A stretch of DNA of 40,067 bases. It comes from Marinosulfonomonas sp. (GTDB lineage Bacteria > Pseudomonadota > Alphaproteobacteria > Rhodobacterales > Rhodobacteraceae). Location: the NCBI GenBank assembly GCA_030625325.1, contig DAOURA010000003.1, positions 1 to 40,067 on the forward strand, in the 5' to 3' direction. Shown piece by piece: positions 1 to 40,067 of this stretch. Under the pieces are notes generated by a model. That model ran no database searches, was not told where the DNA came from, and saw only the letters and a list, made by a program, of their open reading frames with translations. Each line of letters opens with the position of its first letter. Position 1 is the stretch's first letter. Made by a program: the position numbers and the translations under genes.

Positions 1-242
1 ATCATTTTTGCTATTGGGCCGCGCGCCACGCCGGTAGCATGATCGCCGCCATGGGCGGGGTTGACGCCATCGCCTTTACCGGTGGCATCGGCGAGAACGC
101 CGCACCTGTGCGCGACAAAATCCTTGAACTGCTGAAATGGGCCGGTGTCGCCGACAGCGCGACCCACATAATCGCAGCAGCCGAAGAACGCCAGATCGCG
201 CAAAATGCATTAACGCTGATGGCCAAATCCGCGCGCATCTGA
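1..242 (+). CDS. ackA: acetate kinase, C-terminal part (5' end outside window)
   Basis: The reading frame is open from the window edge and ends at TGA 240-242, giving about 79 residues. They carry the acetate kinase C-terminal signature FTGGIGEN within a GGVDAIAFTGGIGENAAPVR stretch, preceded by a helix like those in ASKHA-fold acetate/butyrate kinases. The enzyme interconverts acetyl phosphate plus ADP with acetate plus ATP in the cytoplasm. The gene lies 68 nt upstream of a sulfite dehydrogenase operon on the same strand. In sulfonate degraders, sulfoacetaldehyde acetyltransferase (Xsc) releases acetyl phosphate plus sulfite, so this pairing makes sense; the rest of that pathway would lie left of the window. 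A butyrate kinase is less likely. N-terminal motifs cannot be checked. Confidence 0.88.
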   Translation, partial: HFCYWAARHAGSMIAAMGGVDAIAFTGGIGENAAPVRDKILELLKWAGVADSATHIIAAAEERQIAQNALTLMAKSARI

Positions 243-310
243 AAAAGCGCTCGAACATATGCAAAAAATACAATAGTAAACCCGCAACGACGTTTTGGGA
301 GCAAATTATT

Positions 311-3130
311 ATGAACAAGCACGTCCAGCCAGCACTTGATACTTCACCCAAGGTTTCAGACGAAATACGTCAAACCACCTGTTACATGTGCGCCTGTCGC
401 TGCGGCATTAATGTTCACATGAAGGACGGACAGGTCGCCTACATCGAAGGCAACCGTGATCACCCTGTAAACAAAGGCGTTTTATGCGCCAAAGGCAGTG
501 CCGGGATCATGCAGGTTAACGCGCCTTCACGCCTGAAATCACCGCTGAAACGTGTCGGGCCCCGTGGCTCGGGTGAGTTCGAAGAAATCAGCTGGGACGA
601 AGCCCTCGAAATCGCCGGTGGCCACCTTGGCCGTATCCGCGAATCCGACCCCAAGAAACTGGCGTTTTTTACCGGGCGCGACCAGTCGCAGTCCTTCACC
701 GGGTTCTGGGCGCAATCTTACGGCACCCCGAATTACGCCGCCCACGGCGGATTTTGCTCGGTCAATATGGCGGCAGCCGGAATTTACACCATGGGCGGCG
801 CGTTCTGGGAATTTGGCCAACCCGACTGGGACCGCGCCAAACTTTTCATGATTTTTGGCGTTGCCGAGGACCACGATTCCAACCCGATCAAAATGGGCTT
901 GGGTAAACTAAAGAAACGCGGTGCCAAGATCATCGGCGTTAACCCGATCCGCTCGGGCTATAACGCAATTGCCGATGAATGGGTGGGGATCACACCGGGT
1001 ACGGATGGCTTGTTTATTCTGGCGCTGGTCCATGAACTGATGAAGGCGGGCAAGGTTGACCTGAACTACCTGTCCCAGTTCACCAACGCCCCGGTCCTGC
1101 TGAACGAAGACCCCGACAGCCCGGAAAACGGCCTGTTCCTGCGTGATAAAGACGGCAAGCCATTGGTGATAGACCGCGCCACCGGCAAACAGGTGGCTTT
1201 CGACAAAAAGGGCATAACACCCGATCTGGCGGGCCATTTCCGCAAGGGCGGTGTTACCTACCGCACTGTGTTTCAGCACATGGCCGACCGCTACTTATCG
1301 GACGAATACGCCCCCGACGCGGTGGCCGATCGCTGTGGCATCCCCGCTGACACCATCAAACGCATTGCCGCCGAACTGGCCCACACCGCGTTTAACGAGG
1401 CGTTCGAACTGCCGATCGAATGGACTGACTTTCGCGGCAATAAACACAAATCCATGCCGGGCCGCCCGGTGTCCTTCCATGCCATGCGCGGAATTTCCGC
1501 CCACGCCAATGGCTTTCAGACCGCGCGCGCGCTGCATGTGCTGCAAATCCTGCTGGGCAGTGTCGAAACCCCCGGTGGTTTCCGCTTTAAACCGCCCTAC
1601 CCCAAACCGGCCGAGGCGCACCCAAAACCCCACGCGGGCGCGCAGCCCGGTAAACCGCTAGACGGGCCACACCTTGGCTATCCGCAGGGGCCGGACGATC
1701 TGTTGCTTGATGATGTCGGCAATGCCAAACGCATTGATAAGGCCTTTACATGGGAAAACCCCCTGTCCGCCCACGGGCTGATGCATATGGTGATCTCCAA
1801 CGCCTATGCGGGGGACCCCTATAAAATCGACACCCTGTTCATGTATATGGCCAACATGTCGTGGAACAGCTCGATGAACACCTCGGGTGTGATCAAGATG
1901 CTGACCGATACGGACGACAATGGCGACTATGTGATCCCCAATATCATCTATTCCGATGCCTACAGTTCGGAAATGGTGGCTTATGCCGATCTGGTCCTGC
2001 CCGATACCACATACCTTGAACGCCACGACTGTATTTCCCTGCTGGACCGCCCGATTTGCGAAGCAGACGCCATGGCCGATTCAATCCGCTGGCCGGTGAT
2101 CGAACCGGATCGCAACGTGCGTCCGTTTCAATCGGTTCTGGTGGACCTTGGTGCGCGCCTTGGCTTGCCCGGTTTTGTCAATGATGATGGCAGCGCCAAA
2201 TATCAGGACTACGCCGATTACATCGTGAACCACGAACGCCGCCCCGGCGTTGGCCCACTGGCGGGCTTTCGTGGCGAAAACGGTGATCAGGCCGGGCGCG
2301 GGGACGTGAACCCCAACCAGATGCAGGCCTATATCGACAACGGCGGATTTTTCGAAGAACACATCCCGACCGAGGCAAGCTATTATAAACCATGGAACGC
2401 CGCCTATCAGGACTGGGCCGTTAAAATGGGCCTGTTTGATGCGCCACAACCCTATCTGTTCCAACTTTACGTGGAACCGATGCGCAAATTCCAACTGGCC
2501 GCCGAAGGTCACGGCACCCAGCAACCCCCCGAGCACCTGCGCCAGCAGGTTCGCCAGAAAATGGACCCCCTGCCGATCTGGTATCCATCCGCCGAGGAAG
2601 GCGCTGATGAATACCCGATCCACGCCCTGACCCAGCGACCCATGGCAATGTACCATTCATGGGGCACCCAAAACGCGTGGCTGCGCCAGTTGCACGGCAA
2701 GAACCCCCTGTATGTGCCAACCAAGGTCTGGACCGAAAATGGTTTTCAGGATGGCGACTGGGCGCGGGTGACATCCCCCCACGGTTCCATCGTGGTGCCG
2801 GTCGCCCTGCAGGCCGCACTGAACCCCGATACGGTCTGGACATGGAACGCCATCGGCAAACGCAAAGGCACCTGGGCCTTGGGCCAAGATGCCCCCGAAG
2901 CCACCGAAGGTTTCCTGCTGAACCATCTGATCCACGAACTGATGCCGCCCAAGGGCGACGGGCTGCGCTGGAACAATTCTGATCCGGTTACGGGTCAGGC
3001 GGCGTGGTTTGATCTGCGGGTAAAAATCGATAAATGCGACCCACCCGCCGAGGCACAGCCGGCCTTTCCTGAAATCAAATCGCCGGTCGGGCGCGGGCCG
3101 CAAAATCTGACGTGGAAGGTGGGAAAATGA
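311..3130 (+). CDS. soeA: molybdopterin oxidoreductase, probable sulfite dehydrogenase (quinone) catalytic subunit SoeA
   Basis: 939-residue member of the DMSO-reductase (CISM) family. The start is ATG 311, with GGGAG nine bases upstream; the longer frame from 137 runs through ackA and has no ribosome-binding site. The N-terminal [4Fe-4S] ligands are Cys24, Cys27, Cys31 and Cys59 (CYMCACRCG ... LCAKG), followed by bis-MGD binding domains and a C-terminal dinucleotide-binding barrel. A cysteine in GGFCSVNMA is the likely Mo ligand. There is no twin-arginine signal, so the protein should stay in the cytoplasm. That fits SoeA, which oxidises cytoplasmic sulfite to sulfate, and argues against periplasmic DmsA, PsrA or PhsA. 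soeB and soeC follow, completing a three-subunit membrane complex that passes electrons to quinone. Family membership is certain; the substrate is inferred from topology and the neighbouring ackA. Confidence 0.85.
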   Translation: MNKHVQPALDTSPKVSDEIRQTTCYMCACRCGINVHMKDGQVAYIEGNRDHPVNKGVLCAKGSAGIMQVNAPSRLKSPLKRVGPRGSGEFEEISWDEALEIAGGHLGRIRESDPKKLAFFTGRDQSQSFTGFWAQSYGTPNYAAHGGFCSVNMAAAGIYTMGGAFWEFGQPDWDRAKLFMIFGVAEDHDSNPIKMGLGKLKKRGAKIIGVNPIRSGYNAIADEWVGITPGTDGLFILALVHELMKAGKVDLNYLSQFTNAPVLLNEDPDSPENGLFLRDKDGKPLVIDRATGKQVAFDKKGITPDLAGHFRKGGVTYRTVFQHMADRYLSDEYAPDAVADRCGIPADTIKRIAAELAHTAFNEAFELPIEWTDFRGNKHKSMPGRPVSFHAMRGISAHANGFQTARALHVLQILLGSVETPGGFRFKPPYPKPAEAHPKPHAGAQPGKPLDGPHLGYPQGPDDLLLDDVGNAKRIDKAFTWENPLSAHGLMHMVISNAYAGDPYKIDTLFMYMANMSWNSSMNTSGVIKMLTDTDDNGDYVIPNIIYSDAYSSEMVAYADLVLPDTTYLERHDCISLLDRPICEADAMADSIRWPVIEPDRNVRPFQSVLVDLGARLGLPGFVNDDGSAKYQDYADYIVNHERRPGVGPLAGFRGENGDQAGRGDVNPNQMQAYIDNGGFFEEHIPTEASYYKPWNAAYQDWAVKMGLFDAPQPYLFQLYVEPMRKFQLAAEGHGTQQPPEHLRQQVRQKMDPLPIWYPSAEEGADEYPIHALTQRPMAMYHSWGTQNAWLRQLHGKNPLYVPTKVWTENGFQDGDWARVTSPHGSIVVPVALQAALNPDTVWTWNAIGKRKGTWALGQDAPEATEGFLLNHLIHELMPPKGDGLRWNNSDPVTGQAAWFDLRVKIDKCDPPAEAQPAFPEIKSPVGRGPQNLTWKVGK

Positions 3131-3165
3131 ACACTTTGAACGCCCGTTCCCGACTCATACGGAGT

Positions 3166-3192
3166 TCATATGGTTTTCATATGGTTTTCATA
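3166..3192. repeat. 11-nt tandem repeat, 2.5 copies, in the soeA-soeB spacer
   Basis: The unit TCATATGGTTT occurs at 3166-3176 and 3177-3187, followed by the partial copy TCATA. It occupies the 94-nt spacer between soeA and soeB, where in-frame stops follow the soeA TGA. An ATG in each unit has no downstream gene in frame that I can support. The origin is probably slippage; no function is evident. Confidence 0.85.
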
Positions 3193-3224
3193 CAGTCCGT
3201 TTTCGCCAAATCAGGGGCCGCACA

Positions 3225-4001
3225 ATGACCCAGCTACCGTCCTCAACAACCCGCAAACTTGGCCTTGTTATTGACCTTGATACCTGCGTCGGCTGCCATG
3301 CTTGCGTGATTTCCTGCAAGGGCTGGAACACCGAAAATTATGGCGCGCCCCTGTCGGACATGGACGCCTATGGCGGCGACCCGTCGGGTACGTTTTTGAA
3401 CCGGGTTCACACCTATGAAATGCAACCCGAACAGGGTGGGGCGGCGCAAACCGTGCATTTCCCAAAGTCATGTTTGCACTGCGAAGACGCGCCCTGTGTC
3501 ACCGTCTGCCCGACAGGCGCGAGTTATAAGCGCGTCGAAGACGGCATTGTTTTAGTCAATGAAAGCAACTGCATAGGTTGCGGCCTGTGCGCGTGGTCCT
3601 GCCCCTATGGGGCGCGCGAACTGGACCGCGCCGAGGGTGTGATGAAGAAATGTACCCTTTGTGTGGACCGGATTTACAACGAAAACCTGCCCGAGGTTGA
3701 CCGCATTCCATCCTGCGTGCGCACCTGTCCGGCAGGCGCGCGTTCCTTTGGTGACCTTGGCGACCCCGACAGTGATGTCAGCCAACTGGTGGCCGCGCGC
3801 GGCGGTTATGACCTGATGCCCGAACTGGGCACCAAGCCGGTCAATAAATACCTGCCGCCCCGCCCCAAGGATACCACCGATGCCATTGATATCCTTGCGC
3901 CTTTTCTGGAACCCGTCGCCGAGGAAGCCACCGGTTTCATAGGCTGGCTTGACCGCGCCCTTGACGCCCTTCCCGCTAGCCCAAAGAAAGGATCAAACTG
4001 A
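3225..4001 (+). CDS. soeB: four-cluster ferredoxin electron-transfer subunit SoeB (DmsB/NrfC family)
   Basis: 258 residues with four [4Fe-4S] cysteine groups in the order typical of DmsB/PsrB/SoeB: CVGCHACVISC at residues 21-31, then CLHCEDAPCVTVC, CIGCGLCAWSC, and a CTLC pair completed by CVRTCP. It passes electrons from the molybdenum subunit to the membrane anchor. ATG 3225 follows AGGGG with suitable spacing. There is no Tat or Sec signal, consistent with a cytoplasm-facing complex. The stop overlaps the start of soeC by one base (TGATG), so the two are translationally coupled. The C-terminal 50 residues beyond the last cluster are acidic and proline-rich and probably contact the partner subunits. 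Assignment to the family is firm; the Soe name rests on context. Confidence 0.88.
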   Translation: MTQLPSSTTRKLGLVIDLDTCVGCHACVISCKGWNTENYGAPLSDMDAYGGDPSGTFLNRVHTYEMQPEQGGAAQTVHFPKSCLHCEDAPCVTVCPTGASYKRVEDGIVLVNESNCIGCGLCAWSCPYGARELDRAEGVMKKCTLCVDRIYNENLPEVDRIPSCVRTCPAGARSFGDLGDPDSDVSQLVAARGGYDLMPELGTKPVNKYLPPRPKDTTDAIDILAPFLEPVAEEATGFIGWLDRALDALPASPKKGSN

Positions 4002-4876
4002 TGCATCCTGCACCTTCTGTCATCCTGTTTACTGCCCTGTCTGGGCTTGGTTTTGGTCTGCTGACGTGGCTGGGGCTGGGTATGCCCGATGTCACCGGCA
4101 CGGTTGCTTTTGTATTTTATTTCATTGGCTTCGCCCTGTCAGGCGGGGGATTGATTGCATCAACCTTTCACCTTGGAAACCCCCAGCGCGCGATCAAGGC
4201 GTTCACCCAGTGGCGCACCAGCTGGCTGTCACGCGAAGCATGGCTGTCACTGGCCGCCCTGACGGTCATGGGCATCTATGCTGTGGGTCAGATTTTCTTT
4301 GGTGAACGTCTGGTTCTGGTTGGGTATGTGGGTGCAAGCCTTTCATTGATAACAGTTTTTTCGACATCTATGATCTATACCCAGCTAAAAACTGTTCCCC
4401 GCTGGAACCACCCAACAACACCAATGATGTTTCTGATGCTGTCGGTTTCCGGGGGTGCCCTGCTGGCCAACCAAATGGATAAGGCGGCGTTGTTGCTATT
4501 GGTTTCAGGGGCATTGCAGGTGCTGACATGGCACCTTGGCGACGGGCGTTTTGCCCAGCGTGGTTCAACCCTTGAAAGCGCCACAGGCCTTGGCCACATG
4601 GGCAAAGCCCGCCAGTTTGAGCCACCCCACACCGGCACCAATTATTTGCTGGATGAATTTGTCTATGTGGTCGGGCGCAAACACAGCCGCAACCTGCGCG
4701 TCATCGCCCTGTTGTGCATGAGCATCATTCCTGGCCTTGGCCTTTTGCTGATGCCCCCCCCCCATAATGCAGCACTGGTATTTATTGTGCTGCACATTGC
4801 CGGGCTGTTCGCGTCACGCTGGTTGTTTTTTGCCGAAGCCGAACATGTTGTCGGACTATATTACGACAAGCGTTAG
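4001..4876 (+). CDS. soeC: DmsC/SoeC-type membrane anchor subunit
   Basis: 291 residues, almost entirely hydrophobic, with about eight transmembrane helices. The pattern is that of the DmsC anchor family, including the early STFHLGNP loop and a WRTSWLSRE loop. It would anchor SoeAB to the inner face of the cytoplasmic membrane and hand electrons to ubiquinone. ATG 4001 shares its A with the soeB stop codon. Haem ligands of the NrfD or cytochrome b type are not apparent, as expected for DmsC relatives. This is the last gene of the operon; two small hairpins follow at 4921-4963. DmsC itself is the main alternative name, but the missing export signal on the catalytic subunit favours sulfite oxidation. 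Confidence 0.85.
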   Translation: MHPAPSVILFTALSGLGFGLLTWLGLGMPDVTGTVAFVFYFIGFALSGGGLIASTFHLGNPQRAIKAFTQWRTSWLSREAWLSLAALTVMGIYAVGQIFFGERLVLVGYVGASLSLITVFSTSMIYTQLKTVPRWNHPTTPMMFLMLSVSGGALLANQMDKAALLLLVSGALQVLTWHLGDGRFAQRGSTLESATGLGHMGKARQFEPPHTGTNYLLDEFVYVVGRKHSRNLRVIALLCMSIIPGLGLLLMPPPHNAALVFIVLHIAGLFASRWLFFAEAEHVVGLYYDKR

Positions 4877-5607
4877 GGGTATTCCCAAAGGGCCTCCGGC
4901 GGGGATATTTTTACCAATTCGAAGCGGAATGTGGTGCTTCGTGAAATTCTTATGGATTTTCACGGAAGTCGCCAATGGCCAGGCTTTCAACACTCGGCGC
5001 TGATCTGCGGGCCCTGCAAAGGTATGCGATCTGTCCACGCCCGACACCCCATGGCTTACTGAACTCGCATGACCAAATCGAAGTTGTCGGGCGTAAATTT
5101 GACGCCCAGGCATCATTACGCCCGATGTATGGCTTGACCGCAGGGCGCATGAAGGCCCGGCTTTCGGCGAAAATGGCAGCATACCGCCCCTTTCAGATCA
5201 AACTCGGCAGCTTTTCGCTGAGCCACGTTTCTAATGGCAAAATATGGCCGGAACATACCTTTGCTGACGGCGAAAACTTGCCATTTTCAGCATCCTGAAT
5301 TTGCCTGAAATCCATGCAGACCGTATTCATATAGGCAACAATGCAATCCATCTAATTATGATTGTTCTCGGCGTCTAATACCCTAAAAACTGCTAATATA
5401 CTGTTTTTGCTACATTTTATTCTTGGCAAGAAACTGCCCAAACAAATGGAGCCCTAAATTGAGACAAATTTTCGCCTTATTTGATGAGCAAGTATTCCTT
5501 CAGTTTACGAAGCCCTTAGGGATGAGCTGCCAGCACTGCGATCGGGGGATCACGGTGTCAGAGTTTCTAAGTTCCCGGGGTTTAGAAAAATCAGGACAGG
5601 TCTAAAA
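4877..5607. other. gene-poor junction between soeABC and the polysaccharide locus
   Basis: No convincing gene is visible in 731 bases. Just after soeC, a stretch at 4889-4912 (core GCCTCCGGCGGGGATATTT) resembles, from memory, an extragenic motif often seen behind genes in Rhodobacterales. Two adjacent hairpins follow: GAAGC/GCTTC at 4921-4940 and GTGAAA/TTTCAC at 4941-4963; neither has a T-run. Small open frames on both strands between 4860 and 5300 lack family resemblance and good ribosome-binding sites. From about 5300 the DNA becomes AT-rich (for example around 5385-5410) and probably holds the promoter of the downstream beta-helix gene. The base-composition change puts the edge of the polysaccharide locus here. 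Confidence 0.5.
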
Positions 5608-7077
5608 ATGCTCGCCAACACAAGTTACACATCCTACGCACAACATGCCAATAGCACCATCACGGTTACCAATACGGCCGAACTGAACGCTGCCCTTGCC
5701 AACCTTGGCTCATCCGGTGGCGGGACAATTCTGGTTGATGGGAATGGTGGCCCCTATAACATTTTTGGGAATGGGGTGGGTGATGCAAATAACCCGGTTC
5801 TGATTAAGGCGCTGGATCCGGCCAACCAACCGCTTGTGCAAAATATATACCTTTTGAATTCGTCCCATATTTCGATGACCGAGCTTCACGTTGACAGTTC
5901 TGCAACGAACAACACTGTTCAGGACCTTAGGATTTCAAACAGCGACCACATGGAATTCGTGGGCAACACGATGACCAGTGACGCAAATGGCTTTCTTGAT
6001 GGAAGCAGCGCGATCACCAAGGGTGCCGATGCGGCACTTATTAGAAGCTCAACCGACATTGTTTTCTCAAACAATACCCTTTCAGACTACAATCAGGGCA
6101 CCACGTTTCTGGATATCAAAGGACTGGACTTTAGTGATAATGAATTGACGGGTTTCCAAGGCGATGGTTTCAGGGCGGGGGGGCTTCAGGATGCTGTTCT
6201 ATCCAACAACTATATGCACAACTTCAATGGATCACTTCAAAGCTTGAACCACACTGATTTCATTCAAATTTGGTCAACCAATGCCAACCTTCTAACTACA
6301 AATGTCCAAATCAACGACAATATCCTAGACACAAATGGTCAGGCCAGCAGCCAGGGGATTTTTATCGGCAACGAAGGGACCCGTGGCACGGCACAAGGTG
6401 CCTTTTATCAAGATATCCGTGTTTTTGATAACGTCGTACACACGGCCAGTTGGCATGGCATTACGGTTGAAGGCACCCAGAATGCCCAGATCTATGACAA
6501 TGCGGTTCTTTTGGATGATCAAAGCTTTGGCAAGGCAGACCCCAGTTCTGGTTGGTCACAGGCTGAGCCATGGGTCATGGCCGCCAATTCCCCGAATGCT
6601 CTGGTCTACGGAAACATTTCCGGCAGGGTAACCGTCAATGGTACCAATGACCTTAGCGCGCAGAACCAACTATTGGACTACAACGACCCAAATACAGACC
6701 TGTATGTCGACAACCTTATGGCAAACCTGATTTGGGCACCCTCGGGCGGGGCCGGAAGCCCTACAGGTGGCACGATCGGTGTGACTTCACCCAGCACGAC
6801 CGACCCAGACACTGATACATCAGTGGGCGATCTGCCCAGCACTGACGCTGACACCGCCGACTTGGGCGACCCACAAATTAAAAGTATTTTCAGCGAGTTT
6901 ATATCTTCGGTTACTGAAAGGTTTTCAGCAAAAAGCCCCGACACCCCGAGCGGTGATACTCAGGATATTTCACTTCAAGACCTTATCGACATGTTTGAAC
7001 AAGGCCATGTTCAGACCGTTCCACAGGACGAGGATGAAGATGAAAACGATGATTCGCTTCTCATGGAGTATCTCTAA
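5608..7077 (+). CDS. right-handed parallel beta-helix protein with acidic C-terminus
   Basis: 489 residues. Residues about 60-370 are a run of degenerate beta-helix coils with recurrent asparagines (SNNTL, SDNEL, SNNYM, NDNIL, YDNAV), the fold of pectate lyases, alginate lyases and mannuronan C5-epimerases. A Thr/Asp/Pro-rich linker follows, then an acidic tail rich in DEDED that ends DSLLMEYL. No N-terminal signal peptide is visible. The acidic tail with a hydrophobic end is compatible with type I secretion, but that is inference. ATG 5608 follows AGG by eight bases. The protein aligns by eye along its whole length with the beta-helix protein at 15988-17271. It converges on a glycosyltransferase gene only four bases away. 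It probably binds or modifies the locus polysaccharide; catalytic residues cannot be assigned. Confidence 0.75.
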   Translation: MLANTSYTSYAQHANSTITVTNTAELNAALANLGSSGGGTILVDGNGGPYNIFGNGVGDANNPVLIKALDPANQPLVQNIYLLNSSHISMTELHVDSSATNNTVQDLRISNSDHMEFVGNTMTSDANGFLDGSSAITKGADAALIRSSTDIVFSNNTLSDYNQGTTFLDIKGLDFSDNELTGFQGDGFRAGGLQDAVLSNNYMHNFNGSLQSLNHTDFIQIWSTNANLLTTNVQINDNILDTNGQASSQGIFIGNEGTRGTAQGAFYQDIRVFDNVVHTASWHGITVEGTQNAQIYDNAVLLDDQSFGKADPSSGWSQAEPWVMAANSPNALVYGNISGRVTVNGTNDLSAQNQLLDYNDPNTDLYVDNLMANLIWAPSGGAGSPTGGTIGVTSPSTTDPDTDTSVGDLPSTDADTADLGDPQIKSIFSEFISSVTERFSAKSPDTPSGDTQDISLQDLIDMFEQGHVQTVPQDEDEDENDDSLLMEYL

Positions 7078-7081
7078 CCCG

Positions 7082-8107
7082 TTAAGGGGGCCCAGAAGAA
7101 AAAGCCCGAATTCTTGCAGTTTCATCCAATCGCTCGGCGACGGATTTGGGGGGCGGTTGGTTGTTTAGCCCACGCCAGGCTCCGCTAGCCTCATCCATTG
7201 CGCCGGACAGTACCAACCGTATTACCTTCAGCAACGAATACGTGTAGGCAAAAGGCAGGGCAATTGGGTGAAACTTTCGAACAAACCTCATTCGACTTCG
7301 GTAGTTGAAGTAGTTCGAAAACGCCGAATGCCTTCGGTGCATTGTTCCACTTCCGATTGACGTACCGGCATGGTGCAACACAACAGCATCCGGGCATAGG
7401 ACCAGCGGAAGTGTCCCCCGGCGCATCGCCCAATCGACCTCTTCGTAGTAAAGGAAATAATCTTCACACATTTTCCCTACCTTATCTACGAAATTTCTGG
7501 TCGCGATAAGATTGGCCCCTAACAAGAAATTCACCTTATTTGGGTCCGGCATATTCACATCACTTTGCATCAAGCCAAAATTCAGGTTGGTACAAATTCC
7601 ATTCCAAAGGTTGACCCAACCGCCATCTGATTGAATCATACCACCTTCACCATGATATAATGTCCGCCCGGACATCAGGCCCACTTCACCTGCATTATCA
7701 GCACATTTGATATAGGCAGATGCAGTGCCCGGCTGCACGGTGCAATCAGGGTTCAAGACCCAGAAATATTCAATGTCTTCGCACTTGAGAAAATAGTCTA
7801 TTCCGACATTCACCCCCCCCGCGTATCCTAGGTTTTCCGGTATTGAAACTAGGGTAAGGCGTTTTGGGTCCACCTGATCACTTTGCATGAAATCTACTGG
7901 GCGAACTTCTTCAAACTCCACTGCTTGCTGGTTTGCAAATTCGCGTATCAGCTCATTGGAGCTATCAGGGGATGCATTATCGCAAACCACAATATTCAGG
8001 TTTTCAAAATCAGATAATTCCAAGCTTTTCAGACACTCAACTATTACGTCCGAAGACGAATAGCTGACGATAATGACACCAATTGCTTTGTTTTCGTTTG
8101 CACTCAT
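7082..8107 (-). CDS. family 2 glycosyltransferase, rhamnosyltransferase-like
   Basis: 341 residues with an N-terminal GT-A fold: a VIIVSYSS strand, VCDNASPDSS for nucleotide binding, NPDCTVQPG as the DxD-equivalent metal site, and EEVDWAMR, the acidic base motif typical of WbbL/RfbN-type rhamnosyltransferases. Such enzymes add a sugar from a nucleotide donor to a lipid-linked glycan on the cytoplasmic face of the membrane. A hydrophobic stretch near residues 285-305 may touch the membrane. The only Shine-Dalgarno-like AGGA lies very close to ATG 8107, so the start is slightly uncertain. It lies 54 nt downstream of the next glycosyltransferase gene on the same strand, and the two probably form one transcription unit. 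The donor sugar is unknown. Confidence 0.85.
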   Translation of the reverse strand: MSANENKAIGVIIVSYSSSDVIVECLKSLELSDFENLNIVVCDNASPDSSNELIREFANQQAVEFEEVRPVDFMQSDQVDPKRLTLVSIPENLGYAGGVNVGIDYFLKCEDIEYFWVLNPDCTVQPGTASAYIKCADNAGEVGLMSGRTLYHGEGGMIQSDGGWVNLWNGICTNLNFGLMQSDVNMPDPNKVNFLLGANLIATRNFVDKVGKMCEDYFLYYEEVDWAMRRGTLPLVLCPDAVVLHHAGTSIGSGTMHRRHSAFSNYFNYRSRMRFVRKFHPIALPFAYTYSLLKVIRLVLSGAMDEASGAWRGLNNQPPPKSVAERLDETARIRAFSSGPP

Positions 8108-8161
8108 TTCCTGACTGTGACCCCGTTTTTCCTCAAAAATGATTTCTTCTTTTACCGTTGT

Positions 8162-9013
8162 TCAGTTACCTTCCCAGCCGCAACTGGCCGAGAATGTCCT
8201 GGGGTCGGCATTTGAATTAGCCGAAATTGCCCCACGCTTGCCACGCGACCACCAAGCACGAAGTCTATAAAAAAAGAGACCGGGGCCCGCCCTTGTCACC
8301 TGCAGTACAGTCGTTCTGATCGGTAGTTTTTCCAACCATTTTAGACGCACAAACCTGTAATCTAATCCAAAGTCGGGTCCCAGGTTTTCGTGAAAGCGGT
8401 CATTGTGGACAACTGGCAGTTGGCATGCAAATGCACCCATGTTTTGGGATAGGGCGCTTTGCACAATATCGGTTCCATATAGATGGAATGTGGGCAAAGC
8501 ATTATCAAACCTAATTCCTGAATCACGGCGCAACACAATCAGCAATTCATCGACGCTTTGGACAACCTCTGGCCCATCAAGTTTACACCCAATTTTTCCG
8601 CCCTGTGACGTGGACCACACCTCTCCGGAAAGTTCACCAGAATTTGAAATGCCAATAGGGGCGATCAATGCCCAGTTCAGGTCAATCCTTTCGACTTCAC
8701 CAATAGCGTCCAAAAGACACCTTTCCCAACCGGGCGGGAAATATACATCCTGATGGGCGAATACTACGATTTCGGCTTGGGATTCGTCCAAAGCCTTATT
8801 ATATCCAATCGATGCCGATTGGGCCCCCGTGATGACACGCAGATCCACCAGGTCATCACGTATCATATTCGACGAAAGTAAATTCCGGGCCAATATCTGT
8901 TCGTCATTGCTGACAACAACCACACAAATCTTTTTGTTGGCCGTTCCATTGACCGCAACTGGACTGGGAACCTTTGTGACCCTTTGGTCAGTGTCTTGAA
9001 TTGAAGCAACCAT
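8162..9013 (-). CDS. StrF-like glycosyltransferase (Glyco_tranf_2_5 type)
   Basis: 283 residues. After a polar N-terminus of about 25 residues comes a GT-A-like domain with KICVVVVSND and the characteristic AHQDVYFPPGW, which places the acidic metal site after a His-Gln pair as in the StrF-like branch of glycosyltransferase-like proteins. A later HNDRFHENLG stretch is likely part of the acceptor side. It starts at ATG 9013, has only a weak AGAGCGG upstream, and is the first gene of a leftward pair. A 277-bp AT-rich divergent region separates it from the flippase gene and must contain promoters for both directions, although no clear -35/-10 pair could be picked. Enzyme activity is inferred; some StrF-domain proteins are uncharacterised. 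Confidence 0.75.
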   Translation of the reverse strand: MVASIQDTDQRVTKVPSPVAVNGTANKKICVVVVSNDEQILARNLLSSNMIRDDLVDLRVITGAQSASIGYNKALDESQAEIVVFAHQDVYFPPGWERCLLDAIGEVERIDLNWALIAPIGISNSGELSGEVWSTSQGGKIGCKLDGPEVVQSVDELLIVLRRDSGIRFDNALPTFHLYGTDIVQSALSQNMGAFACQLPVVHNDRFHENLGPDFGLDYRFVRLKWLEKLPIRTTVLQVTRAGPGLFFYRLRAWWSRGKRGAISANSNADPRTFSASCGWEGN

Positions 9014-9290
9014 AATCCGCTCTTATTAATAGCCCAGAATCAAAATATAAAGGTTGCACATCGAATGGGGGGAAATCAGCGCTCAACCTTATAATTCAGT
9101 ATACAATAACCTTTAACCCCCTGTATTTATCCTAAAACCGTGCCAATGATAGGCTTAGTCTTGTACAGACAACCCTGCTGCCCGATTTTGCCGATCATCA
9201 GGCAATTACTTGTGTGCATGGTCATGCCCTATTTTAAGGGGCAAAAAAGGAAGCAGGCCGGTATTCGGTCTATTGGGTAGGAACACTGGA

Positions 9291-10622
9291 ATGTCGTCGT
9301 CAAAAACCGGTTTGCCAATTGCGCTTCCCGATTTTTTTCGTAGGGCTTCGTTATCCTTTCTGATGCGTTTCGGCGGGCTGTTTTTTCAGTTTGTCGGGTC
9401 AATCTTGATCGCTCGAATGCTGGGCGCCCAAGAATACGGCGCATTCACCTATGCTGCGACATGGGCTGTCTTTGTTGGGACATTTCTTCCCCTTGGACTG
9501 GGAGAGCTTTCAATCCGAGAGTTACCCACCTACCTGACGCAAAAAAAATTCGCCAACATCAACGGATATTTTGTCACCGCATTATCAACCATCATAATAA
9601 CAGGATCAGTCGCAGGAATACTTCTCGCTGTTCTGGAAAAGACAGAGGTGCTTGTTCTCTTTCCCGGCTGGCAACTGGTCGCCATATATGCCCTTGTTCA
9701 CGCCTTTGTTTTACTCGTTTCGAATGGGCTGAATGGGTTTCAACGCATCCTGACGTCACAGCTTCTGGAAACGGTTTTTCGACAGGGTTTGTATCTCTTT
9801 TTGATTGGGGTAATCTTGGCTTTGGGGTACAGTTTGACTCCGACCGGCGTGTTTCAGTTATCACTTTTATCGGCGCTCCCAGCCCTAGCTATTATGGTTG
9901 TGGTATTGGCGAAAATGCACCGCCTCAATGGAAACGGCAGAGCAAAATATGAATTTGAGCTGGGCACTTGGTTCACAGGTGCCATCCCATTATTAATGAC
10001 AACGGTTGCCAGCCGCTTGCAACTGGATCTCGATGTCTTGATGGTTGGCAGCATTCTGGGTAATTTTGACGTTGGGATTTATCGGGCAGCGGCAAGGGGG
10101 GCAATCCTTGTCACAATCGCCAATATGGTAGCCATACAACTGGTTGGGCCTATGCTTTCCCGGGCGCTGGCGGCAGGAAACAAGCCAGAAGCCCAGCGGC
10201 TATTGTCACAGGCTGCGATTGTCTCATACCTCACAGGTATGCCAATTATTCTAGTACTCGGATTTGGTTCTTCACTATATCTGGGATTGTTTGGGGCTGA
10301 GTTTCTCGGGGCAGCAACCTCTCTAAAGTTTCTGCTGATTGGTCAAGCCACCATCGTTCTTGCTGGTCCAGATGCCATTCTGTTGATCATGCTCCGAAAA
10401 GAGAAACTGGTCCTTGCCGTCACAACACTTGGGCTGGCAACAAATTTTGGGATGAACCTTGCGTTGATCACACCATATGGGATCAAAGGGGCAGCGATCG
10501 CATCTTTGGTTTCAATGGCGATAACACGGCTGGTGATGGTTATCTTTATATTGCGTACAACGGGGTTTGATCCAACGTTGGTTACACCAATTAAGCAATT
10601 CTTTCGAAAGCTCCATGACTAA
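9291..10622 (+). CDS. polysaccharide flippase, Wzx/MATE-like
   Basis: 443 residues with about 12-14 hydrophobic helices in the MOP (MATE-like) exporter pattern. It opens with FFRRASLSFLMRFGGLFFQF and an early GAQEYGAFTYA loop, both typical of Wzx and RfbX-type flippases. It should move undecaprenyl-linked repeat units across the cytoplasmic membrane. ATG 9291 follows AGGA at eight bases; the longer frame from GTG 9210 lacks a ribosome-binding site and would add a non-membrane leader. A Wzx protein together with the polymerase-like protein at 13284 points to a Wzx/Wzy-dependent pathway. The substrate is unknown. It converges with the next glycosyltransferase gene across about 100 bases that hold only a weak CCCC/GGGG hairpin. 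Confidence 0.88.
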   Translation: MSSSKTGLPIALPDFFRRASLSFLMRFGGLFFQFVGSILIARMLGAQEYGAFTYAATWAVFVGTFLPLGLGELSIRELPTYLTQKKFANINGYFVTALSTIIITGSVAGILLAVLEKTEVLVLFPGWQLVAIYALVHAFVLLVSNGLNGFQRILTSQLLETVFRQGLYLFLIGVILALGYSLTPTGVFQLSLLSALPALAIMVVVLAKMHRLNGNGRAKYEFELGTWFTGAIPLLMTTVASRLQLDLDVLMVGSILGNFDVGIYRAAARGAILVTIANMVAIQLVGPMLSRALAAGNKPEAQRLLSQAAIVSYLTGMPIILVLGFGSSLYLGLFGAEFLGAATSLKFLLIGQATIVLAGPDAILLIMLRKEKLVLAVTTLGLATNFGMNLALITPYGIKGAAIASLVSMAITRLVMVIFILRTTGFDPTLVTPIKQFFRKLHD

Positions 10623-10726
10623 AAGTACCCCAGATAAAGCCGGGGCTGTCAGGCACGGTTTCCCCAGGGCTATCCAACAAATCGGGAAATCCTACCGCTG
10701 AAATCCAACAAATTCTTGTAATACGA

Positions 10727-11623
10727 TCATTTCCTGTTCCATGCGCCTGACATTAGACGGCCATCACCCGACCAAAGCACGGCAAGCATTTTCCGGAAAC
10801 GGTAGATTCTAATTCGAAGCAGGCAAAACAATGCCAGCATTCTTTGTTTGGCACCTTTGACCCTGTCGGAAAAAAGAATACGCGGGATTTCACCAATGGG
10901 GGAAAGGCAAACTGCGAAAGACCGGACAATCCAGCGGGCCTGCTTGGCGGGCGTTACAACGTCACTAAAATCATGCGCAATATGGCGGTCCCATTTCTTT
11001 TGCATTTCCAGAAAGCTTTTCCTGGCGGGATGGTACACAATCATCTCGGGAACGTAATGGGTTTCCACACCAAGCGCCCTCGCGCGGCGCCCCCAGTCGC
11101 GGTCCTCCGCAATTTCGATACCGCCAAATGGGCCAACCCTATCAAATGCTGGTCGTCTCATTGCCAAGTTGCCGGTGCCAGAATACCCAGAAGCTATGTA
11201 ATCGCGATTTCGATAGGCATATATCCGTTCATAGGACTCAAGCAATGTTGGCCGAGACGGGTCTTCAAACGGCACCCTGACATCCCCACCAATTACAGAA
11301 ATTTCTGGGTCCTGAAATGCGTTTTCAATGGATGAAAGCCATTTTTCATGGGCCACGCAATCCGCATCAATAAAGGCAAGTATTTCGCCCCTGGCAGTCT
11401 TGATCCCCAAATTGCGAGCATGCCCCGGCCCAGGGGAAAGTTCCTGCAATAACTGGGTCTCTGGCCAGCCATCACATATTGCAATTGGCATTTCATTTGA
11501 CCCGTTATCCACGACAATTATTTCAAAACGGCCCTGAAAACCCCGTTGACTGGATAGTGCGGCCAGTACTTTGCTTAAATACTCCGGCTGGTTGAGATGT
11601 GGAATAATTACAGAGATTAGCAC
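10727..11623 (-). CDS. family 2 glycosyltransferase
   Basis: 298 residues of GT-A fold: ISVIIPHLNQ at the N-terminus, IIVVDNGSNE for the nucleotide, IDADCVAHEKW as the DxD motif, and EDRDWGRR as the catalytic-base region near residue 190. The C-terminal 70 residues contain basic and hydrophobic patches that could associate with the membrane. The start is GTG 11623 with AGGA eleven bases upstream; no ATG lies nearby in frame. It stands alone on the minus strand between the flippase and a rightward family 4 glycosyltransferase, with an AT-rich 342-bp divergent region on its 5' side. Donor and acceptor are unknown. Confidence 0.87.
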   Translation of the reverse strand: MLISVIIPHLNQPEYLSKVLAALSSQRGFQGRFEIIVVDNGSNEMPIAICDGWPETQLLQELSPGPGHARNLGIKTARGEILAFIDADCVAHEKWLSSIENAFQDPEISVIGGDVRVPFEDPSRPTLLESYERIYAYRNRDYIASGYSGTGNLAMRRPAFDRVGPFGGIEIAEDRDWGRRARALGVETHYVPEMIVYHPARKSFLEMQKKWDRHIAHDFSDVVTPAKQARWIVRSFAVCLSPIGEIPRILFSDRVKGAKQRMLALFCLLRIRIYRFRKMLAVLWSGDGRLMSGAWNRK

Positions 11624-11965
11624 AGCGTTCTTATTCCTATCTTTTCAACTAACAAATGGGTAGCACCCTGCAAATAGTTATGCATTTAAACGTCGATACA
11701 CACTTTATCCGATTTTCAAAAAAATAGCTGTTTTAGTTCAGAAAATAGGCATCAATATCCACAAAACGTCACTATTGACGACATAGTGCGATGAATAACC
11801 TCAAGAATTTGAATTCCCATGTGTTTTCGATTTTTGTGACCGTAGGTTCTTATGTATCATTAAGAAATGCGCATTAGGGGCAACAAAATAGCGGGACGAA
11901 TTCTTTGTTGGCAGTTTTCGCTTACATAAACCCACCACAGGACGGCAGAAAAGCAAGGGGAAGTC
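11624..11965. promoter_or_regulatory. AT-rich divergent promoter region between two glycosyltransferase genes
   Basis: 342 bases without a supportable gene, between the GTG start of the leftward GT2 gene and ATG 11966 of the GT4 gene. It is one of the most AT-rich parts of the window, especially 11660-11850. It must hold promoters for both directions. No -35/-10 pair stands out clearly, and no strong inverted repeat was seen. A ribosome-binding site (AAGGGGAAG) for the GT4 gene lies at its right edge. Confidence 0.5.
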
Positions 11966-13165
11966 ATGGTACAAACAAATGCGCGCCGGGTGTTGATTGT
12001 TGTTGAAAATCTTCCTGTGCCATTGGACAGGCGTGTCTGGCTTGAAGCCACAACACTAAAATCTGCCGGATATGAGGTTAGCGTAATTTGCCCCATGGGC
12101 CGTGGCTGGGACAAACCCTACGAAGTCATTGACGGGGTTCACATCTATCGCCACAGCGAACCACCAGAGGCCCATTCCGGGGCGGTTGCCTACGCAAAAG
12201 AGTACGGGCACGCCATTTGGCATTGGTTTCGCCTTGCCCGAAAAGTTCGCCGGGAACGTGGCTTTGATGTCATTCACGGCTGCAATCCACCCGACCTGAT
12301 TTTTCTGCTCGGGCTGTGGTACCGGTTTCGGGGTGTGCGCTATCTTTTTGATCACCATGATGTCAGCCCGGAACTTTATCAGGCAAAATTTGGTAAAAAG
12401 GGCCTGATGTACTATCTGATGCGAATTCTGGAACGGATAACATTTTCCGTTGCAGACGTGTCGATCGCAACAAACGAAAGTTTCCGCGAAATCGCGGTCA
12501 AACGGGGAAAAATGGCCGCCGAAGATGTATTCGTTGTGCGTTCTGCCCCCCGTGTTGAAAATTTCAAAATCACAGCACCTGACCTGGATATGAAAAAAGG
12601 GGCCAAAACCCTAATGGGGTATGTCGGTGTCATTGGCCAACAGGAAGGCATGGACTTACTTGTCGATGCTGCCGAACATCTGATCAAAGTTTTGGGCAAA
12701 ACTGACGTCCATTTTGCCATTGTCGGTTTTGGGCCCCAACTGCCAGATGTAAAAAATGACGTTAAATCCCGCGGTCTTGGTGACTATTTCACATTCACCG
12801 GCGCGCTCTATGGCAAAGACCTTTTAAAGGTTCTGAATAGCTCTGATATTGGCGTTAGTCCCGACCCCAAAAACCCAATGAACGATATATCGACCATGAA
12901 TAAAGTAATGGAATATATGACCTTGGAAAAACCCGTGGTACAGTTCGACCTGAAAGAAGGCCGGGCATCGGCTAAACAGGCCTCACTTTACGCAACGGCA
13001 AATGACCCACAGGATTTTGCGCATAAGATTTGCTGGCTGATCGACAATCCAGAAAAGGGCCGCAAAATGGGGGAAATCGGACGCGAAAGGGTTCTGGATC
13101 AGTTAAGTTGGGCACACTCTGAGAAATTCCTTCTGGCAGCATACGAAAGAGTCTTCAAAAAATAA
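11966..13165 (+). CDS. family 4 glycosyltransferase (GT-B fold)
   Basis: 399 residues. The N-terminal domain has LIVVENLPVPLDRRVWLEA, the usual start of GT-B enzymes acting on lipid-linked acceptors, plus HGCNPPD and FDHHDVSPE. The C-terminal domain has GYVGVIGQQEGMDLLVDA and the donor-binding region SPDPKNPMNDISTMNKVMEY with its acidic residues. It transfers a sugar with retention from a nucleotide donor in the cytoplasm. ATG 11966 follows GGGGAAG. It is the first of four rightward genes (GT4, polymerase, acyltransferase, SGNH hydrolase) that look like an operon, with a 118-nt gap before the polymerase gene. The particular sugar cannot be read from the sequence. Confidence 0.88.
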   Translation: MVQTNARRVLIVVENLPVPLDRRVWLEATTLKSAGYEVSVICPMGRGWDKPYEVIDGVHIYRHSEPPEAHSGAVAYAKEYGHAIWHWFRLARKVRRERGFDVIHGCNPPDLIFLLGLWYRFRGVRYLFDHHDVSPELYQAKFGKKGLMYYLMRILERITFSVADVSIATNESFREIAVKRGKMAAEDVFVVRSAPRVENFKITAPDLDMKKGAKTLMGYVGVIGQQEGMDLLVDAAEHLIKVLGKTDVHFAIVGFGPQLPDVKNDVKSRGLGDYFTFTGALYGKDLLKVLNSSDIGVSPDPKNPMNDISTMNKVMEYMTLEKPVVQFDLKEGRASAKQASLYATANDPQDFAHKICWLIDNPEKGRKMGEIGRERVLDQLSWAHSEKFLLAAYERVFKK

Positions 13166-13283
13166 TAATCTGGGCGTAGCGGTAAGTTTCAAAATAGTAG
13201 AAAATATTAGCCCAAGATAATGTATCAATTGGTAAATTTTCAGCGTTTAAATTCATAACATCTCAAAACAGGACTTTGATCAG

Positions 13284-14735
13284 GTGTCACGATATACACG
13301 TTTTCCAAACGGCCCGCGGTCAAAAGGCCGTGCTGATGATGGTCGATTGGCATCTGATAAGACTGGTGCAGAAGATAACGCTCTGACAAACACTCAAGGG
13401 ACACGGGTATCAGCAGAGGGAAAATCAAAAAGCCGAACATCTGCGTCAAAGCCACAGGGAAATAATAAGCCCTCCGTGGTCATAATGATTTTTTTGATTT
13501 CCCTGATGATTCCAATTCAGTTTTTTGTTGGTTCATTGCTTCTGACACCCTTTCGAGTGGTTTTGCTTATCGCTGTCATCCCACTATTTTTCAAATGGGT
13601 AAGTGGTGAAACCGGGAAAATATATGCCTTGGATTTCGTATTCATGGCATATGTCTTTTGGATGGGCCTGACGCTGTTTGCCAACCACGGCGCTGGTGTT
13701 TTCCCATTGGTGGGGATTACCACCGTTGAAACAATTGGTGCATTTCTTGTCGGACGGGTGCTGGTGCGCAATGCCACTGATTTTGAGCAAATAACAAAAT
13801 TCTTAAAAATCTGCCTGCTGATCTTTGTCTTCGCAGCTGTCCTTGAATCGGCTTATGGAATTCGCGTCTTCTCAGAAATTGCGGGCAAAATTGGTAAGAC
13901 CCACAACTGGGTTCACGCCAGCGGAATTTACGAAAAACGTCTGGGAATGTATCGCAGCCATGTGGTTTTCGAACACCCTATTTTGTTTGGGGTTTTTTCA
14001 TCAACGGCGTTCGGCATGCTTTTCTATTCGAGCCAGCCGTTAACAGGAAAAAAATACGGTTTACGACGGGCCTGGGTTTCTGTCACCACTACCTTTTTCT
14101 CACTGTCCAGCGGGGCGTTTCTTTCGCTTGCTGCCCAAATTGGCTTGGCTTCGTGGGACAAAATCATGGGGAAAGTTCGCAAACATTGGAAAGTTTTGGT
14201 TTGGCTAGTGATTGCGGCCTACATCGTTGTCGACCTTCTTTCAAACCGTACACCGTTTGAAGTTTTCATAACCTACGCCGCTTTCAGTGCACACAATGGA
14301 TATATGCGCATTACGATCTTCCTTTATGGAATGGATAACGTTTGGGCCCACCCAATACTGGGAATGGGTCATCATGACTGGGTACGCCCATCATGGCTCG
14401 GCTCTCCAAGTGTTGACAACTTTTGGCTTTTGATGGGGATGCGACACGGCTTTCCTGGCTTTTTGCTGATCGCCGCCTCATTCTTAGGAAATATTATTCG
14501 CCTATCTGGGCTGAGCATCAAAAATCAATACGTATCAAACATCCGAACAGGTGTTGTTATATCCTTCATTGGACTGTCGCTTGCCCTGATGACCGTTCAT
14601 ATCTGGGGGGCAACTTATATTTTCGTCTGCTTCCTTTTGGGGGCAACAACTTGGTTGCGTGACTATGTGCCGGATGATCGGGATGAAAAAGAGCAAGAAC
14701 CAGATAGCGCCCCCCGACGTCGAGGGGCCAAATAG
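13284..14735 (+). CDS. O-antigen polymerase/ligase-like membrane protein (Wzy-like)
   Basis: 483 residues with a GTG start at 13284; AGGA lies about eleven bases upstream. The first 60 residues are polar, basic and Ser/Lys-rich, an unusual cytoplasmic leader for this class. About ten to twelve transmembrane helices then run to residue 465, with a long periplasmic loop (about residues 325-375) carrying HPILGMGHHDW, as in Wzy/WaaL proteins where the loop binds lipid-linked glycan. A basic/acidic tail ends the protein. Polymerisation of repeat units in the periplasm is the likely role, paired with the flippase at 9291. A ligase role cannot be excluded because the two families are hard to separate by sequence. 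Confidence 0.8.
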   Translation: MSRYTRFPNGPRSKGRADDGRLASDKTGAEDNALTNTQGTRVSAEGKSKSRTSASKPQGNNKPSVVIMIFLISLMIPIQFFVGSLLLTPFRVVLLIAVIPLFFKWVSGETGKIYALDFVFMAYVFWMGLTLFANHGAGVFPLVGITTVETIGAFLVGRVLVRNATDFEQITKFLKICLLIFVFAAVLESAYGIRVFSEIAGKIGKTHNWVHASGIYEKRLGMYRSHVVFEHPILFGVFSSTAFGMLFYSSQPLTGKKYGLRRAWVSVTTTFFSLSSGAFLSLAAQIGLASWDKIMGKVRKHWKVLVWLVIAAYIVVDLLSNRTPFEVFITYAAFSAHNGYMRITIFLYGMDNVWAHPILGMGHHDWVRPSWLGSPSVDNFWLLMGMRHGFPGFLLIAASFLGNIIRLSGLSIKNQYVSNIRTGVVISFIGLSLALMTVHIWGATYIFVCFLLGATTWLRDYVPDDRDEKEQEPDSAPRRRGAK

Positions 14736-14793
14736 TTGGTTGAGTGTATAAACTTGCAACCAGTGCATAACCTAAAAACTAAGGCAAATGAGA

Positions 14794-15285
14794 ATGGCTA
14801 AATACAAGAAAGCAAAAAGACGGGGGCTGAATCGGTTGCGCGCATTGCGCAGAATCCTGATCGAAACAAAGCGATGGTATTACAATCGTATTTGGGGCAC
14901 CGACATTCATCCCACAGCTGAATTCTCATTATCTACAAAGTTTGACCGGACTTTTTCAAAGGGGGTGCATGTGGGGGCCTATTCATACATCGCCTTTGAA
15001 GCCCGCATCCTGACCCATGACCGCACTCGCGGCCTTTATTTGGATACTTATGTCGGTGACAATTGTTTTGTGGGGGGCAATAGCCTGATCCTGCCTGGGG
15101 TCAGAATCGGTGATAACTGTGTTGTCGGTGCCGGTTCCGTCGTAACAAAATCGGTTCCGGCCAATTGCGTGGTCGCGGGAAATCCTGCACGCATTTTAAA
15201 GTCGGATATTGAGGTTGGCCAATACGGCCGTTTTTTGGACGCCGACGCCACAGAAAGTGAATTGGTCGAGCAGGGGAAGGTTTGA
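14794..15285 (+). CDS. hexapeptide-repeat acyltransferase (LbH fold)
   Basis: 163 residues. A basic N-terminus ([16 protein letters not shown]) precedes left-handed beta-helix hexapeptide repeats: [20 protein letters not shown], then [16 protein letters not shown] and VVAGNPARI, the hallmark of the maltose/galactoside O-acetyltransferase group. It would transfer an acetyl or similar group from acyl-CoA to a sugar of the locus glycan. ATG 14794 was chosen because AAGG lies nine bases upstream; ATG 14788, two codons earlier, is too close to it. A histidine in the ILTHDRT segment is a candidate catalytic residue. Its stop codon overlaps the start of the SGNH hydrolase gene, so addition and removal of acyl groups may be encoded together. 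Confidence 0.85.
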
Positions 15286-15980
15286 GGACCATAATAACAG
15301 CAGGCACCGCATTCGGCGCTCTTTTGATTTTTGCTGTATATTTTTTTCCACATCACAATGCTCCGGGCCCCATCGAAAACCGGGACATTCCAGAAATATC
15401 TGTTGTTAATGATCCGCTCAAGATCACAGTTTTTGGAACCAGCCTGAGTAGCGGATACACATGGCCCGCCAAGTTGGCGCACCAACTTGGCGGTTGCTTT
15501 CAAAACCCTGTTCATATCAGCCGCGTTGTTCAGAGCGGGGCCGGATCGGCCTGGGGGCTGTCCCACATAGATGACGTTGTTCAGTCAGCACCCGATATCC
15601 TGATCATGGAATTCTCGATCAACGATGCCGATATTCTTGATGGGGTTTCATTGGAAAAAAGCTTCATCCAGCACGATCGGCTGATTACTGAACTGAAAGA
15701 AAAAATGCCGCAGACGGGAATTCTGCTAATGACAACCAGTCCGGCATTTGGGCTTCGCGGCCTGTTGCGCCCAAGATTGAAAAAGCACTATGAAATCTAC
15801 AAAATTCTGGCAAACGAACACGATGTTGGGTTGGCAGATATCTATGGAAATTGGGATGGAGAGATCAACAGGCGTGAACAGTTTCCAGACGGGCTTCACC
15901 CTCTGGATGACTTAGCAACGCAAAAGATTGTTCCGATCCTTTCAAACATGGTTTCAGATGCATTCCGAAATACCTGCTAG
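15282..15980 (+). CDS. SGNH/GDSL-type hydrolase with N-terminal membrane or signal segment
   Basis: 232 residues. The start is TTG 15282, overlapping the upstream stop (TTGA), with AGGGG five bases before it; no ATG fits. Residues 3-22 are a hydrophobic segment, probably a signal anchor or signal peptide, placing the enzyme in the periplasm. SGNH blocks: GTSLSSG with Ser54 as nucleophile, a glycine around residues 86-92 (SGAGSAWG), Asn114 in FSINDAD, and Asp203/His206 in PDGLHP. This group includes acetyl-esterases acting on polysaccharides and lipids. Coupled translation with the acyltransferase suggests trimming or transfer of O-acyl groups on the exported glycan; that is inference. It converges on the beta-helix gene seven bases away. 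Confidence 0.82.
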
Positions 15981-15987
15981 GCGCGAC

Positions 15988-17271
15988 CTATTGCACCTCA
16001 AACGCCCCTACATCCGCGCGCGCACCCATTGGGCGTGGCGTTCCGAGTATATCCGTTTGGGGCGCCAAACGGCTATCAGCACGGTCGATTAGTCCGCTAC
16101 CGTTGCGCGGGCGAAAGTCACCCTTGAAGGGCGCCGTCAGGTACTTTGCAGGGCTGAATATGGTTAAATTATTCTTGGCATTCTTTTCGATAAAACGGGG
16201 TAAACGATACGCCATGGCAACATTGTTTGCGACCAAAACCTGATCAGGTCGGGTTCCGTTTTTATGAAAAAATACCCCAATCCAAGGGCTGTCGCGCGAC
16301 GGTCCTTTTGCGTTGACCACTGTGTTATTGATGATGCTGGTATTTAGCGCGCCACTTACAGTAATACCATGATAGGCTGTCACAGACACAACGTTGTTTT
16401 CAATCCTTAGATCCTTGAACATCCCGTCGAACAGACCAATTCCTTGAAGAGAACAGCGCAAGGGGTGGTTTGCCTTCCCATTCCACTCAAAGAAGAAATT
16501 CTTTTCTATGGTCAATCCTGAAACAGTTCCGGTCCCGGGCTTCCTATCTTTGCCAACCGACCAGGACTGAAAGCCATCAGCGTGATTTCCATCAATTTGA
16601 AAGCAATCCTGAACAAAATTTTCGGCCACCAGGGAATTATTTCCAAGGGAGCGCATGGCGTCTCCGCTAAACCCGATTATTTTGTTGTTCACAATTCTGG
16701 CCTGCGAACCCATCGCCGCAATCCCCATGTAGACTCCTGAAACCTGGCTGTTGGTAACCCCATTTCGCCGACCCCGTATCAGGACGCCACTAACCTTCAG
16801 CTTTCTCCACTGTGCTTTACTCCAGGACATGTATTTACCGGCATCCTTGACGGCCCGAACATCAAACCTGTCAAATAAAATATCAGAAGAGTCACCAGAA
16901 GACTGGACAAGTGACGCGTGCGTTGGCTTGGGATTGCTAGGCCAAACCTGAAACCCGCGTAGCGTCAAATGGCTGCTTTTGAGGATATTGATTGATTCAA
17001 AATGTACCTCTGCACCGTCTGCTGCGATTATTTCAACCGGCTTGGTAAATCGGAGGTTTTGCAACACTAATTTCCCGTAATTTCCTCTTGAAACAATGAC
17101 CCTGTCACCACCAGAGATAGACTGACTGGCAAATGCACCTTTTATCGATTTAAACGGCGCTTGCTCACTTCCGCTACCCTGGCCCTTGGCCGCGGTATCA
17201 ACAAAAAAGTCTTTAGCTTGGGCCGAAAAAGCCATTGCAAAGAAGAAAATGAAAAAAAATCGGAACACCAT
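15988..17271 (-). CDS. secreted right-handed parallel beta-helix protein
   Basis: 427 residues from ATG 17271, which has AAGGGG five bases upstream; the GTG two codons earlier would sit on the ribosome-binding site. An N-terminal Sec signal (phenylalanine-rich core ending AFSAQA before KDFFVD) directs export. The rest is a beta-helix with repeated asparagine-rich turns (VNNKII, IENNVV, INNTVV) and a C-terminal GARADVGAFE motif common in polysaccharide-lyase-like helices. It resembles the protein at 5608-7077 coil by coil, including YHGITVSGALNTSIINNTVV against WHGITVEGTQNAQIYDNAVL. Lyase, epimerase or a structural glycan-binding role are all possible. It lies between the SGNH hydrolase and the GDP-mannose synthase, at the right edge of the AT-richer part of the locus. 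Confidence 0.82.
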   Translation of the reverse strand: MVFRFFFIFFFAMAFSAQAKDFFVDTAAKGQGSGSEQAPFKSIKGAFASQSISGGDRVIVSRGNYGKLVLQNLRFTKPVEIIAADGAEVHFESINILKSSHLTLRGFQVWPSNPKPTHASLVQSSGDSSDILFDRFDVRAVKDAGKYMSWSKAQWRKLKVSGVLIRGRRNGVTNSQVSGVYMGIAAMGSQARIVNNKIIGFSGDAMRSLGNNSLVAENFVQDCFQIDGNHADGFQSWSVGKDRKPGTGTVSGLTIEKNFFFEWNGKANHPLRCSLQGIGLFDGMFKDLRIENNVVSVTAYHGITVSGALNTSIINNTVVNAKGPSRDSPWIGVFFHKNGTRPDQVLVANNVAMAYRLPRFIEKNAKNNLTIFSPAKYLTAPFKGDFRPRNGSGLIDRADSRLAPQTDILGTPRPMGARADVGAFEVQ

Positions 17272-17410
17272 AAACACCCCTTATTACATGGACAATCTTG
17301 CAAATTGGGCCTGTCATGCGAAGCACCGCACCGGCAACATATTTAAGCGGCGATCGGTCAAAATGCCAAGAGAATTTTACCCCTACACAAAGGTATGGCT
17401 GAGAAGCCCC

Positions 17411-18829
17411 TTAATCCCGGTCATAGACATCTTCAAAACGCTGGATATCGTCTTCGCCCAGATAGGCCCCGGTTTGCACCTCAATCAGGTACATCGGCAC
17501 TTTGCCGGGGTTTTCCATGCGGTGGACGGCACCAAGGGGGATATAAACGGATTCATTTTCCCCCAACAGTTGCACCTTATCGCCAACAGTAACCCGCGCC
17601 GTTCCCGCCACCACAACCCAATGTTCAGAACGATGCACATGGGATTGCAGGCTAAGGATACCGCCGGGGCGCACCATGATCCGCTTTACCTGAAACCGGT
17701 CACTGATACACAGGGTTTCGTACCACCCCCACGGGCGGTGAAATTGTGGATAGTCATCGGCCTGTGGCGCCTTTTGCGCCCGCAGGGTTTGCACAACCTG
17801 TTTAACCTGCTGGGACTTGGCCATATCGGCAACCAACACCGCATCACGGGTTGCCACGGCCACAATATTTTTCAGCCCCAACCCCACCAGATGCACATTG
17901 GGATCTTCGGACCGCAGGACAGAGTTTTCGCAATCTATGGCCGTTACATCCCCGTCACAAAGCACCCCGTCATCCGCCTGTACCAGCGCACCATGCAGCG
18001 ACGCCCAACTGCCCAGATCGGACCAGCCGGCCTCTACCGGGACAACGGAAATGCCGCTGGATTTTTCCATGACGGCATAATCAATCGACTGGGCGCGCAC
18101 ATTTTCATAAGATTTCGGGTCCAGCCGCAAAAACCCAAGGTCATCACCGCCCTGTTCAATCGCATCCCGGCAGGGCGCAATCATGTCGGGGGCGTGGGCT
18201 TGAAAGGCCTCAAGAATATCGCGCACCCGGAACAAAAATATTCCGGCGTTCCACAGGTGGCGGCCACTGTCCAACATTTCCGCCGCCCTTTTGGCGTCGG
18301 GTTTTTCAACGAAACGTACCAGATCAGACGCCTGACCGGGCGCTGGCTGTTCACCAAGTTCCAGATACCCATACCCGGTTTCAGGTGTATCCGGCGTAAT
18401 TCCAAATGTCACCAACTTGCCCGATGCGGCCGCTGTTGCGCCAATTTCGATGGCCTTAACAAAGGCATCCGGGCGTTCAATCAGATGGTCAGACGGGGCG
18501 ATCAACAATAAATCATCCGGGTTTTTTTCGTTCATCAGGGCTGCAACCAAAATTGCAGGGGCAGTGTCACGCCCCACAGGTTCCAGCACGATCCGGGCAT
18601 CCATCAGCCCAATCGCCTCGGCCTGTTCGCGGGCGATAAAACGGAAATCAGCATGGGTCAGCACCATAGGCCCACCAAACGCCGGGCCGGAAAGCCGGGT
18701 AAGTGTTTGCTGATAAAGGCTTTTGTCACCCACAAGGTTTGAAAATTGCTTGGGAAAACTTTTGCGTGAACTGGGCCACAACCGGGTGCCAGAACCGCCA
18801 CATAAAATAACCGGGTGTATTAATGCCAT
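17411..18829 (-). CDS. manC: mannose-1-phosphate guanylyltransferase / mannose-6-phosphate isomerase, type II
   Basis: 472 residues, the usual length of bifunctional AlgA/XanB/CpsB enzymes. The nucleotidyltransferase domain (about 1-340) has CGGSGTRLWPSSRKSFPKQF near the start, APSDHLI, and FVEKPD. The C-terminal cupin (about 350-465) has RPWGWYETL, LSLQSHVHRSEHW with metal-binding His and Glu, and IPLGAVHRMEN. It makes GDP-mannose from mannose-1-phosphate and GTP, and the cupin can isomerise fructose-6-phosphate. In this locus it supplies the donor for the polyprenyl-phosphate mannose synthase at 20520-21653. ATG 18829 has AGGGCGAG upstream. Phosphomannomutase is not in the window. A long open frame on the opposite strand is a shadow. 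Confidence 0.93.
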   Translation of the reverse strand: MALIHPVILCGGSGTRLWPSSRKSFPKQFSNLVGDKSLYQQTLTRLSGPAFGGPMVLTHADFRFIAREQAEAIGLMDARIVLEPVGRDTAPAILVAALMNEKNPDDLLLIAPSDHLIERPDAFVKAIEIGATAAASGKLVTFGITPDTPETGYGYLELGEQPAPGQASDLVRFVEKPDAKRAAEMLDSGRHLWNAGIFLFRVRDILEAFQAHAPDMIAPCRDAIEQGGDDLGFLRLDPKSYENVRAQSIDYAVMEKSSGISVVPVEAGWSDLGSWASLHGALVQADDGVLCDGDVTAIDCENSVLRSEDPNVHLVGLGLKNIVAVATRDAVLVADMAKSQQVKQVVQTLRAQKAPQADDYPQFHRPWGWYETLCISDRFQVKRIMVRPGGILSLQSHVHRSEHWVVVAGTARVTVGDKVQLLGENESVYIPLGAVHRMENPGKVPMYLIEVQTGAYLGEDDIQRFEDVYDRD

Positions 18830-18900
18830 TCAAACTCGCCCTGATTTTTCAACCGCTTGCACCTTTTGCGCCATTACTTTTGGAAACTCCACATAATCAA

Positions 18901-20520
18901 CTATTTTTCTTTGCGCAGAATTCTGATTTCATGGGCAAATCCGGCCGCAAATACCGGTGACGCCACAGCCCCAGAGGCATAAAACCTGTGGGTATCAAAC
19001 ACACCAAAGACCGACGGGGTTTGAAGCACACGATCAATCACCACATAATCGTCCAGATCCGCGACGAACTGTGAACTGATATCAACGGGATCAACCAATA
19101 TATCACCCACGCGCAACTGGCTGCGCACACTGTCATATTCAAGCATTCCGCTTTGGCGCGCATACCATTGCCAGCCCCAGTGACCACGGGTGAAAACTCT
19201 GGCATTGTGATCTGCAAGACCTGTGGCCCGCGCGGCAACAACCGGGGCCATGTCCCGGTAAAAACCTGCGAACCGAATGTCATTTTCCGTTGTAAACACC
19301 CCAATCAGCCCCCAAACCAGCAAAACTGATACCGCCGTTCGGCGCCCGGTGTTTAGTGGCTGGGCGCGCAGCGCCAGTATAAACAGGGGCAACACCAAAA
19401 GCAGCGCGTGGCGGGTTGCCATAAACGGTGGAAAGGTGGCAAGAAATACGCCACCGCCCGCAAGCCACGCCAGAAGTGTGATTTCCCCCAGATTTTCCAG
19501 AAGCCAACCGCCCAATCTTGCCCGGTCATGCCAAAGGCCAAGACCCAACTGCCCAACACGCAGCACCACCGCCCCGCCAAGCACCATGGCGGACGCAAAA
19601 AGGCCCGCGTTCAGGGGCATCAGTGGTTCATATGCAAGATGCAAAAGTTTCAGGGTGACAACGTAAAATGCGGCAAACGAAACCGCCCAAATACCAACCC
19701 AAACCCATTTCAAACGCGCCGATGTCATTAACCAAATAGCCAGCGGTACGGCAAAAATTCCCATATTGCAGATCAGGGCAAACGTTAACTTTGGCGATGG
19801 GAACAGGCCCCCAGCATTGGCCGGTCGGTTCAAGATATGCGCCGCGCCGTAATCATAGATATTAAACAGCGACCAAAGCGCCAGCGCAACAACCGGCAAC
19901 AGGGACCAAACCGGCACGCGCCGTTTGCGCATCGCCGCAATGATCAGTGCAGGAAACAGGAACAGGGCAGTATATTTTGTGAGCAGGGCAAGGCTGAACA
20001 CCCCAAACCCCTTGGCCCCGGTTTTGTGGTCGCCCATTGGCCCGGTCAGGATCAGCACAGCCAATCCCATCATCGCCAGCAGCGGGACATCGGCCATCAC
20101 ATTCTGATTGATCAAAAAACCGGGGCTAAGGACCAGTGTGGCCGTGATGATAAGGGCATATTGCGGCACAAAGCGGCGCCCAAGGGCATAGCTGACCCAA
20201 ATCGCAAGCCCGGTGAACATCGATAAAAACAGATGTAGCGCCAGTTCGGACGGGCCGAACACCGCAACAACACCGGCAATCAGATAGTAAAAGAAATGCG
20301 GTTGATTGGTCACAAACACCGGCTCAGCCGTATCAAGCCAGTTCACCAGCCCTGACATCGGATGCAGGGGGGCATTTACAATTTGCTCGGCAATCAGCAA
20401 ATGGGCCGTATCATCCAGATGAAAAGGTTTCGCAATATTCAACGCGGTTGCCAGCAACCAAAGGGCAAACAGGACAATATAGGCCCCGCGTTCAGACAAT
20501 ATTTTGCCTGATGCCCCCAT
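18901..20520 (-). CDS. GT-C membrane glycosyltransferase, GT39/ArnT-like
   Basis: 539 residues from ATG 20520, whose A overlaps the upstream stop (TGATG); the longer frame from 20610 runs into the upstream gene. About eleven transmembrane helices occupy residues 10-430. The first extracytoplasmic loop carries PFHLDDTAHL, the acidic pair typical of GT-C enzymes (PMT, ArnT), and a later NVMADVPLLA matches a second conserved loop. A soluble periplasmic C-terminal domain of about 110 residues follows. These enzymes use polyprenyl-phosphate sugars as donors outside the membrane. Coupled translation with the DPM1-GtrA gene, and ManC nearby, point to mannose as the sugar. The acceptor (glycan, lipid or protein) is unknown. 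Confidence 0.8.
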   Translation of the reverse strand: MGASGKILSERGAYIVLFALWLLATALNIAKPFHLDDTAHLLIAEQIVNAPLHPMSGLVNWLDTAEPVFVTNQPHFFYYLIAGVVAVFGPSELALHLFLSMFTGLAIWVSYALGRRFVPQYALIITATLVLSPGFLINQNVMADVPLLAMMGLAVLILTGPMGDHKTGAKGFGVFSLALLTKYTALFLFPALIIAAMRKRRVPVWSLLPVVALALWSLFNIYDYGAAHILNRPANAGGLFPSPKLTFALICNMGIFAVPLAIWLMTSARLKWVWVGIWAVSFAAFYVVTLKLLHLAYEPLMPLNAGLFASAMVLGGAVVLRVGQLGLGLWHDRARLGGWLLENLGEITLLAWLAGGGVFLATFPPFMATRHALLLVLPLFILALRAQPLNTGRRTAVSVLLVWGLIGVFTTENDIRFAGFYRDMAPVVAARATGLADHNARVFTRGHWGWQWYARQSGMLEYDSVRSQLRVGDILVDPVDISSQFVADLDDYVVIDRVLQTPSVFGVFDTHRFYASGAVASPVFAAGFAHEIRILRKEK

Positions 20521-21653
20521 CAGCCAGTGTCTTTCCAAGTATAAAGTGCGGTCACCGCATAGTTCAGCGTTGCCCCCGCAATGATGCCCGCAAGGGCCGC
20601 AAAAACCCAAGGGATATTGGCAGCATCAAACAGAAAATCCGCCAGCCCGACATTGACCAGTGCCCCAAAAGACGACGCCGCGCAAAACGACAACCAGCCG
20701 GGTAACAACTGGCGACCGCGCAGCTGGCGGTCAAAATAGGTAAAGACGTTGTTCACAAAGAAATTCACCGTCATGGCGATCAGTGTCGCAATGCTTTGCG
20801 CCAGAACAAATGACATCAGGCCACCACCAAACAGCGTTGATAAAACAGCCATATGCACCACAACACCAAACGCCCCCACCATCGAAAACATGATGAACTT
20901 GGTGGGAACCCAACGCCCGACTGTGCGGGCAATCAACAGTTCGATAAATTCCAGAATAACCCGGTTGTCCAGTTTACTTTCGCCCGCCTGACGGGTGCGA
21001 AATTCGTAAGGCACTTCACTAACTGTCAACTGCGCGCCACGGGCCGAAAGGATATCCAGCAGGATTTTATAGCCCACACCGGTCAGATCCCCGACCCGGG
21101 CGCGAAAACTTTCGGTGCGCAGCATGAAAAAACCGCTCATCGGGTCGCTTAGGACAACGCCGGTCAGACGCTTGGACATTGCGGTGGCAAGTTCTGACAT
21201 ACGACGCCGACTGGCGGACCAGTCACCAAAACCGCCGCCTTTCATATAGCGCGAGCCAACAACCAAATCGACGTTTTCGGCGTTCAGGGTTTTCAACATT
21301 TTGGGCAGCAGGGTTTCGTCGTGCTGCAAGTCACCGTCAATGACGGCAGCAACCGGCGCAGCGGTGGCCAGAAATCCCTCTATCACGGCACTGGACAGCC
21401 CGCGCCGCCCAACACGCTGAATGCATCGCACCTGCGGATATTCAGCCGCCAGCGCACGCACCCTGTCGGATGTACCGTCAGGGCTGTTGTCATCCACAAA
21501 AATAATTTCAAAGTTCAGCCCACCAAGGGCAGAAATCAGTGCGGCGGTGATTTTTGGCGCATTTTCCAGTTCATTAAACGTCGGAACAATAACAGCCAGA
21601 TCAAGCGCGCCTGTCGCGCCAGCTTTCCCGGTGGCCGGTTGTTTTCTCGTCAT
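20520..21653 (-). CDS. polyprenyl-phosphate mannose synthase (DPM1-like) fused to GtrA-like domain
   Basis: 377 residues. The N-terminal GT2 domain (about 15-250) has VIVPTFNELENAP, FVDDNSPDGTSD, IDGDLQHDE with the DxD acidic site, and SDPMSGFFMLR with a conserved GESKL later, a close match to the DPM1 family. The C-terminal part (about 255-375) has four hydrophobic helices of the GtrA/DPMS family (NFFVNNVFTY is typical). It makes polyprenyl-phosphate-mannose from GDP-mannose on the cytoplasmic face, and the GtrA part may help the lipid-sugar flip. The stop overlaps the start of the GT-C gene, an expected donor-user pair. Glucose instead of mannose is possible, but manC nearby favours mannose. 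Confidence 0.87.
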   Translation of the reverse strand: MTRKQPATGKAGATGALDLAVIVPTFNELENAPKITAALISALGGLNFEIIFVDDNSPDGTSDRVRALAAEYPQVRCIQRVGRRGLSSAVIEGFLATAAPVAAVIDGDLQHDETLLPKMLKTLNAENVDLVVGSRYMKGGGFGDWSASRRRMSELATAMSKRLTGVVLSDPMSGFFMLRTESFRARVGDLTGVGYKILLDILSARGAQLTVSEVPYEFRTRQAGESKLDNRVILEFIELLIARTVGRWVPTKFIMFSMVGAFGVVVHMAVLSTLFGGGLMSFVLAQSIATLIAMTVNFFVNNVFTYFDRQLRGRQLLPGWLSFCAASSFGALVNVGLADFLFDAANIPWVFAALAGIIAGATLNYAVTALYTWKDTG

Positions 21654-21780
21654 TCAAAATGCCTTTTCGCCGATAAAATTCTCGCCGTCCTTCGTATCAG
21701 CCCTAGCACGCTGCTTCGCAAGCCAATAGGTTTCATCACACACACACCTTGCGTTAGCGCCAAACGTGACAATGATGCAC

Positions 21781-21792
21781 AGGTAATTACCT
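21781..21792. promoter_or_regulatory. 12-bp perfect palindrome upstream of prpE
   Basis: AGGTAATTACCT is perfectly self-complementary and lies 53 bases before the prpE start, within the 192-bp divergent region shared with the DPM1-GtrA gene. Its place between likely promoter and start suits a dimeric repressor. A related half, GTAATTA, occurs again near 21814. No regulator could be named. Confidence 0.45.
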
Positions 21793-21845
21793 TGTCCGCC
21801 AGCGGGGCCGCACGTAATTAACCACTGCAAGCAGGAGAGCACAAC

Positions 21846-23738
21846 ATGCCTTACAGCGACGTTTATGACGGCTGGAAATCAGACCCTGACAGCTTTTGGA
21901 TGGATGCCGCCAAGGCGATTGATTGGGACAAAATTCCCAGCAAGGCCCTGTTTGACGAAAACGCACCAATTTACGAATGGTTTAGCGATGGGATGGTCAA
22001 CACCTGTTTTAACGCCGTCGATCGCCATGTTCAGGCCGGGCGCGGGGATCAGACAGCAATCATTTATGACAGCCCGGTCACCGGCACCAAGGCCAAAATC
22101 ACCTATGCTGAATTGCTGGATAAGGTTGCGTCATTGGCGGGTGCGCTGGTGGCCAAGGGGGTCACAAAAGGTGACCGGGTGATCATTTACATGCCGATGG
22201 TCCCCGAGGCATTGATTGCAATGCTGGCGGTGGTGCGCATTGGCGCGGTGCATTCGGTGGTGTTTGGCGGGTTTGCTGCGGCTGAACTGGCGGTGCGCAT
22301 TGACGATTGCACGCCCAGGGCCATTATCGCCGGGTCCTGCGGGATCGAACCAAACCGGGTTGTCCCCTATAAACCCCTGCTGGATGGTGCGATTGAGCTT
22401 GCCAGTCACAAACCGGAATTTTGCGTCATTTTTCAGCGCAACGAACAGCGCGGTGATCTGACCCAAGGGCGCGATTATGACTGGAATGATGTGCAGGCGG
22501 GCGTGACCCCTGCCCCTTGTGTGCCGGTTGCCGGCAACCACCCGGCCTATATCCTTTATACCTCTGGCACTACAGGTCAGCCCAAGGGCGTGATCCGCCA
22601 CACCGGTGGCCATTTGGTCGCGCTGCACTGGACGATGAAGTCGATCTACGGCATGGACCCCGGCGATGTGTTCTGGGCCGCATCTGACGTGGGCTGGGTG
22701 GTTGGCCACAGCTATATTTGTTACGCCCCCCTGATACAGGGCAGCACCACGGTTGTGTTCGAAGGTAAACCGGTTGGCACCCCCGATGCAGGCACCTTTT
22801 GGCGGATGATCGAAGACTATAAAATCCGCGCCCTGTTCACCGCCCCCACGGCGTTTCGTGCGATAAAACGCGAAGACCCGCAGGGCGCGCTGGTCAAGGA
22901 TTACGACCTGTCGTCCCTGGACACCCTGTTTCTGGCGGGTGAGCGCGCGGACCCTGACACCATCCACTGGGCGCAGGACATGCTGGGCGTGCCGGTGATT
23001 GACCACTGGTGGCAAACCGAAACCGGCTGGGCCATTGCCGCCAACCCGGTGGGGATTGAAGCCCTGCCTGTCAAAATCGGGTCACCTTCCGTGGCGATGC
23101 CCGGCTTTGATGTGCAGGTTCTGGACGAAGGCGGCCACCCGGTTGATGCGGGCGAAATGGGCGCGATCGCGATCAAGCTACCCCTGCCGCCGGGCACCCT
23201 GCCAACCCTGTGGAATGCCGAAGACCGGTTTCACAAAAGCTATCTGGATCACTTTCCGGGATTTTATGAAACCGGGGATGCGGGATATGTGGATGAAGAC
23301 GGTTATCTTTATATCATGGCGCGCACCGATGACGTGATCAACGTCGCCGGGCACCGCCTGTCCACCGGCGCCATGGAAGAAATCCTGGCCAGCCACCCCG
23401 ACGTGGCCGAATGCGCGGTCATTGGTGTGACCGACACCCTAAAGGGCCAGTTGCCCCTTGGGTTTTTATGTCTGAACGCAGGCGCCGGGCGCAAAGACGC
23501 AGAGGTGGCCGGCGAGGTCATCAAACTGGTGCGCGAAAAAATTGGCCCGGTGGCGGCGTTTAAACTGGCAACCGTTGTGGACCGCCTGCCAAAAACCCGG
23601 TCGGGTAAAATTCTGCGCGCAACGATGGTTAGCATCGCCGACAGCAAAGATTATAAAATGCCCGCAACCATCGATGACCCGGCCATTTTGGGTGAAATCA
23701 AAACGGCCTTGAAAACCCTCGGCTACGCCGGGGGCTGA
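21846..23738 (+). CDS. prpE: propionyl-CoA synthetase (propionate-CoA ligase)
   Basis: 630 residues of the ANL acyl-CoA synthetase family. Motifs: YTSGTTGQPKG (phosphate loop), DVGWVVGHSYICYAPL, which is diagnostic of PrpE rather than Acs, HWWQTETGW, YETGDAGYVDEDGY, and the A10 lysine in KTRSGKILR. It activates propionate (and more weakly acetate) with ATP and CoA through an acyl-adenylate. ATG 21846 follows AGGAG. It stands alone, divergent from the polysaccharide genes and convergent with nadK seven bases away. The A10 lysine is the usual acetylation site that switches such enzymes off. With ackA and the sulfonate genes it fits a short-chain-acid-using marine heterotroph. Confidence 0.93.
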   Translation: MPYSDVYDGWKSDPDSFWMDAAKAIDWDKIPSKALFDENAPIYEWFSDGMVNTCFNAVDRHVQAGRGDQTAIIYDSPVTGTKAKITYAELLDKVASLAGALVAKGVTKGDRVIIYMPMVPEALIAMLAVVRIGAVHSVVFGGFAAAELAVRIDDCTPRAIIAGSCGIEPNRVVPYKPLLDGAIELASHKPEFCVIFQRNEQRGDLTQGRDYDWNDVQAGVTPAPCVPVAGNHPAYILYTSGTTGQPKGVIRHTGGHLVALHWTMKSIYGMDPGDVFWAASDVGWVVGHSYICYAPLIQGSTTVVFEGKPVGTPDAGTFWRMIEDYKIRALFTAPTAFRAIKREDPQGALVKDYDLSSLDTLFLAGERADPDTIHWAQDMLGVPVIDHWWQTETGWAIAANPVGIEALPVKIGSPSVAMPGFDVQVLDEGGHPVDAGEMGAIAIKLPLPPGTLPTLWNAEDRFHKSYLDHFPGFYETGDAGYVDEDGYLYIMARTDDVINVAGHRLSTGAMEEILASHPDVAECAVIGVTDTLKGQLPLGFLCLNAGAGRKDAEVAGEVIKLVREKIGPVAAFKLATVVDRLPKTRSGKILRATMVSIADSKDYKMPATIDDPAILGEIKTALKTLGYAGG

Positions 23739-23745
23739 GGGGCGG

Positions 23746-24513
23746 TTAAACGAACTGTTCACGCATCATGCGTTCCTGTAGCCCATGACCCGGATCAAAC
23801 AGGATGCGGTGAACGATGTGATCTTCGCTACTGATTTCCACCGTGATCACGTCCCTGACGGACCGGCTGTCCGCATCCGCCATCACCGGGCGCTTTTCTG
23901 GTTCCAGCACGTCAAAACGCACCTTGGCCACCTTGGGCAACAACGCCCCACGCCAGCGGCGCGGGCGAAAGGCCGACATCGCCGTTAGCGCCAGCACATC
24001 CGACCCAATGGGCAAAATTGGCCCGTGGGCCGAATAGTTATAGGCGGTGGACCCGGCAGGCGTACACACCAGCGCCCCGTCGCACACCAGTTCTTCCATA
24101 CGCACCTGTCCGTCCACAGTAATGCGCAGCTTGGCCGCCTGTGGGCCTGCACGCAGCAGGGACACTTCGTTGATCGCCAACGCTTCATGGCGCGAACCAT
24201 CCCTGCAAACGGCGACCATCGACAGGGGGTTGATCTTTTCTTCCTGTGCGGCGGCCAGACGTGCCGGCAGGGCGTCTTGTGAAAACTCATTCATCAAAAA
24301 GCCGATGGTTCCACAGTTCATCCCGTAAACCGGTGCGTTCAGATGTTGGGTGCTGTGCAGGGTGTGCAACATGAAACCATCCCCCCCAAGGGCAACGATA
24401 ACGTCCGCCTGATCGGCCGGAACCTGATCATATAACGTCCCCAGGCGTGCCAATGCCTTCTGGGCGATTTCCGTATCACTTGCCGCAAAAGCAATTTTTT
24501 GATTACCTGTCAT
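23746..24513 (-). CDS. nadK: NAD kinase
   Basis: 255 residues, the short alphaproteobacterial form. The GGDG motif is in VIVALGGDGFMLHTL, followed by GMNCGTIGFLMNE, NEVSLLR, DGALVCTPAGSTAYNYSAHGP split by the usual turn, and a C-terminal beta domain. It phosphorylates NAD to NADP with ATP or polyphosphate. ATG 24513 was chosen because GGGA lies nine bases upstream; the ATG five codons earlier has no ribosome-binding site. It is divergent from glyA across 168 bases. That spacer has a short CGGCG/CGCCG stem with a four-base loop at 24585-24598 and no recognised riboswitch. Confidence 0.95.
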   Translation of the reverse strand: MTGNQKIAFAASDTEIAQKALARLGTLYDQVPADQADVIVALGGDGFMLHTLHSTQHLNAPVYGMNCGTIGFLMNEFSQDALPARLAAAQEEKINPLSMVAVCRDGSRHEALAINEVSLLRAGPQAAKLRITVDGQVRMEELVCDGALVCTPAGSTAYNYSAHGPILPIGSDVLALTAMSAFRPRRWRGALLPKVAKVRFDVLEPEKRPVMADADSRSVRDVITVEISSEDHIVHRILFDPGHGLQERMMREQFV

Positions 24514-24681
24514 GCACTTATTTCCCATTTGTAAACGACATTGCCAGAGTGATCACAAAACGCAAGTCCAAGATCACACCACCACGGCGCGAACGCCGGT
24601 CACTGCGTCGTTTTAAGTGCTTTCTAGGGGCACAAATTTCGGCTACTAACGCGCGACTTTTATATTCAGAGGGACATAAAG

Positions 24682-25977
24682 ATGAGCACGCAAAACAGCG
24701 CCGCAGGCTTTTTCACCGAAAGCCTTGCCGCCCGTGACCCCGAACTGATGGCCGCTGTCACCAGCGAACTGGGCCGCCAGCGCGATGAAATTGAACTGAT
24801 CGCCTCTGAAAACATCGTGTCCATGGCCGTGATGCAGGCACAGGGCACCGTGCTGACCAACAAATACGCCGAGGGCTATCCGGGCCGGCGTTATTACGGT
24901 GGCTGCCAATATGTGGATGTGGCGGAAAACCTGGCGATTGACCGGGCAAAACAACTGTTTGGTTGTGATTTTGTGAACGTTCAGCCCCATTCCGGTTCTC
25001 AGGCCAATCAGGGTGTGTTTCAGGCGCTGATCCAACCGGGTGACACCATTTTGGGCATGAACCTGGCGTCCGGCGGGCACCTGACCCACGGGGCGGCCCC
25101 GAACCAGTCGGGCAAGTGGTTTAACGCCGTGCAATACGGTGTGCGCAAAGACAACAACCTGATTGATTATGATCAGGTTCAGGCACTGGCAACCCAACAT
25201 CAGCCCAAAATGATCATCGCCGGTGGTTCAGCCATTCCGCGCCAGATTGATTTCGCCCGTATGCGCGAAATTGCTGACAGTGTCGGGGCCTATCTGTTGG
25301 TGGATATGGCGCATTTTGCGGGCCTTGTGGCCGGTGGTCACCACCCCAGCCCCTTCCCCCACGCCCATGTGGCCACAACCACGACCCACAAAACCCTGCG
25401 TGGGCCACGGGGCGGCATGATCCTGACCAATGACGAAGCGATCATTAAAAAGGTAAATTCAGCCATATTCCCCGGCATTCAGGGCGGGCCTTTGATGCAT
25501 GTTATTGCCGCCAAGGCCGTGGCCTTTGGCGAAGCCCTGCGCCCAGATTTCAAGGACTACACCGCGCAAGTCATTGCAAACGCACAAGCCATGGCCGATC
25601 AGTTGATCAAGGGCGGGCTGGACATCGTAACTGGCGGCACCGACACCCATGTGATGCTGGTTGATTTGCGCCCCAAGGGCGTTAAGGGCAACGCCACCGA
25701 AAAGGCACTGGGGCGCGCCAACATCACCTGCAACAAAAACGGCATCCCGTTTGACCCGGAAAAACCGTTTGTCACATCTGGCGTGCGCCTTGGCTCACCT
25801 GCAGGCACAACCCGTGGGTTTGGCGAGGCAGAGTTCCGCCAAATCGCCGACTGGATCGTAGAGGTGGTGGAAGGTCTGGCGGCAAACGGTGAAGACGGCA
25901 ACGCCGATGTGGAAGCCGCCGTAAAGGCCAAGGTCCTGAACCTATGCGCTAAATTCCCGATCTATCCGGGGCTGTAA
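24682..25977 (+). CDS. glyA: serine hydroxymethyltransferase
   Basis: 431 residues, full length. Motifs: [50 protein letters not shown], and [14 protein letters not shown] with the PLP-binding lysine. It converts serine plus tetrahydrofolate to glycine plus methylene-tetrahydrofolate in the cytoplasm. ATG 24682 follows AGAGGGA. It is single-copy in this window and convergent with a small hypothetical gene six bases downstream. No glycine or folate riboswitch could be recognised upstream. Confidence 0.97.
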
Positions 25978-25983
25978 GGGCGT

Positions 25984-26346
25984 TTATAGGAACCCGCGCC
26001 AAACCAGAACCGCGATCAAAAGGGCGGCGACGGTGATCATATTAAAGGCGTTGGTAGCCAGAAAACTAACAATCTGGCCCCGACGCCGATAGGTGCGATC
26101 AATAGCAGACAGGTATTTTTCGCAAACTTTATAGGACTTTACAGCACCAGCACCATCAACCATCCGCGCCAAGCGGGGGTTGCCTTGGGTTTTCAGGGCC
26201 GCAACCAAAACCGCCGCATCACGGCGAACATGGCGCGGCAACAGGCGACCGGCCTTTTTCAGCTTGGTTTCCAGCCCGGCACCGCGAACCCCCAACTGGG
26301 TTTCCAACAGTTCTGCAATATGGTTCGCTTTGTCCTGATAAGTCAT
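25984..26346 (-). CDS. small protein with one C-terminal membrane helix, unknown function
   Basis: 120 residues from ATG 26346, with GAAGG four bases upstream; the ATG twelve codons earlier lacks a site. The first 90 residues are charged and helical (TYQDKANHIAELLETQLG...), with a basic centre (RLLPRHVRRDAAVL). Residues about 97-118 form a single hydrophobic helix at the C-terminus, so the protein is probably tail-anchored with its soluble part in the cytoplasm. It converges with glyA and diverges from the hydrolase gene. I recognise no named family with confidence; similar proteins seem common next to glyA in Rhodobacterales, but that is recollection only. Confidence 0.75.
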   Translation of the reverse strand: MTYQDKANHIAELLETQLGVRGAGLETKLKKAGRLLPRHVRRDAAVLVAALKTQGNPRLARMVDGAGAVKSYKVCEKYLSAIDRTYRRRGQIVSFLATNAFNMITVAALLIAVLVWRGFL

Positions 26347-26435
26347 TGAACCTTCGAAATCTTTGCATTTGAATTTGCGCAAGCTATACCAACCGTATCA
26401 GTCTGACCAGATCAGGAAAAAGGCGCGTCATTTCT

Positions 26436-27191
26436 ATGTTGAACAGCATAATCCACGGCGAACCCACTGATAAGACACCCCTTTTAATTTCCCACGGGCT
26501 GTACGGGTCGGCGCGAAACTGGGGGGTGATCGCCAAACGCCTGTCGGATCAGCGCCAGGTGGTGGCGGTGGACATGCGCAATCACGGCAATAGTGACTGG
26601 CGCCAGTCCCACAGTTATTTTGATTTGGCCGATGATCTGGCGCGAACCATCCGGTTTCACGGCGCCAAGATGGATGTTCTGGGCCATTCCATGGGCGGCA
26701 AGGCAGCTATGGTTCTGGCGCTGAAGTATCCTGATCTGCTAGGCAGGGTCGTAATCGCCGACATCGCACCAACCCCCTATAATCACACGCAAATTCACCT
26801 AATCGAGGCAATGAAACGTGTTGATCTTAGCCGGGTTGAACGCCGCGCTGACGCCATTGCGCAACTGGGTCAGGTCGAAAACCCAATGCTGCAATCATTT
26901 TTGCTGCAATCATTGGACCTGAAAGAAAAGAAATGGCGCTTGAATCTGGATGTTCTGGCCAACGAAATGGACAAGATCGTGGGGTTTCCCACTGTCGCCG
27001 GGAAATTTAACGGGGAAATCCTGTTCCTTGGCGGGGCGCAAAGCGACTATATCAAACAAAATGACCGCCCCCGGATCAAGGCTTTGTTCCCAAACGCAAA
27101 GTTTGCAAAAATCCCTGGTGCGGGGCACTGGTTACACGCCGAAAAGCCAAGGGAATTTGAAGCCGCAGTCAGGGCGTTCTTAAGTCTCTGA
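26436..27191 (+). CDS. alpha/beta-fold hydrolase, YbfF-like esterase
   Basis: 251 residues of the alpha/beta hydrolase fold. The oxyanion region is LLISHGLYGSARNW, then VDMRNHGNSDW, the nucleophile elbow GHSMGGKAAM with the catalytic Ser, and a C-terminal GAGHWLHAEKP containing the catalytic His. This pattern matches the YbfF/ABHD11 esterase branch, which hydrolyses short acyl esters or thioesters. The physiological substrate is unknown. The ribosome-binding site before ATG 26436 is weak (AAGGCG about eleven bases upstream). It is separated from its left neighbour by 89 bases and converges with the GTPase operon on its right. Confidence 0.85.
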   Translation: MLNSIIHGEPTDKTPLLISHGLYGSARNWGVIAKRLSDQRQVVAVDMRNHGNSDWRQSHSYFDLADDLARTIRFHGAKMDVLGHSMGGKAAMVLALKYPDLLGRVVIADIAPTPYNHTQIHLIEAMKRVDLSRVERRADAIAQLGQVENPMLQSFLLQSLDLKEKKWRLNLDVLANEMDKIVGFPTVAGKFNGEILFLGGAQSDYIKQNDRPRIKALFPNAKFAKIPGAGHWLHAEKPREFEAAVRAFLSL

Positions 27192-27267
27192 ATGCCCGGT
27201 GCAAAATCTGGGGCATTCCACTATTAACCCGAACCGCAACAGCAGATCACGCCCCGCACAAGGCGGG
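27190..27267. terminator. two hairpins between convergent genes, possible transcription end
   Basis: The first is an 8-bp perfect stem, GAATGCCC (27190-27197) with GGGCATTC (27211-27218). The second is a 5-bp GC stem, CCCGC/GCGGG, at 27253-27267. Neither is followed by a T-run in either direction, so intrinsic termination is uncertain. Their position between two convergent stops fits termination or transcript-end protection. Confidence 0.35.
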
Positions 27268-27291
27268 ACGCCAACCATTAACTAGCGGCCA

Positions 27292-29709
27292 TTAGCCAAT
27301 CTGCGCCCAGCCTGGAACTGTTTCACCAGAATTTTCCGCCGATTGATGGGCCATAACCGGGTCACTGTCGCCACTGGCATCCTTATCACCCAGATTGCGC
27401 AGAAGGCTTGACATTGCACGGCTCATTTCAGGCAGCGCATCGATGTCGTAATTTATCTGAATATCGTTCCAAATTTCACGAACAATTTCTACCTCGGATG
27501 GGGCGCTAACCAGCGGTTCTTCCTGCGCCGGGGCTTCATTTTCCACCCCTTGCGATACTGCTTCTATTGTGGATGTGATTTGCTCAACATCGTTTTTGCC
27601 CAGCGTTTCTTCCAGATCTTCCTGATAGTCGCCTTCAGCACTGGTATCTGCGGTTTCAACCGCTGCAAAAATACCTGACAGACGGCTTTCAATGCTGTCG
27701 CCCTGCTCTGCAATCTGGTCAGGTTCCGGGGCAACCGGCGGTGTTTCGTCCACATAAGACGCCAGTTTTTGCTGCAACAGGGAAAGATCGAAGCCACTGG
27801 AAATTTCTTCAACGTCGGCCTGTGTGTCCGCAGGTTGATCCACGGGCGCAACGGCAACATCAGCCGGTGACGCAATGTTCAGTTCATCTTCAACCGGGGT
27901 TTGCAGATCAGCGTTATCTTCGGCGGCGGTGTCCATTTGCCCTGCAACAGCCGATAAAAGGGCATTTGCGTCATCGGCCACAGGTGTGTCGGCCAATATG
28001 GCTTCCCCTGCCGGGGCTTCAAAATCATTCAAATTCGGGATATTGACGTCGGCTTCATCAGCGTCGTCGGCGCGCAATGCTTCTTGTTCTGCGGGCGCGG
28101 CTTCACTGGTTTCTGCTGTTAGGGTCTGGTCAAGTTCAATGCCGTCTTCAAGGGGGGCCTCAAAGCGGGTGAAAACATCGGCAGATTCTTCATTTTCCTG
28201 CGGCTCGCCTTGCGCTTCATCCTGCGCGCTTTCGGCAAAGATATTGACAGAAGGCTGCAATTCATCAACCGCTTCAGGGGCGGCTTCTTCTGGTGACGAT
28301 GCAAAATCCGCTGGGAATTCATCGAACTCATCATCCAGATCATCGGTGACAACCGCTTCGCTAAACTGCACCGGTTCATCCTGGGTGCTGGCGACAGGGG
28401 TTTCATCCTGAAACGACACCACAGCGTCCTGTTCAGGTGGGGTTATGTCCTGCTCCGGTGTAAACCCGGGTGCAAAATCATCAAGCTCAGCAGCCGGTTC
28501 AACCTGTTCGGTCAGGGGGGCGTCCTGCGGGGCGGCAAGGGGTGGTTCTTGCGGTGCGACCATCGCTTCCGGTGTCAGGTGGAACACATCATTCAGCCAT
28601 GCATTTTCTGCTGGCTCAGATGCCTGATTTTCTGCCAGATCAACAGTTTCGTCGGCCAAATCTGCGACTTCATCAAAGCTATTCACGACCCCATCATCCA
28701 TAGAAAACCCATCATCCACAGCCGGACTGTCAGGGATTTCACGGGAAAGATCCTGACGCATGCGGTCTGCGTCCTGCGTGCTTATACGTTCACGATTAGA
28801 ATGGGACGCCGTCAGGATACGAACAGGTTTTCGCATCGTAACACTTGGAAAGTGCTCTATATTATTGGTTTCGCTGGCGATTTCTGATGATTCAATGGGT
28901 TGTTCTTGTTCTTCAACGGTATCATCTTCTTCAGCCGTATCATCCAGTTGGTAGCGCCACAAAAGATGCCCGCGCTCACTGTCTATCGTTTCAACAATAC
29001 CGTTCAGGGAATTCAGGAAGTCATGGGCACCACTTGTGCCCCATGCTTCATCATCGTCTTCTTCGCGGGCCTGAATTGCGTTGGTCAGGGATATGAACTG
29101 GCGCCCACTGAACAGATCGGCGGTTTCACGTTCAAGGCGGCGGTCAATTTTGCCCAAATCCAGATCTGACGTAATCTTGTCAGCCCGCGTCACCATCAGC
29201 AGGCTGTGTTTACGCAAACGTTCTGGCAACGATTCCCATGCGCTGCGCTCACTTTCGCGCCACGCCTGACCGGCATGGGTGCACCACAAAACGGCGTTCG
29301 CACAGCCGATGGTTTTGATCCATGTGCCCATGGCGATGCGCGGGTCAGAAATGCCAGGGGTATCCAGCAAATCACAGGTTTTCAGAAACTCTGCTTCTTT
29401 ATAGATCCGGATAAAACGGGTTTCCTTGATCGGCACTGCCATCAGGTTGTCCAGATCCACAGCATGGCGGTTGCCACTGTGATCTACCCGGTAAGGTTCT
29501 TCTGATCCATACCGAAGCCAAACTGGCGGCAGCTGGGTTGCTGTCACCTGTGTCGGAAGCACGGACTGGCCAAGCAATAGGTTGAGAAGGGTCGACTTAC
29601 CCGCGCTGAATTCGCCCATCAGGGCAATTACAGGGCGACGGTGGGTCCACTGTGCCAGCCGTCCCATTTGTTTTGCGCTGACGTAGCGTATATTTTCGTC
29701 ACTTTTCAT
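27292..29709 (-). CDS. GTPase of dynamin/Era-like type with a very long acidic tail (GTPase B)
   Basis: 805 residues from ATG 29709, with GGAG nine bases upstream; the longer frame invades the upstream gene. The GTPase domain (about 20-255) has G1 GEFSAGKST (32-40), G3 DTPG (116-119), G4 TRAD (174-177), and the phrases TQLPPVWLRYG and VLWCTHAGQAW. Residues about 256-735 are extremely rich in Asp, Glu, Ala, Pro and Gln, with few hydrophobic runs, so probably disordered. A short ordered-looking C-terminus follows (IVREIWNDIQINYDIDALP). No membrane helix is seen. It is the last of three leftward genes, 31 nt after GTPase A. Its GTPase domain is clearly paralogous to the protein at 35852. The GTPase role is secure; biological function is unknown. 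Confidence 0.8.
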   Translation of the reverse strand: MKSDENIRYVSAKQMGRLAQWTHRRPVIALMGEFSAGKSTLLNLLLGQSVLPTQVTATQLPPVWLRYGSEEPYRVDHSGNRHAVDLDNLMAVPIKETRFIRIYKEAEFLKTCDLLDTPGISDPRIAMGTWIKTIGCANAVLWCTHAGQAWRESERSAWESLPERLRKHSLLMVTRADKITSDLDLGKIDRRLERETADLFSGRQFISLTNAIQAREEDDDEAWGTSGAHDFLNSLNGIVETIDSERGHLLWRYQLDDTAEEDDTVEEQEQPIESSEIASETNNIEHFPSVTMRKPVRILTASHSNRERISTQDADRMRQDLSREIPDSPAVDDGFSMDDGVVNSFDEVADLADETVDLAENQASEPAENAWLNDVFHLTPEAMVAPQEPPLAAPQDAPLTEQVEPAAELDDFAPGFTPEQDITPPEQDAVVSFQDETPVASTQDEPVQFSEAVVTDDLDDEFDEFPADFASSPEEAAPEAVDELQPSVNIFAESAQDEAQGEPQENEESADVFTRFEAPLEDGIELDQTLTAETSEAAPAEQEALRADDADEADVNIPNLNDFEAPAGEAILADTPVADDANALLSAVAGQMDTAAEDNADLQTPVEDELNIASPADVAVAPVDQPADTQADVEEISSGFDLSLLQQKLASYVDETPPVAPEPDQIAEQGDSIESRLSGIFAAVETADTSAEGDYQEDLEETLGKNDVEQITSTIEAVSQGVENEAPAQEEPLVSAPSEVEIVREIWNDIQINYDIDALPEMSRAMSSLLRNLGDKDASGDSDPVMAHQSAENSGETVPGWAQIG

Positions 29710-29740
29710 GGTTCTCAACTCCGTTTTTATTGGCAGGCTT

Positions 29741-31792
29741 TCAGGCCGCGGCCTGCGACAGTGCAACCAAAGCATCATCAAGCGCATGTTCGGCCTGATC
29801 ACGTGTTGCACCGCCAGCTTCGTTCGCCTGGCCGTTCTCTATCCCGTTTGAAAGACGCATCAAGGCATCCCGCTGTTCCTGAAGGAATACAGCCAAACTT
29901 CTTTCTATTTCGTCAAAAACGCCTGCAACCTGTGTTTGTTCAAGCTCTTCAATGATTGATCCGACTTCTGCCAGAATCAACTCGGCATAATCATTTGCAA
30001 AGGCACCAAAACCTTTGCGTTTCTGGCGCCAGCGGCGCCACCAGCTACCGTTCAGGTCAAGGGCAATTGTTTTCCCCAGAACAACCGGCGCAGGAACAAC
30101 CGGGGTTACCGGGGGTTCAATCTTAAATTCGCCAATCTGTGCGCCCAGTGCTTTTGTGTATACGTCTTCAATATCACTGGCAGCATCGGAAAAGACGGCC
30201 GTGATCTGCCTTTTGGTTGCCGTGCCAAACTGGGCATAGGCCGAGCGCAGCAATAGCCGCAAACCAGTTGAATCATACTGCCATGCTTCCTGTTCGCCAT
30301 AGCGTTCCAGGTGGGTAATCAGGGCATCCGTTGCCCGGCGAACAAAACTATCCTGGGCCTTGATCAGTCGCGGTTTCAGGTCACTAAGGATTTTGTCAGT
30401 TGCTTCTTTAAGTTTTCGTTCATTCTCGGCGATCACATGCTCAAGCGCATTGCGTACTTCGGCACCCTGCAAACGACTGGTGTTTTCACCAAAATCAGTG
30501 ACCTGTGAAATTACCGCTTCGGCCTTTAGTTCACTGGTCAGGTTGTTCAGCTGAACGCTGATACTGTCCAGCAGGCGTTTGCCCGAACCTTCCATAATAC
30601 GTTCATTGATCGCGATCAGCAGATGGGGAACACCCGATAATGCCCATGTCTGCGAAATTGCATCATGCACCGGCAGCCCGGTTGGCTGTGTTGCCCAATC
30701 AAGCAAGGCCGCCTGACTGTCATCGTTCAGCGTGTCCAGTTCACCCGTCAGGGCGGCTTCGGCCCATTTGGCGCTGCCGAAAATGATTTCGCAATCTTTT
30801 TGCGACTTCAGTTCCTTTAGGGTCGCACGAATACTGTCGCGGATTTCAGGGATCTGAACACTGGGCTGGGCCAGTTCGTCAATGCGGTTAACAAACAGGA
30901 TAACCTGACGTTTTTCAAAGTTAGAAATCATCCGCACAAGCGCCATATCTGTGGTGTTCAGCGCCTGATGGGCAGACAAAACAACCAGACAAATTTCGGA
31001 CCCGCGCAGGCTTTTCAGGGTGATCTGTTCGCGCACCATAAAGGTGTCGTTCACGCCGGGCGTATCGCGCAGCGCAAGTGAGCCCGGACGCTCGGGCTGA
31101 TCAATGAACAGTTCGGCTGTTCTGGTAATATCAGCAAAACGGCCCTGTTTATTGCCTATATCATTTTCATATTCTTCCGGCTCGCCCATGCACACATAGC
31201 GCGTGATCAGTTCTTTATCATAATAGCCGTATTTCTGGGTCTGCCCCAAAAGGTGCGCAAAGCTGTCACCAAGGCGAACTTTGGTCTGCTGGTACATCTT
31301 CGCAATCTGGATTTGGATTTTTTCCATTTCCTCACTTGCGCCGGCCCGTTCGGCCAGTTCGCCCATGCGCCCGCCCTTAACCATCAGGCTGTCCCATTCT
31401 TCCCTGTCGAAAAAGGTAAATCTGGCCTTGGTCTTCTTGTCAGCGGTCTTAGAATTCAGGTGCAATGTGGTTACAACAGATGTCCAGGGGTTCACATCCG
31501 ACGGCAGCAGGTCAATCACCCCAGCCAGAACATTGGTCAGCGCGGTTTTGCCGGCTTTCACCTGACCAACCAGTGTCACGCTTGGTTCAAATTCCTGTAA
31601 TTTGCGACCGAGGGACTGGGCACGCTTAACCAGATATGGATCAGACACTGTTTCCAGCATCTCCACAGCTTTCTGGGTATTCTCCAAAGCACTTGTCAGC
31701 GGTTCAAGAACCTCTGAGCCAATCGAAAGCAGATGTATATTCTTTGGGCTGCCTGATTGCTCCGCAACATTTGCGTTATTTGCTTCGTTCAT
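29741..31792 (-). CDS. dynamin-like GTPase (GTPase A)
   Basis: 683 residues from ATG 31792; GTG 31804 in frame is an alternative. After about 70 residues of helix comes a GTPase domain with G1 GQVKAGKTALTN (76-87), G3 RDTPG near 242-246, and G4 NRID (302-305). An insert of over 100 residues between G1 and G3 is typical of large dynamin-like GTPases. The C-terminal half is mostly helical and predicted to form long coiled bundles. At about 584-595 a WWRRWRQKRKGF patch, rich in Trp and Arg, looks suited to insert into lipid bilayers, similar in kind to the tips of bacterial dynamin-like proteins of the YfjA/CrfC group. It probably self-assembles on membranes. It lies between the 65-aa gene and GTPase B. 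Confidence 0.82.
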   Translation of the reverse strand: MNEANNANVAEQSGSPKNIHLLSIGSEVLEPLTSALENTQKAVEMLETVSDPYLVKRAQSLGRKLQEFEPSVTLVGQVKAGKTALTNVLAGVIDLLPSDVNPWTSVVTTLHLNSKTADKKTKARFTFFDREEWDSLMVKGGRMGELAERAGASEEMEKIQIQIAKMYQQTKVRLGDSFAHLLGQTQKYGYYDKELITRYVCMGEPEEYENDIGNKQGRFADITRTAELFIDQPERPGSLALRDTPGVNDTFMVREQITLKSLRGSEICLVVLSAHQALNTTDMALVRMISNFEKRQVILFVNRIDELAQPSVQIPEIRDSIRATLKELKSQKDCEIIFGSAKWAEAALTGELDTLNDDSQAALLDWATQPTGLPVHDAISQTWALSGVPHLLIAINERIMEGSGKRLLDSISVQLNNLTSELKAEAVISQVTDFGENTSRLQGAEVRNALEHVIAENERKLKEATDKILSDLKPRLIKAQDSFVRRATDALITHLERYGEQEAWQYDSTGLRLLLRSAYAQFGTATKRQITAVFSDAASDIEDVYTKALGAQIGEFKIEPPVTPVVPAPVVLGKTIALDLNGSWWRRWRQKRKGFGAFANDYAELILAEVGSIIEELEQTQVAGVFDEIERSLAVFLQEQRDALMRLSNGIENGQANEAGGATRDQAEHALDDALVALSQAAA

Positions 31793-31823
31793 ACTAATGC
31801 CCACTCAAAGTCTACTGAAATAT

Positions 31824-31831
31824 TTTGCAAA
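31824..31831. promoter_or_regulatory. TTTGCAAA octamer, 32 bases before GTPase A start
   Basis: A perfect 8-bp palindrome in the 75-bp spacer between the 65-aa gene and GTPase A. The same octamer recurs at 32216-32223, and a version split by three bases (TTTGTTGCAAA) lies at 32171-32181. TTTGC-type half-sites are used by short-chain acyl-CoA regulators of the RamB/PccR group, but that link is only a resemblance. A CAAACC/GGTTTG hairpin directly follows at 31832-31851. Confidence 0.35.
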
Positions 31832-31867
31832 CAAACCATTATGACGGTTTGCGGTTAGGTCGAAATC

Positions 31868-32065
31868 TTAGTGATCGCGGGTCAGGCGGCCAAACAGGCG
31901 GCCCAGATGGCTTTCGCCCTGCATCATAGCCCCGTCATGATTGCGGGTCTCCTGACCGGCAATCATCGCTTTCAGCTCTCTGAAGATTTCAAAACCGGGT
32001 TCCCCTTCAGCCAGGGAACCTATTTCGTACGGCATTCCGTATATTCTGTGTTTTGCAAGCGTCAC
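31868..32065 (-). CDS. 65-residue protein with GTG start, unknown function
   Basis: The frame is open to 32143, but the start is best placed at GTG 32065, where a perfect AGGAG (32078-32074) sits eight bases upstream; no ATG fits. The product begins VTLAKHRIYGMPYEIGSLAE and ends HLGRLFGRLTRDH. It is soluble and polar, with a central helix (FEIFRELKAMIAG) and a basic C-terminus, and has no cysteine motif, signal peptide or membrane segment. It is the first gene of the leftward set, 75 bases ahead of GTPase A, so it is probably co-transcribed. It might be an adaptor or regulator of the GTPases. I recognise no family. Confidence 0.7.
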   Translation of the reverse strand: MTLAKHRIYGMPYEIGSLAEGEPGFEIFRELKAMIAGQETRNHDGAMMQGESHLGRLFGRLTRDH

Positions 32066-32279
32066 CGTTTTAACTCCTAATTTTTTTATTTGGGCCTGCA
32101 CTGCCACCACCCCCTCAGTCGGTAATAAATACAGGTGCCCCATAATCTGGTATTGAAACTAGAAATCAAATTTGTTGCAAATTGGGCGCGTTCACGACTT
32201 GTTTACGAATGCCAGTTTGCAAATTCATCTTGGAGTTGTGCGAATCTGGCAAAACCCGCGCAATTAGGGTGCTAAAAGG

Positions 32280-32306
32280 TTGACGTACGTCAAGAAACCG
32301 TTTCTT
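32280..32306. promoter_or_regulatory. two abutting palindromes, likely operators
   Basis: TTGACGTACGTCAA (32280-32293) is a perfect 14-bp palindrome. AAGAAACCGTTTCTT (32292-32306) is a perfect 15-base palindrome about a central C. They overlap by two bases, which suggests either two regulator dimers side by side or one regulator with a tandem site. The first contains TTGACG, which could double as a -35 element. Confidence 0.5.
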
Positions 32307-32309
32307 TAG

Positions 32310-32334
32310 AGGTGGTTACCCGAAGCCACCACCT
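32310..32334. promoter_or_regulatory. hairpin in the leader before the phosphatase gene
   Basis: AGGTGGT (32310-32316) pairs with ACCACCT (32328-32334) around an 11-base loop. It lies about 120 bases before the phosphatase start and just right of the tandem palindromes. There is no T-run. It could be a transcribed leader hairpin or another operator. Confidence 0.4.
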
Positions 32335-32456
32335 AGACCTTTACCCGCCCTACTTTTGACAAGAAACCTGTTCATTTCCGCTTTGAAAGAGGGTTCGATC
32401 ACCACTTGGTATGGTCGGTTTCTTATAAAACTAAAGGGATCACAGGCACTTCACTT

Positions 32457-33005
32457 ATGGAAATGACACAACGCAAAGAATTCCTGGCCGTACCGGAGCC
32501 TTACCATTTGGCGCCCTCTGAATATTATGGCCCGCAGAACTTTCATTGGTTAATTCGTGGCCGGTTGGCAGGCATGCCCCGCCCGGGCCTGTTGCTGCCC
32601 ATGGAAAAGGATCTGGAATCCCTGAACAGAATGGGGATTTCCCTGCTTGTCACTCTTACAAAAGAGTGGGAACCACCGGTTAGCACGCTGAAATCATTTA
32701 ATATTGATAGTCTGAATGTCCCAATTGTTGACATGGGTCCACCCACCATCGAACAGGCCTGTATGACCTGCGCCAAGGTTGATGAATATGTCTCATCCGA
32801 ACGGGCCGTGGTGTTCCACTGTCATGGTGGCCACGGACGAACCGGCACCCTGCTGGCGTCACAGCTAATCTGGTATTCACCCGACAGCGATGCAGCCATC
32901 AAAAGCGTTAAACGCGCCTGCAATAAATGGATCGAATCTGAAGAACAGATGGAATTTTTAGAGGAGTTCGCAGCCTACAGACGCGAAACTGCAAACGCCT
33001 TCTGA
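32457..33005 (+). CDS. dual-specificity-type protein phosphatase
   Basis: 182 residues from ATG 32457. In-frame TTG 32406 and ATG 32463 are alternatives, and no start has a strong ribosome-binding site. The P-loop HCHGGHGRTG carries the CX5R signature (Cys122, Arg128), and Asp92 in VPIVDMGPPT is the likely general acid. The N-terminal half has the usual strand-helix pattern (RLAGMPRPG ... LNRMGISLLVTLT) of compact bacterial and mitochondrial DSP-like phosphatases. It would dephosphorylate Ser/Thr/Tyr residues, or possibly phosphoinositide-like lipids. It opens the rightward operon. No kinase is encoded nearby. The same fold seems to recur, without the catalytic Cys, at the end of the ABC-like protein at 34619-35851. 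Confidence 0.85.
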   Translation: MEMTQRKEFLAVPEPYHLAPSEYYGPQNFHWLIRGRLAGMPRPGLLLPMEKDLESLNRMGISLLVTLTKEWEPPVSTLKSFNIDSLNVPIVDMGPPTIEQACMTCAKVDEYVSSERAVVFHCHGGHGRTGTLLASQLIWYSPDSDAAIKSVKRACNKWIESEEQMEFLEEFAAYRRETANAF

Positions 33006-33012
33006 AATATTA

Positions 33013-33125
33013 GTGTGATCTGAACCATTTTCAGTTGGTGTTAAAACTCAGAACCAGCACAACAATTATCAGGTTGGAAGCATCAAAACCGAAAAGGTCG
33101 GCAAAATCCGCCAACCAGATCACAC
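33013..33125 (+). promoter_or_regulatory. structured RNA leader ahead of the Roadblock-like gene
   Basis: GTGTGATCTG (33013-33022) pairs perfectly with CAGATCACAC (33116-33125). Directly inside, CCAAC (33111-33115) pairs with GTTGG (33073-33077), so the right strand forms one continuous 15-base helix with a 50-base bulge on the left strand. A small CCG/CGG hairpin is possible inside. It lies in the 174-base spacer between phosphatase and Roadblock-like genes. An attenuator, a processing site or a small RNA are possible; it matches no riboswitch class I know. Confidence 0.45.
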
Positions 33126-33159
33126 GATAAAACTACTACAAAAAACTATTAACCTCCGA

Positions 33160-33175
33160 GAAAGAAAGAAAGAAA
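33160..33175 (+). repeat. (GAAA)4 tetranucleotide repeat next to a start codon
   Basis: Four perfect GAAA units end four bases before ATG 33180. They form the only purine-rich stretch available as a ribosome-binding site for the Roadblock-like gene. Copy-number change would alter spacing and perhaps translation. Confidence 0.7.
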
Positions 33176-33179
33176 CACA

Positions 33180-33584
33180 ATGTCACTAGATAAAGCACTA
33201 CAAACAGCAATGACCGGCGTTCCAGAATGTCTGGCTTCCGGTTACGTCGATATGGATTCTGGCATGGTTTTGTCAGTTCAGACTGTTGATTCGCACCCAC
33301 AAGAAGTGATCGACACCCTGGCCGCGGCGACAGCCGACCTGTTTCAGGGTGCCAGCGTGACCTATATCGAAAACATCTTCAAAAAGTTCCGCGGAACCGA
33401 AGGTGACGATTCCCACTACTTTCAGGAAATGTTCATCTTCAGTGAAAACCTGCTGCACACTTTTATTCGCACCAAAAAGTACCCAAGCCACGTAATCTGC
33501 TTTGTGTGCCGTAAAAATGCCAACCCCGGCATGGTTCTGACAAAATCCCGCATGAGTGTTGATGCCATCTGCGCCGCGGTCTAA
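33180..33584 (+). CDS. Roadblock/LC7-like small protein
   Basis: 134 residues. The layout matches the Roadblock/LC7 fold: an N-terminal helix (LDKALQTAMTGVPECLAS), strands GYVDMDSGMVLSV, a central helix (PQEVIDTLAAATADLFQG), two more strands (YFQEMFIFSENLLHTFI and HVICFVCRK) and a final helix. Such proteins form homodimers or heterodimers and act as regulators or platforms for small GTPases (MglB for MglA, conservon proteins). In this operon the candidate partners are the dynamin-like GTPases and the next protein. No catalytic motif is present. Translation appears to start at ATG 33180 behind the GAAA repeat, without a classical AGGAG. The fold is judged by eye and needs a profile search. Confidence 0.6.
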   Translation: MSLDKALQTAMTGVPECLASGYVDMDSGMVLSVQTVDSHPQEVIDTLAAATADLFQGASVTYIENIFKKFRGTEGDDSHYFQEMFIFSENLLHTFIRTKKYPSHVICFVCRKNANPGMVLTKSRMSVDAICAAV

Positions 33585-33595
33585 AGAACGAACAG

Positions 33596-33627
33596 GCGCT
33601 CTGCGTGGCTTAGCCCATGCAGAGCGC
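33596..33627 (+). promoter_or_regulatory. very stable intercistronic hairpin
   Basis: GCGCTCTGC (33596-33604) pairs with GCAGAGCGC (33619-33627). Inside, GTGG pairs with CCAT through one G-U pair, leaving a six-base loop, about 13 bp in all. It begins 11 bases after the Roadblock-like stop codon and has no T-run. It probably protects the upstream mRNA from 3' exonucleases or sets differential expression within the operon; partial termination is also possible. Confidence 0.65.
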
Positions 33628-33662
33628 ACCCCAAATAACCCTTTATCCAAGAGCTGTTCATA

Positions 33663-34622
33663 ATGTCCCTAAGCGAATCCATTGTTGGTATTTTAAAGCT
33701 TGTAAAAGGCGGCGCTGAAAAAAGCAGCCCAAGTTCACGGGTGTTGTCCACAGTAAACTCTGCAGACAAACTATCAGCAATTATTACCGAAATTGGTGAA
33801 ACTGTTCTTCCACGATCACTGGTCTTTAGTATAGCAAAGAGCGAACTTATCGTGGACGCAGGCAGTCAAAGGCTACTGCGCATTATTCACTGCAAACCGG
33901 AAACGCTTATTGGCGGCGGCGACAAGGCCCTTGTTTTTGCCGGGCGCAATGACGCCAAGCTGGACAAACAATCTGAACAAATCGCTGCAATGCTTTGTGC
34001 ATTTGTTTCCGAAAGCGGCCCCCTGGAAGTCACATCCAATGCCCCTGATCAAGTCTATTCGGTCAGCGAAGTAGGCTTTACAACCAAAGCCCTGCATAAG
34101 GCCTGCGAGGGGCACGTCTTCAAAGATGCGCCCGCAAAAGCAGAAGAAAAGCCAAAAGAAAAAGCTGTGCCTGTCAAAGACAGCCCGAAACCCAGCAAAA
34201 AAACCACAACCAGAATTCAAAAGGCAGAGCCCGACAAACCACAAAGCCCGGCCCCACTGCCGTCCGGCACCGGGCAGGTCGGGCTTGCTTTTTTTGAGGC
34301 CTGCAAAGACCAATGCCTGAACATCTCTATCTTTTCAAAAGATGGCAGCCTGATCGAATTTTCCGGCGCCACCAAAGTCAAAAGTGAATGGGAAGAAACC
34401 GGCAAAGATATTGTGAACGACATCACAAAATGGATATCCGCAACAAGTGCCGTGATTGAAACTGATCAGTTGATCGTATTGAAGTCACCAAAACTGGAAC
34501 ACACTTCAGTCTGCTTTCTTGCCGATTCTGAACGAACCGTTGTTGCCGTATTCAAAAACGCTGACCTGACACGCATCATGTCCTGCGCCACCAAAGCATT
34601 CGGCTGGGGTGCAGCGGGATGA
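33663..34622 (+). CDS. two-domain protein with a Roadblock-like C-terminal half
   Basis: 319 residues. Residues 1-150 form an alpha/beta domain of unknown type (LVFSIAKSELIVDAG ... LLRIIHCKPE). Residues about 155-205 are a Lys/Pro-rich linker, probably flexible. Residues 205-315 show helix-strand-strand-helix-strand-strand-helix order (LNISIFSKDGSLIEFSG, then VIETDQLIVLKS, SVCFLADSERTVVAVF), which resembles Roadblock/MglB folds. No enzyme motif, signal or membrane segment is seen. The stop overlaps the ATPase start (ATGA), so synthesis is coupled to the ATPase. No clear Shine-Dalgarno precedes ATG 33663 apart from AAGAG. It may bridge the small Roadblock-like protein and the ATPase or GTPases; that is inference. 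Confidence 0.6.
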   Translation: MSLSESIVGILKLVKGGAEKSSPSSRVLSTVNSADKLSAIITEIGETVLPRSLVFSIAKSELIVDAGSQRLLRIIHCKPETLIGGGDKALVFAGRNDAKLDKQSEQIAAMLCAFVSESGPLEVTSNAPDQVYSVSEVGFTTKALHKACEGHVFKDAPAKAEEKPKEKAVPVKDSPKPSKKTTTRIQKAEPDKPQSPAPLPSGTGQVGLAFFEACKDQCLNISIFSKDGSLIEFSGATKVKSEWEETGKDIVNDITKWISATSAVIETDQLIVLKSPKLEHTSVCFLADSERTVVAVFKNADLTRIMSCATKAFGWGAAG

Positions 34623-35851
34623 CACGGCCTATTCTTGCCATCAGGGAACTGAACCTGAAGGTGGCAAACCAACAACTATACCACGGCCTGAATTTTGAGG
34701 TTGCACCAACCGGGATCACCGCCCTGATGGGGCCGGTGGGTGTTGGCAAATCATCATTGCTGGCCTGGCTGGGGGGTATTTTTGATCCGCTGCTGTTTAA
34801 GGCCGACTGGCAGCATATGGAATACGCCGGGGTTGCCTTTTGCGACGACAACCGCCCGCCAATTTTCCGCCAAAAGGCCATGCGCTATATCGGCGAGACC
34901 ATGAAGGTCATCGATATGTTGCTGAAAAATGATCCGCAGCTTTTGTGCATCGACGAAGTGACCGCCCGCCTGCCCCCGGATGAGGCCGACACAGTCCTTC
35001 AACGGCTGGTCGAAATATCGCAATCACGCGCCGTGCTGATGGTGTCCCATAATCAGCAACAGGTCGCAAAATATGCCCAAAGCGTTCTGCTGGTCGCCGG
35101 TGGCATCGCACAGGAACACACCCCGGCCAAAGAATTTTTTGAGACCCCAAAATCAGATGCCGGGCGTCAGTTTGTGCGCACCGGCGGCGTGGTCGTGGTT
35201 AAACCGGGGACCCTGCCCAGCCATCTGCGCTCTGATTTGCGCGAAGTGCCGGAAAACCTGCACCTTAGCGACAATGACTATAGCGACGGAAACCCCCTGC
35301 GCTGGGCCGTTGAAAATAAGCTGGGTGTCTACACCCCCCAAAGCCCGAACGGTATTTCAAACGCTGAACTTACCGCGATTAAGGGGTTGGGGATTGATAC
35401 GGTTGTCATGGTTGACGGGCAACGCTCACCCAGTTCCAAAACGCTAGCGGACGCAGACCTGACAGGCATCTGGCGGTTCATGCCCGAGGGCAAATTGATC
35501 CCCATGCCGGAATGCAAACACCTGTGCCGGGATATGCAGCGCCTGCTGGATGCTGGCGAAGGTCTGATTGTTATCGCCAACCCTGACAACAATGACGCCG
35601 AGCGCACCATTGGATCACAACTGGTTCATATGGGGCTGGGGGCGGACAAGGCAGCCGTGGTTGCACAAAGCCTGACTGTGCATGGCGATTTTGACATCAC
35701 CGATGAACAATTATTCTGGGATCACGAACTTTCCAATGATCTGGAAATTGATGCCCTGATGCAAGAACTGGAACAGCGCGAACACGACAACCAGAAACAA
35801 AAAACCGCCCCCACTAACGGGAAAAAAGAACAGGGTCAGGTGGTAATGTAA
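34619..35851 (+). CDS. ABC-type ATPase without signature motif, fused to a degenerate phosphatase-like domain
   Basis: 410 residues. Residues 1-190 are an ABC-like nucleotide-binding domain: Walker A GPVGVGKSS (38-46), Walker B LLCIDEVT (108-115) and H-loop His144. The LSGGQ signature and most of the helical subdomain are missing; GETMKVIDMLLKNDP stands where they should be. Residues about 225-355 resemble the phosphatase at 32457 (KLGVYTPQSPNG, then IKGLGIDTVVMVDGQR, LIPMPE, and NNDAERTIGSQLV). In the P-loop, Arg329 aligns with the catalytic Arg, but Asp stands in place of the nucleophilic Cys, so it should be inactive. A Gln/Lys-rich tail ends the protein. No membrane partner is encoded nearby, arguing against transport. 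The next gene starts directly after the stop. Confidence 0.72.
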   Translation: MTRPILAIRELNLKVANQQLYHGLNFEVAPTGITALMGPVGVGKSSLLAWLGGIFDPLLFKADWQHMEYAGVAFCDDNRPPIFRQKAMRYIGETMKVIDMLLKNDPQLLCIDEVTARLPPDEADTVLQRLVEISQSRAVLMVSHNQQQVAKYAQSVLLVAGGIAQEHTPAKEFFETPKSDAGRQFVRTGGVVVVKPGTLPSHLRSDLREVPENLHLSDNDYSDGNPLRWAVENKLGVYTPQSPNGISNAELTAIKGLGIDTVVMVDGQRSPSSKTLADADLTGIWRFMPEGKLIPMPECKHLCRDMQRLLDAGEGLIVIANPDNNDAERTIGSQLVHMGLGADKAAVVAQSLTVHGDFDITDEQLFWDHELSNDLEIDALMQELEQREHDNQKQKTAPTNGKKEQGQVVM

Positions 35852-37135
35852 ATGGCATCTGAAAACAGCGCACAAAACCTGATTAAGTTCTTTCAGGAAT
35901 TTCAAAAGAAAACAGCGCAGAACCCCAATGCAAATACCGGTGAACTTTCTGAATTGCGCACATTGGCCCGGCAATTCGAAACCCGGCTAAATCGCCCAAC
36001 CCGTATTTTCATCGGGGGTGAATATGGCTCGGGCAAATCAACGCTTGCTAACATTCTGGCCGGCGAACAGCTTATCCCGGCCAGCATATTGTCCGGTGGC
36101 CTGCCGCCACTTATCTTTCGCTATGGCGCAGCAATCGGTGCTGGTGCCGGTTGGTGGGGGAAAAAGGTCAATGCCCTTGCCGATTACATCGATTTTGTTG
36201 AACTAACGGCAGAAAACCCAGACTTTATTGTTATTCAGTTGCCCAACCCGATCCTGAAACAGTTCAATTTCTTTGACGCCCCCGGCGCGCAGCAGCCCGC
36301 AAAGCCCGACAGGCGTGTGGAAGAAATGATCAAACGGGCGGATATGCTGGTTTGGTGTACCAATGTGCTTCAGGCTTGGGCCGAGCCAGAAAAAAAGCAA
36401 TGGTCAAAACTGCCCGAAAAAATTCGTGACCACGGAATTCTGGTTGTAACCCACGTTGATCTGCCGGCGGCACAGCATGGTTTTGAACGGGTCATGTCCC
36501 GGTTGATGAAACAGGCGGGCCCCGGCTTTCAGGCTATTGCATCCTTTGCCGCGCCCACCGCTATTGATGCGGCCCCCGGTGGTAAAACCACCGATAAACG
36601 AATGTGGAAAGACAGTGGCGCAGCTTCGGTTCTTGCCAATATCCTGTCCGAAGTTGATCTGATTCAGGAAACCCTGATCAGCGACATTGGCGCGACGGCA
36701 AAATCAAAATTCGTCCCCTTCGTCATGGCCCGCAATACTGACAAAAAGCAGAAGGTTGAAACCCCGCCGCCGCCAGCAAAGGCACCCACACCGGCGCCCA
36801 GCAAACCACAAGAAGCCAAAGACCTGCATCCTATCCTGCAAAGCTGGAACCTGAAGGTCGATGCCTTAATCACGATTGCCGAGACCCCGGAAAGCATCGA
36901 CGACGGGGACTATATTCAGACCAGTTGCGATGTGGTTATGGAAATCATCGATACCATTTCAGAAGCAGACGTTCTTGACGACAAAACTGATTGGATATTG
37001 CCACAGTTTCATGACGCACTGGACCTGTTGATCCTTCTTCAGGTCGAAGACGGGGACACCCCGGTGATTGACGCCACAAACATTCTGGTTCAGCTGGGCC
37101 GGGACCTGCCCAAGATTGCATCTCTGACAAAATAG
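35852..37135 (+). CDS. GTPase, paralogue of GTPase B (GTPase C)
   Basis: 427 residues. ATG 35852 follows the upstream TAA without a single spacer base. Residues 1-48 are helical. The GTPase domain (about 48-280) has G1 GGEYGSGKST (55-64), G3 DAPG (142-145) and G4 THVD (200-203). Phrases shared with GTPase B include GGLPPLIFRYG and ADMLVWCTNVLQAWAEPEKK. A Pro/Ala/Lys-rich linker (about 298-320) leads to an acidic helical C-terminal domain of about 105 residues. No membrane helix is visible. G4 has His where NKxD or TKxD-type proteins have another residue, so nucleotide specificity should be tested. It closes the rightward operon; 172 AT-rich bases follow before the next gene. Confidence 0.8.
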   Translation: MASENSAQNLIKFFQEFQKKTAQNPNANTGELSELRTLARQFETRLNRPTRIFIGGEYGSGKSTLANILAGEQLIPASILSGGLPPLIFRYGAAIGAGAGWWGKKVNALADYIDFVELTAENPDFIVIQLPNPILKQFNFFDAPGAQQPAKPDRRVEEMIKRADMLVWCTNVLQAWAEPEKKQWSKLPEKIRDHGILVVTHVDLPAAQHGFERVMSRLMKQAGPGFQAIASFAAPTAIDAAPGGKTTDKRMWKDSGAASVLANILSEVDLIQETLISDIGATAKSKFVPFVMARNTDKKQKVETPPPPAKAPTPAPSKPQEAKDLHPILQSWNLKVDALITIAETPESIDDGDYIQTSCDVVMEIIDTISEADVLDDKTDWILPQFHDALDLLILLQVEDGDTPVIDATNILVQLGRDLPKIASLTK

Positions 37136-37307
37136 GTAATTTTTCCGGGAACCCCTTGGAAAGGTTTTCTAAACTTTTACCCAAAAAAGCACCCGTTAAG
37201 GTTGTATTTAACTCTTATTTTATTGGCTATTGCTAACTTCTTTGTGCTGCCTCAATTCTGCCAAACTGCTTTGTTTTTCGATTCAAATAGAAAAATGGAG
37301 CGTGGCA

Positions 37308-38873
37308 ATGGCACAAAATAAAAATTGGATAAAATTTCAGGGTGAAACATACGAAGTCAAACCGGGCGAACGCGCGTTGGACGCAATGTTGCGCCGCGGG
37401 GCACCGGTTACTTTTTCCTGCCGTAAGGGGGCCTGCCGTTCCTGCATGATGCAGACAACAGCTGGCGATCCGGGAAAGGCCGCAAAAGAACGCCTGCCGA
37501 AGGAATTGCAGGACCACGGTTTCTTCCTGCCATGCCTTGCCAACGACATGACCGAAGTCGAAGCAAAACTGCCCGACCTGTCCCTGTGCACGCAAAACGC
37601 AGTTGTCTTTGAAAAGAACTGGATCACTGACAACATCATCCAGCTTCGCCTGGAACTTGAGGTCGCAACCCCCTGGGCACCTGGCCAGTGGATCGCACTA
37701 ATGAACGAAAATGGCGCCACACGAAACTATTCCATCGTCAGTATGGCCACCGATTTTTACATGGACCTGCATATTAAGGTATACGAAGGCGGTGCCCTCA
37801 GCGGATGGGTGGCCCAATCCCTGAACGTCGGGGACAGCGTGAAATTTCAGGGGCCGGGCGGGCACTTTACCTACCGGGATGAACTGAAAAATACCCCGCT
37901 GGTTCTGGTTGGCACCGGAACGGGTGGTGGCGCACTAATGGGCATTGTACACGACGCACTGGCGCGCGGCCACGACGCCCCAATTCAGTTTTATCATGGT
38001 GCCAAAACCAACGCTGATCTGCACCTGCGCGAAATGTTGAAAGATATTGACCCCGAGCGTGTGAAAATCACCCAGATTGCATCCCGTGAAGAGGTCGAAA
38101 ATATCGTCCCCACCCGGGTTGCTGATATTGCGCTTCTCGAAAACCCCGACCTGACAGGCACGGCTGTGTTTGTATGTGGCTCGCCCGATATGGTTGAAGG
38201 TGTGCGCATTCAGGCCCTGCGACAGGGTGCGCCCCTTGAACACCTGTACAGCGACGCCTTTGAACCTGCTGCACCTTTCATGCCCGATGAAGACACAAAG
38301 TTCAAAAACCTTCAGGCTGATCCTGAACTTTGGGAAGCCCTTGAAAACGGCAAAAAACTGACCCGTATCCTGACCGATTTCTACACTAAGGCCTATATGG
38401 ACCCGCGCCTTGCACCGTTTTTTCACCGCACCACCCTGCAACGGGCGATCGATAAGCAATACAACTTTCTTCAGGATATGTTCAGCGGTTCAAAACTATA
38501 CTTTGGGGAAAAGCCGTTTAACGCCCACCACTGGATGGTAATTTCTGATGAACTGTTTGATTACCGCGAACGCCTGATCATGAAAGTCGCCCGCGAACAC
38601 GGCGTGCCTGAACATCTGTTGGGCCGCTGGGCCGCGGTTCATGAACTGTTTCGCCGTGAAATCGTCAAACCAGCGGCGCGCGGTATGATCCAGCACGGGA
38701 TTGAACGCTATCTTGAAGGATATTCCGAAGAAACCATGGAGGTTGGCACTGTCTGTGATGGCTGCGTCAGCGAAGTATTCGAAGGTGACAAAGTTCGTAT
38801 GCACATGCGCACCGGTGAAATCTTTTGTATGGACTGCGAAGGAAAAACCATTCAGGGCGTGGACGCCGCGTAA
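37308..38873 (+). CDS. fusion of 2Fe-2S ferredoxin, FAD/NAD(P)H reductase, truncated haemoglobin and CxxC-CxxC tail
   Basis: 521 residues from ATG 37308, with GGAG seven bases upstream. Residues 1-90: plant-type ferredoxin with Cys38, Cys43, Cys46 and Cys76 as cluster ligands. Residues about 95-330: ferredoxin-NADP reductase-like module with RNYSIVS for FAD and VGTGTGGGALMGI for the dinucleotide. Residues about 345-460: globin of the truncated type (DPRLAPFF, then NAHHWMVISDELFD, where His407, or His408, would be the proximal haem ligand, and LLGRWAAVHELF). Residues 483-510: Cys483, Cys486, Cys507 and Cys510, probably a zinc or metal site. Domain order is the reverse of flavohaemoglobin (Hmp). 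NO dioxygenase activity or an oxygen-sensing reductase are the likely roles. It lies 172 bases behind GTPase C and may have its own promoter. Confidence 0.82.
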   Translation: MAQNKNWIKFQGETYEVKPGERALDAMLRRGAPVTFSCRKGACRSCMMQTTAGDPGKAAKERLPKELQDHGFFLPCLANDMTEVEAKLPDLSLCTQNAVVFEKNWITDNIIQLRLELEVATPWAPGQWIALMNENGATRNYSIVSMATDFYMDLHIKVYEGGALSGWVAQSLNVGDSVKFQGPGGHFTYRDELKNTPLVLVGTGTGGGALMGIVHDALARGHDAPIQFYHGAKTNADLHLREMLKDIDPERVKITQIASREEVENIVPTRVADIALLENPDLTGTAVFVCGSPDMVEGVRIQALRQGAPLEHLYSDAFEPAAPFMPDEDTKFKNLQADPELWEALENGKKLTRILTDFYTKAYMDPRLAPFFHRTTLQRAIDKQYNFLQDMFSGSKLYFGEKPFNAHHWMVISDELFDYRERLIMKVAREHGVPEHLLGRWAAVHELFRREIVKPAARGMIQHGIERYLEGYSEETMEVGTVCDGCVSEVFEGDKVRMHMRTGEIFCMDCEGKTIQGVDAA

Positions 38874-38899
38874 CAAACCTAAAATGAGTAGGCAAAGAA

Positions 38900-39493
38900 A
38901 TGACTGAAGAAACCGAAGGCAAATGTCCTTTTGGGTTCGGCGATGATGCAGAACCCGGCGCAGACAGCCCATCGACCCACAGCGCGCTGGCCCCGGCGAT
39001 GTCGCGCGATATGCTTCCCACACTGGTGAAGACATCAATCGAACAGGGGGCGGACGGTCAACAGACCGGGCGTTGCCTGTGTGGCGCTGTCAGTTACAAA
39101 TTTCTTAAGCCCGTGGAAAAGGTTTTCGCCAACCATGACGAAAATTCCCGCCGCTGGACTGGTGGGGTTTCCCTCACAATCATGGTGCGGGCCTCAAGCA
39201 TGGAATTTCACGGTTGGGGGCGCCTTGTGCATTACGCCAGCTCTGCGCGGGATCGGCAATGTTTTTGCCGCCTGTGCGGCACCAGCATGTTCGTGCGCCA
39301 CGTCGCACCGGCGGCGATGGACGGCATGCTAAGCCTGTCTGCCGGAACGCTGGACGATTTTGAGGGCATGAAGCTGACAGCCGAAACATATATTGACCGA
39401 AAGCCCGATTTTTATTCATTCAAAGGCGACCGCCGGGTGATGACAGAGGCCGAAGTCGAAGAAATGTACGTGGAACGCCCCAAGGCCGGTTAG
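38900..39493 (+). CDS. GFA/CENP-V family protein with N-terminal extension
   Basis: 197 residues. The core (about 55-190) is the GFA fold with zinc ligands in GRCLCGAVSY and CFCRLCGTSMF. The family includes the glutathione-dependent formaldehyde-activating enzyme Gfa, but most members have unknown substrates. The N-terminal 50 residues form an added segment with KCPFGFGDDAEPG and a Met/Leu-rich helix (MSRDMLPTLVKT). ATG 38900 follows AGG with seven bases between. It is 26 bases behind the globin fusion gene and very likely in its operon, suggesting a shared role in nitrosative or aldehyde stress. A strong terminator follows. Confidence 0.78.
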   Translation: MTEETEGKCPFGFGDDAEPGADSPSTHSALAPAMSRDMLPTLVKTSIEQGADGQQTGRCLCGAVSYKFLKPVEKVFANHDENSRRWTGGVSLTIMVRASSMEFHGWGRLVHYASSARDRQCFCRLCGTSMFVRHVAPAAMDGMLSLSAGTLDDFEGMKLTAETYIDRKPDFYSFKGDRRVMTEAEVEEMYVERPKAG

Positions 39494-39525
39494 GGCCAGG
39501 CACACAACCATCCTGACAGAAACAG

Positions 39526-39559
39526 AAAAACACCCCGGCCAGTTGGTCGGGGTGTTTTT
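39526..39559. terminator. bidirectional intrinsic terminator
   Basis: A 12-bp perfect stem, AAAAACACCCCG (39526-39537) with CGGGGTGTTTTT (39548-39559), around a 10-base loop. The T-run at the right ends rightward transcripts and the A-run at the left serves the leftward gene. It lies between the GFA-family stop and the convergent membrane-protein stop. Confidence 0.93.
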
Positions 39560-39601
39560 ATTCATGCGGCCCATCCATTACGACGTGGCCTTTTGACGGG
39601 G

Positions 39602-40030
39602 TTATTCCCCTGATCCGCCACCGGCAATCTGGCCCAGCAAACCACCGTAAACCAGGTGCGCCATCAATGACGCTATCACGGCCATCATACCGCCCATGTT
39701 CGCCATAAGAACGCCGGCCCCAGCCATAGGCATCACAACGGCAACGGCCATAACCCACAGGGCAACGCCCCATATCAGACCCCGCACCAGCGGGCTGCCG
39801 GGCACACGATTATAAACAATGAACACATAGATCAGCGGAAAAATAACCACGCCCATCATAATGTGTCCAACCATGCCCATCATCCAGCCCATCCCCATCA
39901 TGCCTGCAAGCATGGCGGCGATATCCATCGCCATGCCGGTCATCATCGGCGCCACATACATCGCCATCAGGGTCATTACGACCGTTCCGGCGACACCGCC
40001 AATTACTGCTTTTTGTAGTTCTGGTTTCAT
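39602..40030 (-). CDS. small Met-rich integral membrane protein
   Basis: 142 residues from ATG 40030, with AAGGA eight bases upstream; a GTG directly before it is less likely. It has about four transmembrane helices, with unusually many Met, Gly and Ala (AAMLAGMMGMGWMMGMVGHI), a polar NRVPGSPLVRG loop, and a second Met-rich stretch (GAGVLMANMGGMM). The Met richness could mean metal (copper) handling, or may only reflect composition. It resembles small DUF-type membrane proteins of Rhodobacterales that I cannot name with certainty. Its transcript ends at the shared terminator. The right-hand 37 bases of the window hold its leader. Confidence 0.75.
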   Translation of the reverse strand: MKPELQKAVIGGVAGTVVMTLMAMYVAPMMTGMAMDIAAMLAGMMGMGWMMGMVGHIMMGVVIFPLIYVFIVYNRVPGSPLVRGLIWGVALWVMAVAVVMPMAGAGVLMANMGGMMAVIASLMAHLVYGGLLGQIAGGGSGE

Positions 40031-40067
40031 CACTATTTTCCTTGTTCCCTATACCAAACACATAATA

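Follow-up and report, generated by a model that had tools for sequence, protein, structure and literature searches.

The gene cluster at positions 27292-37135 of a 40,067-nucleotide stretch of Marinosulfonomonas sp. DNA (hereafter the window) is probably a phosphatase variant of a system found in Rhodobacteraceae, where Roadblock proteins would gate a pair of dynamin-family GTPases under the control of reversible phosphorylation. Seven genes are supported, coding for three dynamin-family GTPases, a phosphatase (PTP), two proteins termed RB1 and RB2, and an ABC-like ATPase. Judged from sequence, the window carries a rarer variant of the system, with the PTP and an ATPase-pseudophosphatase in place of the kinase trio. 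The earlier note on this DNA knew of no described system with these parts together, and our literature search (most subscription journals lie outside its coverage) likewise found no description of a Roadblock-dynamin-phosphorylation system, so the gene set is apparently undescribed.

Gene content and layout

The genes form two divergent sets with a common control region, followed by two further genes:

27292-29709, minus strand: G1, small GTPase of the dynamin family (DS class) whose long tail is acidic and of low complexity; Dynamin_N E 1.8e-11
29741-31804, minus strand: G2, large GTPase of dynamin-like type (DL class) that partners G1; Dynamin_N E 2.2e-11
31805-32405, no strand: control region common to both gene sets, containing the palindrome TTGACGTACGTCAA at 32280-32293
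31868-32143, minus strand: 91-aa ORF, probably outside the gene set; no family match or relative
32406-33005 (start probably 32457), plus strand: PTP, phosphatase of DSP type, its CX5R motif intact; PTP-SAK E 4.1e-20, Tc-R-P E 8.9e-19
33180-33584, plus strand: RB1, predicted Roadblock/LC7-fold protein; model, PDB match and profile match to Robl_LC7 proteins
33663-34622, plus strand: RB2, with a C-terminal Roadblock-fold domain at about 34266-34613 by model
34619-35851, plus strand: ABC-like ATPase with a putative dead DSP phosphatase domain (about 35237-35728); ABC_tran E 1.6e-5
35852-37135, plus strand: G3, the other small GTPase of the dynamin family (DS3 class); Dynamin_N E 1.3e-8
37308-38873, plus strand: Fer2-FNR-globin reductase, possible accessory gene; Pfam
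38900-39493, plus strand: GFA-family protein, 3' of the reductase gene; PF04828 E 4.3e-13

The start of G1 was placed at about 29709. For the PTP, alignment makes ATG 32457 a more likely start than TTG 32406. Eight genes had been counted earlier in the two divergent sets. The eighth, the ORF at 31868-32143, matched nothing in Pfam, NCBIfam or PADLOC and found only itself when searched against the pooled loci; with neither family nor relatives in these searches, it was rejected as a member.

The G+C content of the cluster (51.5%) is close to that of the remaining window (52.5%), so composition shows no sign of recent import. Promoter and terminator scans yielded no more than in shuffled sequence, and a transmembrane-like stretch is absent from every window protein.

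Dynamin-family GTPases

All three GTPases named in the earlier note score above the Pfam gathering cut-off for Dynamin_N, the G1 match spanning residues 29-161. In G1 and G3, Pfam recognises the GTPase domain alone. The N-terminal part of G1 is 50-65% identical to DS proteins adjoining RB1 in three loci (L035, L117 and L126), and G3 shares 35-42% identity, across some 230-240 residues, with the small GTPase at the end of the PTP operon in genomes G057 and G174.

G2 has a Dynamin_N GTPase domain with the four motifs G1-G4. The profile of its family (A9) matched, in the PDB, Campylobacter DLP1 (5owv, E 1.6e-13), Nostoc BDLP (2j68, E 5.4e-12) and also mitofusin. Among 117 large GTPases, the motifs GxxxxGK[ST], DTPG and NRxDE are each present in 114, and the median length of 694 aa fits the full dynamin-like size. 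The WWxxW tip motif occurs in 81 of the 117, so it is not universal. As for the DS3 protein of the common, kinase-containing form, GxxxxGK[ST] is found in 62 of 86 and DxPG in 21 of 86; as the motifs are often missing, it may be a pseudo-GTPase.

These features bear on a different reading, in which the GTPases pass a kinase signal on to metabolism or transcription without membrane remodelling, as a conservon-like switch would. Two of the three window GTPases have little beyond the GTPase domain and a disordered tail, many DS3 proteins are degenerate, and Roadblock plus GTPase plus kinase-like protein is the conservon plan. However, the large GTPase has full dynamin-like length, and the PDB proteins closest to it by profile are dynamins that tether or bind membranes, roles described in part in PMC6104087. 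Bacterial dynamins that act on membranes also usually come as paired genes. We consider this switch unlikely, and favour a dynamin pair that probably acts on membranes.

Phosphatase and ATPase

The CX5R phosphatase reported earlier proved sound. Besides its PTP-SAK and Tc-R-P matches, the PTP has the active site HCHGGHGR, and CX5R is kept in the window PTP and in all other separate PTPs compared, which places it among the DSP-type phosphatases.

The ATPase also corresponds to its first description, with Walker A (GPVGVGKS) and Walker B (LLCIDE) motifs and no ABC signature motif found by pattern search; an H-loop (SHNQ) is present. Its ABC_tran score is 26.0, against a Pfam cut-off of 25. From these motifs it would be an ABC-type P-loop protein in its working, and without the signature we do not class it as an ABC transporter; the role of transporter subunit was rejected. 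Its C-terminal half aligned to the PTP (hhalign 98.6%, E 8.5e-16 for one comparison) and is, as far as sequence can tell, a degenerate, catalytically dead DSP phosphatase domain. Assignment to mad3 of the MADS system was discarded: the PADLOC match has E 3.5e-12, but its best stretch covers only 57 residues near Walker B and the H-loop. A search with the ATPase matched all 196 of 196 genomes, because any ABC ATPase matches; genuine full-length relatives were found in 2 of the 195 others.

Roadblock proteins

Two proteins had been given a Roadblock-like layout. For RB1 this holds by fold; for RB2 it holds for the C-terminal third, in one low-confidence model, and profile comparison gave no support.

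The RB1 model (pLDDT 74.9) has the element order H-E-E-H-H-E-E-E-H, consistent with the alpha-beta-beta-alpha-beta-beta-beta-alpha Roadblock/LC7 fold. Its best 50 PDB matches listed are all Roadblock/LC7 proteins or chains of Ragulator, Rag or EGO complexes, with a best E of 7.2e-7 and TM of about 0.5-0.66 among the matches listed. The RB1 profile matched Robl_LC7 proteins moderately (112 columns, probability 69%, E 4.6e-5 for one comparison), and Pfam Robl_LC7 matched neither the window RB1 nor the 5 relatives scanned. RB1 is thus, by its predicted fold and not by Pfam, a member of the Roadblock/LC7 group.

RB2 is composed of an N-terminal half without known family, a Pro/Lys/Ala-rich linker and the putative C-terminal Roadblock domain. 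The last (residues about 202-317) aligned to MglB with Z 10.4 over 100 residues, in a low-confidence model and without sequence support. The RB2 model is poor overall (pLDDT 44.8, with 215 of 319 residues below 50), and its profile matched neither RB1 nor bona fide Robl_LC7 proteins.

Another candidate, Rob119, was set aside as a weak Roadblock (hhalign 35% to RB1 and 4% to Robl_LC7 proteins). Pfam Robl_LC7 was found under the cut-off (E 0.0016) in one of three separate copies scanned; in the fused copy, the Pfam scan did not match Robl_LC7.

Distant RB1 relatives adjoin bona fide Robl_LC7 proteins in the 2 loci examined, and in one locus (L075) such a relative adjoins an MglA/Arf-like small GTPase and a Robl_LC7 protein. 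The kinase (STK), FHA, PP2C and large GTPase are absent from all 18 loci of these distant relatives. No RB1 was found in phage records.

Distribution and gene fusions

The large dynamin partner was found in 101 of 394 Rhodobacteraceae genomes (profile search, E<=1e-40, best place per genome), and 95 of the 101 loci were read, leaving out those of G586, G697, G687, G570, G627 and G783. The kinase is present in 68, FHA in 71 and PP2C in 72 of the 95, with at least two of the three in 71. RB1 and/or RB2 occur in 79, and the kinase set together with a Roadblock protein in 67. All eight genes (kinase, FHA, PP2C, GTPase, large dynamin, small dynamin, RB1, RB2) are found in 49 loci, and in 42 they follow exactly this order on one strand. 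The tuning by phosphorylation suggested earlier is supported in a reversible form, the commonest form of the system having a kinase, an FHA reader and a PP2C built in.

In 16 of the 95 loci the profiles found neither RB1 nor RB2; a different Roadblock-like protein, of weak membership, is present in 7 of the 16 and absent from 9, at least 4 of the 9 stopping at a contig edge next to the GTPases.

The kinase-less PTP variant is found in the window, in G706, G731, G851, G057 and G174, and in fused form in G662. No kinase was found in the genome of the window (assembly 91% complete). No other locus read has the window's exact gene set as a block. That set is a hybrid, joining the common dynamin pair (G2-G1) to the rarer phosphatase module (PTP-RB1-RB2-ATPase-small GTPase).

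Three kinds of fusion were seen. In G662 a single protein contains a GTPase domain, without a clear DxPG motif, an active PTP (HCHAGHGR) and RB1. In G579 a GTPase is fused to a Roadblock-like domain. Lastly, Pfam shows the ATPase fused to an active PTP, adjoining RB1, in 3 genomes; BLAST and motif add a fourth.

Could the parts be independent adjacent operons that share an insertion site and do not cooperate? The uniqueness of the window's combination among the loci read and the different histories of G2-G1 and the PTP module speak for it. Set against this, order and strand are conserved in most loci, placement relative to the neighbours varies, and fusions of all three kinds join the parts, which makes mere adjacency highly improbable. 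Kept order and strand, together with the fusions, argue that the parts belong together, as the earlier note had proposed and as the neighbourhood over about 100 loci upholds; the genes were neither scattered among related genomes nor matched to a named system.

A role in anti-phage or stress defence, with dynamins acting on the membrane at infection under kinase or phosphatase control, would suit the patchy presence in Rhodobacteraceae, the carriage on plasmids in Ruegeria and Leisingera, and the exchange of variants between loci. The phage-resistance role reported for B. subtilis DynA also points this way. PADLOC found no strong system match in the window; its weak partial matches, to LeoA/LeoBC among others, fall on P-loop and GTPase domains only and are expected from any dynamin GTPase domain. 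Moreover, the five annotated plasmid loci have metabolic, transport or stress genes as neighbours, with no CRISPR, restriction or toxin-antitoxin genes annotated beside them. We regard defence as a decidedly unlikely role, and retain the signal-controlled dynamin pair.

Control region and flanking genes

The pattern TTGAYNNNNRTCAA occurs once in the window (0.26 expected), as the palindrome in the control region, which is Fnr/Dnr-like. It is single in the window and has no counterpart upstream of the PTP gene at the five other distinct loci, and is a lead only.

Of 25 kinase-less loci, 7 have a Fer2-FNR-globin gene nearby; of 73 loci with the kinase, none does (Fisher 3.5e-5, a value that overstates independence because the loci and genomes share ancestry). 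Separately, clustering of the flanks gave a 6-locus cluster whose representative is the L033 ORF immediately 3' of the L033 reductase gene.

Proposed mechanism

Co-inheritance of dynamin-like GTPases, a kind of enzyme that in many cases remodels membranes, with Roadblock proteins and a phosphorylation unit suggests that the system may be a signal-controlled membrane machine. The large and small dynamin-family GTPases would form a working pair, and RB1 and RB2 would bind them directly to set their GTP cycle or assembly. Reversible phosphorylation, presumably of the machine itself, would switch this assembly. In the common form the Ser/Thr kinase would write the mark, the FHA protein read it and the PP2C erase it; in the window, the PTP and the ATPase with its dead phosphatase domain would take the trio's place. 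That domain could most simply be a scaffold for binding substrate or partner, with ATP altering its grip. Remodelling of the membrane, and an input of redox state or NO by way of the adjacent Fer2-FNR-globin protein, are more speculative parts of this scheme.

Roadblock proteins are known partners of small Ras-like GTPases. Bacterial dynamins are paired membrane GTPases, and we know of no dedicated regulator for them. An operon in about a quarter of Rhodobacteraceae that unites both with a writer, reader and eraser, together with its fusions, which point to contact between the parts, offers a direct route to studying the switching of bacterial dynamins. The exchange of the kinase trio for the phosphatase with its ATPase-pseudophosphatase can serve as a natural experiment in what such a unit has to do.

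More tentatively, and with the balance slightly against it, the system could be a new class: a phosphorylation-programmed dynamin assembly where the GTPases gated by Roadblock proteins are of dynamin type instead of Ras type. Its kinase-FHA-PP2C and phosphatase/ATPase-pseudophosphatase modules would be interchangeable, the latter with a redox/NO-sensing Fer2-FNR-globin input. If true, bacteria would place membrane-remodelling GTPases under Roadblock control, much as eukaryotes employ Roadblock/Longin proteins in membrane traffic.

Comparison with known systems

The control of type VI secretion (PpkA-Fha-PppA) shares a gene trio of writer, reader and eraser; no type VI secretion genes are among the annotated neighbours in the five annotated plasmid loci. 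The closest known systems are actinobacterial conservons, paired bacterial dynamins and MglA/MglB.

Conservons (histidine kinase-like CvnA, Roadblock CvnB, CvnC, small GTPase CvnD) likewise unite Roadblock, GTPase and kinase-type sensor in one operon. The cluster differs in its Ser/Thr kinase-FHA-PP2C set or DSP phosphatase and in its dynamin-family GTPases. A Pfam scan of the seven window genes found none of the CvnA, CvnC and Ras-like CvnD families, and the cluster is not classed as a conservon.

Paired dynamins (Campylobacter Cj-DLP1/2, LeoABC) also have two adjoining dynamin-family GTPase genes, and in the PDB the cluster's large GTPase matches Cj-DLP1 best. Unlike them, the cluster's small partners seem, from their sequences, to have no helical trunk of dynamin size. 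The main text of the Cj-DLP paper has 0 occurrences of Roadblock or kinase, both of which belong to the system described here.

With the polarity module MglA/MglB, a Ras-like GTPase and its Roadblock GAP, the cluster shares the predicted Roadblock/LC7 fold (RB1 and, putatively, the C-terminus of RB2) and the placement of these genes beside GTPases. The cluster is set apart by GTPases of the dynamin family, not small Ras-like ones, and by an operon that includes a kinase or phosphatase set.

Gene content of the cluster

Seven supported genes lie between 27292 and 37135, arranged as two divergent sets. They are listed here with the neighbouring Fer2-FNR-globin gene.

Genes of the cluster and its neighbour
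29741-31804, leftward: G2, large dynamin-family GTPase; Dynamin_N above Pfam cut-off
27292-29709, leftward: G1, small dynamin-family GTPase, long acidic tail; Dynamin_N above Pfam cut-off
32406-33005, rightward: PTP, DSP-type phosphatase; PTP-SAK and Tc-R-P above Pfam cut-off
33180-33584, rightward: RB1, Roadblock-like protein; no Pfam match
33663-34622, rightward: RB2, Roadblock-like protein; no Pfam match
34619-35851, rightward: ATPase, ABC-like protein with a degenerate phosphatase domain
35852-37135, rightward: G3, dynamin-family GTPase; Dynamin_N above Pfam cut-off
37308-38873: Fer2-FNR-globin gene

The earlier note had counted eight genes. The one that drops out is a 91-aa ORF between the divergent sets (31868-32143), with no match in any family or locus search made. 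The three GTPases and the CX5R phosphatase of the note (motif HCHGGHGR) are borne out by the Pfam assignments.

As for the two Roadblock-like proteins it proposed, RB1 stands by fold and by a moderate profile match. Its predicted model (pLDDT 74.9) has its elements in Roadblock order, and in the PDB it is matched best by Roadblock/LC7 proteins (3kye, MglC, MglB and Ragulator; best E 7.2e-7). The RB1 profile also aligned over 112 columns with Robl_LC7 proteins of another family (prob 69%). RB2 is backed in its C-terminal part by structure and not by its sequence profile, which matched nothing in profile comparison. Its model is poor overall (pLDDT 44.8) and better at residues 205-313 (block means about 50-83), a region of this low-confidence model that matches MglB over 100 residues (Z 10.4, Foldseek E 8.3e-5).

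Relatives of the phosphatase-Roadblock module

At E below 1e-40, RB1 has close relatives in 13 of the 394 family genomes sampled, counting that of the window. By BLAST, dynamin-family GTPases lie near RB1 in 11 of these loci. In G072, RB1 sits at a contig edge, preceded only by the apparent tail of such a protein, and the G813 locus has none near RB1. PTP is present in seven of the 13 (the window, G057, G174, G706, G731, G851 and G662), and in G662 one protein of 615 aa unites a GTPase domain with an active PTP and with RB1. The five apart from the window and G662 share the order PTP-RB1-RB2-ATPase-large GTPase-small GTPase. The window lacks the large GTPase of this operon and has the divergent pair G2-G1 instead; in a quick tree, where some forks are weakly supported, G2 groups with other kinase-less loci. 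In G851, an ORF of more than 2,850 aa starts beside the PTP gene and is truncated where the stretch stops (L121:11439-20000).

The C-terminal half of the ATPase matched PTP in a single comparison of relatives' profiles (160 columns, 98.6%, E 8.5e-16). This phosphatase domain is dead by its sequence: the PTP motif falls on ANPDNNDAER, where the cysteine is absent. In four genomes from other families of the phylum, RB1 adjoins a single protein joining an ABC-type ATPase to a phosphatase (three identified by Pfam, the fourth by BLAST and motif), with HCLAGLGRTG or HCRGGLGRTG. The window ATPase looks like a descendant of such a fusion, whose phosphatase would have died, its work being done by a separate PTP.

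A search of phage records with RB1 gave no match. One viral contig (IMG/VR) carries a close RB1 relative (L087:9791-10396, 52%), beside an ORF that, judged by eye, resembles a phage portal protein. In L075, L079 and other loci of the f38 family, more distant relatives of RB1 occur, often as tandem copies. Their neighbours are Robl_LC7 proteins, an MglA/Arf-like GTPase, an ABC1-type kinase and a calcineurin-like phosphoesterase, a further GTPase-Roadblock-phosphoryl cluster.

A common form with a kinase

The window represents a rarer variant of a system that commonly carries a Ser/Thr kinase (STK), an FHA reader and a PP2C phosphatase. Ten further loci with weaker RB1 matches all encode FHA together with a small dynamin-family GTPase, with the kinase in nine, PP2C in eight and the large GTPase in seven. 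In the reverse survey, the large GTPase was found in 101 of the same 394 genomes at E<=1e-40, and its best place was read in 95, six being left out. Small GTPases of class DS occur in 92 of these loci and of class DS3 in 81, with one or both in all 95. STK is present in 68, FHA in 71 and PP2C in 72, at least two of the three in 71, and the kinase set together with a Roadblock protein in 67. The genes are co-conserved in relatives, not scattered as in the earlier note's refuting case: RB1 and/or RB2 occur in 79/95 and all eight genes of this kinase form in 49/95. The one-strand order STK-FHA-PP2C-DS3-large GTPase-DS-RB1-RB2 is exact in 42/95, and its first six genes are in order in 58/95.

Among the 16 loci without RB1 or RB2, seven have Rob119, a small protein of Roadblock-like layout that profiles place weakly among Roadblock proteins; the G579 copy forms one protein with the small GTPase. 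Of the remaining nine, four end beside the GTPases (L137, L138, L169, L187) and L182 begins there. With the same profiles, 18 control loci of distant RB1 relatives gave no STK, FHA, PP2C, large GTPase or RB2, and single DS or DS3 matches in three.

The large-GTPase form appears to be restricted, or almost so, to the family, because among 289 genomes of the class it occurred only in that of the window and one other of its own family. Annotated copies sit on Ruegeria and Leisingera plasmids, labelled as kinase, FHA, PP2C, dynamin family and hypothetical proteins. The kinase domain of this family had no match in the window's genome (one genome, 91% complete). A strong match (E below 1e-90) lies elsewhere in six of 11 other RB1-bearing genomes searched, so one genome can hold both forms. 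The DS3 proteins of kinase-type loci (e.g. L128:4904-6139) often lack GTPase motifs (DxPG in 21/86) and are likely pseudo-GTPases, whereas G3 retains its motifs.

Neighbouring genes and possible inputs

The Fer2-FNR-globin gene is found in 7/25 kinase-less loci versus 0/73 kinase loci, and in five of the seven PTP loci; its place varies, as it can follow the small GTPase, precede PTP or follow RB1. This neighbourhood suggests a redox or NO input via its product; common sites and common descent could account for the co-occurrence too. The shared control region holds a perfect palindrome, TTGACGTACGTCAA (32280-32293), occurring once in the window. It resembles an Fnr/Dnr box, which would fit a redox or NO input, and was not conserved among the relatives' loci examined.

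Furthermore, nine loci have the cell-shape gene mreB in the 20 kb surrounding the system, and seven of the nine also have rodA. Eight are kinase-type (L143, L145, L148, L150, L151, L153, L155, L156), and in L124 mreB is next to an RB1 gene that stands at the edge of its contig. Genes for transporter substrate-binding-domain proteins, possibly sensors, adjoin the kinase-FHA-PP2C genes in Ruegeria, Leisingera and G027 (L066, L067, L068, L218, L123).

Proposed mechanism and known systems

Dynamin pairs assemble in a GTP-dependent manner, usually on membranes, and Roadblock proteins, as dimers, modulate the cycle of the GTPases they bind. Phosphothreonine is recognised by FHA domains, and PP2C and DSP enzymes remove phosphate. 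The assembly state of the dynamins would be set by phosphorylation and gated by the Roadblock proteins; judging by the fusions, Roadblock and phosphatase would be positioned on the GTPase itself. We hold this mechanism, in its broad form, to be moderately probable, because of these family functions and because the fusions put both parts on the GTPase. The putative membrane step is argued from resemblance to the family and from a tryptophan-rich WWxxW segment, present in 81/117 large GTPases and conserved in their family alignment (A9).

No description of an operon of this kind appeared among the papers listed by full-text searches, in line with the earlier note, to which no described system uniting these parts was known. 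The main text of the paired-dynamin paper PMC6104087 mentions neither Roadblock nor kinase, and the available text of PMC4316618 mentions no dynamin, FHA or phosphatase. The nearest plan is that of the conservons, which, according to a published abstract, combine a Roadblock protein with a small GTPase and with a protein resembling kinases. We place the system, as a newly seen variant, among the Roadblock-controlled GTPase modules; should dynamins be shown to be under Roadblock control, it would merit a class of its own.
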